From Flavobacteriia bacterium (GTDB lineage Bacteria > Bacteroidota > Bacteroidia > Flavobacteriales > Schleiferiaceae), in NCBI GenBank assembly GCA_013373425.1, contig JABXHW010000028.1, forward strand, positions 1-62,542: 62,542 nt of DNA, written 5' to 3'. The first letter of the stretch is position 1. Every line of letters starts with the position of its first letter. The notes under the pieces were generated by a model that saw only the letters and a list, made by a program, of their open reading frames with translations, made no database searches and had not been told where the DNA came from. This document shows positions 1 through 62,542 of the stretch, one piece after another. The translations under genes and the position numbers were made by a program.

Positions 1-3000
1 ACAGTCTTCTCTCGCCCGGTTGCCGACTTTAGTCTGCCTGCCAATGGATGTGGTCCGACTACAATCAACCCAACAGATTTATCTACTACCAATCACCCAA
101 CTTTGAGCTATGCGTGGACGGTGAGTCCGACCATAGGTGTTACCACAGCTGGAATGAACACCGCATCGCCAACCATTGACTTCCCAGTTTCTCAGAATGA
201 TTCTGTGGTATACGATATCTTCCTCACTATCACCGACGACAATGGCTGCATCGATACGTTGCGGCAGAACTATACGGTGTATCCAAAGCCCACCGCAGCG
301 TACACCGTTGCGTTGAGAGATAGCTGCGGTCCGTTTACGGTTCAGTTTAACAACACCTCGGTTCCGAATCAAGCAGGAGAGGACATCAACGATATGACCT
401 TCGCTTGGGATTTTGGGAATGGTCAGACAGACACAGCCCAACAACCAACGGCAGTCTTCACCAATACGGGGGTTCACGACAGTACATACTTCGTTACCCT
501 GATTTCAACCAACGCCTATGGGTGTTCAGATACCATTGTGGATAGCATCACGGTTTATCCGAATCCATTGGCTCAATTGAACCTCAATGGGTCGGTAGAA
601 TGTGCGCCATATTTGATTGATTCAACCGTGGTAAGTGCGGTTCAATATCCATTTGCAAACGACGATTACAATTGGACGGTTTATGATACCGATTTCAACA
701 CAATAGCAACGTTTAACGGTCCAAATGCCGTGAACCACACCATTCAAAATGATGCAGATTCTGTCTACATCGGATTGTCGGTGACCAACGTGCACGGTTG
801 TCAAGAGGATACCCTGCTGCAGTTATTCTACACCATTGAAGATCCAGTGGCGGTGTTCACTGCGATTCCAGATACGGGCTGTTCCCCACTCGTGGTTCAA
901 ATTCAGGATAGTAGTTCGGTCGGAGTTACTTACGAGTGGTTCATCAACGGCGTATTACAGAGTACAACTGCAGCGAATCCATCCTTCACATTTACCAACA
1001 ACTCAACAACTGCAGATTCAATCATAACCATTCAGTTGGTGGTGACGGCCGGTACCGGTTGTACGGATACAGTGGCCCACGATGTGACCATCTATCCACA
1101 ACCTTTTGCGGAGTTCACCATCGCGCCAACGGTTTGTGCTGCAGGTTCTTTGGTGCCCACCAATACGTCCACGTTCAAAACGCCTGAGCAGTATTTGTGG
1201 ACGGTGAACTCTACTGCAGTTGTAATTTCTACGCCTAACGATACTCAGCCTATTATCACCTTCCCCGATAATCAGACCGGTATAGATTCTATTTACGATA
1301 TCACTCTAACCGTATTCTCTGTAAATGGCTGTTCAGATGACACGACCATCAGTGTTACTGCACATAGTCGACCGGTGGCAGACTTCAGTTTGCCAATGAA
1401 CGGATGTGGGCCTACCACCATCAATCCTGTGGATCTTTCAACGACCAACCACGCGCCGTTAAGCTACACCTGGACGGTTACTCCTAATACCGGCGTGACT
1501 ACTGCAGGTATGAATTCGGCGGCTCCAACTATTGAATTCCCAGTGACCACTTCAGATTCAGTGGTCTATGATATTTTCTTGGCAATAAGTGATGCTAACG
1601 GATGTGCCGATACCATCACTCAAACCTATACGGTGTATCCGAAACCTACGGCTGATTTTACCGCGGGACTAAGAGACAGTTGTGGTCCGTTTACTGTTCA
1701 ATTCACCAATATTTCTGTGCCGAATCAAACCGGAGAAGACATCAATGACATGTCATTTACATGGGACTTTGGAAACGGTCAGACGGATACCGCTCAGCAG
1801 ACTTCCGCCACTTTTACAAATACTGGAGTAGTAGATAGCACGTACATCGTAACATTGATCGCCACAAATGCATATGGCTGTTCAGATACGCTCGTGGATA
1901 GCATTACCGTTTATCCGAACCCCTTGGCGGAATTGTCGATTACGGATTCAGTGGACTGTGCTCCATACACCATCGATTCGAGCATCGTTCAGGCCGTTCA
2001 GTATCCTGTGGCAAACGACAATTACACTTGGATTGTTACCGATTTGAGTGGAACGAGTCTGTACACTACCACGGGTCCGGCTGCCTTGAATTACACCATT
2101 ATTGACGATGGGGATAGCGTATTAATCAGTTTGATCACATCCAATATCCACGGTTGTGCGGAGGATACAATCACCCAGCTCTTCTTTACAATAGAAGATC
2201 CTGTTGCGGTGTTTGAAGCCGTGCCGGATTCAGGCTGTTCGCCACTTACAGTTCAAATTCAAGATAGCAGCACAGTAGGAGTAAGCTACGAGTGGTTTGT
2301 GAACGATGTGCTGCAAAGTACAACCGCTTCGCAGCCCAGCTTCACATTCACGAATACATCGGCATCAGGTGATTCAACACTGGTCATCAAACTCGTTGTG
2401 ACGGCAGGTACAGGGTGTACGGATACCACAGAGAGAACAGTGGTGGTCTTCCCGCAGCCATTTGCGGAGTTCAGTATTGCGCCAACAGTTTGTGCAAACG
2501 GTTCACTGGTTCCTACCAACACCTCTTCTTTTAAGCCGCCAGAGCAGTACTTGTGGACGGTGAATTCACCCGCGGTGGTCATTACCAATCCAAATGATGC
2601 CCAGCCGATTTTCAGCTTCCCAGACAATCAATCTTTGGTTGATTCGATCTACGACATTACGCTCACCATCTATTCAGCCAACGGCTGTAGTGATGATACC
2701 ACCATCAGTGTAACCGTGCATAGCAGACCTGTTGCCGACTTCACATTGCCAAGTGCGAATTGTGGTCCAACCACCATCAATCCAACGGATATCTCAACTA
2801 CGAATCATGCGCCTCTGAGCTATACATGGACCGTTGCGCCAACAGCCGGAGTGATTACCACAGGCATGAATTCGGCATCACCTACTATTGACTTCCCTGT
2901 TACGACGGCAGATTCAGTAGTCTACGATATCTTCCTGACCATCACAGATGCAAACGGGTGTATTGACACCAACCGTCAAGGCTACACCGTTTATCCTAAG

Positions 3001-6000
3001 CCAACAGCTGATTTCACGGTTGAGAGAAGAGATAGCTGTGGTCCGTTCACGGTCCAGTTCAACAACATCTCAGTGCCGAACCAGACTGGAGAGGACATCA
3101 ACGACATGACCTTCAACTGGGATTTTGGAAACGGTCAGACGAGCACGGATCAACAGCCTTCGGCAACCTTTACAAATACCGGTACTGTTGATAGTACGTA
3201 CACTGTGGTTCTCATCGCTACAAACGCCTATGGCTGCTCAGATACTTTGATGGATAGTATCACTGTTCACCCTAATCCTTTAGCAGACTTCACTTGGACG
3301 AGCGATTTAGAATGTGCGCCGTTCACAGTGGATTCAACCTTTGTGACAACTACGGATTATCCAGTAGCAAACAGCAACTACACCTGGACCGTTCATCATC
3401 CAATCAATCTTACAACTCTCGCCACGTTCAACGGCATCAATGCTCTGAATTACACCATTGCAAGTCCAGCTGATAGCGTCCTTATTCGTCTTGTCGTTAG
3501 CAGTCCGTTTGGTTGTAGCAACGATACATTGGAGCATGTCTTCACAACGATTCCAAACCCAGTTCCAGGTTTCATTCTTTCAGATACTGCGGGATGTCAT
3601 CCTCTCACCGTAGCAATTACAGACACTAGTTCTCCGGGAGTGACCTACGAATGGTTCATCAACGGTCAGCTTTCATCTACACTTGCTCAACCGAACTTCA
3701 CGCTCACAAATACTTCGACGAGTGCAGATTCTACCTATACCACCAAGCTGATAGTTACAGCGGGAGGAACGGGTTGTAGAGATAGCACCGAGCAGTTCGT
3801 TACCGTTTACGGCTTGCCAGTGGCCAGTTTCTCTGCAACCGAAGTTTGTCAGGATGATTCAACTTACTTCACCGATGCTTCAACAGGAATTGTTCCTCTT
3901 ACCAGCTGGTTCTGGGATTTCGGAGATGGAAATTCGGATACCACTCAGAACCCTGTTCACCTGTACGATACTGCTGGAGTCTACACTGTACTATTATCGG
4001 TTACGGATGCTCGCGGATGTATGCAACACGATACTGTGGACGTGATTGTTCGTCCGAATCCGGTGGTCGATTTCTCCGTTGCTCCAGATTGCGGAGTGGA
4101 TACGGTTTGTATTGGTGACCTGATTACTCTATCCGATTTAAGTACCGTCTATCCACTCGGGGCTCCAATCAATCAATGGGCATGGGATATCAATGCGGAT
4201 GGGTCGGTAGAATACACCGCTCAAAACCCAACGCATACGTTCAATACCCCAGGAATGACGGCCATTGAATTGACGGTGACAACTCAGTACAGCTGTGAAA
4301 CGATACTCTTGGATTCCATCTTCGTGAAAGAACCGCCATTGGCTGGTTTCACGATGGATACCACTGCCGTTTGTGGACCTTTAAATGTCAATTTTACGAA
4401 TACATCCATTGGCTTAATCGATACGTTCGAATGGGAAGTATACTCTCTCGACAGTCTAGGAAATCGGGTGGTTATTTATACCCATACAGGTTTTGATCCG
4501 AATCCTGTTCCAACCTTCAGACCTTCTTTCATTGGAGATACTACCTTCTATATCGAATTGACCGCCACCAATTGTTGCGGAGTCGACATCTTTACGGATT
4601 CTATCACGCTGAAGCCGTTGCCAGTGGCGGCAATGTTGCCAAGTGTGACACAGGGTTGTTCTCCATTGCATGTCACTTTCCAATTGGACGGATTGATTAA
4701 AGGTGATCCCGATTACCTCACCCTAGATTTTGGAGATGGAACCCCAACGGACACGCTGTATGAGTATTTCCTTATCAACTTCCAAGGCGATACCGTGTGG
4801 TTCTGGGGGCAACCCGTCCATACGTTCACCTACTTTGGTCAGAATCCAGATACGACGTACACAGTGACCCTCTCCGCCTATAATGAATGTGGAGATAGTA
4901 CGGTGACTGTAGATATCACGGTCTTCCCGAACACCGTTCAGGCCTTCTTTATCGCATCGCCTCAACAAGGCTGTTCACCACTGACGGTCGATTTCTACGA
5001 TCGATCCTATCAAGGGACGAATATCACGTGGTGTTTTGAATGGGACACCATCACCAACACTTGTGGTCAGTTTACGGCGACAGGGGACACGGTTCAACAT
5101 ACCTATACTGGATTTGGAACCTACATAGCCGCACAGATTATTGATGATGGCTGTAGTTTTGATACCGCTTTCGTGCCTATTCTGGTCTATCCGGCTCCAA
5201 CCGCGGACTTCTCTGTTCCTGCCAATACCTGTGAAGATGATTCCGTGTTCTTCCAGAACTTAAGTACTGTGGATACCGGTTCAATCAATACGGTTATTTG
5301 GGATTTCGGGGATGGAACCACATCCACACAACTAGACCCAACGCATGTGTTTGATACAGCGGGGGTGTACTCCGTCTGCTTGACCGTCGGGACGAATTAT
5401 GGATGCTTTGATTCGATTTGTTACACGCTCACTATTTACGATAAACCTCAGTTTGATGTAACCGTTGAAAATGCCTGTTTAAATGAGCAGCCCGTTCAAT
5501 TCTCCGACAGTTCAACGGTGAGCTTTGGCTCGATTGTGAGTCGAACATGGGACTTCGGGGATGGCAATACATCGGCACAACCGTTCCCACAGCATACCTA
5601 TGCTCAAGCGGGAACCTACACTGTGGTTCTGACACTTGAGAGTTCGAATGGGTGTTTAGATAGCTTGGTTCAGCAGGTTCAAATTTTCCCATTGCCAGAA
5701 GCTTCATTTACAACTGCACTCACTTCAGGGGATAGTTGCGGTGTGCCTCAAACCTATCAGTTCTCAAATACATCTACTGCAGGTGCGGGCTTCTATTGGG
5801 ACTTCGACTATGTGAATAATCCAGGCACTTGGACAAGCACACAGAATAATCCAGTGTTTACATACAATCAAACCGGTGTGTATGAAGTGGCTCTCTTCGT
5901 TGAAAACAGCTTCGGGTGTTTCGATACAGCCTTTACCACCTTGTACATTCGTCCAGTTCCTGAAGCAGGATTTGAGGGCGATACCCTAGTAGGATGTTCG

Positions 6001-6819
6001 CCATTGTTCGTCCAATTCACGGATACATCCAATTACGATTTCTCGGGTCCTGGCGGTATAGTTGATTGGATCTGGGACTTTGGCGATGGTACCACTGTGA
6101 GTGGCATTCAGAATCCAGCTCACTTGTATGAGGATGATGGACTGTTCAGTGTTACCCTCATAGTGATTACAGATGGTGGATGTAGTGATACCTTGACCTA
6201 TACGGATTACGTCCGTGTATATCCACGACCACAAGCAAACTTCAATTCGGCCCGGATTCGAGGCTCACGATTCCAGTTTAACAACACCAGTGTTTACGAA
6301 GACTCGAGTACGGTCTTTGTTTGGGACTTTGGCGATGGAACACGTTCTATTCAGAGGAATCCTGTCCATCAATACAATGTAGATCTTCTAGCAGGGGATT
6401 ATCAATTTGAAGTTTGTTTGTATGCCTTGAACAGTTACGAATGTCCGGACACCATCTGTCAACCTCTGTTCATTCGAGGATATCAACTTTCTGTGCCAAA
6501 TGCATTTGCGCCAGATCGACCAGCGATTGGGGAGGCGTCCATTTTCTTGCCGAAAGGACACTCGATGATCTACTACGACTGCAAGATTTACGATAAGTGG
6601 GGAACCTTGGTGTTTGAGTCGGATACAGATGATCTCCTAGATGGAATCCCGACTAAATCTTGGAACGGGCGCTTCATGAATGAAGGTGAAATTCTTCCAG
6701 CTGGTGCATACGTTTGGAAGATTAATGCCCAGTTTGAAGATGGTACCATTTGGCCTGGACAAGGCAATACCTGGGATGATGATATCGAAAACGTAGGAAC
6801 GGTTAACTTGATACGATGA
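1..6819 (+). CDS. Giant PKD-repeat T9SS surface protein with type B sorting domain, 5' end outside window
   Basis: The reading frame is open from base 1, so the N-terminus and signal peptide lie upstream; 2272 residues are visible. The protein is a string of about 25 PKD/Ig-like modules of 80-95 residues, most with two cysteines (an early one and one in a late GC), so disulfide-tied beta-sandwiches are expected. The first part is a 452-residue five-module block repeated almost three times; later modules are more canonical, with WDFGDG cores. From about residue 2163 (VPNAFAPD ... YDKWG ... WNG ... LPAGAYVWKI) comes a gliding-motility-type C-terminal domain (TIGR04131/CHU_C), the type B signal for T9SS export and surface attachment. 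The stop overlaps the start of the next gene, a PorP/SprF protein, as ATGA. Family knowledge: such giants (SprB-like) act as adhesins. The ligand cannot be read from the sequence. Confidence 0.93.
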   Translation, partial: TVFSRPVADFSLPANGCGPTTINPTDLSTTNHPTLSYAWTVSPTIGVTTAGMNTASPTIDFPVSQNDSVVYDIFLTITDDNGCIDTLRQNYTVYPKPTAAYTVALRDSCGPFTVQFNNTSVPNQAGEDINDMTFAWDFGNGQTDTAQQPTAVFTNTGVHDSTYFVTLISTNAYGCSDTIVDSITVYPNPLAQLNLNGSVECAPYLIDSTVVSAVQYPFANDDYNWTVYDTDFNTIATFNGPNAVNHTIQNDADSVYIGLSVTNVHGCQEDTLLQLFYTIEDPVAVFTAIPDTGCSPLVVQIQDSSSVGVTYEWFINGVLQSTTAANPSFTFTNNSTTADSIITIQLVVTAGTGCTDTVAHDVTIYPQPFAEFTIAPTVCAAGSLVPTNTSTFKTPEQYLWTVNSTAVVISTPNDTQPIITFPDNQTGIDSIYDITLTVFSVNGCSDDTTISVTAHSRPVADFSLPMNGCGPTTINPVDLSTTNHAPLSYTWTVTPNTGVTTAGMNSAAPTIEFPVTTSDSVVYDIFLAISDANGCADTITQTYTVYPKPTADFTAGLRDSCGPFTVQFTNISVPNQTGEDINDMSFTWDFGNGQTDTAQQTSATFTNTGVVDSTYIVTLIATNAYGCSDTLVDSITVYPNPLAELSITDSVDCAPYTIDSSIVQAVQYPVANDNYTWIVTDLSGTSLYTTTGPAALNYTIIDDGDSVLISLITSNIHGCAEDTITQLFFTIEDPVAVFEAVPDSGCSPLTVQIQDSSTVGVSYEWFVNDVLQSTTASQPSFTFTNTSASGDSTLVIKLVVTAGTGCTDTTERTVVVFPQPFAEFSIAPTVCANGSLVPTNTSSFKPPEQYLWTVNSPAVVITNPNDAQPIFSFPDNQSLVDSIYDITLTIYSANGCSDDTTISVTVHSRPVADFTLPSANCGPTTINPTDISTTNHAPLSYTWTVAPTAGVITTGMNSASPTIDFPVTTADSVVYDIFLTITDANGCIDTNRQGYTVYPKPTADFTVERRDSCGPFTVQFNNISVPNQTGEDINDMTFNWDFGNGQTSTDQQPSATFTNTGTVDSTYTVVLIATNAYGCSDTLMDSITVHPNPLADFTWTSDLECAPFTVDSTFVTTTDYPVANSNYTWTVHHPINLTTLATFNGINALNYTIASPADSVLIRLVVSSPFGCSNDTLEHVFTTIPNPVPGFILSDTAGCHPLTVAITDTSSPGVTYEWFINGQLSSTLAQPNFTLTNTSTSADSTYTTKLIVTAGGTGCRDSTEQFVTVYGLPVASFSATEVCQDDSTYFTDASTGIVPLTSWFWDFGDGNSDTTQNPVHLYDTAGVYTVLLSVTDARGCMQHDTVDVIVRPNPVVDFSVAPDCGVDTVCIGDLITLSDLSTVYPLGAPINQWAWDINADGSVEYTAQNPTHTFNTPGMTAIELTVTTQYSCETILLDSIFVKEPPLAGFTMDTTAVCGPLNVNFTNTSIGLIDTFEWEVYSLDSLGNRVVIYTHTGFDPNPVPTFRPSFIGDTTFYIELTATNCCGVDIFTDSITLKPLPVAAMLPSVTQGCSPLHVTFQLDGLIKGDPDYLTLDFGDGTPTDTLYEYFLINFQGDTVWFWGQPVHTFTYFGQNPDTTYTVTLSAYNECGDSTVTVDITVFPNTVQAFFIASPQQGCSPLTVDFYDRSYQGTNITWCFEWDTITNTCGQFTATGDTVQHTYTGFGTYIAAQIIDDGCSFDTAFVPILVYPAPTADFSVPANTCEDDSVFFQNLSTVDTGSINTVIWDFGDGTTSTQLDPTHVFDTAGVYSVCLTVGTNYGCFDSICYTLTIYDKPQFDVTVENACLNEQPVQFSDSSTVSFGSIVSRTWDFGDGNTSAQPFPQHTYAQAGTYTVVLTLESSNGCLDSLVQQVQIFPLPEASFTTALTSGDSCGVPQTYQFSNTSTAGAGFYWDFDYVNNPGTWTSTQNNPVFTYNQTGVYEVALFVENSFGCFDTAFTTLYIRPVPEAGFEGDTLVGCSPLFVQFTDTSNYDFSGPGGIVDWIWDFGDGTTVSGIQNPAHLYEDDGLFSVTLIVITDGGCSDTLTYTDYVRVYPRPQANFNSARIRGSRFQFNNTSVYEDSSTVFVWDFGDGTRSIQRNPVHQYNVDLLAGDYQFEVCLYALNSYECPDTICQPLFIRGYQLSVPNAFAPDRPAIGEASIFLPKGHSMIYYDCKIYDKWGTLVFESDTDDLLDGIPTKSWNGRFMNEGEILPAGAYVWKINAQFEDGTIWPGQGNTWDDDIENVGTVNLIR
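13..3813 (+). repeat. 452-residue (1356-bp) tandem super-repeat, 2.8 copies
   Basis: The RPVADF block begins at bases 13, 1369 and 2725, exactly 1356 bases apart each time. Each unit holds five PKD-like modules of about 91, 92, 93, 86 and 90 residues. The third copy keeps modules 1-4 and then changes to canonical PKD domains at about base 3813. The protein copies are close to identical in long stretches, while codons differ freely, so the duplications are old and held by selection on protein. Confidence 0.9.
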
Positions 6820-7901
6820 AGAAGGCAATTGCAGCGGTATTGATTTGGTCTTCCTTTGCCACCTTGGCGCAGGACCCCACCTTCTCACAATTCAACATGA
6901 GCAAGGTCTTTTTGAATCCGGCTTATGCAGGGTACACACGCGATTTGAACGTGACCATGCACAGCAGGCTTCAGTGGACGAATGTCGTAGGCCGTTTTTC
7001 TACGAATAGCTTTACTGCGAATGTGGGGTGCCCGACGAATCGCGTTGGTTTTGGCTTTCGCGGTTACTATGCCGATGAGGGAGAAGGCTTCCTCAGAAAT
7101 GTGAATGCTGCTGGGTTAGTTTCGGTGAATCTACCTGGGCGCTTCGGACCGAGAACCGGTCGTTTTTACGGAAAGAAATATATCGTGTCTTTTGGTTTGC
7201 AATTCGGCGTTGGCCAGCGATTCATCGACTGGAACCGCCTCACGTTTACAGATCAACTTGACGTGTATGAAGGTCAACTCGGAATTCCATCTGCCGCCGG
7301 ACCGCAGAACGGAGCGAGCAATTTGGTGCTGGATGTGAGCGGTGGAATACGCGGACGAATGGAAGTGGGGAACAGAGGTTCTTATCTGTCAGGTGGATTT
7401 GCAATGTGGCATATCAACCGACCTATCGAGTCCTTTTTCAATCTCGAAACTCAAATTGAGCCTAGATACACTGGACACGTTTTTGCGCACTTCAAAACGA
7501 GTAAGTTCAAGAACAATTCGAATTTCTTGACCCTCGGATTCGTGTACGATCATCAGCAAGTGTTGAGTCAGAATATCATTTCAGCTTCTATGGATTTCTG
7601 GGACTTCCTGTACTTGGGAGTGAGTTTTAGAAGAAAGGAAGTATTCGCCATTGATCGAAATGTGGATGCCGTGATTTTTCAAGCCATGTACATCTACAAA
7701 GGGCTTGGAGTAGGTTATAGCTATGACGTAACCATTTCTGATTTATACCTCGAAAGCACCTATGGTACACATGAAATCGGAATCACCTACACGATTCCGA
7801 ATAGCACCTGGTGTTTAGGCAGAAGACAGAGACCTCGTGCTTTGGATTGTTTCTATCTAAATTCCGAATCGACAAACCGAGACAATATCCACTTCCGGTA
7901 G
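6816..7901 (+). CDS. PorP/SprF family type IX secretion membrane protein
   Basis: This is a 361-residue protein with an N-terminal signal peptide (MKKAIAAVLIWSSFATLAQ) and the typical opening of the family: DPTFSQFNMSKVFLNPAYAG, meaning a short mature N-terminus followed by an NPAYAG motif. The rest alternates in a beta-barrel-like way and ends with a few non-barrel residues. In Flavobacterium, SprF-like proteins are outer-membrane partners required for secretion of the particular type B cargo encoded beside them. Here the ATG overlaps the TGA of the giant PKD gene (ATGA), so translational coupling and a dedicated pairing are likely. The 3' end converges on the next gene with only 3 bases between stops and no visible terminator. 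Confidence 0.92.
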   Translation: MKKAIAAVLIWSSFATLAQDPTFSQFNMSKVFLNPAYAGYTRDLNVTMHSRLQWTNVVGRFSTNSFTANVGCPTNRVGFGFRGYYADEGEGFLRNVNAAGLVSVNLPGRFGPRTGRFYGKKYIVSFGLQFGVGQRFIDWNRLTFTDQLDVYEGQLGIPSAAGPQNGASNLVLDVSGGIRGRMEVGNRGSYLSGGFAMWHINRPIESFFNLETQIEPRYTGHVFAHFKTSKFKNNSNFLTLGFVYDHQQVLSQNIISASMDFWDFLYLGVSFRRKEVFAIDRNVDAVIFQAMYIYKGLGVGYSYDVTISDLYLESTYGTHEIGITYTIPNSTWCLGRRQRPRALDCFYLNSESTNRDNIHFR

Positions 7902-7904
7902 GCT

Positions 7905-8951
7905 CTATTTATACTTCTCCCACCATGGTGAGGTACTTACGTTGGAAGGGGTGAAAAGCTCTCCCAAAGCGGGAGTAGCATATGCTTGATTCTCGGCTTT
8001 AGCATATTCCACAAAGTCTTCAGCAGATTCAAACCACTTGTGGAAATACGTCAATCGGAAACCTGCCCAGTGAAAGGGGATGGCCAGTTTAACGCCAACT
8101 TCTTTAGCCGCTTTGATGGACTCTTTTGGGAACATGTGGATATGGTGCCATTCTGGGGCATATTGACCACTCTCCATGAATGCCAAGTCGAATGGACCGA
8201 GTCGTTTGCCAATTTCTGTAAAGTGCTTTCCGTAGCCGCCGTCTCCACTGAACCAAAACTTGAACTCGTCGCTTAGTATGGCCCAGCCTCCCCAGAGTGA
8301 TTTGCCCCTGTCTTTCAGTCCACGTCCTGAAAAGTGCCGAGTAGGAGTAAAATGAAAGTCGAGTTCACTAAGAGCATGTGTATCCCACCAATCGAATTCA
8401 GTCACCTTCTGTTCATCTACTCCCCATGCCGTGAGATGGCGTTTTACACCTAGGGCAACGAAGAATTTCTTTGTTTTGGGAATCAGCATCTTCATGCTTG
8501 CATAATCGAGGTGGTCGTAATGATCATGTGTCATCATGAGTACATCGATGTCTGGAAAATCATCGATGAGGTCGAGGGTGTCTTTAGAGAATCGCTTTAC
8601 ACCGCCTGGTGCAATGGGAGCGGCATTTGGACCCAACATGGGGTCGATGAGCAAAGTGAGTCCTTTCCATCGCATCAACACCACCGCATGGCCGTACCAA
8701 ATGAACTTGGGTTCGTCAGAGTCCTGTAGGAACGCCGCCTTGTCGAACTTTTGAATCGGAAGCTTTGATTTCGGAGATCCACCTTTGATCGACTTGATTT
8801 GCTTAACCAGCAATCCTGGAACGCGGGTCAAGCCAACATCCATTTTTGCACGCTCAAGGTTCTGGAAAGCTCCACTTTTCCAGTTCGGAGAGGCTTCATA
8901 GCGCTTTAAGTCTTCCGATGTGATCTTTCCTCCGAATTGTTTCTTGCTCAT
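7905..8951 (-). CDS. Metallo-beta-lactamase-fold hydrolase, NAPE-PLD/UlaG-like (COG2220 type)
   Basis: The 348-residue protein has the binuclear metal motif HDHYDH at residues 142-147, preceded by WYGHAVVLM (about 85-93) and LIDPML, and followed by TPTRHFSGRG and WFSGDGGYG. This arrangement matches the N-acyl-phosphatidylethanolamine phospholipase D-like branch of the fold, which has THxHYDHLD and a xHxSGR motif. No signal peptide is seen, so the enzyme is probably cytoplasmic. Bacterial members are often annotated as lipid or ascorbate-phosphate lactone hydrolases; the substrate here cannot be set from sequence. The gene is transcribed alone and is divergent from the phytochrome operon across a 182-base gap. 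Confidence 0.85.
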   Translation of the reverse strand: MSKKQFGGKITSEDLKRYEASPNWKSGAFQNLERAKMDVGLTRVPGLLVKQIKSIKGGSPKSKLPIQKFDKAAFLQDSDEPKFIWYGHAVVLMRWKGLTLLIDPMLGPNAAPIAPGGVKRFSKDTLDLIDDFPDIDVLMMTHDHYDHLDYASMKMLIPKTKKFFVALGVKRHLTAWGVDEQKVTEFDWWDTHALSELDFHFTPTRHFSGRGLKDRGKSLWGGWAILSDEFKFWFSGDGGYGKHFTEIGKRLGPFDLAFMESGQYAPEWHHIHMFPKESIKAAKEVGVKLAIPFHWAGFRLTYFHKWFESAEDFVEYAKAENQAYATPALGELFTPSNVSTSPWWEKYK

Positions 8952-9133
8952 GCTTCTTCCTTTTTCTTAAGGTCCAAAATTTTCATTTTCAAGGAAATAG
9001 TTCGAACACGAATTTCTGAAATCTCGACACAAAGACGGGAAGTCGTATTCCATGTAGCTTTTAATCAACTATATGTGCATACCATCAGAGCGAATTTGCT
9101 TAACTTCTGCTTGCGAAAAGCGAACCTGACCGA

Positions 9134-11476
9134 ATGCAGAACGAGACCTACAAGCAACTAGAGAACCCTTTTCTTGTCAATTTAAAGAACTGCGAAGACG
9201 AGCCTATCCACTTGTTGGGTAGACTACAGAGCCACGGAGTTATGGTGGCTTTTGATATAGAATCGGAGAAGCTCAAGTATTTTTCCGAAACAGCCATTCC
9301 CCAGTTAGAACGGTTTGAAGATTTGAGTAATCTCGACATGTCGAGAATATTTGATGGCGAGACCTTGAAAATGCTAAGGGAGTACATCAAATCTGGAGCT
9401 CAAAGTTGGAGTCCACCCAAGCCAGTGACGTGCTTGGGGCGACAACTCAGTTTACATCTCAATAAGAATCAGTCGGATATCGTTCTCGAAATGGAGAGTT
9501 ATGATGCCGTAGATAAATCTGATTTACTGGAAAAGATATCCGGACTGGAAGGATTTCTATCAAGCAATAAAGAGTATACGGCCAAGTTAGACTTGCTCAC
9601 AGATGCGGTTATCCATTTCAGAAAGTTCACGGGTTTCGACCGAGTGATGTGCTATAAGTTTGATGAGAATGGAGATGGGGAAGTAGTTGCAGAAGATAGA
9701 AAGCGCGGACTTGAAAGCTTCTTAGGTCTTCGCTATCCCGCTTCAGATATTCCTCCTCAAGCCAGAAAACTGTACATGTCAAATCTCGTGCGATCTATAC
9801 GAGATATCGGCGACGACGGTGTGCCTATATACGGTGTTGGAACTGAGGATATGATTGACTTGAGTCACTCGGTTTACAGAAGTGTAAGTCCGATTCATCT
9901 GCAATACCTCCGCAACATGGGCGTTACCGCCACGCATGCCAATAGTCTAATTATGGACGGTAAGCTGTGGGGGATGCTCATCTGTCACCATTATTCCGAA
10001 CCCAAGCATCTCACCTTTGCGGAGCGGTCATTAACGGTATTCTACTGTTCTGGAATTTCTCGATATGCTCAGAATTTAAAGAATAGAGAGTTTGAAGAAC
10101 GCCAAGCGGTGCGCAAGGAGCTGATTCATTCTCTTGAAGCAAATACGGATGAAAGTCTCTTCGACGGCTTCCTGAAAGTGGAGTGCATGCTCAATTCGAC
10201 GTTGCAAATCTCCGGTTTTAGTGTACTGGAGAGCAAAGAGTGGAAGTCGAATGGCATCGCGCCGGATATAGATGAAATTCTAAAATTTGAGTATCGAATT
10301 CGCACCTCCGATGAGCGCATTCTCTTCTTCGATGAAGTAGAAGAGTTCAGTGGACCGAATTCGCCAGCCGGATGTGCTGTTCTACGATTGAGCTCCAATC
10401 CTATGGTAGTAGTCTTGCTCTATCGAGAAGAAAAGAAGCGCATCTTCACATGGGCGGGCAATCCATCAAAGGCCATAGAGAAAGGCAAAGAGGGTGAATT
10501 GAGTCCTCGCAAATCTTTTGCCCAATGGAAGGAAAAGGTAGAGGGTAGAAGTCTGCCGTGGACAGAGGAGGAGCGTGAATTCTTATCGGAACTTCGGACT
10601 TCTTCCGTGGCGAGTTTGCAGTATCTCAGTAAATCTAATGTGAACCTTTCAACGGTTGAGAACCTTCAGCACAGGATGAAAGGCATCAATAAAACCCTTG
10701 AGAAAGTTCGATTGGAAAAAGCTCAGCTGGCAAAGGAGCTCCACATTGTGCAATCGGCACAAACCGAAGTGAAGGAGTTGGAAGATGTGAAACATCTAAT
10801 CTTGAGCAATCTCAGTCATGAGATGAGAACCCCTCTAAATGGAATTATGGGGCTGGCTGAAATCATGCAGTTAGATGAAATCGACGAGCCTACACGAAAG
10901 GAATATTCCTCGCTCATTCTAAAGAGCGGTTGGCGAATGTTAGATACCTTCAACCGACTTACACATTTAGACAACCTACACAGCATTCCAAAACGGACGA
11001 ATGTGACCTTGTCGGATTTTGTAAATGAAGTTCTCGGTACATATGCGGTCTTGGCTGCCAAGAGCAATTCTACGGTTACCTGGAAGGTGCACAACCAAGG
11101 GAATCGTGTCATTCGTCACCCAACTTTGATGCATCAATCGCTGACTAACTTGGTCGCCAACGCCCTTCGTCATGGTGGGCTCGGTATCAACGTTAATGTG
11201 GATGTTCGACAAACAGCTATCAACGGTGCAGATTCTCTTCAAATAGATGTTGAAGATGATGGGCGAGGTATCCAGGAATCCATTATAGGACAGGTTTTCG
11301 AGCCGTTCTTCACCAGGTCTGAGGTAACCAAGGGAAACGATCAATCAGCAGGTTTGGGCTTGTACATCGTGAAGACCTATCTCGAGTCTGTAGGGGGGGC
11401 TATAGAAGTGGAGTCTCAAGAAGGTGAAGGAACTAGATTCAGAGTTATTATCCCAATAAATAGCGACAATGAGTGA
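9134..11476 (+). CDS. bphP: Bacteriophytochrome sensor histidine kinase (PAS-GAF-PHY-HisKA-HATPase)
   Basis: A 780-residue red/far-red photoreceptor. The N-terminal stretch NCEDEPIHLLGRLQSHG carries Cys20, at the place where biliverdin is bound in bacteriophytochromes. The GAF domain has YPASDIPPQAR with Asp205, the chromophore-contacting aspartate, and HLQYLRNMGV ... GMLICHH. The PHY domain contains WAGNP and the tongue motif SPRKSFAQW (PRxSF). A helical linker leads to HisKA with LSHEMRTPLNG (His562) and an HATPase with N (NALRHGG), G1 (DDGRGI) and G2 (GLGLYIVK) boxes, so both the photosensor and the kinase look intact. It overlaps the next regulator by 8 bases and is followed by heme oxygenase, the source of biliverdin. 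ATG at 9134 is chosen because it leaves the usual short extension before the cysteine. Confidence 0.96.
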   Translation: MQNETYKQLENPFLVNLKNCEDEPIHLLGRLQSHGVMVAFDIESEKLKYFSETAIPQLERFEDLSNLDMSRIFDGETLKMLREYIKSGAQSWSPPKPVTCLGRQLSLHLNKNQSDIVLEMESYDAVDKSDLLEKISGLEGFLSSNKEYTAKLDLLTDAVIHFRKFTGFDRVMCYKFDENGDGEVVAEDRKRGLESFLGLRYPASDIPPQARKLYMSNLVRSIRDIGDDGVPIYGVGTEDMIDLSHSVYRSVSPIHLQYLRNMGVTATHANSLIMDGKLWGMLICHHYSEPKHLTFAERSLTVFYCSGISRYAQNLKNREFEERQAVRKELIHSLEANTDESLFDGFLKVECMLNSTLQISGFSVLESKEWKSNGIAPDIDEILKFEYRIRTSDERILFFDEVEEFSGPNSPAGCAVLRLSSNPMVVVLLYREEKKRIFTWAGNPSKAIEKGKEGELSPRKSFAQWKEKVEGRSLPWTEEEREFLSELRTSSVASLQYLSKSNVNLSTVENLQHRMKGINKTLEKVRLEKAQLAKELHIVQSAQTEVKELEDVKHLILSNLSHEMRTPLNGIMGLAEIMQLDEIDEPTRKEYSSLILKSGWRMLDTFNRLTHLDNLHSIPKRTNVTLSDFVNEVLGTYAVLAAKSNSTVTWKVHNQGNRVIRHPTLMHQSLTNLVANALRHGGLGINVNVDVRQTAINGADSLQIDVEDDGRGIQESIIGQVFEPFFTRSEVTKGNDQSAGLGLYIVKTYLESVGGAIEVESQEGEGTRFRVIIPINSDNE

Positions 11477-11840
11477 TCAGATTCGGATTTTATATGTGGA
11501 AGACAATGCGATAAACCGACTAACTGTGGAGAAGCAGCTAGGGAGGTATGCGACGGTGGATACTGAAGCGACGGGCTATGCGGGTATTCAAACGGCATTA
11601 GCACGACCCTATGATATTTATCTAATTGATCTGAACTTAGGAGATCCGGCGATTGATGGATTCGAAGTCCTACGTGTACTCAAGCACGAGAAAGGACTCA
11701 AAGGACTATTTGTTGCGTTAACTGCCTACACTGGCCCCGAATGGGAGAACAAGTGTTTGAAGGCGGGTTTCGACATGTATCAATCCAAGCCCATTTCCGG
11801 ACCCGCATTTTGGGAAAGACTGAGTACGTATGAGTCTTAA
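11469..11840 (+). CDS. Single-domain response regulator of the bacteriophytochrome operon
   Basis: A 123-residue receiver domain with no output domain. The acidic pair is in VEDN (Glu11, Asp12), the phosphoacceptor is Asp54 in LIDLNLGD, a Thr follows in VALTAYT, and the lysine is in YQSKPIS near the C-terminus. It starts inside the last codons of the phytochrome kinase gene (8-base overlap) and overlaps the heme oxygenase gene by 11 bases, so it is almost surely the phosphotransfer partner of BphP, acting by protein contact or as a relay intermediate. The operon encodes no DNA-binding regulator, so the downstream target is unknown. Confidence 0.93.
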   Translation: MSDQIRILYVEDNAINRLTVEKQLGRYATVDTEATGYAGIQTALARPYDIYLIDLNLGDPAIDGFEVLRVLKHEKGLKGLFVALTAYTGPEWENKCLKAGFDMYQSKPISGPAFWERLSTYES

Positions 11841-12387
11841 AGAGCGATTAAAATCCGAAACCAAACCGCTCCACGACGCGACTGAGCAAGCTATGGAGTC
11901 GAGGCGTATTCTTGCCGATGATTACTCACTCGATGAATATCAAAGTCATTTAAAGATATTGTGGAAGGCACATCGCTCCGTAGAAGATGCACGATTGCGA
12001 TTTCCCAATCACACTGAGCTAGCTACCTTTGAAATTGCTCAAGTAGCAGAAGTTCTAAGGTCTGATTTGTCTACTTTGAATGTGGATGAAACCGGTTCCT
12101 TTGACCAGCTTGATCTATCCAATGGATTTCAAGCTATTGGTGCGTTGTATGTGGCACAGGGCTCTCAACTTGGCAGGATGTACATTGCCAATTCCAAGCA
12201 AGCTCAGTTTGAGAAATGGCATGGTGTTGAGCCTGGATACTACTCCAGATCGACGGAGGGAAAGGTGAATTGGAAGAAATTCACAGAAGGGCTGAATCAT
12301 ATACCAGCAGAATACCATGATGATGTGGTAGAAGGTGCTGTGAAGGCCTTTGAAGAATTTATCAGGATAGCGAAGGCGGGAGCTTAG
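11830..12387 (+). CDS. bphO: Biliverdin-producing heme oxygenase
   Basis: This is a 185-residue all-helical enzyme of the HemeO/BphO family, which opens heme to biliverdin IXalpha, CO and iron. The proximal heme ligand is expected at His15 in KPLHDATE, and the distal-helix signature is GALYVAQGSQLGRMYI, with the glycine-rich segment that permits oxygen binding. Length and motif spacing are normal for phytochrome-linked heme oxygenases. Its place as third gene of a tightly overlapping bphP-regulator-bphO operon indicates that it supplies chromophore to the phytochrome. Its TAG stop interleaves with the TAA stop of the convergent gene (shared bases 12385-12386). Confidence 0.95.
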   Translation: MSLKERLKSETKPLHDATEQAMESRRILADDYSLDEYQSHLKILWKAHRSVEDARLRFPNHTELATFEIAQVAEVLRSDLSTLNVDETGSFDQLDLSNGFQAIGALYVAQGSQLGRMYIANSKQAQFEKWHGVEPGYYSRSTEGKVNWKKFTEGLNHIPAEYHDDVVEGAVKAFEEFIRIAKAGA

Positions 12388-12764
12388 GCGCCAATCAAAG
12401 ACTGCAATTGATCTTTTTCAATCGGTTTCACGATGTAGTCCTCTACTAAGTGACAAGCCGTTGCTCTGTCTCTATCGGCAGGATTCACAGAGGAACTCAA
12501 AACGAAAATCCGCGTGTTTTTGAGATGCTCCGTATGCGATTCTAACTCAGCAAGGAATTCCCATCCATCCATGATGGGCATATTCAAGTCCACGAACATA
12601 ACGTCCGGCGAATCTCCTTCTTGTATCTTAGAAAGCATGGCCTCAAGTGCAACATCTGCTTCTCTAAACGATTCAAAGTTGGTTTCTGGGGCCACTTTCT
12701 TCACAAGTATTTCAACTGTGAATATCGAAACTGGATCATCATCTATGAGTAGAACCTTTGTCAT
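12384..12764 (-). CDS. Single-domain response regulator
   Basis: A 126-residue receiver of the small type common in Bacteroidota, with no output domain. The acidic triad is LIDDDP (Asp8-10), the phosphoacceptor Asp59 lies in VDLNMPIMDGW, the switch serines are in VLSSSV, and the lysine is in YIVKPIEKDQ. It lies 4 bases downstream of the PAS histidine kinase on the same strand, so the two form a cognate pair. The protein converges on bphO with interleaved stop codons. Whether it also receives phosphate from the phytochrome kinase cannot be read from the sequence. Confidence 0.93.
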   Translation of the reverse strand: MTKVLLIDDDPVSIFTVEILVKKVAPETNFESFREADVALEAMLSKIQEGDSPDVMFVDLNMPIMDGWEFLAELESHTEHLKNTRIFVLSSSVNPADRDRATACHLVEDYIVKPIEKDQLQSLIGA

Positions 12765-12768
12765 TCGG

Positions 12769-14658
12769 TTACAATGTATCTGCAGGCAAGTGTATGATAA
12801 AAGTCGTTCCCTTGTCTATTTTACTCTTCACTTTTATTTTCCCTCCTAGGGATTCTACATGTGTTTTCACCATAAACAACCCCACACCTCGCGAGTCGTA
12901 TCCTCTGTGGAAAGTATTGTACAAGCCAAACAGCTTGTTGTTGTATTTTGATAGGTCTATGCCAATTCCATTGTCCTTGAAGGTGAGGGCTACACTTCTG
13001 TCCTCTATTTTAACAGAAATATGCAAAGAAGGTTTTTTCTTCTTCCTGTATTTCAGCGCGTTAGTGACAAGGTTTAGGAAGATGCTATCCATGTATGTTC
13101 TATTGGATAGTATGCCTTTGCATGCAGTAAAATCGGTCGTGAGGGTAAAGTCCGAATCGTTGATTTGCTGACTCAAGCTTTGGGAGATCTTCTCGACTAC
13201 CTCTTCAAACTCAACTTTGTCATCGAACTTACCCAAGGATTCGCGAATCACTAGTGCTTCGATTAGGTCGTCTAGTGTGCTTGAAAGTCGAGTAATCTCT
13301 TGTGTAATCTTGTTGAATACATCGGGTTTTTCTTCATCAGCAAAATCGTTGTATAACTGACTCAAAGAGATCAGATTGCCAACAGGAGAGCGTAGATTGT
13401 GAGAGCTGATATGTGCAAAATCGAGTAGACTCTGATTCTGAGCGGAAAGGCGTTCGGCCATCACTTTCAATTGACCCAAGTGACTATCTTTTTCAAGCTC
13501 AATCAACTTTCTCTCGTTAATGTCTTGGAATAACCCAGTAGCCTTAATCATTTTGCCTGTGTCGTCATACACGGGATAGCCAATCGATCGAACCCAAATA
13601 TCGTTGCCCTCCGCAGTAGTGAGTTGGAGTTCGAGGTCGTAGCTCTCACCAGTCTCCACCAAATTGCCGAAAGCTTCAAGTATCGATTCGCGAGATTTAC
13701 CTTCTTTGTAAAACTTTATTCCTTCTTCCGGTGTCGGTGGGTACCATCCGATAGGCGTCTTGTAGATGTCAGCGACCACCTCATCCCATGAAGATAGGCC
13801 AGTCTGTAGATCTACTTCCCATGTGCCAATGCGAGCAATTTTCTTTGCTTCGCTAAAGAAACCAGCCATTTCAGCGCTCTTCTCTTCGTTGACCACTTGT
13901 TGGGTAATGTCCTCCGTGAACATGATCAATCCGCCCACATCACCATTTGCCTTTAGCCATGGTTGGATGTTCCATCGGATGTACTGAACCGTGCCATCCG
14001 CTCGAACGAATTTGTCGCGATCATTCTTTTGTCCGACTCCTTTCATACACTCCTGGTGTATGTCCTTCCAATGGTTTGGAATTTCTGGGAAGACTTCATA
14101 ATGCGATCGCCCTATGATCTCTTGGTCTTGAATGTTGTAATCGCTTAGCCATTTTTGGGAAGCGGCTAGGTAAACCATATTGGTATCTACCATGGCGGTA
14201 GCGTTCGGGTTTTGGTCGATTAGAACTTGATAGAGTTCGGCCGCCTTTCGGGTATCTCGTTCTCTCTGATATTCGGCGGTGAAGTCCATATTCACCCCAA
14301 ACATTTCAATGATTTCCCCAGAATCGTCACGTTCACCCATGGCCACTGCCTTGATATACTTGATTCCGGACGGTGTGTTAATGCGAAACAAGTATTCGAA
14401 TTCGCCGTTGGATGCAACGCTTTGCTGAAATGACTGGGTGGCGTCTTTTATGTCATCCTTATGAACGCAGTTCTCCCAATCGGAAAATTCTCCCTTGAAT
14501 TTATCTCTATCTACTTCATAAATGTCAAACATTTGATCATCCCACCTCAGGACGTTCTCGTTGACATTGTAATTCCAAAAACCAGTCTTTGCAACTTGTT
14601 CTACTAAACGCAGACGTTGCACCAACTCCTCTTTGGACAAGTGGCTGTACACTTTCAT
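12769..14658 (-). CDS. Sensor histidine kinase with three PAS domains
   Basis: The protein has 629 residues and no transmembrane segment, so it is cytoplasmic. Three PAS/PAC units can be followed at roughly residues 18-130, 143-257 and 272-390; PAC-like ends read IKYIKAVAMGERDDSG, VQYIRWNIQPW and WVRSIGYPVYDDTG. The dimerisation/phosphoacceptor domain has ISSHNLRSPVGN with His420, an HNLRSP form frequent in Bacteroidota kinases. The catalytic domain has NLVTNALKYRK, DNGIGIDL and GVGLFMVK. It is followed after 4 bases by a lone receiver. The PAS ligands are unknown; no conserved cysteine of a LOV domain (NCRFLQ type) is visible, so a flavin light sensor is not supported despite the phytochrome next door. 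Confidence 0.93.
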   Translation of the reverse strand: MKVYSHLSKEELVQRLRLVEQVAKTGFWNYNVNENVLRWDDQMFDIYEVDRDKFKGEFSDWENCVHKDDIKDATQSFQQSVASNGEFEYLFRINTPSGIKYIKAVAMGERDDSGEIIEMFGVNMDFTAEYQRERDTRKAAELYQVLIDQNPNATAMVDTNMVYLAASQKWLSDYNIQDQEIIGRSHYEVFPEIPNHWKDIHQECMKGVGQKNDRDKFVRADGTVQYIRWNIQPWLKANGDVGGLIMFTEDITQQVVNEEKSAEMAGFFSEAKKIARIGTWEVDLQTGLSSWDEVVADIYKTPIGWYPPTPEEGIKFYKEGKSRESILEAFGNLVETGESYDLELQLTTAEGNDIWVRSIGYPVYDDTGKMIKATGLFQDINERKLIELEKDSHLGQLKVMAERLSAQNQSLLDFAHISSHNLRSPVGNLISLSQLYNDFADEEKPDVFNKITQEITRLSSTLDDLIEALVIRESLGKFDDKVEFEEVVEKISQSLSQQINDSDFTLTTDFTACKGILSNRTYMDSIFLNLVTNALKYRKKKKPSLHISVKIEDRSVALTFKDNGIGIDLSKYNNKLFGLYNTFHRGYDSRGVGLFMVKTHVESLGGKIKVKSKIDKGTTFIIHLPADTL

Positions 14659-14753
14659 GCTAGGTGCGAATCGATTGTTACGGTGCCCGATTAAGAGCCG
14701 AGCAGGAGTAATTTACGAAATGGGAATTATTCTCGAGACGTGTGAAGGCGAGT

Positions 14754-15059
14754 TTATTCTATGCTGATGGAATCATCTTCACCCTCACTGATTTGGACGA
14801 AGTTGCCAAAAGCGCCAACGAACATAGCATCCCCCAACTCGAAAGTAGAGAAGATTACATAGTTGCGACGCTCGCTTTGTTCACCAATATAGTCCAGCAA
14901 ATTGCCGGTCAATGCGAGTACAACTTCCTCAAAATCACTGTCTGCTTGCTTGTCGACATGGTTCCTCATGAAGTCACCAAAATCCTCTTTTGTGGGATTT
15001 GTGAGTACCGCTATGACTACGATAAACCCGAGTACGAGTAAGGTGGTTAGCTTTTTCAT
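14754..15059 (-). CDS. Small membrane-anchored protein, DUF4359-like
   Basis: A 101-residue protein: one N-terminal hydrophobic segment (KKLTTLLVLGFIVVIAVL), then TNPTKEDFGDF, a helical stretch and a hydrophobic end with RRNYVIFSTFEL and VGAFGNFVQI. The TNPxxxDF opening after a single membrane span and the NYxxFS...G..G.F ending resemble the DUF4359 family, which has no known function. It may be a signal anchor with a periplasmic domain. It stands alone on the minus strand, with the period-8 tract 15078-15237 directly upstream, so any promoter lies in or beyond that tract. Confidence 0.7.
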   Translation of the reverse strand: MKKLTTLLVLGFIVVIAVLTNPTKEDFGDFMRNHVDKQADSDFEEVVLALTGNLLDYIGEQSERRNYVIFSTFELGDAMFVGAFGNFVQISEGEDDSISIE

Positions 15060-15077
15060 GAAGGGAAGATAAGAAGA

Positions 15078-15237
15078 TAGGCTAAGAGATGGTTAGACTG
15101 ATAGACTATGAGACTGTCAGATTTATAGACAATCAGACTTTTGGACATCCAGACATCTAGCTGTCCATCTTTCTGACTCCCCGGTCCTCCGGCCATCTAC
15201 CCTTCCTTCCGCACGTACATCCGTCCCCACGTCCCTA
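15078..15237. repeat. Degenerate 8-bp-period intergenic tract
   Basis: Twenty consecutive 8-mers can be laid out without a gap: TAGACTGA, TAGACTAT, GAGACTGT, ... CAGACTTT, TGGACATC, CAGACATC ... CGTACATC, CGTCCCCA, CGTCCCTA. The plus strand changes from AGAC-rich units to C/T-rich units about halfway. The tract starts 2 bases past the stop codon of the minus-strand gene 15240-16268. There are no long identical repeats and no spacers, so this is not a CRISPR array. Confidence 0.8.
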
Positions 15238-15239
15238 CT

Positions 15240-16268
15240 TCAGTGCCAATTATCACAATGAATCCAAACTCTATTATCCTCCTGCTTCATCACGGCGATA
15301 TACGGACAGCCAAAGGATTCCCAAACTAGATTGGTGACTACTGGAGGCTGACCTTTGAAGAGAAGACCGCACCATTGGTAAGGGCCGTTCGGGTCGCCGT
15401 CGTTTTTCACGGAAATAGGGGCAGGCGACTGGCTTTCACCATCGTAGAGATAGGTGGTCGAAATGACGCCAACTGAATCTTCATGGATGGCCCAAACCTC
15501 ATAGTCGGCGCCGTAGTGGTTTTCTGGTTTGAAATCAGTTCCATTCCGGAAGATGTGCCATTTGCCATTTTGATGGTGATAGATAGGAAGTAAGTTCGTG
15601 TCGTTTGCCCACGTTAAATCAATCTGCTGATCCTTGGTGAGTTCAGTGAGATCTTCTTTTGAGATTTCTTCCCACACCATCGGTTTGATTTCTCCCTCTA
15701 CAAAGGGTTGTTCCGGACCGATATGCACAAACGACTCAAAGAATAACAGCGAATCCATGGGATAGATATCCGGAATCTCGAAGCCAACTTGGAAAGCCCA
15801 ATGCGAGTATGGCGGATGCGTGTCGTAGGGGTTCGCCTGAGCAATTACCTTTAAATCCGTCACCGCATACCTGCGAATGACCCCTCTATCCACGTTGAAA
15901 ATCGTCAGTGTATCTTCTTCTGTGAATCGCGTACTGTCCAGTACAATCTTGCTGTGAGCTGCACTCAAGTGATGATAATTTCTATTTCCGAAATCCTCAG
16001 TAAAGTACTTCTCCTCGATAATCAGATTTGTATCGTGTCGTGGCCAACGATCAGTGATGAAAACATTGACGTTGGCACTGCTGTCTCTGCGATAGACGGT
16101 GAGATAAAACAGGTTCAAATCTTCGAGCTCCACCTTTTCCTCAACAGGAATTTCAACTTCTAATCTATTGCCCGGCACCGATGTAGGCGGCAACTGTGCA
16201 TGCGCCGTCTGGTCTTTCGAATGGTTGCATGCGGTGATGAGGAGGAGTAGAGGTAGGAGATATTTCAT
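15240..16268 (-). CDS. Lipoprotein of unknown function
   Basis: The start is placed at 16268 because translation from there gives MKYLLPLLLLITACNHS, a clear lipoprotein signal peptide with the lipobox LITAC; a longer frame to 16442 runs into the next gene and through a repeat tract and is not credible. The mature protein (342 residues in all) has segments such as LFYLTVYRRDS, PPYSHWAFQVGFEIPD and GPYQWCGLLFKGQPP that suggest a mainly beta protein exposed at the membrane. I do not recognise the family. The gene is bounded on both sides by degenerate 8-bp-period tracts, with no partner gene to hint at a role. Confidence 0.75.
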   Translation of the reverse strand: MKYLLPLLLLITACNHSKDQTAHAQLPPTSVPGNRLEVEIPVEEKVELEDLNLFYLTVYRRDSSANVNVFITDRWPRHDTNLIIEEKYFTEDFGNRNYHHLSAAHSKIVLDSTRFTEEDTLTIFNVDRGVIRRYAVTDLKVIAQANPYDTHPPYSHWAFQVGFEIPDIYPMDSLLFFESFVHIGPEQPFVEGEIKPMVWEEISKEDLTELTKDQQIDLTWANDTNLLPIYHHQNGKWHIFRNGTDFKPENHYGADYEVWAIHEDSVGVISTTYLYDGESQSPAPISVKNDGDPNGPYQWCGLLFKGQPPVVTNLVWESFGCPYIAVMKQEDNRVWIHCDNWH

Positions 16269-16271
16269 TGT

Positions 16272-16398
16272 TGGAGTATTGGAGGTCTGGATGACTGAAC
16301 TTCTGGATAAAAAGATTCTTTGACTAGCTGACATTTCAAGAATTAAACCAATAATTTTTGACTTCATAGCAATTCCAATATTTTGACCTCCAGACCTC
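16272..16398. repeat. Second degenerate 8-bp-period intergenic tract with inverted ends
   Basis: On the plus strand 8-mers follow one another from 16272: TGGAGTAT, TGGAGGTC, TGGATGAC, TGAACTTC, TGGATAAA, then weaker units. GAGGTCTGG near 16282 and CCAGACCTC near 16390 are perfect 9-base inverted copies at the two ends, so the whole tract could form a stem with a large loop. It begins directly at the stop codon of the minus-strand gene 16399-17256. Confidence 0.7.
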
Positions 16399-17256
16399 TT
16401 AAAACCTCCTCGCATAACCCACATACGGCAATGGAATCCCATCCGTCAGATCATCCAAAAACACAATACCAATGTCGAAGGCATTCTTTTCAGATAGGAT
16501 TCGAATGCCCTGAATGCCGAAGTAGAAAGATTCAGCGGGATCGACGATAATGTAGTTTTCGGAAAGGAGTGCTATGGAGTTTGTGATTCGATGCGTGCCG
16601 GATACCAATATCGCGGGCTCTTCGGTATAGAATTCATCGAAGTCTGTCCATACTCCGGCTCCAGCGGTAATGCTAGATTCTCCGTGGGTATATGTGGCTA
16701 CGGCGTAAGGAAGCGCGCCACTGAAGAAGTCGAACGCACCAACAACAAGAGCTCCGGTGCTAATGCTCCAATGCTCGCTTATGTCCGTTCCTATTTTGGG
16801 AGTGAGGAAGCCTATGGGTTCCCCGTTGACCAGACTGAGAAATTCGAATCCACCTCCTATGCTGATGTGATCGGTGATGCCTACATTCACGAAGTTTCCA
16901 ACGATGAGCAGGTTCTGGTAATAGCCTTCGCCTTGCTCCAGTTGAGTGGCGGATGGCCCGAAGAAGTAGCGGGTCATGTGCGGGTTGGCAAAGCGATAAT
17001 CGCCCAAATATTCATCCATTTCAATAGCTTTAATCCGCGATTTTAAAACATGTACTTCACCGTAGTTGGTAACGAGGACAATGCTGCTGTCGAGGATTCG
17101 GTCGAGCACTCCGCGGATTTCGTATCCTTCATCCGTTTCGACTTCGATTTTAACTCCAATGTAGTTCACAAGGGAGTCGTTTTGAGCGTGTAGTTGCTGC
17201 GACCAGCCAATGGCGGCCAATAGGAGCATCAGCGAAAATAGACGATGCAATTTCAT
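16399..17256 (-). CDS. Exported protein, probably outer membrane, unknown function
   Basis: A 285-residue protein with a signal peptide ending near QQLHAQ. The first third contains a short beta segment (VEVETDEGYEIRGVL-like, about residues 37-75) reminiscent of small SH3-like or DUF-type domains that handle a membrane lipid or nucleotide in other families, but no motif is decisive. The remainder alternates glycine-rich and hydrophobic strands (GNFVNVGITDHISIGGGFEF, ISTGALVVGAFDFF, ITAGAGVW) and ends in YVGYARRF, with a terminal aromatic residue as is common for outer-membrane beta-barrels. I do not recognise a named family. Transcribed on the minus strand upstream of the lipoprotein gene and separated from it by the second period-8 tract. 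Confidence 0.72.
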   Translation of the reverse strand: MKLHRLFSLMLLLAAIGWSQQLHAQNDSLVNYIGVKIEVETDEGYEIRGVLDRILDSSIVLVTNYGEVHVLKSRIKAIEMDEYLGDYRFANPHMTRYFFGPSATQLEQGEGYYQNLLIVGNFVNVGITDHISIGGGFEFLSLVNGEPIGFLTPKIGTDISEHWSISTGALVVGAFDFFSGALPYAVATYTHGESSITAGAGVWTDFDEFYTEEPAILVSGTHRITNSIALLSENYIIVDPAESFYFGIQGIRILSEKNAFDIGIVFLDDLTDGIPLPYVGYARRF

Positions 17257-17344
17257 AATTTCAAGGTTTTGGTTGGTCTTCTAAAGTTACTGAATATCAA
17301 CCGGTCATGTTTGAAACTCACGTCGAATTTTCGAGTTATTCTAC

Positions 17345-17902
17345 CTAGAGCGTAGAAATGATTTCCTCAAGCTCTTCCGGAGAGATTCTGCGGACAACCG
17401 TCCAATGGCCCTCATCATCCTTTTCCTCTAAAAAGGCTTGATTATCCAACCAAGTGATTCGCTTGGCTCCTATGCTTTTTTGTACTTCTCCCAGTTGTAT
17501 GGAAAGTCCAAACTGTTCTATTTGTTCTTCGGTCATGTCACCAGCTACCACACTAAATTGCACGATGGTAGTATTCGAGGTGTCGCCGTTCCCATCGATC
17601 ATCCAAGAGTGAACCGAATATTCCCCTGGCTCGGTGGCGTAGTACGTTCTTCGTTCTCGCAACATCCTCGAACGATGGCCTTCTTCATAGGAGATTTGCG
17701 ATTGCTTACCGACCGTCCAACCAATCAGGCGATGTTCATCACTCGGGGCAAAATCCACATGCTCAAATGTGTCAGGGTCGCTCGTTGCGCTGTAGTCTAA
17801 TTTGATGAGCTCACCCATGTTGTAAACTTGTTCTTCCGAAGTGAAGCTGATGTCTTGGGCGAAGGCAGAAATAGGGAGGAAAAGGAGAAGTGCTTTTTTC
17901 AT
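17345..17902 (-). CDS. Exported small beta protein, BatD-like segment
   Basis: A 185-residue protein with a short signal peptide (MKKALLLFLPISAFAQ). Residues about 20-120 show QVYNMGELIKLDYS ... RERRTYYATEPGEYSVHSWMIDGNG ... IVQFSVVAG, a layout similar to the N-terminal Ig-like domains of the BatD aerotolerance proteins, in which a charged substrate-like strand is followed by a Y-x-x-x-x-x-G-x-Y core. There is no C-terminal membrane anchor, so this is not a full BatD. The C-terminal part ends with WTVVRRISPEELEEI, likely a helix. No function is claimed. It lies 29 bases downstream of the stop of the hydrolase gene on the same strand direction, so co-transcription is possible. Confidence 0.7.
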   Translation of the reverse strand: MKKALLLFLPISAFAQDISFTSEEQVYNMGELIKLDYSATSDPDTFEHVDFAPSDEHRLIGWTVGKQSQISYEEGHRSRMLRERRTYYATEPGEYSVHSWMIDGNGDTSNTTIVQFSVVAGDMTEEQIEQFGLSIQLGEVQKSIGAKRITWLDNQAFLEEKDDEGHWTVVRRISPEELEEIISTL

Positions 17903-17931
17903 GAGAGCGAATTTCTATCGAAAGTACGGAA

Positions 17932-18879
17932 TTAGAATCCGTGTTGTTCGAGCCACTCCAGTTTATCGCTCATGTAGTTGGGATGAACACTTCCATTGTA
18001 AACCATCCCGTGGCCAGTTTCATCATAGATCTGAATGGTGAACAAGGGCGAGTCGGGAATGAGTTCTACACTTCGCATGGCATCCACTCGTCGGTCTTCG
18101 CGCCCAAATTGGAAGAGCATCGGACATTCAATTTTCTCAAAGTCTCCGATTTGATTGAAGTGGATATCGGTCTGCACCGGACTAGCAGGCAGTGTGGTAG
18201 ATGCCGGTGGAAGATAGAGTTGAGCATGCTTGTCGCGAAGCACTTGAATAGAATCGACGATGGCTTGATCGATAACCCCCTCAGCCACACCCGAATAGTA
18301 GGTATCCCAAACACGCACCGTTCTTTTGTTGATGGCATCAGAATACCCTTGAATTTGCAAAAGTTGCTCGATGGCATACAGCTGATTGATCATGAACGAA
18401 TCCATGGGGCCGGATACTGAAATGCCGAAAGCTACTTCACCTGGAGCCATGGCCGCTACGTTGACGGAAAGCCTTCCTCCTTCGCTCAATCCGTGAATGC
18501 CAACGTGGTTACTGTTCACTCCCGGGTACGCCTTCAGGAATCGAATGAGGCGGATGTATTCCCGTGTCTTCTCTTCGAAAGATTGATAAGCGTAGTACGA
18601 CGAGCCCGTCGAAAGCCCCGTACCTGCCTTATCGCACACCAGTGCTACATATCCTGCTTCCGCGAACCGTCTCGCTTCCCAGAGGTAATTGTCCAAGCCC
18701 ACATTTCCGCCGCCTTGAATGCAAAGAATTCCTGTCATTCCACCTACAGCCGAATAATCCACTGGCTTCACAACAATCCCGAAGATGGTGTCGTGCTCCA
18801 TGGGGATGTATACGGAATCATAGGCGATGTCGTAGGCGAAGGATTGGAGGGAGAGGAGGAGGGGGAGGAGGTGTTTCAT
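17932..18879 (-). CDS. Secreted alpha/beta hydrolase (prolyl oligopeptidase/dienelactone hydrolase-like)
   Basis: The start at 18879 gives MKHLLPLLLSLQSFAYD, a signal peptide; the longer frame to 18942 adds an unlikely N-terminus. The 315-residue protein has the nucleophile elbow GIHGLSEGGRLS (GxSxG), an acid candidate in FGREDRRVD and a histidine in DETGHGMVYNG, which completes a Ser-Asp-His triad. An oxyanion-type segment GILCIQGGGNVGLD precedes them. Family members in Bacteroidota are esterases or peptidases acting in the periplasm or outside the cell; substrate specificity cannot be inferred. It is followed after 29 bases by the BatD-like exported protein. Confidence 0.85.
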   Translation of the reverse strand: MKHLLPLLLSLQSFAYDIAYDSVYIPMEHDTIFGIVVKPVDYSAVGGMTGILCIQGGGNVGLDNYLWEARRFAEAGYVALVCDKAGTGLSTGSSYYAYQSFEEKTREYIRLIRFLKAYPGVNSNHVGIHGLSEGGRLSVNVAAMAPGEVAFGISVSGPMDSFMINQLYAIEQLLQIQGYSDAINKRTVRVWDTYYSGVAEGVIDQAIVDSIQVLRDKHAQLYLPPASTTLPASPVQTDIHFNQIGDFEKIECPMLFQFGREDRRVDAMRSVELIPDSPLFTIQIYDETGHGMVYNGSVHPNYMSDKLEWLEQHGF

Positions 18880-18919
18880 TTGAATTCTGATTTGCCAGAG
18901 TACAGCAAAAATTATCCCA

Positions 18920-20080
18920 TCATTTATCTTCCAGCAGATCATCCATTAACCAGTCTCCAATTGTACCAATTTCACTTATCAAAGAGTCAATTTCAGTTGG
19001 ATATCTATCTTGAAGAGAGATGTTGCAAATATTACAAGAGAGATACAAGTTGTAAGGATGATGGATGTCAACAACTCCAAGATTTTGGGAATTCCAGTTC
19101 TGAGATATCCTGTGACCTATGTGAATATTCTTAGAGCTAAGTTCGCTGAATCGCACGTGATTACACTTTTCACCAGGACATCTCATGTGCTTTGAGCATG
19201 CATAATCAATGAGTGCTTTTCGTTTGGATGTGTCTCCTTTAATTTTTGTGTAAGACCAACCCAAACGCAATGATTCGGGAAGTTGCGGGCGAATGCGAAT
19301 CTCTGTAGGCGACCTAAAGGTTTCAATTAGGTTGTTGAGGTGTTTGATGGCTTCATCCTTACTTATTAATTGAAGTTGGATTGGCTTGTGAGGGTGATCT
19401 TGATTGCCGACGACTTTTGCTGCGCCGGTCATATAAATCCACTCGTTATTCTTTTCGAACTCAACAGGATATTTAAACCATTGAGTAATGATATAGATCA
19501 ATGGAGTTTTAATACCATTAGAAAGCTGCTCAGCGAATCTGTACTCCATCATTCCTGCTGAGTTGTTTGGAGTCGCATAAGTGAAGATTCCCATTTCACT
19601 TAGAGAGTCTTCCTCATACACCCCGCCTGTTTTATGTCTGAATCCTTTTGTGATTTTTGTGCCAAATGATTTTACTAGGCCTTTCGCATAGCCACTCTGA
19701 TAAAGGCCAGACCCAGAGTTTCCCATCCCATTTGGGATTTGATTAAGCTGGAAATGTCCTCCTGATTTGGTCAGAGCTTGCACATCGTAAGGATCTAGTT
19801 GATCAGCTTTCATATTCCAAGCATCAGCAAAAGAAACAGGAGTTGAGGCAAAAGCTGATATCAATGCTTTTTGACCTTCCAGATGTTTTATAAAGGTGTT
19901 GCGAAAAGCATTGAAATCCGAATACATATTACGTAAGGACTTTTTGAAATCGTCTGAACTTATCGAATATTCTTTCGTTCGTCCGTCGTTACTTTTCTGA
20001 GAGAACTTGTATATATTCTTAGGGATTAGGGATTTACAGTTATTGAGAGTTTCCTCAAAAACGGTATTGAGAGTAGGCAT
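18920..20080 (-). CDS. HNH-like nuclease-domain protein
   Basis: The protein has 386 residues and no signal peptide. The C-terminal 100 residues hold a zinc-supported HNH-like site: cysteines at about 295, 301 and 306 (YACSKHMRCPGEKC), HIGHRISQNW with His320 and His323, then YNLYLSCNICNISLQDRYP with Asn344, Cys349 and Cys352. The order Cys-Cys...H-x-x-H...N...C-x-x-C fits McrA-like HNH enzymes, in which the first histidines activate water and hold the metal. The N-terminal 280 residues are not recognised and may recognise DNA or a partner. The gene is isolated among metabolic or envelope genes, is visibly AT-richer than they are, and lies about 3 kb from the accessory island, so it may be a restriction-like or conflict gene. 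Function is inferred from the motif only. Confidence 0.65.
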   Translation of the reverse strand: MPTLNTVFEETLNNCKSLIPKNIYKFSQKSNDGRTKEYSISSDDFKKSLRNMYSDFNAFRNTFIKHLEGQKALISAFASTPVSFADAWNMKADQLDPYDVQALTKSGGHFQLNQIPNGMGNSGSGLYQSGYAKGLVKSFGTKITKGFRHKTGGVYEEDSLSEMGIFTYATPNNSAGMMEYRFAEQLSNGIKTPLIYIITQWFKYPVEFEKNNEWIYMTGAAKVVGNQDHPHKPIQLQLISKDEAIKHLNNLIETFRSPTEIRIRPQLPESLRLGWSYTKIKGDTSKRKALIDYACSKHMRCPGEKCNHVRFSELSSKNIHIGHRISQNWNSQNLGVVDIHHPYNLYLSCNICNISLQDRYPTEIDSLISEIGTIGDWLMDDLLEDK

Positions 20081-20178
20081 GTAGGTCTGTAATTAAGGCC
20101 GTTCGGTGGTCAAACTTAAGAGGCCGTGGTCTACTGTGAAGCTACTGAAAATGAAACTCAGATCAAATTCACGCCATC

Positions 20179-20643
20179 CTACCTCGAAACAATCTCACTC
20201 AAGATCAGCGTAAGCTTAATCTTGTGGAACCCGTCGAAATCTCCTGCTGGGATGCCGTCGTATTCGAGGAAGCCGTAGCCGTAGGAGAGGACGAGTAGGT
20301 TGTAGGAGATAGAAACCATGGGGTAAACGGCATAGCCGAGGTCGCGGTCGGTTTCGTCCATGAGGTACATTTCGCCACCGAAGCCAACGTAGATGTTGGA
20401 AAGATGTCCTCCGGCGGGAATGAGATCGTCGGTTACCGCAAATCCCAGGTCCATTCCCATAGATAAGAACTCATCGGAAATGCCCATTTGAAAATCCATG
20501 AGGAAATCAGCGCTCCCCATCCCGATGCCAAAGGTGTAGGATTCGAGCGTCGGAGAATATGAAGCCGATAAGGAATAGGCTTGAGCATTTGATTGAAAAG
20601 ATAGGAGAGCGAAAGAGGCGATAATTAGAAACTGGCCTTTCAT
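20179..20643 (-). CDS. Small exported beta-barrel-like protein
   Basis: A 154-residue protein with a signal peptide cleaved near SFQSNAQA. The mature part consists of glycine- and aromatic-rich strands (YTFGIGMGSADFLMDFQMG, SNIYVGFGGEMYLM, ISYNLLVLSYGYGFLEYDG), enough for a small outer-membrane barrel of about eight strands or a lipocalin-like fold. No named family is recognised. The gene is alone on the minus strand; 98 and 115 bases separate it from its neighbours and no terminator is apparent. Confidence 0.7.
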   Translation of the reverse strand: MKGQFLIIASFALLSFQSNAQAYSLSASYSPTLESYTFGIGMGSADFLMDFQMGISDEFLSMGMDLGFAVTDDLIPAGGHLSNIYVGFGGEMYLMDETDRDLGYAVYPMVSISYNLLVLSYGYGFLEYDGIPAGDFDGFHKIKLTLILSEIVSR

Positions 20644-20758
20644 GATACTCGGATTAGGTTAGCGGTTAAAGCTAAAATACTGAAATCCTGCGTTAAAGAT
20701 GAGGTGCACAGAAGGCCATCCCTTTTTAATCTACTACCTTTAAGGAAAATACACCTAA

Positions 20759-21490
20759 ATGACCAACAACCTCAACCTTGCAGTGCTCATCGATGGCGAT
20801 AATATCCCTTCGCGCAACGTCAAGGAAATGATGCAAGAGATTGCCAAATACGGCAACCCTACGATAAAGCGTATTTATGGCGACTGGACCAGACCTGGTC
20901 TCAACAAATGGAAGAGCTTATTGCTCGAAAATGCCATTACCCCCGTTCAACAATACGCCTATACTTCTGGTAAGAACGCAACCGATTCGGCGATGATCAT
21001 CGATGCAATGGATATTTTATACAGTGAGCATGCGGATGGCTTTTGTTTGGTGTCCAGCGACAGCGATTTTACTCGTTTGGCCACTCGACTTCGAGAGGCG
21101 GGTAAGCTCGTGATTGGCATAGGTGAGAAGAAAACTCCAAATCCATTTATCGTAGCATGTGATAAGTTCGTCTATGTTGAAATCCTTCGAGACGCCTCTA
21201 ACGAGAAAGTCGAGAAGAAGGAGAAGGATAAATCCGATGTGGATGTGATTACTAATAAAGAAATCAATCTTATTCGCTCATCTATTAATGCACTGTCTGA
21301 CGACGATGGTTGGGCTTTCCTAGGAGACGTAGGGAGCTTGATTCAGAAAAAGCAACCCAATTTCGACTCTCGTAATTATGGATACGAAAAACTCACCCCA
21401 ATGATTAAAGCAACGGGTAAGTTTGATATCGACTCACGTGAGTCGAGTTCTAAAAGCAAGTACAAACTCATCTACGTTAAGAATAAATAA
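20759..21490 (+). CDS. NYN-domain (PIN-like) ribonuclease with C-terminal LOTUS/OST-HTH domain
   Basis: A 243-residue cytoplasmic protein. Residues 5-150 are a NYN/LabA-like domain: LAVLIDGDNIP (Asp12, Asp14), YGDWTRPG, NATDSAMIIDAMD and FCLVSSDSDFTRLA supply the cluster of acidic residues that binds metal in PIN-type nucleases. A lysine-rich linker (KVEKKEKDKSD) leads to residues about 175-240, where SSINALSDDDGWAFLGDVGSLIQKK-type sequence fits the winged-helix OST-HTH/LOTUS fold known to bind RNA (including G-quadruplex RNA in some proteins). The architecture suggests an RNA-processing or decay enzyme. It precedes the thioredoxin-fold protein by 15 bases, and co-transcription is likely although the roles are not obviously related. 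Confidence 0.9.
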   Translation: MTNNLNLAVLIDGDNIPSRNVKEMMQEIAKYGNPTIKRIYGDWTRPGLNKWKSLLLENAITPVQQYAYTSGKNATDSAMIIDAMDILYSEHADGFCLVSSDSDFTRLATRLREAGKLVIGIGEKKTPNPFIVACDKFVYVEILRDASNEKVEKKEKDKSDVDVITNKEINLIRSSINALSDDDGWAFLGDVGSLIQKKQPNFDSRNYGYEKLTPMIKATGKFDIDSRESSSKSKYKLIYVKNK

Positions 21491-21505
21491 CTCCTCATTC
21501 TCTCT

Positions 21506-22756
21506 ATGATGAAATTTCTCCTATTTTCTACTTTGCTGGTGCTGAGCCTCTCGCTTCAGGCTAGCGACACGCTTCAGTTTTTTCAAGGTACCTACGACGA
21601 GGCCATGGCTGAATCTGAGGCCACAAGCAAACCACTCTTGCTCTATTTTCATTTTGATGGTTGCGGTGCTTGTGTGAAGATGGAGAAGGAAGTCTTTACA
21701 GACCCTTCCGTTAAGGCCTACTACAATTCAGCTTATGTGATAAAGGACATCAACACGCTAATCGGTGAAGGTCGTGATGTAAAAGAGAAATACGGTGTTA
21801 CGCTTCAACCCACCTTTAAATTCTTGAATTCCCAAGGAGAGGTGGTGCACCAATTGGTAGGGGTGTTCTCACCAGAAGATTTTGTTCGTGCGGGAAAGGT
21901 AGCCGCAGAGGAAGACCAAGCCTTGATGGCGTTGGCGACTGAATACGAAGCAGGGAATCGAGAGAGCGAATTTCTTTTCAATTATTGCCGTGCGCTCCGC
22001 GACGCTTATACCTTGGACTCAGCGGTGATAGAAGACTACATTGCCTCGTTGTCCGCGGCCGAATTGAATTCGGAGAAGTCATCCGTTTTCATTTTTGAAT
22101 ACTCTTTCATTGAGCATACTCCTGTATTTGGCTTTGATAGTCCGGCGTTACAAGCCCTCATCCGGAATCAGGAATTGGTTTACGATTCTTACGATTCAAC
22201 ACAGGTAGCCAACCGGATCATGTTATCTCTCATCTTTGATGTGAAACGTGCTATCAGTCGAAATGATAGAGCGCACATCAATGGAATCCTCGACTATTTC
22301 AAAACCAATCCACCTCAATCTTCCTTCCTAATGTTTGAGGAATTGGACGGTCGAGCTACCCTATACATGACGGTTGAAAACCTGGTAGCCACCACTGAGT
22401 TAGAGGCGGCCATCGCTTTCAATAATGAAGCTGAAATCGAATCGATAATAGCCGATCGCCTAGGCGACCCTGCCAACGCAGAAACAGATATCCTCAACGA
22501 ATTCGCCTACTACGTCTACCGCTATAGCGAAGATGAAGCCCTCCTCAACCGCGCCATCGCCTGGAGCGAGTTGGCCGTCCAAAAATCTCCTGGCTACATA
22601 GAACTCACCACCTACGCTCAACTCCTCCACAAACTCGACCGCAACCGAGAGGCTTTGGAGGTGATTAACGAGGCCATTGCTAAGGGAAAGGATGAGGGGT
22701 ATGGTGTTAGCAGAGAAGAGTATTTGAAGGAGCAGATAATGGAGGGGATTGATTAG
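21506..22756 (+). CDS. Exported thioredoxin-fold protein with TPR-like C-terminal half
   Basis: A 416-residue protein with a signal peptide (MMKFLLFSTLLVLSLSLQAS). Residues about 24-130 are a thioredoxin fold of the DUF255/thioredoxin_7 kind with HFDGCGACVKME, giving an active-site pair Cys53-Gly-Ala-Cys56, followed by GVTLQPTFKFL with the cis-proline (QP). The C-terminal half is helical with TPR-like spacing (SELAVQKSPGYIELTTYAQLLHKLDRNREAL-type pattern). It is probably a periplasmic thiol oxidoreductase with a protein-binding domain. The start could equally be the second Met. A degenerate period-7 tract begins immediately after the stop. Confidence 0.85.
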   Translation: MMKFLLFSTLLVLSLSLQASDTLQFFQGTYDEAMAESEATSKPLLLYFHFDGCGACVKMEKEVFTDPSVKAYYNSAYVIKDINTLIGEGRDVKEKYGVTLQPTFKFLNSQGEVVHQLVGVFSPEDFVRAGKVAAEEDQALMALATEYEAGNRESEFLFNYCRALRDAYTLDSAVIEDYIASLSAAELNSEKSSVFIFEYSFIEHTPVFGFDSPALQALIRNQELVYDSYDSTQVANRIMLSLIFDVKRAISRNDRAHINGILDYFKTNPPQSSFLMFEELDGRATLYMTVENLVATTELEAAIAFNNEAEIESIIADRLGDPANAETDILNEFAYYVYRYSEDEALLNRAIAWSELAVQKSPGYIELTTYAQLLHKLDRNREALEVINEAIAKGKDEGYGVSREEYLKEQIMEGID

Positions 22757-22840
22757 TACTGGGTACTGGGTACGGATACTAGGTGACAAGCTCACTAGGT
22801 TACATTTCACCACATACTGATACTGGATACCAGATACTGG
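22757..22840. repeat. Degenerate 7-bp-period intergenic tract
   Basis: Directly after the stop codon come TACTGGG, TACTGGG, TACGGAT, ACTAGGT, then weaker units and again CATACTG, ATACTGG, ATACCAG, ATACTGG, all on a 7-base grid. CTAGGTGA and TCACTAG near 22780-22797 are inverted. The tract lies between convergent genes and could act in the 3' end of transcripts; no U-rich terminator is seen. Confidence 0.7.
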
Positions 22841-22916
22841 GGGCTACCTGCGCCTTAGCTCTCCTGGGTACCTATCTTCTGTTCTCTAACTGGTGATGTT
22901 CTCATCCTCATAAGCT

Positions 22917-23675
22917 TCACACATTTCGAGTGTATCTACATCTTGGATAGCTGGAGCATCCCATAAACTCTCCATGTTTGCCGAATCTTTTGACAAGTTC
23001 TGATCCACAACTTGGGCAATTGAATTCGTTTGAACTCTGGGTCATTTTTCTCGATTCGATATGTTCTTTATGTAGCCTGACGGAGGTGGCGTTGGATGAC
23101 TTGTCGGCTTCTATTAGTCCATTCACTAAACGAGCAACCTGCTGTTCCGATAGGGCTTTTTCACGATAAAGCTTGAGATGGCGTCGGATATTGCGGATGT
23201 ATACCAATTCAGATTGTGTGTCGATTTTCTTCAATTTGGCATTACCTGCAAATACAACTATTGGGTGATAGGTTGCAGATGAAAACTCTCGTCCTAGACT
23301 TTTCATAGCACGGACGTGGGCGTTGTTCTGCCACACGGGATTATAGATTTTGAACTTTTTCCTCCCTAAGGTCTGCGTCCAATATTTATATCGGTCACTC
23401 CCAAATAGCCACCCATTGTAGTTCTTGGTTTCGATGATGAAGATGCCGAACTGTGAAATGATGACATGATCTATCTGTGAGTACCTTCCTCCGTTTCCAA
23501 TCAGTACGTCATTAAATATCTTGTATTTCCTCCTCGGTAGTCTCTTAAGTATTCTCTGCACCTTGAGCTCGCCTAATTTACCCTTTGCAACAGCTCTCGC
23601 CCGTTTGATGCCAGGCTTGAGGTAGACGAAGAGAGTGCCTATTATGAGTAGAGATATTATGAAGGGAAATTGCAA
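22917..23675 (-). CDS. NERD-domain protein with C-terminal topoisomerase-type zinc ribbon
   Basis: A 252-residue protein starting at a TTG (the only start in reach; it lies 9 bases after the upstream stop). Residues 4-20 form a membrane anchor. The NERD (nuclease-related) domain covers about 30-150: [45 protein letters not shown], with the Glu-Asp-Glu-x-Lys arrangement of restriction-like nucleases (GE, QIDH, ETK). The last 34 residues, [20 protein letters not shown] and CSSYPRC, match the zf-C4_Topoisom zinc ribbon that binds single-stranded DNA in topoisomerase I. It is the last gene of a three-gene minus-strand cluster with 9- and 11-base spacers. Role in defence or mobile element handling is inference. 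Confidence 0.88.
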
Positions 23676-23684
23676 GGGGAGGGC

Positions 23685-24209
23685 TTAATGCGATTCGAAC
23701 GAGTTGTAGAATGATCTTGTCTCTACACTCAGCAGGATTTCTGTGAGATAGCGTTCGTGTGAACTAGAAATTGGTAAGAATTTAACTTTCCAAGAACGAA
23801 CGAGTTCCTGAGCGGTATCCCAATCTCCGTTCTCATTATAGGGTCTGCTCTCGGGATACTTTCTAACGATCTCAATTAAACTTGTCACCTGCTTTTTCGA
23901 GCCAAACCAATGCGCCTTCGACCGCTTGAGCATGCCTCTGGAAAGCCCTACATACATTACTCGTCCATCTTGGTGAAAGGAATATACTCCAGGTGTGTCT
24001 CGAACACATGAGGCTTCTTTTATTTGACCATTCAGGTGAAGTACTCTGGCTGTGTTATTCACAAGCACTCTGTTCTTGGATGAGGTCGAATCGAAAAGTT
24101 CATCATGTTCATAGAACGGCTGCTTTTCCCAACGGTCCAGGTGTTCGAGGCATTTCGCAGTCAAACTCTCTCGATTGGGAATCTGTTCTTTTTTAAAGTT
24201 AGATACCAT
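23685..24209 (-). CDS. GIY-YIG-like nuclease-domain protein
   Basis: The 174-residue protein contains a GIY-YIG-type core: TPGVYSFHQDGRVMYVGLSR gives G-V-Y (74-76) and Y-V-G (86-88), then Arg96 in LKRSKAHW as the catalytic arginine, a glutamate in HERYLTEILL (Glu152 or Glu157) and Asn169 near the end. That order of conserved residues is the one expected for the family, although spacing before the first motif is longer than in minimal domains. The N-terminal 65 residues are charged and unrecognised. The gene is the middle one of the three-gene cluster, and a purine-rich AAAAGGAGG lies unusually close (2 bases) before the ATG. Likely a DNA endonuclease. Confidence 0.75.
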   Translation of the reverse strand: MVSNFKKEQIPNRESLTAKCLEHLDRWEKQPFYEHDELFDSTSSKNRVLVNNTARVLHLNGQIKEASCVRDTPGVYSFHQDGRVMYVGLSRGMLKRSKAHWFGSKKQVTSLIEIVRKYPESRPYNENGDWDTAQELVRSWKVKFLPISSSHERYLTEILLSVETRSFYNSFESH

Positions 24210-24220
24210 CGCCTCCTTTT

Positions 24221-24790
24221 TTATAACCAGTTCTCTCGCTTAGCGACGCACAACAAGTGCTCTATCATATACGGTTCATACTGTTGTAGGAATGTGGGAA
24301 ATGCACTTCTAGAGACATGTCGTCTGCCTCGAAGCTCCATAGGGCTAATTAGTCCTTGATCTCTTAGAATATTCGCACCTCCACGTGCTCCGGTTTGCAG
24401 ATAAACGTTTCGCGGATGCCAGTCTCTATGCAGGGCAATTCGCAGTGCAGTATCATAGCTCCATAACGGGCCTAGCCTTTCGATTCTTCCGGCTACCTCA
24501 TTAGTGATGTCCATTATATCCTCGAACGATTGTGCTCTTTCAAGACGCTGAAATATTTCAGTTTCAAGTAATGCCTCTGCACCTTCTCTACATTTATCGT
24601 GTCCAATTCTATGTTGATGACCATCGAATCCCGTCGCAGCAAAGGAACAATTAGAGGAGTTAAGTGGAATTCGACCTCTTGCAGCATTGTCTACTGCTTC
24701 ACGAAAGCTGAGGTTCTGATAATAAGCTCTTAAAGCGTCATAGTGCCTTTGTGCTTGAGGGAGGTATGAAAGTATGGCTTGGGTGTTCAT
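24221..24790 (-). CDS. Uncharacterised protein of the nuclease cluster
   Basis: A 189-residue protein; ATG at 24790 is preferred to an upstream TTG at 24808. It is soluble and mainly helical. Residues about 60-160 have GFDGHQHRIGHDKCREGAE, IERLGPLWSYDTALRIAL, HPRNVYLQTGARGGA, a helix-turn pattern reminiscent of DNA-binding helix-hairpin-helix proteins, with an arginine/glycine turn (TGARGGA). I recall related uncharacterised bacterial proteins with GPLTxYDTAxRI and YLHAGTRxGA, but no function. It is the first gene of the cluster (with GIY-YIG-like and NERD-zinc ribbon genes downstream, spacers of 11 and 9 bases), so a role with DNA is plausible. Confidence 0.68.
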   Translation of the reverse strand: MNTQAILSYLPQAQRHYDALRAYYQNLSFREAVDNAARGRIPLNSSNCSFAATGFDGHQHRIGHDKCREGAEALLETEIFQRLERAQSFEDIMDITNEVAGRIERLGPLWSYDTALRIALHRDWHPRNVYLQTGARGGANILRDQGLISPMELRGRRHVSRSAFPTFLQQYEPYMIEHLLCVAKRENWL

Positions 24791-24932
24791 GGTTTTATAA
24801 CTGAGCAAGGATTGTTTCTCATAGTTGAGGAAGTTTAAGTTAAATGTAACAAGTGTGAAGGCTTCAGTTGTCTTGAGCGAAAAGAAACTTCTTGAGAACG
24901 GATGATTGGTAGAGGAACATAGAGGTCTGTTG

Positions 24933-25622
24933 CTAGAGAGTGGAATAGTTGATGTTAGAGCTATGAGAATTGAGGCTTTTGAGATATGATGTTACCATTT
25001 CATTTGCCATTTCTTCTATATCCTCTTCGTTATTAATTTGGGTACGTTTATTTATCTTTCTACGACGATTAAAGTAGAGAAAAGGGGTTGCTTCAATAAT
25101 TCCCTCTTTCATTTGGGGGATGATTTTATCGTACATGAGTTCAAGAAAGATTCTCCTTTGCGCATTGTTCTCTTCTATTCCGAGAAGGTGAGATAATTCT
25201 AACCCAAAATTAAACTTCGATAAATGGTGAAGTTTTGCAGCAGCCAGAGGAGCGAATTCAGCAAGTTCCTTTGAAATTGAAAGGAGGTCTGAGGCTGTGA
25301 GGTTTTTATCTAGCCTCTCTCTAATGGCTCCTAGTAGTCTCTCTTTTAAGTCATGTATTTCTTCAGGGTCATTACTTATATTGAAATATATATTGTGATC
25401 TTCTTGCAAAATTTCTTGAGTCCTTTTGAGAGAGGTGTCCAGGTTTTGGACTAAACTAGCTTCTCTCTTGAGTTGGTCAAAAACAATGTAAAGTGTGTAA
25501 GTGGCTTGGTTCTTTGTCCTTCTCTTTAGGAAGTAATTCTCTAGGGTCTTATTTAATTGACCAGTAAAAAATCCTAGGATTAATGTAGCTATTGGGATTA
25601 GGGCGATAAGAATTTCTTCCAT
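24933..25622 (-). CDS. Membrane-anchored helical protein, partner of the SEFIR gene
   Basis: The start at 25622 (MEEILIALIPIATLILGFF) is preferred to 25685 because the latter reads back into the SEFIR gene and because it gives an N-terminal transmembrane segment at residues 4-21. The remaining 208 residues are charged, helical and likely cytoplasmic, with coiled-coil-like stretches (KNQATYTLYIVFDQLKREAS, DLKERLLGAIRERLDK). No catalytic motif is seen. The gene follows the SEFIR-domain gene with a 31-base gap on the same strand. A two-gene unit of a TIR-like sensor or effector plus a membrane protein is a layout seen in abortive-infection systems; that reading is inference. Confidence 0.68.
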   Translation of the reverse strand: MEEILIALIPIATLILGFFTGQLNKTLENYFLKRRTKNQATYTLYIVFDQLKREASLVQNLDTSLKRTQEILQEDHNIYFNISNDPEEIHDLKERLLGAIRERLDKNLTASDLLSISKELAEFAPLAAAKLHHLSKFNFGLELSHLLGIEENNAQRRIFLELMYDKIIPQMKEGIIEATPFLYFNRRRKINKRTQINNEEDIEEMANEMVTSYLKSLNSHSSNINYSTL

Positions 25623-25653
25623 AAAATTCACTGTTTGATTTTGGCGAGGTGAT

Positions 25654-26670
25654 TTATCTAAATCCTTTTCTCTCCTTAGATTCAATGGAGTTTAAGATCA
25701 TGCTAAAGGCGTGACTGACTAACTTTTCTTCTGAGATGAAATCCTCTTTTGATTTTATATTTCGCCAACCTTCTAGGCCATTCTTGTCAAAGTCGAATTG
25801 ATATTGAGAATACAATTTTTGAACAGGCTGGTTATCGGGGAAGTAGAAGCTCTCGTTCAGTATGACTGTGCCACTGAAGAATCTAAGGTGGAGGTAAGTG
25901 TCATCAAGTGAGTTGGTATATCGATTTGTCCAGAAAATGCTTACAGAGAATCCAGAAGATGAAAGGATTAATGTTCTCTGGTCAGATTGAATGTTGAATC
26001 GATAAGAACTGGCTTGATTGTATTTTTCGGCTTTCTGCTCAAGACTTTTGATAATTCTTGAGTGATTGGCATTTGCCAAAGCAACCCCTTCTTCTGATTT
26101 TAATATGGAGTTTAGTTTTTGATTGGCTTTTTTCTCCTTTTCGATTGATACTAATCTTGCCTCTACAGGGTCTATAATAGTGTTGTCAAAGTCTGGTTCA
26201 GGGCCAAGTGCAGGTTTAACAAGTTTGGGTTTATTCCAAATTTGTCTAGCAAGTTCCTCTATGTCGGCTAGAAGTTTTGAATTGTCAGTCATGTCGTGGT
26301 AGACCAGACTTGAGAGATAAGGTGGGGCTGAGATTTCCTTTGATCCAGTGCGAAGTACTGGAATGAATTTATGATCTGTTTGGGTATCGAATATCTGAGA
26401 TGAAATGATGGAGTACTCGTAGCCTACCCCGCCTTTCGCATCTGTTGCCTTGGCTCTATAGTTTGGGCTCAAAATCACAATCACTTTGTCTGATTGTTCA
26501 AGGGAGCGCTCCATGAAGCCAGTTAAGTTTTTTCCTGCTGCAAGTTCATATTGATCTAGGATTACGTCACACCCATAATTGGAGATAAGAGAATTGGATA
26601 GATTGAGAACCCATGCTTTGTGATCTTCGTCATCCCATGAATAGGAGATGAAGACTTTTGGACTTTGCAT
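25654..26670 (-). CDS. SEFIR (TIR-like) domain protein
   Basis: The 338-residue protein opens with PKVFISYSWDDEDHKAWVLN and continues with CDVILDQYELAAGKNLTGFM, SDKVIVILSPNYRAKA and GGVGYEYSIISSQIF, the typical series of blocks of SEFIR domains (relatives of TIR found in IL-17 receptors and in bacteria). The glutamate in GVGYE sits where the NAD-hydrolase glutamate is found in many TIR enzymes. Residues about 150-215 are a linker with a coiled-coil-like helix, and the C-terminal 120 residues are a beta-rich unit (RTLILSSSGFSVSIFWTNR, DTYLHLRFFSGTV) not recognised, perhaps the sensor. First gene of a two-gene unit next to the tRNA-Phe gene. Whether it has NAD hydrolase activity is unknown. Confidence 0.85.
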   Translation of the reverse strand: MQSPKVFISYSWDDEDHKAWVLNLSNSLISNYGCDVILDQYELAAGKNLTGFMERSLEQSDKVIVILSPNYRAKATDAKGGVGYEYSIISSQIFDTQTDHKFIPVLRTGSKEISAPPYLSSLVYHDMTDNSKLLADIEELARQIWNKPKLVKPALGPEPDFDNTIIDPVEARLVSIEKEKKANQKLNSILKSEEGVALANANHSRIIKSLEQKAEKYNQASSYRFNIQSDQRTLILSSSGFSVSIFWTNRYTNSLDDTYLHLRFFSGTVILNESFYFPDNQPVQKLYSQYQFDFDKNGLEGWRNIKSKEDFISEEKLVSHAFSMILNSIESKERKGFR

Positions 26671-26865
26671 TGATAGAGAGGTTAGTGGTTAGCTTGCAAT
26701 TTACGCTGATGCCGTAGTACTCGCAATACGTAAAACTACGCATCTTCAATCAAACCAATAAGCCTAGGGAAGAAGTGCTTTGTTACAAAACTAATCCACG
26801 CAAACCCCAGCAAAATGGGGCGAAACCGAGCGGTTTTTTGTCACAGTCTTGTCACATAAAACAAG
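26671..26865. other. Gene-free stretch between the SEFIR gene and the tRNA terminator
   Basis: No coding frame is credible. It contains CCCCA/TGGGG (26805-26820) and AAACC/GGTTT (26823-26836) mini-hairpins and two copies of TTGTCACA-like words near 26839-26855. This is where the boundary of an integrated element beside the tRNA gene would fall, but no repeat of the tRNA 3' end was found by eye in the window. Confidence 0.35.
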
Positions 26866-26890
26866 TAAGCCCCTGAAAATCAGGGGCTTA
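26866..26890 (-). terminator. Intrinsic terminator of tRNA-Phe
   Basis: An 11-base perfect stem, TAAGCCCCTGA (26866-26876) with TCAGGGGCTTA (26880-26890) around an AAA loop, lies 3 bases past the 3' end of the tRNA in its direction of transcription, followed by ACTTGTTTTATG on the minus strand. Confidence 0.8.
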
Positions 26891-26893
26891 AAG

Positions 26894-26966
26894 TGGTGCT
26901 GGACGGAATCGAACCGCCGACACAAGGATTTTCAATCCTTTGCTCTACCAACTGAGCTACAGCACC
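26894..26966 (-). tRNA. tRNA-Phe (anticodon GAA)
   Basis: On the minus strand the 73-base cloverleaf reads GGTGCTG (acceptor), TAGCTCAGTTGGTAGAGC (D arm), AAGGATTGAAAATCCTT (anticodon arm, loop TTGAAAA with GAA), GTGTC variable region, GGCGGTTCGATTCCGTC T arm, CAGCACC and discriminator A. CCA is not encoded: the genome continues with CTT. A canonical promoter lies about 100 bases upstream and a strong hairpin terminator follows. The gene sits at the edge of the accessory island. Confidence 0.97.
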
Positions 26967-27066
26967 AAAATTTCAAAGTGCGCTTGAGAAGAATCTGTCC
27001 TTTCGTCCAGTGGTCCAGAACTTCAGTGAATCAGTAGTCCTGTGCTCGCTTTCTCAATCGCGGCTG

Positions 27067-27095
27067 CAAATGTAAACAATAATTTCATTTTGCAA
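27067..27095 (-). promoter_or_regulatory. Bacteroidota-type promoter for tRNA-Phe
   Basis: On the minus strand TTG (27095-27093), 18 bases, TACATTTG (27074-27067). This equals the -33/-7 consensus TTG-N17-23-TAnnTTTG of the phylum. Transcription would start near 27060 and run about 95 bases to the mature tRNA 5' end. Confidence 0.75.
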
Positions 27096-27117
27096 TACAA
27101 TTTGAAATGTACCTTTG
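27090..27117 (+). promoter_or_regulatory. Bacteroidota-type promoter for the coaX operon
   Basis: On the plus strand TTG (27090-27092), 17 bases, TACCTTTG (27110-27117). The start codon of coaX at 27123 lies only 5 bases past the -7 box, so the transcript would be leaderless or nearly so. The -33 TTG abuts the -33 TTG of the opposite promoter and together they form TTGCAA. Confidence 0.7.
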
Positions 27118-27122
27118 GCGAT

Positions 27123-27848
27123 ATGAATGCCGCAATCGATTGGGGAAATAGCCGAGTGAAGTTGGGACTTTTTGAAAACCAACAACTTTTGCGTGTGGAT
27201 CACTTCCAAGTAGAGGATGATTTGATCGCAAAAAAAATTTCAGATTGGCTGGATGTGGTCCATCCCGAACATATCATTTGGACGAATTCAGGGGAGCCTA
27301 CCAACAGTGTGAAGGAACTTTTCGCTGATCGAAAGGCAATCCACTTCTCACACCAAACCCCTATAGCCCATTCTACCGTTTATACTACTAGAGAGACGCT
27401 CGGACTTGATCGTATCCTTCTGATGGAAGCAGCATACCATGAGTTCCCGAAAACCAATTGTCTCGTAATTGATATGGGCACCTGCATTACATATGATATC
27501 CTCGATGCTTCTGGCGTTCATCAGGGAGGTTCAATCTCCCCAGGATGGAAGATGCGCGCAACAGCAATGCATCAGCAGACGGCAAAACTGCCTTTGGTGG
27601 AGCTAGATAAAGTAGACCTGGTCGGAACGTCTACAACTTCGGCGATTCAAAGTGGAGCCTACCGCGGGATGTTAAATGAAATACAAGAAACAATACGCCA
27701 ATATGAGCAGCGTTATAGCGCTCTCACAATAATTGTGACGGGCGGAGATGCTGAAGCCTTTGACCTTCAAGCAAAAAAAGACATCTTTGCACGTCCAAAT
27801 TATACGCTACTCGGACTGAATGCGATCATACACCATTATGCGCAGTGA
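27123..27848 (+). CDS. coaX: Type III pantothenate kinase
   Basis: The 241-residue enzyme phosphorylates pantothenate with ATP, the first step of coenzyme A synthesis; type III enzymes do not need a Walker A and are not inhibited by CoA. The ASKHA-fold motifs are present: AIDWGNSRVKLGLF (phosphate 1), TLGLDRILLMEA (GxDR substrate loop), LVIDMGTCITYDIL (phosphate 2), GGSISPGWKMR, and IIVTGGDA (adenosine). Start at 27123 is chosen from these motifs, family length and the promoter whose -7 box ends at 27117; an in-frame upstream extension to 27042 would lie inside the promoter. First gene of an envelope operon; overlaps the next gene by 11 bases. Confidence 0.95.
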   Translation: MNAAIDWGNSRVKLGLFENQQLLRVDHFQVEDDLIAKKISDWLDVVHPEHIIWTNSGEPTNSVKELFADRKAIHFSHQTPIAHSTVYTTRETLGLDRILLMEAAYHEFPKTNCLVIDMGTCITYDILDASGVHQGGSISPGWKMRATAMHQQTAKLPLVELDKVDLVGTSTTSAIQSGAYRGMLNEIQETIRQYEQRYSALTIIVTGGDAEAFDLQAKKDIFARPNYTLLGLNAIIHHYAQ

Positions 27849-29160
27849 ACTACGCCGTACATTCGGCTTGATGTTATTATTCGTGTCGGGCACCTTGTCT
27901 GCACAAATCTCAGTGTCTCCTTATTCCATCTTTGGAAACGGCGACCGTGAACCTGGAAAATTCGCCCACCAGTTTGGAATGGGGGGAGTTTCGGCAGCGC
28001 TTCACGATCCACTTCAAATCAACATCGCACAACCTGCGTCTTTCAGCAGACTCAAATACACCACCATCGAACTGGGAGGATTCTATCAAGAATCACAATT
28101 CAATGATGGAACGAATACGGCACAAACCGGAACAGGTGGTTTTAACTACCTCGCATTCGGATTCCCACTCAGTGAAGATTGGGGATTGGTAGCTGGACTT
28201 GCACCCTACACCAAAATCGGTTACGAAATTGAAACGCAAGCTACCTTGCCTTTCTCTACTGCAACCGTTCAGTACTTCGGTTCAGGCGGGTACGACCGTG
28301 CTTATATGGGAACGGCCTACGAATTATTCGACCGTCTCTCTATCGGTGTAATGGGAAGCTACTACTTCGGTACAGCTGAACGTACTACACTTGCTATCAT
28401 GGACGACCGTAACTTCTATAGTACTGGTCAGGATGAGAGTATCCGCGCTACAGGTTTCAACTGGGAAGCAGGTATGCAGTACACTCAAGTTTGGGGTGCC
28501 GATAGCGCTCAAGAGTTTACCGTTGGGGCTACGTTTTCTCCGATTACGGAGCTCGATGGAACGCTCAATGATTACTACTACACTTTTGCGATTAATGGTC
28601 AGGGTAACCGTCTTCCACGCGACACGGTCTACAATATCAATAACGAACAGGTGAATGTGATATTCAACTCTAGCTACAGCTTCGGCGCAAGCTACGGAGT
28701 TCGTCACCCTCGCCTCGTGCAATACGCTTGGAGCATTACAGGTGATTACCAAATGCTCAATAGAAGCGAACTCTCATCATCCTCTGAATTAAGAGGAACT
28801 TTTGAAAATGGATTTAGAGCATCGGTAGGCGGACAGTTCATTCCGTTCTATGCATTGGACCTACAGCGCTCGAACTTTTTCAATCAAATTGATTACCGAA
28901 TCGGAGCCTTCTACGAGAATTCTGGTTTAGTCCTGAATGAACAAGTGATTACCGATCGTGGTTTCACTGTTGGAATGGGAATTCCATTGAGCCGCAGAAC
29001 TAACTCTGCAGTGGACATCAAGATTGCTTCACTGAACGTTGGAATGGTTTTTGGACAAAGAGGATTACAAGAAGGTGGCAACATTCAAGAGAACTACGCT
29101 CGCTTTGTTGTTGGCTTGACACTAAATGATAAATGGTTTACGCAATTCAAGTACCGCTAA
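27838..29160 (+). CDS. Outer membrane beta-barrel protein of the coaX operon (FadL/porin-like)
   Basis: The 440-residue protein (start ATG 27838; an in-frame ATG at 27820 is possible) has a signal peptide ending GTLSAQ. The mature N-terminus, ISVSPYSIFGNGDREPG, and then NIAQPASFSRL with alternating hydrophobic strands (YNYLAFGFPLSEDWGLVAGL-like, GYDRAYMGTAYELFDRLSIG) fit barrels of the FadL/OmpP1-like type in Bacteroidota. The last strand ends in WFTQFKYR, near-aromatic. The gene overlaps coaX and precedes a TPR protein and lptC. This gene order is common in flavobacteria; the cargo of the pore is unknown. Confidence 0.83.
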   Translation: MRSELRRTFGLMLLFVSGTLSAQISVSPYSIFGNGDREPGKFAHQFGMGGVSAALHDPLQINIAQPASFSRLKYTTIELGGFYQESQFNDGTNTAQTGTGGFNYLAFGFPLSEDWGLVAGLAPYTKIGYEIETQATLPFSTATVQYFGSGGYDRAYMGTAYELFDRLSIGVMGSYYFGTAERTTLAIMDDRNFYSTGQDESIRATGFNWEAGMQYTQVWGADSAQEFTVGATFSPITELDGTLNDYYYTFAINGQGNRLPRDTVYNINNEQVNVIFNSSYSFGASYGVRHPRLVQYAWSITGDYQMLNRSELSSSSELRGTFENGFRASVGGQFIPFYALDLQRSNFFNQIDYRIGAFYENSGLVLNEQVITDRGFTVGMGIPLSRRTNSAVDIKIASLNVGMVFGQRGLQEGGNIQENYARFVVGLTLNDKWFTQFKYR

Positions 29161-29171
29161 TTAAAAGGAAG

Positions 29172-30635
29172 ATGAAACGGATACTAGCCCTAATGGCACT
29201 CACTTTTGTAGCAACTGGCATGAACGCCCAAGGAAACTGGGGCGCTAGCCAAGAGGACAGCTTGGTGTGCTTTGAGAATTACAACACGTTTGGACAGCTT
29301 GCTCAAGCTCGTCAATTCGCTCAAGCATACGATCACTGGGTGGTTGTTTATGAAACATGCCCAAAGATCAACGAGACCCTTTACAAGTTTGCTCCAACAG
29401 TAATCGAAGGGAAGATGGACGCGGTGAAGGCGCAAATCGACGCAACTGCTGATGCGGCTGCTAAGGAAGCTCTGGAAGCGGAATACGAAGGACTTGTATC
29501 TACGCTTTTCGCTCAGTACGACAAGCGTATGGAGTACTTCCCACAATCTACTGCTTACGTAAAGGCAGCAGTAGCTCAAACGAAATATGAACTTTACGGC
29601 GATGATGCTGCATTGGATGTTTACGGTCTCTTTAACGAGGCGATGGAAATGGATCCAAAGCAAATGAATGCATCTCACTTCTGGAGCTACTTCCGTGTAT
29701 CGGTTGCTCTTAACCGTCTCGATTCACTCAGCTTGGCTGACCTTTTCGAGGTGTACAACAAAATCGACGAGAACGTTGCGGTGAACACCGATGCATTGAA
29801 CGTTCAAATCGCTGAGTTGGCTGAGCAAGAAGCTGAGGGAATGTTGGACGCGCGTCAACAGCGTGTACTTGCTGCTCGCCGTTCCAGCTTGGAAAACTAC
29901 TCCAAGGTAAAAGGAAACGTATCAATCTCTTTGAATAGCCTTCTTACTTCTTGTGACATCATCGCAAGAGTATACAACGAAGAGACTTTCGAGGAGAACA
30001 AAGACAACGAAGTTTGGATCCGCCGTGCGGTACGTACTTTGGGTGCTGATTACCAAACCGACTCAGGTACAGTAATCAACTGTCGCGATAATCCGCTCTA
30101 CTTCCAATTGACTGAGGTTCTTTACGAAATGAACCCATCTGTGGAAGCTGCACGTAACATGGGCCGTTTAGCACTCTACCGTGAGGAATACACTAAAGCG
30201 GTGGATTACTTCAAGCAAGCTGCTGAAGGTGAATTGGACCCACTATTGCGCTCTGACGATTACACTAGCATGGCTCAAGCTCAATTGAATTTGGGTAGCG
30301 GTTCAGCAGTGAAGGCAAGCGTTCAAAAGGCGATGGCGGACAACCCGAACAACGGTCGTGCGCAACTTATCCTCGCATCAGCATACGCTTCAGCAGCTGG
30401 AACTTGTGGTGCAGATGCCTTTGAGAAAAATGCAGTTTACTGGGCAGCAATCGCTCGCGCTCAACGTGCAAGATCTTTGGATCCGTCATTGTCAACCATT
30501 GCTAGCAGAAGAATTTCACAGTGGACGTCAGCTCTACCTGCAAAATCTGTAAGCTTCCAGTTGGGACACGCAGAAGGTGAGAGATACACTGTAGGGTGTT
30601 GGATCAACGAAACCATTACCGCTACGTGGGAGTAA
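29172..30635 (+). CDS. Exported tetratricopeptide-repeat protein
   Basis: ATG 29172 is chosen since it follows AAAAGGAAG and gives a signal peptide (MKRILALMALTFVATGMNAQ). The 487-residue mature protein is helical throughout, with TPR-like units: FGQLAQARQFAQAYDHWVVV at the start and LYREEYTKAVDYFKQAAEG, SMAQAQLNLGSGSAVKASVQ and NPNNGRAQLILASAYASAAG at the end. Cys pairs (ETCPKI, LTSCDII, AGTCGADAF) may form disulfides in the periplasm. Such proteins are a fixed member of the coaX-lptC operon in flavobacteria and presumably serve as assembly scaffolds at the outer membrane. Codon use is strongly biased, consistent with high expression. Confidence 0.88.
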   Translation: MKRILALMALTFVATGMNAQGNWGASQEDSLVCFENYNTFGQLAQARQFAQAYDHWVVVYETCPKINETLYKFAPTVIEGKMDAVKAQIDATADAAAKEALEAEYEGLVSTLFAQYDKRMEYFPQSTAYVKAAVAQTKYELYGDDAALDVYGLFNEAMEMDPKQMNASHFWSYFRVSVALNRLDSLSLADLFEVYNKIDENVAVNTDALNVQIAELAEQEAEGMLDARQQRVLAARRSSLENYSKVKGNVSISLNSLLTSCDIIARVYNEETFEENKDNEVWIRRAVRTLGADYQTDSGTVINCRDNPLYFQLTEVLYEMNPSVEAARNMGRLALYREEYTKAVDYFKQAAEGELDPLLRSDDYTSMAQAQLNLGSGSAVKASVQKAMADNPNNGRAQLILASAYASAAGTCGADAFEKNAVYWAAIARAQRARSLDPSLSTIASRRISQWTSALPAKSVSFQLGHAEGERYTVGCWINETITATWE

Positions 30636-30656
30636 TAAGATTTGTATCTTAGTCCT

Positions 30657-31223
30657 ATGAAAAATAGATTGAGAGGGGTGGCAGCAGCTGTCCCTCTTTT
30701 TTTGATTCTATTGGCTTGCCAGAACGACCCCAAGGTGGTGAAGGAGGTGATGAATGAGTACGACGGCCCCATGCGTATTCAAGAAGATGTTACCTACACC
30801 TATACCGACAGTGGGATAGTGGTGCTGCAATTCACCGCACCAAAGGCAATCGATTATTCTCATCTCGAAGAGGATGCCTACCTAGAATTTCCTGAAGGCA
30901 TTGATGTTACCTTCTACAACGACACTGGGGTGGTCGAGAATCGAATTACAGCCAATTATGCCAAGCGATTTATTGATGATCGATACTGGCTAGCAACGGG
31001 AGACGTGCACGTTAGAAACATCAAAAATGAAGAGCTTCAATCGGAAGAATTGATTTGGAATGAAGCCACTCAACGTATATCATCAGAGGAATCTGTATCC
31101 ATCACCACAGAAGAATCTAGAATCTGGGGGAAGGGATTTGATGCGGATCAGAACATGAATGATTACGAAATTCACGAAGTTTACGGTACAATTTATTTAG
31201 ATGAAGGCGAGTCAGAAGATTAG
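30657..31223 (+). CDS. lptC: LPS export lipoprotein LptC
   Basis: A 188-residue protein with a lipoprotein signal (PLFLILLACQND, lipobox LLAC), whereas proteobacterial LptC is membrane-anchored; lipoprotein forms are usual in Bacteroidota. The mature part is an OstA-like beta-jellyroll with repeats typical of the family: YLEFPEGIDVTFYNDTG, ITANYAKRFIDDRYWLATGD, ELQSEELIWNEATQRISSEE, GKGFDADQNMNDYEIHEVYG. LptC takes lipopolysaccharide from LptBFG and hands it to LptA. ATG 30657 is the first Met. It overlaps the next gene by 23 bases within the coaX operon. Confidence 0.9.
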   Translation: MKNRLRGVAAAVPLFLILLACQNDPKVVKEVMNEYDGPMRIQEDVTYTYTDSGIVVLQFTAPKAIDYSHLEEDAYLEFPEGIDVTFYNDTGVVENRITANYAKRFIDDRYWLATGDVHVRNIKNEELQSEELIWNEATQRISSEESVSITTEESRIWGKGFDADQNMNDYEIHEVYGTIYLDEGESED

Positions 31224-31410
31224 ACTATACAGAACCACCGAGATTGTATTCCTTGCTATCATTGCGATTGCCATCATTGAGGCTATCAACGTGTGGGAGA
31301 CCGACAAGATGAGAGCAGGTATTTTTATCTTGTTCGCTGGCTTTGCAGCTTTCCGCTATTTCTATTCGAGAAAAGAGCGCGCTCGACTCAAACAGGAAAT
31401 GAATGATTGA
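31201..31410 (+). CDS. Small membrane protein of the lptC region
   Basis: A 69-residue protein with two hydrophobic segments (TEIVFLAIIAIAIIEAINVW and AGIFILFAGFAAFRYFY) and a positively charged end (SRKERARLKQEMND), so a two-span inner-membrane protein with both ends inside is expected. It overlaps lptC by 23 bases and the CNNM gene by 8 bases; the overlaps on both sides and this fixed location support a real gene that is translationally coupled. No function is known to me. Confidence 0.8.
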   Translation: MKASQKIRLYRTTEIVFLAIIAIAIIEAINVWETDKMRAGIFILFAGFAAFRYFYSRKERARLKQEMND

Positions 31411-32650
31411 CCCGTACCTGGCGAGTATATTGGCCTTGATTGCCTCCGCCTTTTTCTCGGGCATGGAGATCGCATTCCTATCGGCTAACCGTTTGCAGAT
31501 TGAGTTGGAGAGTAAGAAGCGTCGACTTCCAAACGTGCTTCTTTCCTACTTGGTGAAGCACCCAGCTCGTTTCATCTCTACGATGTTGGTGGGTAATAAC
31601 CTCGCCCTCGTGGTTTTCGGAAAGTACTTTCCAGAGATTATCAATCCAGTTTTTGGATGGACAGAGACTGGCTACGTTGAGCTTTTCGTTCAAACCATCA
31701 TCTCCACTATCATTGTTCTGTTCCTAGCGGAATACCTTCCTAAAGCGATATTCAGCGCACGTTCCAACGAGAGCCTGAAGTTCTTTTCGCTCCCAGTCAT
31801 AATTATCTATTCGGCGTTCTACATTGTGGTAATCGGCATCACTCAACTTTCGAAGTTCTTGCTAGAACGCGTTTTTAGAGCAGAGCTTGAAACAGACCAG
31901 CCGGTTTTCTCCAAAGTGGATATCGACCATTACATCGAGGAGAATACCAATGACGACGATGACGACGTCGATCATGAGATTGAGATCTTCAGAAACGCCC
32001 TCGATTTTAGCGATATAAAGGCTCGTGAATTTATGATCCCGCGTACAGAGATTCTCGCCGTAGAGTCGGGTGAAAGCATTGAAGAACTCAAAGTTCGATT
32101 CATTGAAACCGGCTATTCTAAAATCATCGTGTACAGCGAAAAGATTGATAATGTCATCGGTTACGTGCATGCCTACGAGCTGTTCAAAAAGCCCAAGGAT
32201 ATTCGAAGTATTCTGCGTCCAGTGAGCTTCATTCCTGAAACGATGACGGCCAATGATGTCCTCAACTTGTTCACTCGCGATAAGCGAAATATGGCTATCG
32301 TATTGGATGAGTTTGGAGGAACGGCAGGCTTGATTACGCTAGAGGATGTCGTGGAAGAAATCTTCGGCGATATTGATGACGAGCACGATGTAGATGAACT
32401 CATGGAGCGTCAAGTTGGTCCAAATGAGTACATCTTTTCAGCACGCTTGGAGATCGATTACATCAATGATGAGTACAAGCTGCATCTTCCCGAAAGTGAC
32501 AATTATACCACACTTGGCGGCCTGGTAATGGACCTTCTTGAGTCTATTCCAGAAAAAGGGGAGAGGGTGGCATTGGACGACTACATTCTCGAAGTGCTTA
32601 CCGTCTCTTCAAACCGACTAGAAGAAGTACGACTCCTCGTCCGCGACTAG
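31403..32650 (+). CDS. CNNM/CorC-family membrane protein (hemolysin-like, DUF21-CBS-CorC_HlyC)
   Basis: The 415-residue protein has a DUF21/CNNM membrane domain in residues 1-190 with four hydrophobic stretches, including the small-residue turns SAFFSGMEIAFLSANRL and GNNLALVVFGKY typical of the family and VLFLAEYLPKAIF. Two CBS domains follow (about 200-325; MIPRTEILAVESGE, NMAIVLDEFGGTAGLITLEDVVEEIFGD is split by the second). The C-terminal 80 residues are a CorC_HlyC transporter-associated domain (YTTLGGLVMDLLESIPEKGE). Members bind Mg-ATP and move or regulate Mg2+/Co2+; GldE of gliding motility is a relative, but gldD is not adjacent here. Overlaps the small membrane gene. Confidence 0.92.
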   Translation: MIDPYLASILALIASAFFSGMEIAFLSANRLQIELESKKRRLPNVLLSYLVKHPARFISTMLVGNNLALVVFGKYFPEIINPVFGWTETGYVELFVQTIISTIIVLFLAEYLPKAIFSARSNESLKFFSLPVIIIYSAFYIVVIGITQLSKFLLERVFRAELETDQPVFSKVDIDHYIEENTNDDDDDVDHEIEIFRNALDFSDIKAREFMIPRTEILAVESGESIEELKVRFIETGYSKIIVYSEKIDNVIGYVHAYELFKKPKDIRSILRPVSFIPETMTANDVLNLFTRDKRNMAIVLDEFGGTAGLITLEDVVEEIFGDIDDEHDVDELMERQVGPNEYIFSARLEIDYINDEYKLHLPESDNYTTLGGLVMDLLESIPEKGERVALDDYILEVLTVSSNRLEEVRLLVRD

Positions 32651-32757
32651 CGTAGGCTAGATAGTGCATTTAGGTGCTAAAGATGAGTCCGTTTTCTTTT
32701 TCCATTTCACCATTCCGTGTATATTCGCAACCTTGAACTAAAACTCCGTAGAAGTAC

Positions 32758-34941
32758 ATGGCTACTCTGGAAAAAATTAGAAGAAGATCAGGCTTATTGG
32801 TAGGCATTATTGGTCTTGCCCTTTTCGCATTTGTGATTGGTGATTTGTTTTCAGGAGGTAATCCTCTTGCAAACAATGTGGTTGATGAAGTTGGTGTTGT
32901 AGATGGTGAAGCCATTTCTTACGTCGGATTCAACGATAAGATTGAAGAAATCAAAATGAACGGGCAGCAGTACGCGAGCATGCCGCAAGAGCAACTCGCA
33001 GTATTTGCATGGAATCAGTGGACACAAGATGTTGTTTTCAAGCATCTTTACGAACAAACCGGAATCGCGGTAACTGATGAAGAGTTGCTTCAACTCCTCA
33101 CTGAAGACCCAACCCTTCGTTCAGCTCCAGTATTTGTTGATGAAACTACAGGTAGATTCAGCATGCTTAAGTTCCGTCGCTACTTCTCAGAAGTTCGTCA
33201 GGCGGCTGAAGGCGGAGATGCACAAGCTGCAACTGCCTACGGTCAGTTGATTAACATCCAAGAAAGCAAGCGTCGTCAGGCTCTGAACGTTCGTGTAAAC
33301 AAAGCGGTTCAAGCTGCCATGTACACGCCAACGGCTTTGGCACGTCACAGACATTCTTACAATACAATCTCTCACGATGTTGCTTTTGTACGTCTTCCTT
33401 ATTCTTCAGTTGCTGATGAAGAGGTAACTGTAACGGATGCAGACTACAAGGCTTGGTACGAAGAGAACAAGGAGAACTACAAGAACGACGAGGAAACTCG
33501 CGATATCACTTTTGTAGCTTTCGAAGTTCTTCCATCTGAAGCGGACAAAGAAGTTGTTCGCGTAGCAATGGAAGAAATGATCGAAGACAAAGTTCGTTTC
33601 AACCAGCGCACGAATCAGAATGATACCATCGTAGGATTCCGCAACGCTGAAGACGATTCAGCTTACGTTGCACAGAATAGCATTCGCCCTTACCGCGGAG
33701 GCTACTTCCGTACAGGAGAGCTAAGCTCGAATGTAGACTCTATCATGTTTGCGTCTGAAATCGGAACGGTTTACGGTCCGTACGACGAAGCAGGTGGATA
33801 CAACTTGATCAAATTGACAGACAGAAAGGTTCTTCCGGATTCTGTGACTGTTCGCCACATCTTGGTGAGCAAGGCAAGCCAGCAAAACCCAGAAGGTCGT
33901 TCACGTGAGGCAGCCAAGGAATTGGCGGATTCACTCTATACCTTGCTCAGAGGCGATATGTCGATGTTCGACTCTATCGTGCAAAAGCACAGCGAAGATC
34001 CAGGTTCAATTGACAGCAATGGTGTTTACAAGTGGATCAAGCTTCGTCAGATGGTAACTCCATTTAACGACTTCGCATTCATGGGGGATGAAGGTGACTT
34101 CGGAGTAGTTGAAACAGCTTACGGTTTCCACATCATGGAAGTAGTTGAGCAGTCTGCTACATCTTCTGAAGCGTTGCAAGTAGCAATGGTGTACATGGAC
34201 TACCAAGTGAGCAAGCAAACTTCTAACGACATCTTCAACGAAGCGGCAACGCTCGAGAATATGGCCACCGGCAAAGATCTTCAACAGGTTGCTGATAGCC
34301 TTGGTTACCAAGCTCGCAGCATCACGCGCATCAATAATATGCATTCAAGTCTTAACCCAATCGGACCAGCACGTCAGGTTGTGAAGTGGGCCTTCGGTGC
34401 AGATCGTGAAGTAGAGGAGGGTGATGCTACCGTAATGCAGCTCGACCGTCACGTGGTTGTAGTTCAGCTTACCGACATCCACGAAGAAGGTTACCGACCA
34501 CTGGATCAAGATTTGAAAGATGAGGTACGTGCTTTCGTATTCAACCGAGTTAAGGCAGAACAAGTATTGATTCCACGCGCTCAGGCGATGATGGAAGGCC
34601 AAACGGCAATGCAAGGTGTTGCGGATCAAGATCCAAACGCCAACATGACTATTCAGCGCTTCACACTTTCTAACAGCTCAGTTACGGGTGTTGGAAACGA
34701 GCCTGAGATTGTAGGTGCTGTTTGTGGTAGCCCAGTTGGTGAGATCTCTCAGCCAATGGCAGGTAACACTGCGGTTTATGTTTGGCAGATCAATGCTACT
34801 ACTCCTTTCAGCGAGAAGCCTAGCTACGAAGACGATCGTCGTAACTACACACTACAAGAAACAACACCAGCATCAGCAGCGCTTCAAAATGCATTGCTTG
34901 AAGCAGCTGAGATTGTTGATAACCGATTCATTTTCTACTAA
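32758..34941 (+). CDS. PpiD/SurA-like periplasmic peptidyl-prolyl isomerase
   Basis: The 727-residue protein has one N-terminal membrane span (residues about 12-31, GLLVGIIGLALFAFVIGDL) and a large periplasmic part. Residues 55-200 form a SurA_N-like chaperone domain (DEELLQLLTEDP, FSMLKFRRYFSEVRQ), and residues 365-465 a parvulin rotamase domain: VRHILVSKASQQ, FDSIVQKHSEDPGSI, FNDFAFMGDEGDFGVVETAYGFHIMEV. It belongs to the PpiD group that assists folding of outer-membrane and exported proteins near the Sec channel. It ends the coaX-lptC envelope gene set, separated by 107 bases from the CNNM gene, and has a strong intrinsic terminator downstream. Confidence 0.93.
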   Translation: MATLEKIRRRSGLLVGIIGLALFAFVIGDLFSGGNPLANNVVDEVGVVDGEAISYVGFNDKIEEIKMNGQQYASMPQEQLAVFAWNQWTQDVVFKHLYEQTGIAVTDEELLQLLTEDPTLRSAPVFVDETTGRFSMLKFRRYFSEVRQAAEGGDAQAATAYGQLINIQESKRRQALNVRVNKAVQAAMYTPTALARHRHSYNTISHDVAFVRLPYSSVADEEVTVTDADYKAWYEENKENYKNDEETRDITFVAFEVLPSEADKEVVRVAMEEMIEDKVRFNQRTNQNDTIVGFRNAEDDSAYVAQNSIRPYRGGYFRTGELSSNVDSIMFASEIGTVYGPYDEAGGYNLIKLTDRKVLPDSVTVRHILVSKASQQNPEGRSREAAKELADSLYTLLRGDMSMFDSIVQKHSEDPGSIDSNGVYKWIKLRQMVTPFNDFAFMGDEGDFGVVETAYGFHIMEVVEQSATSSEALQVAMVYMDYQVSKQTSNDIFNEAATLENMATGKDLQQVADSLGYQARSITRINNMHSSLNPIGPARQVVKWAFGADREVEEGDATVMQLDRHVVVVQLTDIHEEGYRPLDQDLKDEVRAFVFNRVKAEQVLIPRAQAMMEGQTAMQGVADQDPNANMTIQRFTLSNSSVTGVGNEPEIVGAVCGSPVGEISQPMAGNTAVYVWQINATTPFSEKPSYEDDRRNYTLQETTPASAALQNALLEAAEIVDNRFIFY

Positions 34942-34966
34942 GAATCTGAGATTGATATAAGATTGA

Positions 34967-34995
34967 AAGGGCTACCCATTTGGGTGGCCCTTTTT
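34967..34995 (+). terminator. Intrinsic terminator after the PpiD-like gene
   Basis: AAGGGCTACCC (34967-34977), loop ATTT, GGGTGGCCCTT (34982-34992) followed by T5, with one G-T pair. It ends the coaX-led operon, 25 bases past the stop. Confidence 0.88.
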
Positions 34996-35113
34996 GGTTT
35001 ATGTAAACTTCATCCACAACGAAAGCTATTCTCAGAACGTTGTGGATAAGGCAGAAAACTCACTCAGAAAATCAGCTGCGTCTTTCTCTATCTTTACAGC
35101 AAACAGACCTCCA

Positions 35114-35620
35114 ATGAATCACAAGGCACTCACTTTAGTAATGGCCCTTTTTTCAACCTCTATCTTCGCTCAGCACCGTGCACATATGGGTGTGGAGCTA
35201 GCCGGACCTTATTGGGGAGCCTCGCTTACATCAGAGTTTCGTGTGGCGCTCGCCCCAAGAAAGAAGCTCGGATTGGAGATTGGTGCAGGTGTTTCAGTAG
35301 AAAGTCAACAAGGAGTTCCGCTGGTGGTCTCTTACGGTTCAACGTATTACTATAAGAACTGGGGCTATGGAATTCGATTGAGCTCTTATTCGTCCAATCC
35401 GCTCCGACCAGACTTCACGCAAAGTGATGTCTCTTTCATTGTGTATCCCAATGTCTCTTATACGCACTACACGAGTAAGTACTTCGCTCGTTTCTCCGCG
35501 GGATTGGTCTTGCCCTATAGCACCACGTATGCAGGTGCGAGGAACTTCAATAGAGATTTGATTCAGTCTGGGATTCTACCTGGATTCTCTATGACAATTG
35601 GTCGCGTCTTTAGAGGGTAG
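35114..35620 (+). CDS. Small exported outer-membrane-type protein
   Basis: A 168-residue protein; ATG 35114 begins a signal peptide (MNHKALTLVMALFSTSIFAQ). The mature part alternates as a small beta-barrel: HMGVELAGPYWGASLTSEF, KKLGLEIGAGVSVES, YYYKNWGYGIRLSSYSS, YFARFSAGLVLPYSTTY, ending in SMTIGRVFRG. No named family is recognised. A TATCTTTA box at 35089 resembles a -7 element but lacks a proper -33 TTG. The gene converges on rodA with 2 bases between stops. Confidence 0.72.
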   Translation: MNHKALTLVMALFSTSIFAQHRAHMGVELAGPYWGASLTSEFRVALAPRKKLGLEIGAGVSVESQQGVPLVVSYGSTYYYKNWGYGIRLSSYSSNPLRPDFTQSDVSFIVYPNVSYTHYTSKYFARFSAGLVLPYSTTYAGARNFNRDLIQSGILPGFSMTIGRVFRG

Positions 35621-35622
35621 GT

Positions 35623-36897
35623 CTACAGCTCACTCCATCGGTTGGCATCCAACCTCAAGAAGATGAAGAGCAAAACGGTGAATCCCCACAGTGATGATCC
35701 GCCATAGCTAAAGAAGGGGAGGGGGATTCCAATCACAGGCGCCAATCCGATGGTCATTGCAATATTGACGGCAAAGTGAATGAATATGATGCTAACTACT
35801 CCGTAACCGTAGACTCGGGAGAATTTGGACTTCTGTCTCTCAGCCAAGAAGACCAAGCGAGCCATTAAGATCACGAAAAGAAGTACAGTCACTGAACTTC
35901 CCACGAAGCCCCATTCTTCTCCGACAGTGCAGAAGATATAATCGGTACTCTGCGCGGGTACATAGTTTAGTTTAGTCTGTGTGCCTTGCAAAAACCCTTT
36001 TCCTGTCAATCCACCTGAACCAATGGCAATAAGCGATTGCTCCGTGTGATAACCTACTCCCATAGGGTCATCTTTTATACCTAGCAAGATCTGAATACGA
36101 CTCTGCTGATGAGGCTGCAGCACTTCATTGAACATGATATCTGTACCAAACGAAACGGCAGAGGCGAAGAGTCCGATGAAGACTGTGCTCCATATCATCC
36201 TCCTGCTTTTTCGAACTATGAACACTGTCAGAAGGGCCAAAGCTGCGATAACCCCAATCACGTAAATCGGAAGATATATTAAAGAGAATATCGCCGAGAC
36301 TGCAGCTAATAAGGCAAGGAAGAGATAGCTTCCAGGTAGACCTTCACGGTAAAACACCAAGAAGAAGGAAATGTATACCAAGGCAGATCCCGTATCCGGT
36401 TGCATCAAAATCAACAAGAAAGGGAGGCCCATGATGAGAAGCGGCCACCAGCGATATTTCCACTTCGAAAGGTCTACGTTGAGTAAGCTCAGGTAGCGCG
36501 CCATTGCTAGGACGGTGCCGAATTTTGCGAACTCCGAAGGCTGGAGTGTGAAAGAACCAATCTGAATCCAACTCTTATTCCCGCCCACTTCTTTGCCGAT
36601 AATTAGCACCAGAACCAGCAGTAACATTGTGACGGCATAGGTCGGGAAGGCTATGGATTGATAGATTCGAGCATCACTTAGCAGGATGAATAAGATGAGG
36701 ATCCCAGAAGTGATAATCCAAATCATCTGTTTTCCATACTCCTGTGAGGTGTCGAATATACTCTGATGTTCTTCCGAATAGACAGCGGCGTAGATGTTCA
36801 TCCAGCCCAAAAAGACAAGTAGGATATACAGCAATACCGTCCACTTGTCTAACCTCGATAGCGCGCTTCCTCTTCTTCCTCTCGTCGAATCTATCAT
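35623..36897 (-). CDS. rodA: Peptidoglycan polymerase RodA (SEDS family)
   Basis: A 424-residue SEDS membrane protein with ten hydrophobic spans. It polymerises glycan strands from lipid II during cell elongation, together with its class B PBP partner. Marker segments: GSFTLQPSEFAKFGTVLAMARY, LILMQPDTGSALVYI, the periplasmic loop GYHTEQSLIAIGSGGLTGKG, YVPAQSTDYIFCTVGEEWGF, and IPLPFFSYGGSSLWG. The gene overlaps mrdA by 4 bases (ATGA type) and closes the purH-mre-mrdA-rodA operon. RodA and PBP2 adjacency is the rule in rod-shaped bacteria. Confidence 0.96.
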   Translation of the reverse strand: MIDSTRGRRGSALSRLDKWTVLLYILLVFLGWMNIYAAVYSEEHQSIFDTSQEYGKQMIWIITSGILILFILLSDARIYQSIAFPTYAVTMLLLVLVLIIGKEVGGNKSWIQIGSFTLQPSEFAKFGTVLAMARYLSLLNVDLSKWKYRWWPLLIMGLPFLLILMQPDTGSALVYISFFLVFYREGLPGSYLFLALLAAVSAIFSLIYLPIYVIGVIAALALLTVFIVRKSRRMIWSTVFIGLFASAVSFGTDIMFNEVLQPHQQSRIQILLGIKDDPMGVGYHTEQSLIAIGSGGLTGKGFLQGTQTKLNYVPAQSTDYIFCTVGEEWGFVGSSVTVLLFVILMARLVFLAERQKSKFSRVYGYGVVSIIFIHFAVNIAMTIGLAPVIGIPLPFFSYGGSSLWGFTVLLFIFLRLDANRWSEL

Positions 36898-38744
36898 GGA
36901 GCTACAAATAAGCTATCGTTGCCGAAGATTTCAATGTACTGACTTCGGTATTCCTCAGATAAATCTCCTTCAATCATGCGCTGGTACATTGCATCGCGGG
37001 TAATCTCGCCGTTGATGTAATCTTCTATCATCAATGAGGCAATTGGTGCGGCCCATCGGCTTCCCCAATATCCATTTTCTACAATAACCGCGATCGCGAT
37101 TTGAGGATTCTCTCTTGGAGCAAATGCAATAAATATGGAGTGATCCTGACCGTGTGGGTTTTCAGCCGTTCCCGTCTTGCCACACATTTCGATGGAAGGT
37201 AATCGGCTCGCTCGTGCGGTTCCTGCCTCAAATACATCGAACATTCCATCGATTACCTCTGGGAAGTGAACCGAGTCCACCGTTGTGTATTTGGGTTCTG
37301 TGTATTGAGGGTCGTTTATAGGTTCTCCATCTATTTCACGAACGATATGTGGCGTGTAATAATAACCGTGGTTTGCAATGGCCGCAGTCATGTTGGCCAA
37401 TTGAATCGGAGTGACCACCAGTTCACCCTGACCAATTCCTAAGGATATAGTACTCACCGCACGCCAATTGGTGTAGCCAAAGGCGCGGTCGTAATAGTCT
37501 GCATTCGGCACAAAACCCCGTTTGCCTGTAGGTAAGTCGTTGTTCAAGAACTGCCCTAATCCGAAGCTCTTCACGTGATTGCTCCAGGCATTCATTCCTT
37601 CTTGAGCCGTGGGATAGTTCTCAATGATTCGCTTGAAAACGTTGCAGTAATAGTTGTTGCAGCTCTTCGATATAGATCGACGCAAGGCCATGCTTCCGCC
37701 TCCACAGTGACAACCTACATGCAGAGATCCATAGCGGAACCCGCCGTAACAGGTGTAGCTTGTATTAGGAGTTAGTGTTCCCTCTTGCAAGCCAATCAAT
37801 GCGTTGATCACCTTGAATGGAGACCCTGGAGGGTATTCCGCCAAGAGACCTCTGTCGTACAGTGGCTTGTTGATACTATCGTAGAAAAGACGTGTGTAGT
37901 TTCTGCTTCGCTGACGACCTATCAGCAAGTTTGGATCGAAAGTAGGAGCACTCACCAATGCAAGTATTTCACCAGAGCTAGGCTCAATCGCCACAATACT
38001 TCCTCGCTTGCCTTGCATGAGTTCTTCGCCCAATAGCTGGAGACGAATGTCAATCGTTGAAGTTACATCTTGACCTGGAACTGGAAGGGTATCGTACTCA
38101 CCGTCCATGTATCGTCCAACCTCGCGGTTGTAGTTATCTACCATCAAGAATCGGCGACCTGCCTCTCCTCGGAGTACGGATTCATAGCTTTTATCAATTC
38201 CACCTTTTCCGGTGAGATCGCCCATAGAGTAACCTGGGTTCTCACGAATGAAGCGCTCATTCACTTCACCGATGAAACCAACCACGTTGGCGGCTCCTGG
38301 AATCGGATAATCTCGGAGTAGACGTTTTTGGGTGTAGAAACCGGGGAACTTGTACAGTTCTTCTTGGATTCTGGCATAGCGTTCATCCGACATCATTCCC
38401 AAGAAAATGGAAGGCTGATAGCGAGAATAGTTAATCGCTCTGGCCATATGCCGACGCACATAGGCGGTGTCTACGTCGAGAAGCTGACAAAGAAATGCAG
38501 TATCGAGGGATGATACCTGTAGCGGAATTACCATCAAGTCGTAACCCACCTGATTCGCCACCAACAGCTCACCATTTCTATCATAAATGTACCCACGCGG
38601 AGGATATATCTTCACCTCGCGTTTCGCGTTGTTTTCCGCGGATAGAAGGTACTTGGTATCGGTCACCTGAATGGTGAATAGCCGACCTAGGAAGATCATT
38701 CCAAGGACGCCGAAAATCAAATAAAAAAGTAAGTCTCTTCTCAT
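36894..38744 (-). CDS. mrdA: Penicillin-binding protein 2 (class B transpeptidase)
   Basis: The 616-residue protein has one N-terminal membrane span, a dimerisation/pedestal domain with GYIYDRNGELLVANQVGYDL and FPGFYTQKRLLRDYP, and a transpeptidase domain with the three active-site motifs: SPFK with Ser308, SCN (SKSCNNYYCNV), and KTG (MCGKTGTAENP). It crosslinks peptide stems for side-wall growth with RodA. A cysteine-rich loop (YTCYGGFRYGSLHVGCHCGG) lies after the SxxK motif, a feature shared with some PBP2 of Gram-negatives. It overlaps mreD by one base upstream and rodA by 4 bases downstream, so the set is translationally linked. Confidence 0.96.
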   Translation of the reverse strand: MRRDLLFYLIFGVLGMIFLGRLFTIQVTDTKYLLSAENNAKREVKIYPPRGYIYDRNGELLVANQVGYDLMVIPLQVSSLDTAFLCQLLDVDTAYVRRHMARAINYSRYQPSIFLGMMSDERYARIQEELYKFPGFYTQKRLLRDYPIPGAANVVGFIGEVNERFIRENPGYSMGDLTGKGGIDKSYESVLRGEAGRRFLMVDNYNREVGRYMDGEYDTLPVPGQDVTSTIDIRLQLLGEELMQGKRGSIVAIEPSSGEILALVSAPTFDPNLLIGRQRSRNYTRLFYDSINKPLYDRGLLAEYPPGSPFKVINALIGLQEGTLTPNTSYTCYGGFRYGSLHVGCHCGGGSMALRRSISKSCNNYYCNVFKRIIENYPTAQEGMNAWSNHVKSFGLGQFLNNDLPTGKRGFVPNADYYDRAFGYTNWRAVSTISLGIGQGELVVTPIQLANMTAAIANHGYYYTPHIVREIDGEPINDPQYTEPKYTTVDSVHFPEVIDGMFDVFEAGTARASRLPSIEMCGKTGTAENPHGQDHSIFIAFAPRENPQIAIAVIVENGYWGSRWAAPIASLMIEDYINGEITRDAMYQRMIEGDLSEEYRSQYIEIFGNDSLFVAP

Positions 38745-39250
38745 TATTCCTCCCGGTATACAAACAACTGTGTGATGTAAATCAACAGTAGGGTAATCGG
38801 TGCTGATACTAAGGTACGAGACAAGATTGGAATCAACTCACTCACTCTGAAGGCTTCTAGTGAAAAAAACCAAAGATGATGAATGAGCACACCTAAAGTA
38901 GAATAGGTGAAGAATCTGCCGGTTCCCATAGTCCAGAGGTTGACACGTCCCATATTCTGTTCTGTAGCTGGCATCACGAACCGAATAATGAAGGGACGAA
39001 GGAAGGCTAGGGTTAGAGTGGCGGAGGTATGTGCACCCCCAGAGTTTTCAAATATGTCGATCGTGAAGCCCAGTGCAAAGGCGACAAAGAGCAAATTCGA
39101 TCTAGAGATATTCGTAGGCAGACTAAGAATGAACAAGACATACAGATATGGATTGAGATATCCTGCAAGCTGAATGTTGTTCAAGATGAATACCTGAAAC
39201 AGCACAAGGAATACGAAGCGTCCTATCCAACGTAAGTTCTCACTCATCAT
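38744..39250 (-). CDS. mreD: Rod shape-determining protein MreD
   Basis: A 168-residue, highly hydrophobic protein with five or six spans: WIGRFVFLVLFQVFILNNIQ, PYLYVLFILSLP, NLLFVAFALGFTIDIFEN and others. Sequence conservation in MreD is low; the assignment rests on size, topology, the LFxxG.xxDxF pattern (ALGFTIDIF) and the fixed location between mreC and mrdA. It overlaps mreC by 11 bases and mrdA by one base. It joins the elongasome in the inner membrane. Confidence 0.93.
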   Translation of the reverse strand: MMSENLRWIGRFVFLVLFQVFILNNIQLAGYLNPYLYVLFILSLPTNISRSNLLFVAFALGFTIDIFENSGGAHTSATLTLAFLRPFIIRFVMPATEQNMGRVNLWTMGTGRFFTYSTLGVLIHHLWFFSLEAFRVSELIPILSRTLVSAPITLLLIYITQLFVYREE

Positions 39251-40073
39251 CTCTTCGGGCTTCTAATTGTTCGCGTTCACCTTTGAAGAGGTTTTGAACG
39301 ACATATACCTTGTCGAGTGCTGAGAAATCTACAGATAGTTGAATATCAACTTCATAGAACTGATCTTGTGGTTCGATGTAGAAAGTATCCACAATCCCAA
39401 TCGGAATACCCGTAGGATACAATCCTGAACGCATATCGGTCACGATAGTGTCTCCGCTTTTGAAAACAGCTTGTCTAGGGATGTCGCTCAGACGCGCATC
39501 GCGATAGCTGAATGTGGCGGGCCAACGAACGGGACCAAAAAAGGCAGAATGCTGAAAAGTTCCCGACAGTTGAGTTCTTCCGTGAATGAGTGGAATCACT
39601 GTGGCATAATGATCGGAAACATCGGTCACCACTCCAATTACGCCTTGATGGTTAAGCACGCCCATATCCGGCGTAACTCCGTGTATTCGTCCTTTATTGA
39701 TAGTGATGTAGTTGTTCCTTTTGTGAATAGAACTGTTAATCACATCGGCGTTGATGTACGAATACTGCTGCTTGAATAGAGTGTCTACCACCGAGTCTCT
39801 ATCCACATACATCTGGAAATAAGACTTTTTCAATGCACTGCGCAAAGCGGCATTTTCCGAAGCAAGATTCCTATTGGTTTCGCTGAGATGGATGAAGTCG
39901 CGCACATAGCGATAGTTCTCCATCATGCTACCACTCACCGCGTTGGCGGAGGTGGCCACTGCAGAGCTGTGGTAAGAATTTACTCGAACCACAAGTGTGA
40001 TAGCTACGGCTTGCAGGGCGATGAAGACGAACAGTATTCGTCGCTTCCACAAGAATTGTAGCAAGTTCTGCAT
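39240..40073 (-). CDS. mreC: Rod shape-determining protein MreC
   Basis: The 277-residue protein has an N-terminal membrane span (RRILFVFIALQAVAITLVV), a helical segment (NRNLASENAALRSALKKSY) and a periplasmic beta domain: YITINKGRIHGVTPDMGVLN, GVVTDVSDHYATVIPLIH, FKSGDTIVTDMRSGLYPTGI. These are the usual MreC blocks (NKG..GV..GM.V, VG.V....ytS.V.litd). MreC bridges MreB to PBP2/RodA. It starts 6 bases after the mreB stop and overlaps mreD. Confidence 0.96.
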   Translation of the reverse strand: MQNLLQFLWKRRILFVFIALQAVAITLVVRVNSYHSSAVATSANAVSGSMMENYRYVRDFIHLSETNRNLASENAALRSALKKSYFQMYVDRDSVVDTLFKQQYSYINADVINSSIHKRNNYITINKGRIHGVTPDMGVLNHQGVIGVVTDVSDHYATVIPLIHGRTQLSGTFQHSAFFGPVRWPATFSYRDARLSDIPRQAVFKSGDTIVTDMRSGLYPTGIPIGIVDTFYIEPQDQFYEVDIQLSVDFSALDKVYVVQNLFKGEREQLEARRDDE

Positions 40074-40079
40074 TCAGGT

Positions 40080-41108
40080 TTAGCGGATTAGGAGAGTACG
40101 GTACTTATCGATGTTCTTCAAAGTGATTCCGGTTCCACGAACTACGGCACGAAGTGGATCCTCAGCTACATACACTGGAAGATCAGTCTTCATACTGATT
40201 CGCTTATCGAGACCACGAAGTAGAGAACCACCACCGGCCATGTAGATACCGCTGTTGTAGATATCCGCGGCCAATTCCGGTGGAGTCATTGAAAGTGCCT
40301 CCATAATGGCGTCTTCAATACGCGTGATACTCTTGTCCAAAGCACGAGCTATCTCTTTGTATGAAACGGTAATCTGCTTTGGCTTACCCGTTAGGAGGTC
40401 ACGACCTTGAACGTCCATTTCCTCTGGTGGGTTTGGCAAATCATCGAGGGCAGAACCCACTTGAATTTTGATTTGCTCCGCGGTGCGCTCACCAACGTAC
40501 AAGTTGTGCTGAGTTCGCATGTAATAGCTGATGTCGTTAGTGAAAACATCACCTGCTACTTTGATCGACTTATCACAAACGATACCTCCAAGTGCCAATA
40601 CGGCAATCTCAGTAGTACCTCCTCCGATATCAATAATCATGTTCCCTTTTGGTTCGAGAACGTCCACTCCGATACCAATGGCCGCAGCCATCGGTTCGTG
40701 GATGAGATATACTTCTTTGGCCTTCGCCTGCTCAGCGGAGTCCTTTACCGCTCGCTTTTCAACTTCAGTAATGCCACTTGGGATACAAATAACCATTCGA
40801 AGTGAAGGGGCGAAGTATTTACTTTTCAGAGATGGGATGCTCTTGATCATCTCGCGGATCATGTGCTCCGATGCTACGAAGTCGGCAATTACACCGTCTT
40901 TCAGCGGACGAACCGTCTTGATGTTTTCATGGGTCTTACCGTGCATCTGCATGGCCGCGTGTCCCACCGCCATAATGTCGTTGGTGGCACGGTCGAGCGC
41001 TACGATAGAAGGGGCATCCACAACAACTTTGTCGTTGTGAATGATCAAGGTATTTGCCGTTCCCAGGTCGATGGCAATATCCTGAACGAAGAAATCAAAA
41101 ACTCCCAT
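40080..41108 (-). CDS. mreB: Rod shape-determining actin MreB
   Basis: A 342-residue actin-family ATPase that forms filaments under the inner membrane and guides side-wall synthesis. The phosphate 1 motif is AIDLGTANTLI, phosphate 2 is IDIGGGTTEIAVLALGG, and the adenosine motif is GIYMAGGGSLLRGL. VYLIHEPMAAAIGIG is the family's connecting motif. The length and all motifs are normal. The gene is the second of the purH operon, 9 bases downstream of purH. Confidence 0.98.
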   Translation of the reverse strand: MGVFDFFVQDIAIDLGTANTLIIHNDKVVVDAPSIVALDRATNDIMAVGHAAMQMHGKTHENIKTVRPLKDGVIADFVASEHMIREMIKSIPSLKSKYFAPSLRMVICIPSGITEVEKRAVKDSAEQAKAKEVYLIHEPMAAAIGIGVDVLEPKGNMIIDIGGGTTEIAVLALGGIVCDKSIKVAGDVFTNDISYYMRTQHNLYVGERTAEQIKIQVGSALDDLPNPPEEMDVQGRDLLTGKPKQITVSYKEIARALDKSITRIEDAIMEALSMTPPELAADIYNSGIYMAGGGSLLRGLDKRISMKTDLPVYVAEDPLRAVVRGTGITLKNIDKYRTLLIR

Positions 41109-41117
41109 TGGTGTGGA

Positions 41118-42644
41118 TCAGTGTTTAAAGTGGCGGTAACCGGTGAAGACCATGCTCATACCATTGTCATCGCAATAGTCGATGCTCAATTGGTCTTTGA
41201 TAGAACCTCCAGGTTGAATTACCGTGTTAATGCCTTCACCGTTCGCGATTTCAACACAATCCGGGAAGGGGAAGAACGCATCCGAAGCCATAACGGCACC
41301 GTTTAAGTCAAAGTTAAACGATTTTGCCTTTTGAATGGCCTGACGTAACGCGTCTACTCTAGATGTTTGTCCAGTACCGCTCGCTAGAAGCTGCTTGCCT
41401 TTCACGAGGACGATGGTATTGGACTTTGTATTCTTGCAAAGGGCACTTGCGAAGATCAAGTCGTCTACCTGTTCAGCCGTTGGAGCTACTTTGGTAACCG
41501 TTTTCAAATCTTCTTTTGAATCAGTGTGGTGGTCTCTTTCTTGAACCAACATGCCGTTCAACGCAGTGCGCACAATCATCTCCTGCGGCTCGATATTCTT
41601 CACCGATAGGATGATGCGATTCTTTTTCGACTTCAATATCTCAAAGGCATCCGCGTCGTAACCCGGAGCAAGGACAACCTCACAGAAGATCTCATTAATT
41701 CCTTCAGCGGTGGCTTTGTCGATTTGTTGGTTTGAAGCGATGATTCCACCAAAGGCACTCACAGGGTCGCCTGCCAATGCATCTACCCAAGCAGTAGAAA
41801 GTGAATCGCGTTGAGCTAAACCACAAGCGTTGTTGTGTTTGATTACAGCAACTGTAGGCGCTTGGTCCCAATATTCTGAAATCAATTGAGCGGCCGCATC
41901 AACGTCCAACAGGTTGTTGTAGCTGAGCTCTTTACCGTGAAGCTGTTCAAAAGCCTCGTCCATGTTGCCGTGGAACCAACCTTTCTGATGTGGGTTCTCA
42001 CCGTATCGCAACTCTTTACCGCTGCGAATGCTGCGCTTGAAAGAGGAACTGCTAGGAGCGAAGAATCCGTGAATGGCTGTATCGTAGTGTGAAGAAATAT
42101 CGAAAGCGTAACCCGCAAAACGATGACGATCTTCAATGCTAGTTTCGCTGTTTCCCTCTTGAAGAATCTCAAGAGTTTCTGCATAATACTCACGTGAAGG
42201 CACGATGAGTACGTCCTTGAAATTCTTAGCGGCTGCACGAATTAGAGAAATTCCACCGATGTCAATTTTCTCGATGATGTCTTGTTCAGAAGCACCAGAG
42301 GCTACAGTTTCCTCGAATGGATAGAGATCTACAACCACCATGTCGATATCCGGAATGTTGTGCTCTGCTTTCTCCGCCAAATCACCATCGTTATCTCTTC
42401 TGTGAAGAATACCTCCGAAGATGGCAGGGTGAAGCGTTTTAACACGACCACCAAAAATCGATGGGTAGTTCGTCTGACTTTCAACAGGAATAACTGGAAG
42501 GCCCAATCCTTCGAGGAAAGTCTGGGTTCCACCTGTAGAGTAAAGGGTTACTCCGTCTGCGTGAAGTTGACGTGCGATAGGCTCGAGCCCATCTTTGTAG
42601 AAAACTGAAAGTAATGCGCTCTTAATGCGTTTCTTGCCGCTCAT
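41118..42644 (-). CDS. purH: Bifunctional AICAR formyltransferase/IMP cyclohydrolase
   Basis: The 508-residue enzyme makes the last two steps of IMP synthesis. The N-terminal 190 residues are the MGS-like cyclohydrolase domain (LLSVFYKDGLEPIARQL, YSTGGTQTFL, GGRVKTLHPAIFGGIL, VDLYPFEETV). The rest is the AICAR formyltransferase domain: LRYGENPHQKGWF, ELSYNNLLDVDAA, AVIKHNNACGLAQ (the KH-N catalytic motif), VKGKQLLASGTGQTSRVDAL, MASDAFFPFPD and the C-terminal GYRHFKH. It leads the operon with the mre genes, a conserved flavobacterial linkage. A canonical promoter lies just upstream. Confidence 0.98.
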   Translation of the reverse strand: MSGKKRIKSALLSVFYKDGLEPIARQLHADGVTLYSTGGTQTFLEGLGLPVIPVESQTNYPSIFGGRVKTLHPAIFGGILHRRDNDGDLAEKAEHNIPDIDMVVVDLYPFEETVASGASEQDIIEKIDIGGISLIRAAAKNFKDVLIVPSREYYAETLEILQEGNSETSIEDRHRFAGYAFDISSHYDTAIHGFFAPSSSSFKRSIRSGKELRYGENPHQKGWFHGNMDEAFEQLHGKELSYNNLLDVDAAAQLISEYWDQAPTVAVIKHNNACGLAQRDSLSTAWVDALAGDPVSAFGGIIASNQQIDKATAEGINEIFCEVVLAPGYDADAFEILKSKKNRIILSVKNIEPQEMIVRTALNGMLVQERDHHTDSKEDLKTVTKVAPTAEQVDDLIFASALCKNTKSNTIVLVKGKQLLASGTGQTSRVDALRQAIQKAKSFNFDLNGAVMASDAFFPFPDCVEIANGEGINTVIQPGGSIKDQLSIDYCDDNGMSMVFTGYRHFKH

Positions 42645-42666
42645 GTAGTGGGGGATTTCAAAGAAG

Positions 42667-42697
42667 CAAAAGTAGGGAAAACCACTAGGGGAGACAA
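42667..42697 (-). promoter_or_regulatory. Promoter of the purH-mreBCD-mrdA-rodA operon
   Basis: On the minus strand TTG (42697-42695), 20 bases, TACTTTTG (42674-42667), matching TTG-N17-23-TAnnTTTG. The -7 box lies 22 bases before the purH ATG, giving a 5' leader of about 15 bases. Confidence 0.75.
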
Positions 42698-42747
42698 GCT
42701 AAAATGTGCGTGAGAATTATCGTACTTTCGAGCTTAGGAATTAGAAC

Positions 42748-43989
42748 ATGAAACTCTACCAATACATCGTTGAAGGTGGCCGATTGGCAGGTGGCGCTCT
42801 CCGCTCCAATCCGCTTCGTAGCGTACTTTCCCTCCTCGGGATGACGCTCGGAATCTTCAGCATTATCACCGTTTTCGCCATAGTCGACAGCCTGGAAAAA
42901 TCCATTCGTGATTCCGTTGAGCAAGTGGGCTCCGATATCATTTACGTCCAGAAGTGGCCGTGGGGTGGAGGCGGACCAAATTATCCGTGGTGGAAAATCT
43001 TCCAGCATCCAGAACCTCGATACGAGGAGATGCAAAAATTAGAATCGCGCTTAACCACAGCGGAGGCCATCACCTTCATGTTCAACATGCGCTCTAATTT
43101 GAACTATCGAAGCAATGTGATTGAAAATGCCAATGTTGGCGGAGTGTCTCACGACTACATCAAGATTTGGCAAGTTCCTATAGAAAGAGGTCGCTATTTC
43201 AGTGCAAATGAATCGGCTTCTGGAGCCAACGTCGCATTGATAGGTGCCGATATCGCGGAAGGCATGTTTGGTGCACTCGACCCTATCGGGAAGGAAGTGA
43301 GAATCCTAGGGGAGAAAGTACGCATCATAGGAATCTTCGAGAAAGAAGGTGAGAAGTTGATTGGTGAAAGTCATGATGAATTCTTCGTACTTCCGGTGAA
43401 GTTCATGCTTCGGAAAGTCAATGAAGAGCAGTTCCAGAATACCATCATGATTAAGGCGCGAGAAGGCGTTGAAATAGATCGGCTTATTGATGATGTGGAA
43501 GGAGCCATGCGAAGCATTCGTCGATTGCGACCCATCGTGGAGAACAATTTCGCCATCAATGAAATCAGCATTATTCAAAATAGCCTCGATTCTCTTTTCG
43601 GAGTAATAAACATCGGAGGAATCATTATTGGAGGCTTTGCGCTACTCGCCGGCGGATTTGGAATCGCCAACATAATGTTTGTGAGTGTGAGTGAGCGCAT
43701 CAATCAAATTGGAATTCAGAAGGCACTGGGAGCACGGCGACAATTTATCCTGCTTCAATTCCTAGTGGAGTCAATCATTCTAAGCCTTCTGGGAGGAATT
43801 ATTGGATTGCTTCTCGTTGCTCTAAGTGTTCTCGGAGCGAATCAATCCTTTGAATTTGACTTTATTCTATCGGGTGACAATATCATGCTCGGACTCATCA
43901 TCTCCAGTTCCATTGGAGTAATCTTTGGGATTATCCCTGCGATGCGAGCTAGTTTGAAGGACCCCGTTGAGGCAATGCGAGCGAACTAA
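42748..43989 (+). CDS. ABC transporter permease, MacB/FtsX type
   Basis: The 413-residue protein has the MacB layout: one span near residues 27-48 (VLSLLGMTLGIFSIITVFAI), a periplasmic domain (MacB_PCD, about 55-280) and three C-terminal spans with the FtsX signature (GGFGIANIMFVSVSERINQIGIQKALGARR-type pattern, here from about residue 300). The leader SNPLRSVLSLLGMTLGI is the standard opening for such permeases. No ATPase gene is next to it, so it must use a subunit encoded elsewhere. Transported substrate unknown; relatives export lipoproteins, peptides or toxins. It converges on the GAF gene with no base between stops. Confidence 0.93.
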   Translation: MKLYQYIVEGGRLAGGALRSNPLRSVLSLLGMTLGIFSIITVFAIVDSLEKSIRDSVEQVGSDIIYVQKWPWGGGGPNYPWWKIFQHPEPRYEEMQKLESRLTTAEAITFMFNMRSNLNYRSNVIENANVGGVSHDYIKIWQVPIERGRYFSANESASGANVALIGADIAEGMFGALDPIGKEVRILGEKVRIIGIFEKEGEKLIGESHDEFFVLPVKFMLRKVNEEQFQNTIMIKAREGVEIDRLIDDVEGAMRSIRRLRPIVENNFAINEISIIQNSLDSLFGVINIGGIIIGGFALLAGGFGIANIMFVSVSERINQIGIQKALGARRQFILLQFLVESIILSLLGGIIGLLLVALSVLGANQSFEFDFILSGDNIMLGLIISSSIGVIFGIIPAMRASLKDPVEAMRAN

Positions 43990-44436
43990 TCAAAGAAAAG
44001 CACTCACCTTTTCACAAACCTCCTTTAAAAAAGCTTCATCCTCGTCTCCAAATGGCGCCGGGTCATGTGAGTCGATGTCGATTTGCCCAATGAGCGTTTC
44101 ACCCTTGTACATCGGAACCACAATCTCTGCTTTGGTTTCGATGCTGCACGCGATATAGTTGTCCTGCGCCGTTACGTCGTCTACAATAAATGAGTCTCCC
44201 GACTCCGCCACTTGACCGCATATTCCTTTTCCGAATGGAATCTCCACGTGATCGGTTTCAGCGCCGGCATAAGGGCCGATATGAAGCATGCGCGTTTCGT
44301 GATTCATGAAGTAGAATCCAACCCAGTTGTAATACTTCACTTCGTTGTGAAGCAATTCGCAAATCTCCTTCAAGCCTTCTTTTCCCGATTGAGATAGGAT
44401 ATCGTCTATTCGACTTGACAGTGCTACGAAGCTCAT
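43990..44436 (-). CDS. GAF-domain protein, free methionine-R-sulfoxide reductase-like
   Basis: The 148-residue single GAF domain resembles fRMsr (YebR): NWVGFYFMNHETRMLHIGPY, IPFGKGICGQVAESGD, NYIACSIETKAEIVVPM, IGQIDIDSHDPAPF. Cys73 (GICG) and Cys97 (IACS) match two of the three cysteines of the E. coli and yeast enzymes; the third, expected in the segment GAETDHVEI, is absent. The catalytic IAC cysteine and one resolving cysteine remain, so reduction of free Met-R-sulfoxide is possible but not certain. It overlaps the DgkA-like gene by 4 bases on the same strand. Confidence 0.85.
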   Translation of the reverse strand: MSFVALSSRIDDILSQSGKEGLKEICELLHNEVKYYNWVGFYFMNHETRMLHIGPYAGAETDHVEIPFGKGICGQVAESGDSFIVDDVTAQDNYIACSIETKAEIVVPMYKGETLIGQIDIDSHDPAPFGDEDEAFLKEVCEKVSAFL

Positions 44437-44789
44437 TCCACAAAAACTTTTAGGTAGGGAATAAAAATTATTAAACCGATTACAGCTGCTAATATAGCCG
44501 CAACAAGGACGGCCCCAGCGGATATGTCCTTACACTTTTTTATGAGGGGATGGTGGTCGGGATGAACGGCGTCAGCCAGACTTTCAATTCCGGAGTTTAA
44601 TCCTTCTAATCCCAGTACTAATGCGGATGTTAGAAGTGTGATGGTCCACTCACTTGTGGTGATGTTAAAGTAAAAACCGGCTGCTATAACGACAGCCAAT
44701 GCGAAGGTGTGGAACCTAAAATGAGGTTCTTTCAAAAGAGCTTTTATACCTTCGACTGCGTAAACGAAAGCTTGCACGCGCTTATTCAT
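44433..44789 (-). CDS. dgkA: DgkA-family lipid kinase (diacylglycerol or undecaprenol kinase)
   Basis: A 118-residue membrane protein with three spans (FALAVVIAAGFYF, WTITLLTSALVLGLEGLN, VLVAAILAAVIGLIIFIPYL). The DgkA signature is EGLNSGIESLADAV, where the family has E-x-x-N-[ST]-[AG]-I-E-x-x-x-D, and HPLIKKCKDISAGAVLVAA, which contains KxxKD.xAGAVL. In Gram-positives the homologue is an undecaprenol kinase that recycles cell-wall lipid carrier; in E. coli it is a diacylglycerol kinase. Which lipid is used here cannot be told. It overlaps the GAF gene by 4 bases. Confidence 0.93.
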   Translation of the reverse strand: MNKRVQAFVYAVEGIKALLKEPHFRFHTFALAVVIAAGFYFNITTSEWTITLLTSALVLGLEGLNSGIESLADAVHPDHHPLIKKCKDISAGAVLVAAILAAVIGLIIFIPYLKVFVE

Positions 44790-44995
44790 ATTTCAAAACT
44801 GTACCAACCGTATAGGATTTCTATGCGTAATGTGAATGGTGTCACTGAATGCTATGGGCATTTCGTATACTAAACAAAGGCCATCGTTTAGATGTTTCTG
44901 CGTATTACGCACTTCATCAAATGTACACCTTTGTTGAAATCAATCGTAATGAGTGGTAAATAGCTTAATTTGCACCCTAGAATAAACCCTATTCA

Positions 44996-47140
44996 ATGAA
45001 ACAATCACTACGAATGAGATGGCTGTTAATCGCTGTTATGGCTTTTGCTGGCAATCATCTCCTTGCTCAGTCGGTGACTCTCACTCAAACGCCGAACGCG
45101 TCTGTCTGTACTGGTGACTCACTGCACATCAACCTCACCGTAATTAGCACTTATCCTGGTAACAACTCTTTCGATGTTGAAATGACGCCGGGAAATGCCG
45201 CTACTGCAGACTTTACAGATCCAGCAACACTTGATATCCCTATTGCGAAGTGGGTTCCTAACAACGGTCCAGTTCCAGCAGGTGATACCAACAATGCGGG
45301 TTCCAAAGTTCTCTCCATTGTTGTTCCAGAGACGATTACCACTAACGGTACATATTCAATTCGTTTGGTTTCTTCGAATCCTGCGGGTTTCTCTACCAAC
45401 GTATTTGAAGTTGCCGTGAACGTAACGATTACAGCAACGATTGATACGGCCAACGTAAAAGGAGCATTCAAAAACATCTACACGCCTGGCAACCCAGATG
45501 ATTGGGGCAAGTGTGTGGATGATACTGTTGTATTGTACGCCAACCCGGGCTTCAACTACCAGTGGATGGTGAACGGCGTTGACGTTCGCTTGGCACAGCC
45601 AGGTCGCACAGATGACCGTCGCGATAGTCTCCTCGTATGGCTGCCAGGTACCTACACCGTTGAAGTGAGCTCAGGTCCTGTTTGTCCTGGAACGAGTGAT
45701 CCAATTGTGATCAACAACTACATCCCTAACCCGGTTGTAAATATTCAACCAATCTTTTTGCAGCCTTGGGTGGAGGAACTCGACTTCCAGTTTAGTCCAA
45801 GTCTCGACTCAGTTCAATTCTGTGAATCAGATAGTGTTTTGATTTGGGGTGATCGCCCACAGATTCCAGGTGAGTTCTACACGTACCGTTGGTTGAAGGA
45901 CACCGTAAATCAGAACGGATTAGACACAGTAGTGGCCATTCCAGGCGCTACGAACGATACCATTTTTGTTACAAGCGACTTGATGGCTACATCTACCACT
46001 CCTTTCTATATGGAGATTTATTTGGAGGTGACAGATACCATGACAGGCTGTGTGACCCTAGGCACTGACCCCAAATGGGTGTGGATGGACACAGTTCCTG
46101 ACACTGAAATCTCAGCGATTGAATGGGGCACGGCTCTGCCAGGTGCATCGACTATTCTCTGTGTTGAAGATAGTATTCGATTAAGAGCAGACACGATTGG
46201 TGGTCCGGATTGGGAGTACCAATGGCAAGCGCGTTTCCCGCTGAATGGTGGAACGTGGGCGAATCTTCCAGATGATACATTGCCTACACTTCAAGTAGAT
46301 ACGGCATTGATTCCTGATTCTGCTGAATATCGACTCGTAATCAACAACCTCACTTGTACGTGGTTGACGCAACCGATACAAGTGAACATCGTTCCAAATC
46401 CAGTCTTCCAATTCTTGCCTTCTGATTCAGTTGCACTTTGTGCAGGCGACTCTGTGCTCGTGGCAGTTACCGGAAACGGGTTACAGTACGACTGGTCGAA
46501 TGGATTCATTGGAACTTCACAGTACTTGAGCACTCCGGGTCAGTACTGGGTACGTGCTACAGGAGTTAACCAGTGTGTTACTTACGATACATTGATTCTT
46601 TTCCCATTGGTAGTTAATGCCAATGCGGGTCCTGATCAAACGGTTGGTCCAAATGAAGATGTGGTAATGGCTGCTACCGGTGGTGTATCCTACTACTGGT
46701 ACGCAGATGAGCCGGCATATTTCAGCAACCGTCGCGATCCGAATACAAGAACTCGTCCGATTAAAGACACCACGAAATACTACGTTGAAGTTACTGCAGC
46801 CAACGGCTGTGTGGGCATCGATTCAATGATGGTATACATCGAAAGTCCTTTCGGAAGCGGTCCAGACTTGTCGAACGTACAGAACGTGATGACGCCAAAT
46901 GGCGATGGAGCGAATGACGACCTCGACTTGAGAGAGGTAATTCAAGGCGATGCTTGTGAGCTCGTCGTGATGAACCGTTGGGGATCGACAGTTTATACTG
47001 AAGAAGATTATACAAACGGATGGTCAGGTGTTACCAATGGCGGTGATCAGTTACCAGATGGAACGTATTACTTCCTCCTCGCATGCGACGATGAGGTGAG
47101 GTATCAAGGAGCTATTACTATCATCCGCAATAACGAATAA
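44996..47140 (+). CDS. T9SS type B cargo protein with Ig-like modules
   Basis: A 714-residue protein with a signal peptide (MRWLLIAVMAFAGNHLLAQ, preceded by MKQSLR). The body consists of Ig-like units, with cysteine pairs such as ASVCTGDSLH, SVQFCESDSVLIWGD, TILCVEDSIRLRAD and VALCAGDSVLVAV, each starting a module. From about residue 560, AGPDQTVGPNEDVVMAATGG to YYWYADEPAYFSN is followed by the C-terminal sorting domain from about residue 622: NVMTPNGDGANDDLDL, VVMNRWGSTVY, LPDGTYYFLLACDD. This is TIGR04131-like (type B). Next gene, 5 bases downstream, is a PorP/SprF protein, as expected for such cargo. A TTAATTTG box at 44965 is a possible -7 element. Confidence 0.93.
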   Translation: MKQSLRMRWLLIAVMAFAGNHLLAQSVTLTQTPNASVCTGDSLHINLTVISTYPGNNSFDVEMTPGNAATADFTDPATLDIPIAKWVPNNGPVPAGDTNNAGSKVLSIVVPETITTNGTYSIRLVSSNPAGFSTNVFEVAVNVTITATIDTANVKGAFKNIYTPGNPDDWGKCVDDTVVLYANPGFNYQWMVNGVDVRLAQPGRTDDRRDSLLVWLPGTYTVEVSSGPVCPGTSDPIVINNYIPNPVVNIQPIFLQPWVEELDFQFSPSLDSVQFCESDSVLIWGDRPQIPGEFYTYRWLKDTVNQNGLDTVVAIPGATNDTIFVTSDLMATSTTPFYMEIYLEVTDTMTGCVTLGTDPKWVWMDTVPDTEISAIEWGTALPGASTILCVEDSIRLRADTIGGPDWEYQWQARFPLNGGTWANLPDDTLPTLQVDTALIPDSAEYRLVINNLTCTWLTQPIQVNIVPNPVFQFLPSDSVALCAGDSVLVAVTGNGLQYDWSNGFIGTSQYLSTPGQYWVRATGVNQCVTYDTLILFPLVVNANAGPDQTVGPNEDVVMAATGGVSYYWYADEPAYFSNRRDPNTRTRPIKDTTKYYVEVTAANGCVGIDSMMVYIESPFGSGPDLSNVQNVMTPNGDGANDDLDLREVIQGDACELVVMNRWGSTVYTEEDYTNGWSGVTNGGDQLPDGTYYFLLACDDEVRYQGAITIIRNNE

Positions 47141-47145
47141 TCAAT

Positions 47146-48669
47146 ATGAAAAAGCTACTTATACTACCGTTTGTATTGGGGTTGATGGTGTCCAATCCAA
47201 TGGACGCGCAACAGATTCCATTGTACAGTAACTACTTTTTCACGCCGTTCATTTATAACCCGTCTTATTCGGGTAAGGATGGTGTTACCGAAGCAAGCAT
47301 GATGCACCGCCGTCAGTGGTCGGGTATCGAAGGTGGACCAGAAACTTCTGCGCTTACCATCAACGGAGCCCTGAATCGTGAGAAGGTAGGCTACAGCATC
47401 TACGGCTTTAACGATAGAACAGATATTATCCAGCGTACAGGTGTGTATGGTTCTTACGCTTACCACATCCAACTTTCAAGAGACAACTTCTTGAGCTTTG
47501 GTCTTGCTGCTGGGTACATGAACAACAGCATCGATTTTGATAAGATTCGTGTAAAAGACGAGTACGATGCTTTGCTATACCCGAACCTTCGCAGAGGTAA
47601 TTTCGACTTGAATTTCGGATTCAATTTGAATATTAATGGCTTCCATTTCGGTGCCGCTGTCCCTCAACTTCTCGGAGCTCCTATCGAATACTCCGACAAT
47701 TACAACGGCCCAGTTGAATACAGCTTGATTCGTCACTTTGTTTTCAATGCACAGTATGATTGGGAGATTCAAGGTGATAACCGAGTATTGAGCCCAATGG
47801 TGATGGTTCGTACCGCTCAGAATGTACCTACTCAAATTGATATCGGAGCCATCTTCAATATGAAAGAGTATGGTTATGTTGGAGCGATGTTCCGCTCTGA
47901 CTATGCCATCACTGCCAACTTAGGTATTCACCTTACTGAGCAGTTGACCGCGGGTTATGCCTACGACTTTTCAACTAATACTTATGGTACTTCTTTTGGA
48001 ACATCCCATGAGTTTATGTTGACATACCGCTTCGGTTCTGATAGCGATGACGAGCGTATCCGTCGTGAGATTAGAGGTCTCAAAGAAGACATGGATGAGC
48101 TACGTGAGAACCAGGAAGACAACATGCGTGAAATGTTCGAAGAGTATCAGGAAGAGATGTCTGAGCAACGCGAGGAAGATCTTGAAACTGAAGTTCGCCG
48201 TATTGTTGAAGGTATGGACTTGGCTACAGCCGGTGATCCACGTCAGCAAGGTGGTGGTAACCCACGCGGAGGCAATCCACAGCAAGGTGGTGGAGACCAA
48301 CGCGGAGGAACGGATAATCCAAATACGGGTTCTGAAACTTCAAACCCACGCGGTGGCGGAGATGTGAACACGACTCCAAACAGAGGCGGTGGTGTTGACT
48401 ATGACGCTGCTTCTGCGAGAAACGTAGAGCCAGGTTCTCCAGGTTACTATGTTACTGCAGGTGTATTTGGAAGTGAAAGAAATGCACGTCGTTTGATGGA
48501 GCGTCTACAAGGCGAAGGTCTAGACGTGAACATCTTCCGCGACAGTGGCAACAGCATGTACTACGTTTTCCTATTGAAGTTTGAAAACTACAATGCAGCT
48601 GATCAAGCTCGCTCATCTGGCATGAACGGTCGTTACGACGGTCGCCTATGGGTTAAGATTGTAGAGTAA
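47146..48669 (+). CDS. PorP/SprF-family protein fused to coiled coil, Gly/Asn linker and SPOR domain
   Basis: The 507-residue protein is longer than the usual 300-330. Residues 1-295 are a PorP/SprF barrel with signal peptide (ending MDAQ), opening QQIPLYSNYFFTPFIYNPSYSG and ending with MLTYRFGSDSDDE. Residues about 300-360 form an acidic coiled coil (EIRGLKEDMDELRENQEDN). Residues 363-425 are a Gly/Asn/Gln-rich linker (RQQGGGNPRGGNPQQGGG). Residues about 430-507 are a SPOR domain (YYVTAGVFGSERNARRLMER, YYVFLLKFENYNAADQ), which in other proteins binds peptidoglycan lacking stem peptides. The protein could tie a T9SS outer-membrane partner to the cell wall. It lies between two type B cargo genes. 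Confidence 0.92.
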   Translation: MKKLLILPFVLGLMVSNPMDAQQIPLYSNYFFTPFIYNPSYSGKDGVTEASMMHRRQWSGIEGGPETSALTINGALNREKVGYSIYGFNDRTDIIQRTGVYGSYAYHIQLSRDNFLSFGLAAGYMNNSIDFDKIRVKDEYDALLYPNLRRGNFDLNFGFNLNINGFHFGAAVPQLLGAPIEYSDNYNGPVEYSLIRHFVFNAQYDWEIQGDNRVLSPMVMVRTAQNVPTQIDIGAIFNMKEYGYVGAMFRSDYAITANLGIHLTEQLTAGYAYDFSTNTYGTSFGTSHEFMLTYRFGSDSDDERIRREIRGLKEDMDELRENQEDNMREMFEEYQEEMSEQREEDLETEVRRIVEGMDLATAGDPRQQGGGNPRGGNPQQGGGDQRGGTDNPNTGSETSNPRGGGDVNTTPNRGGGVDYDAASARNVEPGSPGYYVTAGVFGSERNARRLMERLQGEGLDVNIFRDSGNSMYYVFLLKFENYNAADQARSSGMNGRYDGRLWVKIVE

Positions 48670-48695
48670 TCTTCAATGCATGATTGAATAATATT

Positions 48696-48727
48696 AAGGC
48701 CGTTTCCTATATGGGACGGCCTTTTTT
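48696..48727 (+). terminator. Intrinsic terminator after the SprF-SPOR gene
   Basis: AAGGCCGTT (48696-48704) pairs with the copy GGACGGCCTT (48714-48723) around a short loop, followed by a run of T. It lies before the next cargo gene, so that gene needs its own promoter or partial readthrough. Confidence 0.82.
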
Positions 48728-48749
48728 TGGCCCACAACGATCTATAGAA

Positions 48750-50675
48750 ATGAATCGAATCGGAAAACTCCTCATACTTCTTCTGTGCTTTACAGGTTTT
48801 GCATCTTCCGCCGCTCACTTGGTTGGAGGAGAGATGACGTATGAGTGTCAGGGAGGGGGAGATTACCTGATTCGTATTCGCGTGTATCGCGATTGTGCCG
48901 GAGGAGGTGCCGCGTTTGATCCATCTATTGACATTAGGGCATTTGATGGGGTTTCAGGTGCATTGGCATTCACGAGCTTTAATGTGCCGAGAGGAACGAT
49001 ACAGACCGTACCTCTAAATACGGGTGACCCTTGTTTGACGATTCCTCCAGGATTGTGCACGGAGTATGCAGATTATGAAACTATCATCAATCTGCCTATG
49101 TCTCCCAATGGGTATGATGTGACTTGGCAACGATGCTGTCGGAATAGCTCAATTAGCAATATTCCAAATCCAGGTTCCTGGGGAAATACATACACCATCA
49201 AGATTCCGGCTAATGATTCTTGTGGTAGCTCACCAGCATTCAACAACACACCTCCAATCGTACTTTGCATCAACGAACCTTTAAGTATTGATGCATCTGC
49301 AACGGATGCCGATGGAGATTCTCTCTATTATGAGTTTTGTCCTATCCTCACAGGTGGGATGTCGGGTAATCCGACCCCAATTGCATCTCCGCCGCCATAT
49401 ACGACGATTCCGTTTATCGCGCCACAAACTTTCGATAACCCTATCCCAAGCTCTCCGCAAATTCGAATCGATAGCTTGACGGGTAGAATCTATGGGGAAG
49501 CGTCCCTCACTGGACAATTTGTGGTAGGAATTTGTGTAAGCAGTTATAAGAATGGAGTGCTGGAAACAATGGTGCGTCGAGATTTCCAGTTTAACGTGAG
49601 TAATTGCGTTAGGAATGTGGTGAGCGATATGGTAACCCAACAGGAAGACTCGAGTCTATATTGCGCGGGTACAACGCTTACGTTTACGAATCAAGCTTCA
49701 AATGCACTGGCTTACCATTGGGATTTCGGTGATACAACCACACTGAGTGATACGTCTAATCAAGCAAATCCAACGTTTACTTTCCCAAGACGTGGCAGGT
49801 ACAATGTTACATTGATTATCAATCCAGGTACTTCGTGTGCGGATACGGCTATTGAGGAATTCCAAATCTTACCTGAGCCACAACTAGAGTGGGGCATTTT
49901 ATCAGGAAGTGTCTGTTGGAATGTTCAGGATATATTCTTCGGGCCAATTGGAACAGACCTTCCGAACAATCCGAGTTTCACTTGGTATTTTGGAGGATCG
50001 CCGGCGCCTAATATCACTCAATTCCAAGGGACTTATCCTCCGGGAATAACTTGGCCGTTACCTGGGCGATATCCTGTCACCTTGGTGATGAACTCAAATA
50101 CGTGTACAGATTCCATTATTGATACGATTGAGATTGTTCAATTCAATCAAATTGTGGATGCAGGGCCTGATCAAATCGTCTACTACGATGAAGATGTTTT
50201 CATGGCGGCCACCGGTGGAGTTCAGTACTATTGGTACGCGGATTTCCCTTTTTACTCCTCGGATATCAGGGATCCAAATATGATTGCCAGGCCAGAGAAT
50301 GATACCACAGTGTTCTATGTAGAAGTGACCACCGCTGATGGCTGTCAGGGTATCGACTCCATGACAGTGATTATGGTTCCTCGGTCTTTCCCCGATCCAG
50401 ATTATTCTCAGCTGCCGAACGTCATAACCCCTAACGGTGATGGGGCCAACGACTTCTTCGATTTAAGCTTGATAACAAGAGGTAGAACGATTCGCTTCGT
50501 GCTCCACAATCGCTGGGGAGCAGTAGTTTATGATGAGAATGAGTATGACGGACAATGGCGCGGTCAGGATAACGGCGGTAACCCATTGCCCGATGGCACC
50601 TATTACTATGTGCTGCAGGAAGGGTTTGATGTCATCTTTAGAGCCCCTGTTACTTTGATTCGAGGAGAGCAATAA
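48750..50675 (+). CDS. T9SS type B cargo with SHxxGG-type head domain and PKD domain
   Basis: Start ATG 48750 gives the signal peptide MNRIGKLLILLLCFTGFASS; a longer frame passes through the terminator hairpin. The 641-residue protein begins AAHLVGGEMTYECQGG and has the head-domain marks NGYDVTWQRCCRNSSISNIP and ATDADGDSLYYEFCP. A PKD domain follows (ALAYHWDFGDTTTLSDTS, about 325-390). The end, AGPDQIVYYDEDVFMAATGG through NVITPNGDGANDFFDL, LHNRWGAVVYDENEYD, LPDGTYYYVLQ, is nearly a copy of the C-terminal part of the protein at 44996-47140 and is a type B sorting domain (from about residue 550). The head domain recurs in the three type A cargo proteins at 57.8-62.4 kb. Confidence 0.92.
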   Translation: MNRIGKLLILLLCFTGFASSAAHLVGGEMTYECQGGGDYLIRIRVYRDCAGGGAAFDPSIDIRAFDGVSGALAFTSFNVPRGTIQTVPLNTGDPCLTIPPGLCTEYADYETIINLPMSPNGYDVTWQRCCRNSSISNIPNPGSWGNTYTIKIPANDSCGSSPAFNNTPPIVLCINEPLSIDASATDADGDSLYYEFCPILTGGMSGNPTPIASPPPYTTIPFIAPQTFDNPIPSSPQIRIDSLTGRIYGEASLTGQFVVGICVSSYKNGVLETMVRRDFQFNVSNCVRNVVSDMVTQQEDSSLYCAGTTLTFTNQASNALAYHWDFGDTTTLSDTSNQANPTFTFPRRGRYNVTLIINPGTSCADTAIEEFQILPEPQLEWGILSGSVCWNVQDIFFGPIGTDLPNNPSFTWYFGGSPAPNITQFQGTYPPGITWPLPGRYPVTLVMNSNTCTDSIIDTIEIVQFNQIVDAGPDQIVYYDEDVFMAATGGVQYYWYADFPFYSSDIRDPNMIARPENDTTVFYVEVTTADGCQGIDSMTVIMVPRSFPDPDYSQLPNVITPNGDGANDFFDLSLITRGRTIRFVLHNRWGAVVYDENEYDGQWRGQDNGGNPLPDGTYYYVLQEGFDVIFRAPVTLIRGEQ

Positions 50676-50676
50676 A

Positions 50677-50710
50677 AAAGCGGCTCAGATTTCTCCAAGC
50701 CGCTTCTCTT
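50677..50710 (-). terminator. Intrinsic terminator of the grpE-dnaJ operon, possibly bidirectional
   Basis: AAGCGGCT (50678-50685) and AGCCGCTT (50698-50705) form an 8-base stem between convergent genes. Read on the minus strand it is followed by a T-run (TTTTTTATT), so it best serves dnaJ; on the plus strand only TCTCTT follows. Confidence 0.8.
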
Positions 50711-50728
50711 CATCAGTGCCATCCGAGA

Positions 50729-51862
50729 TTAGTTCCCGAACATATCTTTTACTCTGTCGAAGAAGCCTTTGTCGTGTCTTCCCGGACTCGGCTGAAAGTT
50801 TTCAGCTTCCTCCAGTTGACTCATCAATTTCTTCTCTTCAGCAGAAAGTTTCTTAGGAGTCCATACGTTCAAGTGAACGAGTAAATCTCCGGTTCCATAT
50901 CCTTCTACGCTTGGTAGACCTTTGCCTTTGAGGCGAAGAACTTTACCGCTTTGTGTTCCAGCATCAACCTTAATTCTCGCCTTTCCACTTACGGTTGGGA
51001 TATCTACTGAGCCACCCATAGCCGCTGTAGGGAAGGAGATGTACATGTCATAGTGCAAGTTGTTGCCATCGCGCTTGAAGTCCTTGTGCTCTTCTTCTTC
51101 GATAAGCACCATGAGGTCGCCTGCAGGAGCTCCCATAGGGCCTTCATTTCCCTTTCCAGAAACACGAAGCTGCATACCGTCCATTACACCTGCTGGAATC
51201 TTAATAGATACCGTCTCATCCTTGCGCTCAAGACCGTCAGGACCTACACCAGCAGGACGATTCTCTACAATCTTACCGGAACCCTGACATGTTGGACACG
51301 CACTCGCAGTGCGCATTTGTCCGAGAATGGTGTTCTGAACGCGCTGCACTTGGCCGGTTCCGTGGCAAGTAGTACACGTTTTAAAGGTCAGTCCATCAGC
51401 AGCAATCGCTCGCTTGATTTTGATTTTCTTCTCAACGCCATTAGCAATCTCTTCGAGTGTAAGTCGAACGCGCACTCTGAGGTTACTTCCTCTGCGCTGA
51501 CGAGTTCCGCCACCGCCACCGAAGCCGCCAAATCCGCCTCCGCCGCCACCAAAGGCTCCGCCGAAGATATCGCCGAAGTGACTGAAGATGTCGTCCATAG
51601 ACATGCCTCCGCCTCCGAAGCCACCGCCAGCACCCTGACCGAAGGCTTGGTGTCCGAAGCGATCGTACTTCTGGCGCTTCTCTGCGTTGCTCAACACCTC
51701 ATAAGCTTCCGCTGCATCCTTAAACTTTTGTTCCGCTTCAGGATTGTCAGGATTCTTGTCGGGGTGGTACTTAATCGCAAGTTTGCGGTACGCCTTCTTG
51801 ATTTCGTCCTGAGATGCGCTTTTGCTTACGCCGAGTATGTCGTAAAAGTCTTGTTTAGCCAT
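50729..51862 (-). CDS. dnaJ: Chaperone DnaJ with only two CxxCxGxG motifs
   Basis: The 377-residue co-chaperone stimulates DnaK ATPase and delivers substrates. The J-domain has [16 protein letters not shown] with the HPD loop near residue 32. A long Gly/Phe-rich region (about 70-125) follows. The zinc region has only CTTCHGTG and CPTCQGSG, four cysteines in all; canonical DnaJ has four such motifs (eight cysteines). A C-terminal substrate-binding domain ends with a short helical tail. The two-motif form is known in some flavobacteria. Gene lies 5 bases downstream of grpE and ends at a hairpin terminator. Confidence 0.96.
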
Positions 51863-51867
51863 GTCGC

Positions 51868-52455
51868 TTAGCTTTCAGCTTCACCATCAGCCACTACCAC
51901 TTTGGCGTAGCGTAGGATTTTATCACCCAAGCGATAACCCGCTTCGATTTCGTCCACAACCTTGCCCTTCATATCTGGAGTAGGTGCGGGAATTTTGGTG
52001 ATAGCTTCCATTTCTTCAACGTCGAACTTCTTGCCGATAGTCGACTCCATTGGAGTGAGTCCTTTCTGGCGAAGAGTTTCGTTGAGTTTAGAATGTATCA
52101 ATGAAATGCCCTTTGCCGTTTCTGATTCAGCTTCGGTTTCAGGTACATTTTTGAGTGCACGTTGGAAATCATCTAAGATGGGGAGCAATGCGCTGAGCAC
52201 ATCTTTATTGGCAGTAGTAGCCAGCTCTACACGCTCGCGTGCATTTCTCTTACGGAAGTTTTCGAACTCAGCATACAGACGAAGATTCTGGTTCTTCAAG
52301 TCTTCAACTTCGCCGCGAAGCTTGTCCACCTCGCTCACTTCCTCTTTCGTATCTGTAGTCTCCTCCTTCGATTCTGAAGCAGTGTCTACATGCTCTTCTG
52401 TAGCTTTGATTTCTTCTTGTGCTGTGTTTTCCACTTTATCGCTCTTCTTGCTCAT
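51868..52455 (-). CDS. grpE: Nucleotide exchange factor GrpE
   Basis: A 195-residue protein that releases ADP from DnaK. The N-terminal third is acidic and disordered ([19 protein letters not shown]), the middle is a long coiled coil ([33 protein letters not shown] is the family's signature helix), and the end is the beta domain ([20 protein letters not shown], a near-invariant GrpE block). It precedes dnaJ in a two-gene operon with a canonical promoter about 45 bases upstream. Confidence 0.97.
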
Positions 52456-52499
52456 CTTCTGATTGTATTACGCGAATTTCACACGCGTCAAAAGGTTGG

Positions 52500-52531
52500 C
52501 AAAGGTAGTGCCATCCACCAGATTACGCCAA
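52500..52531 (-). promoter_or_regulatory. Promoter of the grpE-dnaJ operon
   Basis: On the minus strand TTG (52531-52529), 21 bases, TACCTTTG (52507-52500), which fits TTG-N17-23-TAnnTTTG. The -7 box is 45 bases before the grpE start. CTGACA occurs twice just upstream (52534 and 52557 on the plus strand); whether this is a heat-shock site is open. Confidence 0.72.
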
Positions 52532-52589
52532 TCTGACAGAGCTAAAAAGATGGAAACTGACAAGACTTTAGAAAGCCTCGGCTATCCTG

Positions 52590-53147
52590 TCACTTCGTTA
52601 GTCCAGCAAGCAAAGATGGAAGCTGACTGCCACGTACGTTTCCGTAGATCAATCGGCCTTCACCGTCGATAAGGAAGGCGGAAGGAATGGAGTTCACATT
52701 GTAGAGTTCGGCATGCGCTGATCCCCAGCCGCGAAGGTCGCTAATGTGATTTGGCCAAGTTTGATTCAATCGAGCGATGGCGTTCGTCCAAGCTGATTTA
52801 CGTTGGTCGAGTGATACAGAGAATACAGTAAACCCTTCGCCTCCTTGGAAGCTGTCGTCTTTGTATTCGTTGTAAGCAGTCACCACGTGGGGCATATCGT
52901 TCACACATGGTCGACACCAAGAAGCCCAAAAGTCGATGAACACCACTTTACCTCTAAGGTCGCTCAACTTGATGATTTCTCCGCTTGGAGTTCTTCCTTC
53001 AAGGTCTGGAACCACTTCTCCAACTTGAATCACCTTGGCTTCTTCTTCTGGAGTTGCAGGTGCGTTGCTAGCGGTGTAATTGTTGTAAACGCCTAGGCCG
53101 ATTAGGGCGGCTGCGGTGGTTATCTTTAGTGCGTTTTGAATCTTCAT
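52590..53147 (-). CDS. TlpA-like thiol:disulfide oxidoreductase
   Basis: A 185-residue protein with an N-terminal signal anchor (ITTAAALIGLGVYNNYTAS) and a thioredoxin-like domain of the AhpC/TSA-Redoxin type. The active site is DFWASWCRPCVNDMP with Cys78-Arg-Pro-Cys81, and the cis-proline is in NSIPSAFLID. Short insertion SFQGGEGFTVFSVSLDQRKSAW is typical of TlpA/ResA. It would reduce disulfides in the periplasm, for example in cytochrome or outer-membrane protein maturation. It follows murA after 14 bases on the same strand, so it may be the last gene of the uvrD-DUF4290-murA unit. Confidence 0.9.
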   Translation of the reverse strand: MKIQNALKITTAAALIGLGVYNNYTASNAPATPEEEAKVIQVGEVVPDLEGRTPSGEIIKLSDLRGKVVFIDFWASWCRPCVNDMPHVVTAYNEYKDDSFQGGEGFTVFSVSLDQRKSAWTNAIARLNQTWPNHISDLRGWGSAHAELYNVNSIPSAFLIDGEGRLIYGNVRGSQLPSLLAGLTK

Positions 53148-53161
53148 GGCGTGCTTTTTTG

Positions 53162-54472
53162 TTAATCCAATCTGACAATTTCCGCGCCAATCTTTCTCAA
53201 TCTCTCATCGATACGCTCATACCCACGGTCGATTTGCTCGATGTTGTGGATGGTTGAAGTTCCTTCAGCGCTCAAAGCAGCAATGAGAAGAGAAATACCG
53301 GCACGAATGTCTGGTGAAGTCATAGTCGTTCCACGGAGCGGATACTTACGTTCCAATCCAATAACTGTTGCTCGGTGCGGATCACAAAGGATGATTTGTG
53401 CACCCATGTCAATCAGTTTATCCACGAAGAACAAACGACTTTCGAACATCTTTTGATGTACTAGAACGCTGCCCTTTGCTTGTGTGGCAACTACTAGAAT
53501 GATACTGAGTAGGTCAGGTGTGAAGCCTGGCCAAGGTGCGTCAGCGATGGTTAGAATACTACCGTCGATGAAGGTGTCGATTTCGTATGAATCTTGAGCT
53601 GGAATGTATATGTCGTTTCCTCTGCGCTCCAATTTGATACCGAGCTTGCGGAACACATCTGGAATCACTCCTAATTCATCGTACTCAGCATTCTTGATTG
53701 TAAGCTCACTTTGTGTCATGGCCGCTAGACCAATCCATGAGCCCACTTCAATCATGTCGGGAAGCATACGGTGTTCGCAACCTCCGAGCGCTTCAACGCC
53801 TTCGATGTGAAGCATGTTTGAACCGATACCATCGATTTTAGCTCCCATTCGAACGAGCATTTTACAGAGCTGTTGGAGATAAGGTTCACAAGCTGCATTG
53901 TAAATGGTCGTCTTGCCATCAGCTAGAACTGCAGCCATGACGATGTTTGCTGTTCCTGTTACTGAAGCTTCATCCAAGAGCATGTACGCGCCTCTCAGTC
54001 CGTTTGGAGCTTCAACACCATAAAAGTCCGAACCTTCTTCATAAACGAATTCTGCTCCAAGTCTTTGAAAACCAATAAAGTGGGTGTCGAGTCGACGACG
54101 GCCAATTTTGTCTCCACCTGGTTTCGGGATGTAGCCCTTACCAAATCGAGCGAGTAGTGGACCTACAATCATGATGGACCCTCGAAGGGCTCCACCTCGC
54201 TCACGAAACTCTGGTGAGAAGAGGTAATTCAGATTGATGTCGTCTGCCTGGAAAGTGTATTCACCTTGGCCTTTCTTGCGAATCTTAACGCCCAGATCTT
54301 CTAGAATGTCAATCAATTTGTTGACATCGCGGATATCTGGAATGTTCGAGATTGTGATTTCTTCATCCGTTAGTAAAACGGCGCATAGGATTTGAAGTGC
54401 TTCGTTCTTTGCGCCTTGAGGAGTGATTTCGCCGTTGAGCTTCTTTCCTCCTTGGATTTGAAATGTGGCCAT
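53162..54472 (-). CDS. murA: UDP-N-acetylglucosamine 1-carboxyvinyltransferase with Asp in place of the catalytic Cys
   Basis: The 436-residue enzyme attaches enolpyruvate to UDP-GlcNAc, the first committed step of peptidoglycan synthesis. Two inverse EPSP-synthase-like domains are present: GGKKLNGEITPQGAKNEALQ at the start, LRGSIMIVGPLLARFG, the loop IPKPGGDKIGRRRLDTHFIG, TGTANIVMAAVLADG, and IADAPWPGFTPDLLSIIL. The mobile loop carries Asp121 where E. coli MurA has Cys115. The Cys-to-Asp form is known to be active and resistant to fosfomycin in other bacteria. It lies 25 bases from the DUF4290 gene on the same strand. Confidence 0.96.
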   Translation of the reverse strand: MATFQIQGGKKLNGEITPQGAKNEALQILCAVLLTDEEITISNIPDIRDVNKLIDILEDLGVKIRKKGQGEYTFQADDINLNYLFSPEFRERGGALRGSIMIVGPLLARFGKGYIPKPGGDKIGRRRLDTHFIGFQRLGAEFVYEEGSDFYGVEAPNGLRGAYMLLDEASVTGTANIVMAAVLADGKTTIYNAACEPYLQQLCKMLVRMGAKIDGIGSNMLHIEGVEALGGCEHRMLPDMIEVGSWIGLAAMTQSELTIKNAEYDELGVIPDVFRKLGIKLERRGNDIYIPAQDSYEIDTFIDGSILTIADAPWPGFTPDLLSIILVVATQAKGSVLVHQKMFESRLFFVDKLIDMGAQIILCDPHRATVIGLERKYPLRGTTMTSPDIRAGISLLIAALSAEGTSTIHNIEQIDRGYERIDERLRKIGAEIVRLD

Positions 54473-54497
54473 CTAGGTTGTGTGCTTTTGAGGTTGA

Positions 54498-55145
54498 CTA
54501 TTTCTTGCGTTTCGTGCGGCTCTTCTTCTTTCTTCGGTTCTTGCTCGATGAACTGCTCGCCGTCGTGGATGACGGGAGAACGAGTTCATTGGAGAGTTCG
54601 ATGCCTTCTATATCGAGCTTTCCTTGAGACAATACCTTCAGTTCCTGAAGAATGATAGCGTCGTCAACCGTGTCTTTATTCCATGTCAGATAACTGCGCT
54701 TCATTTGATTCGCAATCTGACGAATGAGTTCTTTTTGTTCTTCTCCTTCCTTTCCTTCTGCTTCCGTGATGAGCTGGCGAACGATGTGCCCATAGTGACG
54801 CATTTTGTAAGTGCGTGCGGGGTATTCGAGCTGCTCTGGTCGACCAGCGAAGGTCTCAGCCGTTGGGATGGGATAAGGTGAGTCTACATCAAGCTTAAAG
54901 TCACTCATGATGAATAAGTGATCCCAAAGCTTGTGCTTAAAATCGGGGGTGTCTCGAAGATGAGGATTGAGGTTGCCAATCACATCGATAATGGATTGTG
55001 CTACCGCATTGCGCTTCTCGCGATCTTCGATAGTCATACAGTGCTCAACCATTCGGTGGACATTTCTCCCGTACTCCGGGATGGCCAGGTCGGGGCGATC
55101 TGTATTGTATTCCACATCCGGGATGTGGCTTAAATCTTTCGTCAT
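54498..55145 (-). CDS. DUF4290 domain protein
   Basis: A 215-residue cytoplasmic protein; ATG 55145 is preferred to a TTG 6 bases upstream. The opening, DVEYNTDRPDLAIPEYGRNV, and the block NLNPHLRDTPDFKHKLWDHL are characteristic of DUF4290, found in Bacteroidota next to murA. The middle has FKLDVDSPYPIPTAE and a helical RMS-like section (KRSYLTWNKDTVDDAII). The C-terminal tail is disordered and strongly basic (SSSKNRRKKKSRTKRKK), suggestive of nucleic acid or membrane contact. Function is unknown. Spaced 12 bases from the helicase gene and 25 from murA. Confidence 0.93.
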   Translation of the reverse strand: MTKDLSHIPDVEYNTDRPDLAIPEYGRNVHRMVEHCMTIEDREKRNAVAQSIIDVIGNLNPHLRDTPDFKHKLWDHLFIMSDFKLDVDSPYPIPTAETFAGRPEQLEYPARTYKMRHYGHIVRQLITEAEGKEGEEQKELIRQIANQMKRSYLTWNKDTVDDAIILQELKVLSQGKLDIEGIELSNELVLPSSTTASSSSSKNRRKKKSRTKRKK

Positions 55146-55157
55146 GTTCAATTTGTC

Positions 55158-57527
55158 TTAGCTCTTGCGAGCCTTCTGCAATTTAGCAAACTTCAATAGA
55201 AGGCGCTTTTCCCCAGCGTTATCAAAAAAGATGATGGCCTTCCTGTCTGCTCCTGTGCCATTGATCTCCTTAACTGTACCCAACCCGAAGCGATCGTGAA
55301 TCACACGAGTGCCTTTTTCTAGATCCTCCGGAGCACCACTGTCTGCTCCAGATGAGTGCATGTCTGATACACTTTTGAGCTTTTGGTGCTTCTTTGGAGG
55401 AACGATTGGCTTGTCCTCTTGTTGAGCATTGGCATTCTTTCTTTGAAACTTCGGTTTTCCACCAAAATTGTCATTTCCTTTCGACACAGTTCTACTTTTT
55501 TCAGGCGACCCAAATGCTGCGGTAACTTCGCTTGGCGGAGTGTAGAAACCACTGAATTCAGGAACGCGAATATCTAGGTGTTTTTCGTCTATTTCTTCAA
55601 TAAAACGACTCGGTTCACAGTCGATGAGCTTACCCCAGCGATAGCGAACGTGGGCGTAAGTTAAGAAAGCTCTTTTTTCTGCACGAGTCAAGGCTACATA
55701 GAAAAGGCGACGTTCCTCTTCTAAGTCGGAGCGCGTATTCATCGACATCATTGATGGGAAGAGGTTTTCTTCCATACCTACAATGTACACATACGGGAAC
55801 TCCAATCCCTTAGCCAAGTGGATGGTCATCAAGTTTACCTTGTTCACGTCATCCGGATCATCCTTGTCTACATCCGTAAGCAAAGCGATATCTTGAAGGA
55901 AGTACGGCAAGGAAGCGTCTCCATCTTCCAACTGCTGTTGCTGTTCCGTAAAGTCCTTGATGCCATTCAGCAATTCTTGAATGTTCTCATACTTCGAAAT
56001 TCCTTCCGGAGTCTTATCCTCCGAGAAAGTTTTAATCAAGCCTGAAGTTTTAGAGATATGCGCCGCAACATCAAATGCATTGTGTTTTGCTGCTAATACT
56101 CCATAACTCTTGATTTGCTCTACAAAATCGAGAATTCGCTTTTGTGTAGGCTTGTTGATACCGGTCTGATAGAGGTAGATGTTCTCACACACCTCCCACA
56201 AATTCTTCCCTTGGTCGTTGGCTACATTAGTCAATCGAGCCATGGTTGTATCACCAATTCCTCGAGCTGGATAATTGATCACACGACGGAAGGCTTCTTC
56301 GTCCGCTGGGTTGATAGCAAGCCTGAAATAGGCGAGGAGGTCTTTGATTTCCTTTCGCTGATAGAAGCTCAAGCCGCCGTAGATGCGGTAGGGGATGTTG
56401 CGCTTGCGAAGCGCGTCCTCAAATGCACGTGACTGAGAATTGGTTCGATAGAGAATACAGAATGAATTCCATGGCTCATGCTCACGTTGGTGCTCTTCAA
56501 AGATGTTTGAAGCTACCCAGTTTCCTTCGTCGCTGTCACTTACTGCTTTATGAACGACAATCTTCTCTCCAGAATCATTGTCGGTCCACACATCCTTTTC
56601 AAGCTGATCTTTGTTCTTCTCGATAATGCTGTTGGCTGCCTGAACAATGTTCTTCGTTGAACGATAGTTCTGCTCTAGCTTGAAGACCTTTGCATCCGGA
56701 TAATCCTTCTGGAAGTTCAAGATGTTTCGGATGTTGGCGCCGCGGAAGGCGTAAATAGACTGAGCGTCATCACCAACCACACAAACGTTCTCGAATTTGG
56801 CAGCGAGTGCTTTTACAATCAGATACTGACTGTGGTTTGTATCCTGATACTCGTCCACCAAGATGTATCTAAATCTATCTTGATACTTGGCAAGAACGTC
56901 AGGGAAGCGGTGCAAAAGTTCGTTCGTCTTCAAAAGTAGATCGTCGAAATCCATTGCGCCTGCTCGGAAGCAGCGTTCCGTATACGCCAAGTAGAGTTGA
57001 CCCATCATTGGCATACGAGCGGAATCGTCGGCTTCTTGTAAATCGGCTCTGCTCTGATACACCTTTGGGGTAATCAGGTTATTCTTATAGCTTGAAATAC
57101 GACCTTGAACCGTTTTCGGCTTGTAGATGTCTTTGTCGAGGTTATTCTCTTTGATCAACTGAGTAATCACTTTTCGAGAATCCTCGCTATCGTAAATGGT
57201 GAAGTTGGAAGGGTATCCAAGGCGTTCTCCTTCAAATCGAAGGATTTTGGCGAACACAGAGTGGAAGGTTCCCATCCAAAGATTCTTCGCTTCACTTTCT
57301 CCTACGATAGAGGCAATACGTTCTTTCATTTCGCGCGCTGCCTTATTGGTAAAGGTGAGCGACAAGATTTGAAACGCATCGACTCCCTTCTCCATCAGGT
57401 GAGCGATTCGGTAGGTCAATACACGCGTTTTTCCAGAACCCGCCCCAGCTATCACCATCATTGGTCCTTCCGTAGCGAGTACGGCCTGCTTCTGGGCGTC
57501 GTTCAATTGGTCGATGTATGAACTCAA
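55158..57527 (-). CDS. UvrD/PcrA-type DNA helicase
   Basis: The 789-residue superfamily 1A helicase unwinds DNA 3' to 5' in repair and replication. Motif I AGAGSGKTRVLTYRI, Ia LTFTNKAAREM, II VDEYQDTNHSQY, III GDDAQSIYAFRGA, IV LEQNYRSTKNIVQAAN, V VNLMTIHLAKGLEF, VI EERRLFYVALTRAEKRAF are all present. The C-terminal end has the KGTRVIHDRFGLGTV block of PcrA. Start: ATG 57599 gives an odd 24-residue leader; a TATTTTTG -7 box (57567-57560) lies downstream of that ATG, so TTG 57527, giving MSSYIDQLNDAQKQAV like homologues, is preferred. Members of the PcrA/UvrD/Rep group are hard to split without a tree. Confidence 0.93.
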   Translation of the reverse strand: MSSYIDQLNDAQKQAVLATEGPMMVIAGAGSGKTRVLTYRIAHLMEKGVDAFQILSLTFTNKAAREMKERIASIVGESEAKNLWMGTFHSVFAKILRFEGERLGYPSNFTIYDSEDSRKVITQLIKENNLDKDIYKPKTVQGRISSYKNNLITPKVYQSRADLQEADDSARMPMMGQLYLAYTERCFRAGAMDFDDLLLKTNELLHRFPDVLAKYQDRFRYILVDEYQDTNHSQYLIVKALAAKFENVCVVGDDAQSIYAFRGANIRNILNFQKDYPDAKVFKLEQNYRSTKNIVQAANSIIEKNKDQLEKDVWTDNDSGEKIVVHKAVSDSDEGNWVASNIFEEHQREHEPWNSFCILYRTNSQSRAFEDALRKRNIPYRIYGGLSFYQRKEIKDLLAYFRLAINPADEEAFRRVINYPARGIGDTTMARLTNVANDQGKNLWEVCENIYLYQTGINKPTQKRILDFVEQIKSYGVLAAKHNAFDVAAHISKTSGLIKTFSEDKTPEGISKYENIQELLNGIKDFTEQQQQLEDGDASLPYFLQDIALLTDVDKDDPDDVNKVNLMTIHLAKGLEFPYVYIVGMEENLFPSMMSMNTRSDLEEERRLFYVALTRAEKRAFLTYAHVRYRWGKLIDCEPSRFIEEIDEKHLDIRVPEFSGFYTPPSEVTAAFGSPEKSRTVSKGNDNFGGKPKFQRKNANAQQEDKPIVPPKKHQKLKSVSDMHSSGADSGAPEDLEKGTRVIHDRFGLGTVKEINGTGADRKAIIFFDNAGEKRLLLKFAKLQKARKS

Positions 57528-57559
57528 TCTTAAAGTCTGTTTTTTAGAGTGAAAGGATA

Positions 57560-57567
57560 CAAAAATA
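57560..57567 (-). promoter_or_regulatory. Possible -7 element of the helicase gene
   Basis: TATTTTTG on the minus strand fits TAnnTTTG and lies 33 bases before the TTG start at 57527. No TTG is present 17-23 bases upstream of it, so only the -7 half is supported. It bears on the choice of start codon. Confidence 0.4.
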
Positions 57568-57708
57568 GGGAATCGAATTCGTGAATGCCTCTTGCTCAAG
57601 CATTAAAAAGAGGGTGTTTTTAACAATAGTGAATCGCAAGCTTGGGAGGCTCACTTACGAATGGAAGTGTATCGGACGCTCATTCTGAACTCACTTATGG
57701 AAGTTGAG

Positions 57709-57740
57709 TTGGGAAAGCCCGTAGTCAATTCGTAACTTTC
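57709..57740 (+). promoter_or_regulatory. Probable promoter of the T9SS type A cargo gene at 57764
   Basis: TTG (57709-57711), 21 bases, TAACTTTC (57733-57740); one mismatch to TTG-N17-23-TAnnTTTG. It lies 24 bases before the ATG. Confidence 0.5.
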
Positions 57741-57763
57741 ATGTTCACAGAAAATTTCGCTCT

Positions 57764-59134
57764 ATGAAGAAGCTACTATTCTCAGCGCTCGCAACACTTA
57801 CAACGCTAATTGCCTTTGGGTCACATTTGATGGGTGGGACAATCTATCTTACCTGCGCCGATGATCCAGCGACGGCCAATACTTATGAGTACACTATTAC
57901 TCTAGTTTTGATTCGTAATCAGAGTGGGGCCAGCGCACCATCAACTCCAACAATTGATATCTGGGGTTCTAATACTCCCAAGTATCAAATGACACTTAAC
58001 GCCCAGAGTACGATTCCCGTACCGGGACCAAGACCTTATGATATACATACCTACACAGGTACAGCTGCGCTTCCTGTCGGTCAACATCTTACAGTTGAAT
58101 GGAATTTGTGCTGTCGCCCAGCAGGCATGCTGAATTTGGGCAATGGACAAAACAGTGCGAGCTTTGCCTTTAGAATTGCAGCCGATATATCCACGATGGG
58201 CTCGGCTTGTAATGGAACTCCCATTCATATTGCTCCGATGTCCATTATATGGCCCAAACATATTCCATGGGCAATTGCCTACACAGCCTATGATTTTGAA
58301 GGCGACTCCATCCATTATAGCTTAGATACTAGTGATCCTGGGCCAAATGCAACTATGGCCTATGTGCATCCCTTCAGTACACCAACAGGTGGAGTTCAGA
58401 TCGGCCCAACGAGTGGTGTTTTCACTTATGAGGCGGATTCTGTAGGTTCGTTCAACACGGTAATCCGAATGGATGCCTATGATTCTGCGGGTGTTTGGAC
58501 GAGTACCAATAGAGCAGAAATGCACATAGAAGTAATAAACACTTCTAGCGGTTCCAACTCCCTGACATTCACTCCACCATCGAGTGTGGTGAATAATAGG
58601 TATCAGTTCAGAGTTGGAGTTCCAGATACCTTGGAGCTCTCTGCTCAAACCGCTGGTACGAATATCGATGCCACGTATTTTGTTCCTCCGAATGTCGATT
58701 TGAACAATATTTACTTCAACACAGAGATTTACAAGCAAGCGGCTACTGTTGATGTCGACTTCTCATGGACCCCTCAGGCAGGCCAGGAGGGAGAGGAGTT
58801 CCCTGTTGTCATTCGATTCCAAGGGGATGATTGGACTTATGATTATGTGTTTACAGTAGAAGGTGGAGCGAATAATATTGGGCTTGCAGAAGCGGATCGT
58901 CCGTCCGTTACTATTTACCCTAATCCGAGTTCAGGTCAGATAACTGTAGATTTCGATAGAAGCATGTCAAAAGTTCAAGTGCTAAATATGACGGGTCAAG
59001 TGGTTTTAACACGCGAAGTCAGTAGTAGTGCTCGCACAGTTCGTTTATCGGAGTTCCCTAATGCTGGACCTTATTTCATTCGACTTTTCGACAAGAATGG
59101 TGACGCATCATCGTATGTGGTCATTGTCGAGTAG
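57764..59134 (+). CDS. T9SS type A cargo with SHxxGG-type head domain, paralogue 1
   Basis: The 456-residue protein has a signal peptide (MKKLLFSALATLTTLIAFG) and then SHLMGGTIYLTCADDPATA. Further marks of the head domain: LTVEWNLCCRPAGMLNLG, ACNGTPIHIAP and YDFEGDSIHYSL. A second beta region (VVNNRYQFRVGVPDTLELSA, FSWTPQAGQEGEEFPVVIRF) leads to the C-terminal type A sorting domain from about residue 382: VTIYPNPSSGQITVDF, VLNMTGQVVLTREV, AGPYFIRLFDKNGDASSYVVIVE. Such domains direct export by T9SS and are removed, with possible anchoring to A-LPS. First of three tandem paralogues, each as its own transcription unit. The ligand is unknown. Confidence 0.92.
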   Translation: MKKLLFSALATLTTLIAFGSHLMGGTIYLTCADDPATANTYEYTITLVLIRNQSGASAPSTPTIDIWGSNTPKYQMTLNAQSTIPVPGPRPYDIHTYTGTAALPVGQHLTVEWNLCCRPAGMLNLGNGQNSASFAFRIAADISTMGSACNGTPIHIAPMSIIWPKHIPWAIAYTAYDFEGDSIHYSLDTSDPGPNATMAYVHPFSTPTGGVQIGPTSGVFTYEADSVGSFNTVIRMDAYDSAGVWTSTNRAEMHIEVINTSSGSNSLTFTPPSSVVNNRYQFRVGVPDTLELSAQTAGTNIDATYFVPPNVDLNNIYFNTEIYKQAATVDVDFSWTPQAGQEGEEFPVVIRFQGDDWTYDYVFTVEGGANNIGLAEADRPSVTIYPNPSSGQITVDFDRSMSKVQVLNMTGQVVLTREVSSSARTVRLSEFPNAGPYFIRLFDKNGDASSYVVIVE

Positions 59135-59153
59135 TCTGTTACAATCTTGATAT

Positions 59154-59190
59154 AACGCCCGCAACCTAAGAGTTGTGGGCGTTTTTGTTT
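59154..59190 (+). terminator. Intrinsic terminator after paralogue 1
   Basis: AACGCCCGCAAC (59154-59165), loop CTAAGA, GTTGTGGGCGTT (59172-59183) and a T-rich tail: a 12-base stem with one G-T pair. Confidence 0.9.
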
Positions 59191-59364
59191 TTACCTCAAT
59201 CCATATAGGAAGTGAAGAAGACCTCTTATCTGCCGATTAATGATTCAATCGCACCGTACACACATTCCCTATGGACAGCGATAGTCATTCCAATTACATT
59301 GCTCTCGCAACTGCTGATACATTCAGCGAAACTCTAGCTATTAACTCTTAAAATGCACTCGCAC

Positions 59365-60708
59365 ATGAAGAAAGCGCTACTCACCCTTACTGCACTTCTT
59401 GGCTTATCTGTAATGGCATCCGCTTCCCATATGATGGGTGGTTACATTGCCGCTACATGCGCAGATGATCCAAACACAACACCACTTGAATATAAGGTTC
59501 AAGCCTATCTTATTTATGATTTGGCTGGCATCGCTTACCCACAACAGATTACTGTTTCGGATGGTAACGGTGGAACTGAAACTCTACTTCAAGTGAGCGC
59601 CACAACGATTCAATTGGGCACCTACACGGCAGATGTAGTTCTCTATGAAGCTACAGTTGATTTGATGGCAAACACGACCTACGACTTTAGTTACTCTACT
59701 TGCTGTCGTTCTCAGGCATTCCAGAACATCAACGGTTCTGCGGCGATCTACTTCAACACAATGATTAGCACTGGCTCTTCATGTAATAGCTCGCCTTCTA
59801 TGTTGACGCCGCTTGCATTGACATGGCCTCAGAACCTTCCTTGGTTCTCAGCTTTTACAACAGTAGATCCTGATTGGGATTTCTTGTTCTACGAGTTGGA
59901 TGAACTTCAGGATGCAGCAGGTTCGTCAATTCCTTACGACACTACTGCGTACGGAGCGAACGGATGGCCAGCATTGGATTCAGTAACGGGCATCTTCACG
60001 ATGACCGCTCCAAACCTAGGATTCTATGGCATTGGTTTCGTAATTCACGCTGTAGATGGTAGTGGACAGGTTACCAGTACTACCCGCGTAGACTTCCCAA
60101 TTGGGGTACTTCCACCACCTTCATCTGCAGGTAGTAACTTTATTCAGATTGGAGTTCCAGCAGCTGTGACTAATGGATACGCGAATTTCAATGTATCCGC
60201 ACCGGATACCATCTATTCAGGATGTTACTCTGATTCGAGCGTGAGCGCGCAGGTGTTCTATCCGAATTCTGTAGACTCGAATGAAGTTTACATTGATATT
60301 CAATCTCAGAAGCATGCGGGTTCGGCTACGGTTGAATTCTCTTGGGCTCCTACAGTAAGTGGTTCTATCGATGAATTCCCAGTGGTAATTCGTTACGAAT
60401 CAGAAGGCTGGAGCAAGGACTACGTATTCATGGCTCGTAAGAACAATGACGTTGGAACAGAGGAGCTCGAAGTGAATGCTTTGAAACTCTATCCAAACCC
60501 TAGCACAGGAAGCTTTACACTTGAATTTGAAGCTGGTGCTCGCAACCTTCGTGTACTCGACCTTCAGGGAAGAGCTATCGCAAGTGAGAGCATCGATGCG
60601 AATAGCACATCAATCTCTAAAGACCTTGATCTCGAATCTGGCGTTTACTTCGTAGAAGTAGAATTCGCGAATGGTTCAGTAGCGGTTCAGGCGCTCGTGA
60701 TTGAGTAA
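59365..60708 (+). CDS. T9SS type A cargo with SHxxGG-type head domain, paralogue 2
   Basis: ATG 59365 is chosen because MKKALLTLTALLGLSVMASA is a normal signal peptide; an ATG 12 bases upstream also fits. The 447-residue protein continues SHMMGGYIAATCADDP, then TYDFSYSTCCRSQAFQNI, SSCNSSPSMLTPLALTWP and TVDPDWDFLFYELDE, all head-domain marks shared with paralogues 1 and 3. A central beta segment (ATVEFSWAPTVSGSIDEFPV) precedes the type A sorting domain from about residue 373: LKLYPNPSTGSFTLEF, VLDLQGRAIASE, SGVYFVEVEFANGSVAVQAL, VIE. Codon use is more biased than in its neighbours, so it is probably strongly expressed. Confidence 0.92.
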   Translation: MKKALLTLTALLGLSVMASASHMMGGYIAATCADDPNTTPLEYKVQAYLIYDLAGIAYPQQITVSDGNGGTETLLQVSATTIQLGTYTADVVLYEATVDLMANTTYDFSYSTCCRSQAFQNINGSAAIYFNTMISTGSSCNSSPSMLTPLALTWPQNLPWFSAFTTVDPDWDFLFYELDELQDAAGSSIPYDTTAYGANGWPALDSVTGIFTMTAPNLGFYGIGFVIHAVDGSGQVTSTTRVDFPIGVLPPPSSAGSNFIQIGVPAAVTNGYANFNVSAPDTIYSGCYSDSSVSAQVFYPNSVDSNEVYIDIQSQKHAGSATVEFSWAPTVSGSIDEFPVVIRYESEGWSKDYVFMARKNNDVGTEELEVNALKLYPNPSTGSFTLEFEAGARNLRVLDLQGRAIASESIDANSTSISKDLDLESGVYFVEVEFANGSVAVQALVIE

Positions 60709-60732
60709 AACTCCGCCCGCTAATTTGCAATG

Positions 60733-60767
60733 GCCCTCTAGTGAAAGCTAGGGGGCTTCTTTTTTTG
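60733..60767 (+). terminator. Intrinsic terminator after paralogue 2
   Basis: GCCCTCTAG (60733-60741), loop TGAAAG, CTAGGGGGC (60748-60756), then TTCTTTTTTT. A 9-base stem with one G-T pair. The degenerate period-7 tract starts where the T-run ends. Confidence 0.88.
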
Positions 60768-60919
60768 AGTGGCGGGTGACGAGTGGCGAGTGACGGGTAG
60801 CGAGAAACGAGACGCGAACTGACCTGCGTTCCTACCTAATTCACTACCTATACCCAAGCTCACCAGCTTACTAGGTCACCAACTCACTTCCCTACATCGT
60901 TCACTCACTAGCTATTTCA
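60767..60919. repeat. Degenerate 7-bp-period intergenic tract with strand switch
   Basis: From 60767: GAGTGGC, GGGTGAC, GAGTGGC, GAGTGAC, GGGTAGC, GAGAAAC, GAGACGC, then units that look like the reverse complement of the first ones (GCTCACC, TAGGTCA, CCAACTC, ACTTCCC). All sit on a 7-base grid. The tract lies between a terminator and the next gene and contains no protein-coding frame. Confidence 0.78.
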
Positions 60920-60966
60920 GTTGATTATGATTGGCCTTACTTTCCTTTACTTCTAAACAGGCAGTT

Positions 60967-62367
60967 ATGAAATCCTACCTCGCTCTCGTCTCAAAGGTTG
61001 TTTTTTTCGCCACACTTACATTGGGTTCATTCACGGCAACCGCTTCCCACATGAATGGAGGCTGGATACATGCTGAGTATGATGGTACTCAGAATGGAAA
61101 GCTTCGCTACATATTGACCCTTAATTTAATGTATTATACCAGTGGCAATCCTGTCTCAAACACTGTGATAGATGTCACTAACTCTAATGGGTCTAGTACT
61201 GTGGCTGTAAATCTTACGGCCACAGCGCCTTACGATAACTTACATTCCCTGCGAGTTCTGACTGGCATTGCCCTTCTTGATGCCAATACGGATTACACCT
61301 TTAGCTATGAAGAGTGTTGTCGTTCTCCTGCGATTACTAACATTGCTTCGCCAATTACTCACGGGTATTACATTTGGAGCGAGTTAAGCACTGGTCAGGG
61401 AAATTCACTACCCGTGATAGTTGCACCGCTTAACTCCGTTTGGCCTTCGGGTTTGAATTGGAGGTCTAGTTTCAGACATACTGACCGAGACGGAGATAGC
61501 CTTTCCTACTCTTTCTCTCAAGTTTATGAGCTTCCTTCCGGTGGAAGCACAGTAACTGCTATTCCCATGCAGCCAGGTTGGGGGACAACTGCCTCGATAC
61601 CTGGTTCTACTATCGCGAATGACGGAATGAGTTTTGGCTCTTATACATCCTCGGGCCAGGTGACGGAGTATCTTGTTATTGGAATGCAAGTGGGTTCTTA
61701 TGATCTCGCTACTGGTGTTCAGAATGGCATGATTCACTATGATATTTTGCAGAGCGTCAGAAGCTTTCAAGGAGCTTGGGTCAAGCCTGTGTTGATAAGC
61801 GATTCAATAATGACTTTCTCTGATCGTTTTGGCTTTAGAGTCAATCGTGCGGACACCCTTGATTTCTACTTGTTCAATGAGAGAAGATGGGGCGATTTTC
61901 ACTACCCGTATTGGGCAGATCCTTATGTCGATATTTATCAGGATGATATTCGAGATAGCATTAATGGTGTGAATCACAAAGTGACCAGACTATCCGTTAC
62001 TCCAACACCCGCTCAAGTAGGAATGAAGCTTCCCATGGTACTACGGTTTGATTATGGTAACTACTTCAACTACGACTATCATTTTGATGCTTCCATTGTT
62101 TCGGGGCTAAGCACAAATACGAGCGAGCTACCTTCCTTCAATATGTACCCTAACCCAGCAGGTGGGGATCATTTCACGGTAGAATCAGATGGCAGTCTAA
62201 CTGCGTTGAAGATTATCGACCTAACCGGACGTCAGGTTGCGAATTATGTGCTTCCAGAAGGAGTGACAGAGCATTCGGTTTCCACACCTGAAACTCCAGG
62301 TGTGTACTTGGTGATGATGTTGAATGGAAATCAAACTTTATCCACTTCTCGATTAGTGGTTGAATAG
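60967..62367 (+). CDS. T9SS type A cargo with SHxxGG-type head domain, paralogue 3
   Basis: ATG 60967 is the first Met and gives a signal peptide ending TATA. The 466-residue protein continues SHMNGGWIHAEYDG and has TDYTFSYEECCRSPAITNIA, SLPVIVAPLNSVWP and HTDRDGDSLSYSFSQ, matching the two paralogues upstream and the type B cargo at 48750. A second beta segment (PTPAQVGMKLPMVLRFDYGN) leads to a type A sorting domain from about residue 391: FNMYPNPAGGDHFTV, IIDLTGRQVANYVL, PGVYLVMMLNGNQTLSTSRL, VVE. The gene begins just after the period-7 tract. Confidence 0.92.
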   Translation: MKSYLALVSKVVFFATLTLGSFTATASHMNGGWIHAEYDGTQNGKLRYILTLNLMYYTSGNPVSNTVIDVTNSNGSSTVAVNLTATAPYDNLHSLRVLTGIALLDANTDYTFSYEECCRSPAITNIASPITHGYYIWSELSTGQGNSLPVIVAPLNSVWPSGLNWRSSFRHTDRDGDSLSYSFSQVYELPSGGSTVTAIPMQPGWGTTASIPGSTIANDGMSFGSYTSSGQVTEYLVIGMQVGSYDLATGVQNGMIHYDILQSVRSFQGAWVKPVLISDSIMTFSDRFGFRVNRADTLDFYLFNERRWGDFHYPYWADPYVDIYQDDIRDSINGVNHKVTRLSVTPTPAQVGMKLPMVLRFDYGNYFNYDYHFDASIVSGLSTNTSELPSFNMYPNPAGGDHFTVESDGSLTALKIIDLTGRQVANYVLPEGVTEHSVSTPETPGVYLVMMLNGNQTLSTSRLVVE

Positions 62368-62413
62368 CGCGCTATATTAATATGGTATAAGGAGAGTGTA
62401 AACTTCCTGTAAC

Positions 62414-62439
62414 AGCCACCTCAGTCTGGGTGGCTTTTC
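62414..62439 (+). terminator. Intrinsic terminator after paralogue 3
   Basis: AGCCACC (62414-62420), loop TCAGTCTG, GGTGGCT (62429-62435) followed by TTTCTAATTT. Confidence 0.85.
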
Positions 62440-62497
62440 TAATTTCGCATCCCGCTGATACAGAAGAAGATTCTATTCAACATTTTCTTCTAAAGCA

Positions 62498-62527
62498 TTG
62501 TGGGATAGGTTTTTTGTCCTACATTTG
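62498..62527 (+). promoter_or_regulatory. Bacteroidota-type promoter for a gene beyond the window
   Basis: TTG (62498-62500), 19 bases, TACATTTG (62520-62527), a full match to TTG-N17-23-TAnnTTTG. The TACATTTGCAG form is the one seen before tRNA-Phe on the other strand at 27067, so a highly expressed RNA or protein gene may follow. The gene itself is outside the window. Confidence 0.7.
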
Positions 62528-62542
62528 CAGTCCCCAAAAAAT

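Follow-up and report, generated by a model that had tools for sequence, protein, structure and literature searches.

What are the two tracts of 8-base periodicity that fill neighbouring spacers between minus-strand genes in a Flavobacteriia bacterium, and how did they come to lie there? Both are found in the window, i.e. the 62,542 nucleotides of contig JABXHW010000028.1 that were analysed as a whole. An earlier note on this DNA had placed the tracts on an 8-base grid and offered three explanations for them: 3' transcript structures, footprints of a small replicating element, or binding arrays with a spacing below one turn of the helix. The grid itself is well supported. Compared with 2000 dinucleotide shuffles, lag-8 identity reaches 81 matches against 38.6 expected in 15078-15237 (z 7.9) and 54 against 31.5 in 16272-16398 (z 4.6), so that in both tracts the signal lies above the shuffled level, which the note had set as the mark to be exceeded. 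Lags 16 and 24 are raised as well with respect to such shuffles, while lag 7 is not. Within the whole 62.5 kb there are two 80-bp windows with at least 40 lag-8 matches, at 15086 (47 matches) and 16267 (41). These correspond to tracts 1 and 2, which are thus the two strongest lag-8 windows of the stretch. As period-8 segments they score 43.0 (tract 1, 15058-15246) and 13.7 (tract 2, 16261-16362), and their extents of ~15060-15239 and ~16270-16398 are slightly larger than first described (Table 1). Both start at a stop codon, as had been noticed: tract 1 directly after the TGA of the minus-strand gene 16268-15240 and tract 2 directly after the TAA of the minus-strand gene 17256-16399. At the far edge on the minus strand, tract 1 reaches the ATG of the next gene and tract 2 stops one or a few bases short of an ATG. 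Rfam at gathering scores identifies one tRNA across the window and nothing else.

Table 1. Periodic tracts of the window and the genes bordering tracts 1 and 2.
Feature	Position	Strand	Remarks
Small gene	14754..15059	-	Start codon abuts tract 1; sub-threshold match to DUF4359 only
Tract 1, gene-less array	15060..15239	.	~22 units of 8 bases; fills spacer between two minus-strand genes
Gene upstream (in transcription) of tract 1	15240..16268	-	No Pfam family; distant homologues in two congeners
Tract 2, gene-less period-8 array (TGGAGTAT, TGGAGGTC ...)	16270..16398	.	Fills the next spacer
Gene with stop codon abutting tract 2	16399..17256	-	No Pfam family
Period-7 tract, core GTACTGG	22756..22855	.	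Begins at stop codon TAG; right half judged by eye
Period-7 tract, core GAGTGAC, then inverted CACTC units	60767..60930	.	Between terminator-like hairpin and next gene

At its low-coordinate end tract 1 has purine-rich units (TAGACTGA), which give way to pyrimidine-rich ones (CGTCCCCA) towards its high-coordinate end. Over 15060-15239 the purine fractions of the outer thirds differ by 0.47, a value attained by none of 1000 shuffles, and the proposed passage from G/A-rich to C/T-rich units is thus strong in this tract; in tract 2 (16270-16398) it is suggestive, with a difference of 0.26 that 79 of 1000 shuffles equal. Inverted ends had also been suggested. The fold of tract 2 does contain a 10-bp end-to-end pairing, while the complementarity of the two halves is not significant in either tract, being matched by 305 of 1000 shuffles for tract 1 and 76 of 1000 for tract 2. 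The idea that units drift one by one has to be given up: in tract 1 the match fraction stays at ~0.5 from lag 8 to lag 48 and falls only beyond, which indicates that the units share one profile. In the left part of this tract (9 units) columns 2-5 of the pattern YAGACNNN are nearly fixed, i.e. four or five of the eight columns (YAGAC) are kept and the rest are free.

Location after stop codons and the end-to-end pairing of tract 2 are what one would expect of 3'-end RNA structures, either terminators or REP-like stabilisers. However, the two tracts fold no better than shuffled sequences (z -1.03 and -1.41; 26 and 18 of 200 shuffles as good), a separate terminator-like hairpin with a T-run (60730-60766, by eye) stands directly before the tract at 60767, and two tracts of the species comparison described below occupy spacers between divergent genes. 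We therefore consider RNA structures an extremely unlikely explanation. T-runs also precede the tracts at loci L041 and L054 (by eye).

The two tracts are not isolated cases. With tract 1 as query, three more matches are found in its own genome, on two contigs, and the spaced pattern AGACNNNNAGACNNNNAGAC (one mismatch) gives 72 hits compared to 24 for the reversed control. In 462 kb of this genome, made up of the window and twenty 20-kb stretches, periods 7 and 8 are prominent with 6 and 15 segments at a score of at least 12, and shuffles yield zero segments at any period. Apart from 7 and 8, segments occur at multiples of three and at periods 4, 14, 16, 20 and 28; periods 5, 10, 11, 13, 17 and 19 have none in these 462 kb. 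In the congener G001 (232 kb) mainly period 7 is seen (5 segments, core GTGACGG) next to two segments at period 8 and single ones at periods 10, 11, 17, 19 and 23. P. luteus (G002, 70 kb) has four segments at period 7, five at period 8 (cores such as GTTGGAGG) and one at 17, and the family member G005 (80 kb) has one period-7 segment, equal to its shuffle. Tracts 1 and 2 are thus part of a larger population of period-7/8 arrays spread over the genome in Phaeocystidibacter, a genus to which P. luteus belongs as the nearest named record (88% identity over 116 residues of release factor 2). P. luteus also contains super-repeats of ~400 and 180 bases that hold period-8 AGAGGGTT/AGAC patterns (L228, G002:C21:126500-129000, and L227, G002:C11:8800-11443).

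To what extent such arrays persist at a given place can be seen from the spacers of sister species. A syntenic region with 127 reciprocal best hits to P. luteus and 78 to G001 provides 117 and 64 comparable spacers, respectively, and the median spacer between aligned genes is 27-48 bp. Among the 117 spacers, three have a tract at a score of at least 11 in the window's genome and two in P. luteus; both species have one in a single spacer only, that between a threonine-aldolase-like gene and prfB (gene names assigned by eye), and the two sequences are unlike. Among the 64 spacers compared with G001, two have a tract in the window's genome and none in G001. Tracts are thus gained and lost between species. 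The most instructive spacer measures 656 bp between aligned gene ends in the window's genome (G000:C21:29230-29885) and 6 bp in P. luteus: it holds a gene of the S23 / 23S-rRNA-IVP four-helix-bundle family (PF05635, TIGR02436; 4HB in the following) between mutually inverted period-7 arrays. For tracts 1 and 2 themselves, homologues of the gene upstream of tract 1 in two congeners (28-30% identity) have no other gene in common with it in the compared stretches, so that a local empty site is not available; a scan of genome contigs with the neighbouring gene gave 8 stretches, none of them confirmed.

Two further features of these spacers were noted. In P. luteus one spacer (G002:C22:62231-63231) is 1001 bp long compared to 179 bp in the window's genome, and holds several near-identical ~150-base units with REP-like palindromes (by eye). 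Three Phaeocystidibacter species have the conserved sequence TTACTTTTGC directly before the start of prfB (spacer G000:C21:130219-130453 and the corresponding spacers of G002 and G001). It resembles the Bacteroidota -7 promoter box and lies at the extreme end of this divergent spacer, which an array fills in one species.

The combination of arrays and a 4HB gene turned out to be common. Of 30 4HB loci from 14 Flavobacteriales genomes, 24 are flanked by period 7-9 arrays on both sides and 29 have at least one such array. Among control genes of like size, 3 of 168 and 2 of 152 have arrays on both sides and ~11% have one or more. For 4HB genes the flanks were taken to start at the limits of the family match and for controls at those of the open frame; the two positives among the 152 Phaeocystidibacter controls may themselves be elements. 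Left-right inverted similarity exceeds the 99th percentile of the controls at 19 of the 30 loci and stays below it at 11. This set goes back to 49 listed matches, of which 30 loci were returned; L208 and L209, below the family cut-off, were dropped and L215 and L216 of the window's own genome added. A second set, taken among the matches listed with one locus per genome (30 loci, one already counted), provides 29 further Bacteroidota loci, of which 22 have arrays on both sides and 27 on at least one. In the Bacteroidota sample a PF05635 gene is present in 45 of 61 genomes. Nine plasmid loci, fetched out of 15 records and coming from Nostoc, Geminocystis, Calothrix, Pseudanabaena, Gemmatirosa and Riemerella, i.e. 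from Cyanobacteria, Gemmatimonadota and Riemerella, show arrays on both sides in eight cases and on at least one side in all nine, a count that has no separate control set. Some arrays of the Bacteroidota and plasmid loci are near perfect. Of 20 paralogue loci in two genomes (two of which, L310 and L329, repeat the already counted L244 and L250), 14 have arrays on both sides and 17 on at least one, mostly with a core of their own (by eye), and three (L317, L320 and L329) have none on either side at score 9. As a control for mobile genes we used Y1 transposases: none of 20 loci has arrays on both sides, and two have an array on one side. The score cut-offs (7, 9, 11 and 14) were chosen after viewing the data and applied identically to the controls, and gene calls are longest open frames obtained without a trained gene finder. 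Period-7 to -9 arrays thus enclose the 4HB gene family in three phyla.

Filled and empty versions of the same site define the limits of the unit. Nostocales plasmids of ~85-95% identity provide five such sites, including two within a single operon. Nostoc edaphicum, for example, has nrdB-4HB-nrdA where Calothrix NIES-4105 has nrdB-nrdA, and a filled site of Calothrix brevissima is empty in N. carneum, Tolypothrix and Aulosira. By eye, the empty versions of the five sites are free of arrays, a stop codon is found at each site or no more than ~ten bases away, no constant target-site duplication is seen across the five, and target sequence is missing at two of the filled sites. This is further supported by two copies in genome G051, which share 80% identity across 455 bp: their similarity extends from one outer array edge to the other, the flanks are unrelated, and in both copies the stop codon of the upstream open frame falls in the first array unit. 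Together, the Nostocales sites and the G051 copies identify the arrays as the outer ends of an insertable unit of ~0.5 kb that is found filled and empty at one site. Plasmid pNsp_c of Nostoc ATCC 53789 contains in addition the left junction of two gene-bearing copies followed by a pair of arrays with similar core that lacks the 4HB gene; this pair is a gene-less version beside its gene-bearing siblings. Its right junction retains target sequence that is absent from the gene-bearing copies, which points to a history of more than simple deletion.

One might also regard the arrays as pre-existing landing sites for 4HB genes, not as parts of an element, given that gene-less arrays outnumber gene-bearing ones in Phaeocystidibacter (85 arrays compared to 10 PF05635 matches in three genomes). 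This is already largely contradicted by the array-free empty sites and by the two copies of one element that bring their arms to different places, and leaves landing sites with very little probability.

The position of the insertable units agrees with what the earlier note had observed at stop codons. Among 118 arm edges, 62 face a stop codon, 29 a start codon and 27 have no gene in range; the excess of stops over starts is significant (binomial p 0.0007), and 52 of the 62 fall between -39 and +9 of the stop (for these edge counts and the tree labels used below, four of 68 loci without clear period were left out). Since spacers are short, placement at stop codons may reflect where an insertion is tolerated rather than a target. 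Polarity is shared as well. Of 57 two-arm elements, 37 have a purine-rich 5' arm, 5 a pyrimidine-rich one and 15 a neutral one; the corresponding numbers for 24 gene-less arrays of at least 100 bp are 9, 0 and 15. Tract 1 has the polarity of most two-arm elements, and tract 2 tends the same way, at the level of significance given above.

These positions also bear on a regulatory role, which MacGregor (2015) proposed for arrays just upstream of start codons (PMC4679880, as far as the sections at hand go). Tracts 1 and 2 would suit such a role in that they lie between co-directional genes and extend to the next start codon. On the other hand, the core is not the same in different congeners or at different loci of one genome, tracts appear in and vanish from orthologous spacers, and the sides of 4HB elements that face stops outnumber those that face starts about as two to one, as counted above. 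A regulatory function therefore appears very unlikely as the origin of the arrays.

How do the gene-less arrays relate to the insertable units? In Phaeocystidibacter all 12 arms of six 4HB elements match best a gene-less array of their own genome, some of them by one point, in a pool of 85 gene-less arrays (35, 29 and 21 per genome) that includes stretches fetched for the AGAC pattern. For both arms of element L216 of the window's genome the best gene-less match is the window tract at 60767, and the core of the tract at 22756..22855 resembles, by eye, the arrays around the 4HB gene at locus L194 of the same genome. Stretches from ten 4HB-rich genomes (400 kb) contain 23 period-7/8 arrays at a score of at least 14, counted irrespective of unlisted 4HB genes (shuffle 1), compared to zero in 348 kb of nine 4HB-free genomes, one of them represented by 28 kb only (shuffle 0); the contrast is not clean, as the free genomes have a higher mean G+C and contig starts make up 16 of 20 rich and 12 of 18 free stretches. 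Seven of the rich genomes have at least one of the 23 arrays and three have none, and nine arrays are on one contig. Judged by their sequences, gene-less arrays thus resemble the gene-bearing arrays of the same genome.

As an alternative, the arrays might be simple sequence repeats with 7-8-base units that polymerase slippage extended in neutral spacers and that mutated afterwards, with a period set by the DNA that the polymerase holds. Heptamer over-representation in bacteria and the idea of polymerase size have been published (PMC4692102, in the parts used here), the portions of PMC4679880 available to us report that Cyanothece strains differ mainly by 7-nt steps, and near-perfect arrays occur among our loci. 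Slippage may well be how arms lengthen. However, it does not predict mostly inverted arrays around one gene family, identical outer limits in two copies, array-free empty sites, or the lack of arrays in the 4HB-free sequence, and the columns within a unit are unevenly conserved. As the source of the arrays we regard slippage as unlikely.

We conclude that tracts 1 and 2 are probably gene-less members, non-autonomous or decayed, of a family of short insertable elements. PF05635 has no match on the window's contig, so that the tracts could only be gene-less derivatives, and the assignment is based on the shared period, on the place, on polarity, which is clear for tract 1 alone, and on how the other tracts of their genome behave. 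Of the three ideas of the earlier note, the footprint of a small replicating element is thus favoured, by the filled and empty sites, the enclosed 4HB genes, the G051 copies and the kin arrays. The connection of the two tracts with any one 4HB element is weak. In the window's genome, which is 96% complete, four 4HB genes were found, none of whose arrays has the AGAC core. The family of tracts 1 and 2 (AGAC/GGA core, period 8) has its nearest gene-bearing relative in P. luteus, in a copy interrupted by a single in-frame stop; aligned with P. luteus 4HB arms, tract 1 scores 15 compared to 11 for the shuffled 95th percentile and 14 for other elements, a weak similarity.

A complete element consists, within ~0.5 kb, of an array of 7-, 8- or 9-base units, an S23/4HB gene and a similar array, usually inverted. 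Among relatives of known structure, the entries 2gsc (Xcc0516) and 2rld each comprise five chains; for Xcc0516, the parts of PMC4990558 at hand and a reference title in PMC3936711 describe a pentameric ring of four-helix bundles. Each subunit of such a pentamer may bind one short unit on single-stranded DNA or RNA, and one unit per ring subunit would explain why the period is held at 7-9 although most bases can vary. Binding arrays spaced below one helical turn, the remaining idea of the earlier note, are compatible with relatives that form rings of five. The 4HB protein might aid the copying or pasting of the unit together with host enzymes; copies lacking the gene would survive where they are harmless, just after stop codons, and then drift. 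An arm of five units, as would fit a pentamer, was considered and rejected: the apparent median over 149 arms is 7.4 units (the detector adds about one), with a broad spread. The period agrees weakly with the 4HB tree, the period-7 label requiring 9 changes compared to 12.8 when shuffled (1/500) and all labels giving 31/200.

For the enzyme that moves the element two candidates were examined. Avd of diversity-generating retroelements is a four-helix-bundle ring that binds nucleic acid and works with a reverse transcriptase. The 4HB element differs in this respect: reverse transcriptase (PF00078) is absent in 23 of 45 4HB-bearing genomes, including those with 16, 15 and 13 4HB copies and one of two with 14, and the window's genome has one match. 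REP sequences with their RAYT Y1 transposases and MITEs likewise comprise gene-less intergenic copies with inverted ends that rely on a gene elsewhere. In contrast to REP/RAYT systems, arrays do not enclose the Y1 genes tested here and no transposase was found; moreover, a Y1 transposase is absent in 10 of 45 4HB-bearing genomes, which speaks against it as a general mover. In the 61-genome Bacteroidota sample Y1 genes occur in 35 of the 45 4HB-bearing genomes compared to 6 of the 16 4HB-free ones (p 0.005), a co-occurrence that may be due to common ancestry or general mobile-element load. As neither enzyme is consistently present, host repair or replication enzymes are our default guess for the mover.

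Several known repeats can be compared with these elements. The cyanobacterial STRR are likewise intergenic tandem repeats of heptamers and have to our knowledge no association with a gene. A close counterpart is the 23S rRNA intervening sequence (IVS) of Coxiella. According to the sections of PMC4990558 used here, it contains an S23p gene, complementary ends and, before the gene, three tandem heptamers plus a degenerate one, and its authors mention mobility as one old hypothesis. Together with the IVS of Leptospira and Brucella cited in the same portion, it shares with our elements the protein family, a unit of 0.4-0.5 kb and complementary ends. It differs in that IVS lie inside rRNA and are cut out by RNase III, while the present units lie between protein genes and have longer arrays on both sides; tracts 1 and 2, too, lie between protein genes and not in 23S rRNA. 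The TAACTGA repeats of Beggiatoaceae, Cyanobacteria and some Bacteroidetes (PMC4679880) are likewise intergenic with period 7, patchy among strains and missing from the same spacer of relatives. However, they consist of one exact heptamer, are mostly near start codons, are read as regulatory and, in the parts of that paper at hand, are not linked to 4HB genes; exact direct TAACTGA repeats are absent from tracts 1 and 2, whose units have period 8 and an AGAC/GGA core. The Xanthomonas GGGAATC and Nostoc GGGGATT heptamers (Rehm et al. 2015, PMC4692102) similarly form intergenic arrays near one gene end and differ in being interpreted, in the passages seen, as G-quadruplex formers; Xanthomonas campestris also encodes the S23 protein Xcc0516. 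TAACTGA arrays and the Xanthomonas and Nostoc heptamers may be gene-less or partial members of the family. Among the open-licence papers searched we found none that links such arrays with four-helix-bundle genes.

As a tentative proposal, which we think could be right but would not expect to hold in full, all of these may form one class of transposase-less elements: an S23/4HB pentamer would read inverted arrays unit by unit and paste them at stop codons with host enzymes, and the rRNA IVS, TAACTGA repeats, STRR and Xanthomonas heptamers would be members or relics. If this is true, heptamer and octamer repeats hitherto read separately as regulatory sites, quadruplex formers or slippage products would share a single origin, and 4HB proteins, a common annotation without known function, would gain a testable job. 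The element is small, widespread and poorly recognised. It points to mobility without a recognised recombinase or reverse transcriptase and accounts for part of the spacer turnover between sister species.

Three further loci deserve mention. At L207 (G002:C22:127958-131185) a weak 4HB match has long inverted flanks (alignment score 47) and no clear period-7/8 arrays. At L209 (G011:C13:87255-90470) long period-9 arrays (GTCCCAACC) flank a frame with a sub-threshold match to the family. In plasmid pPg_01 of Pseudanabaena galeata (L269) a 4HB element is located between cas6 and cas4, and insertions of this kind may be the reason why the 4HB family is listed among cas-locus genes in the part of PMC3936711 consulted.
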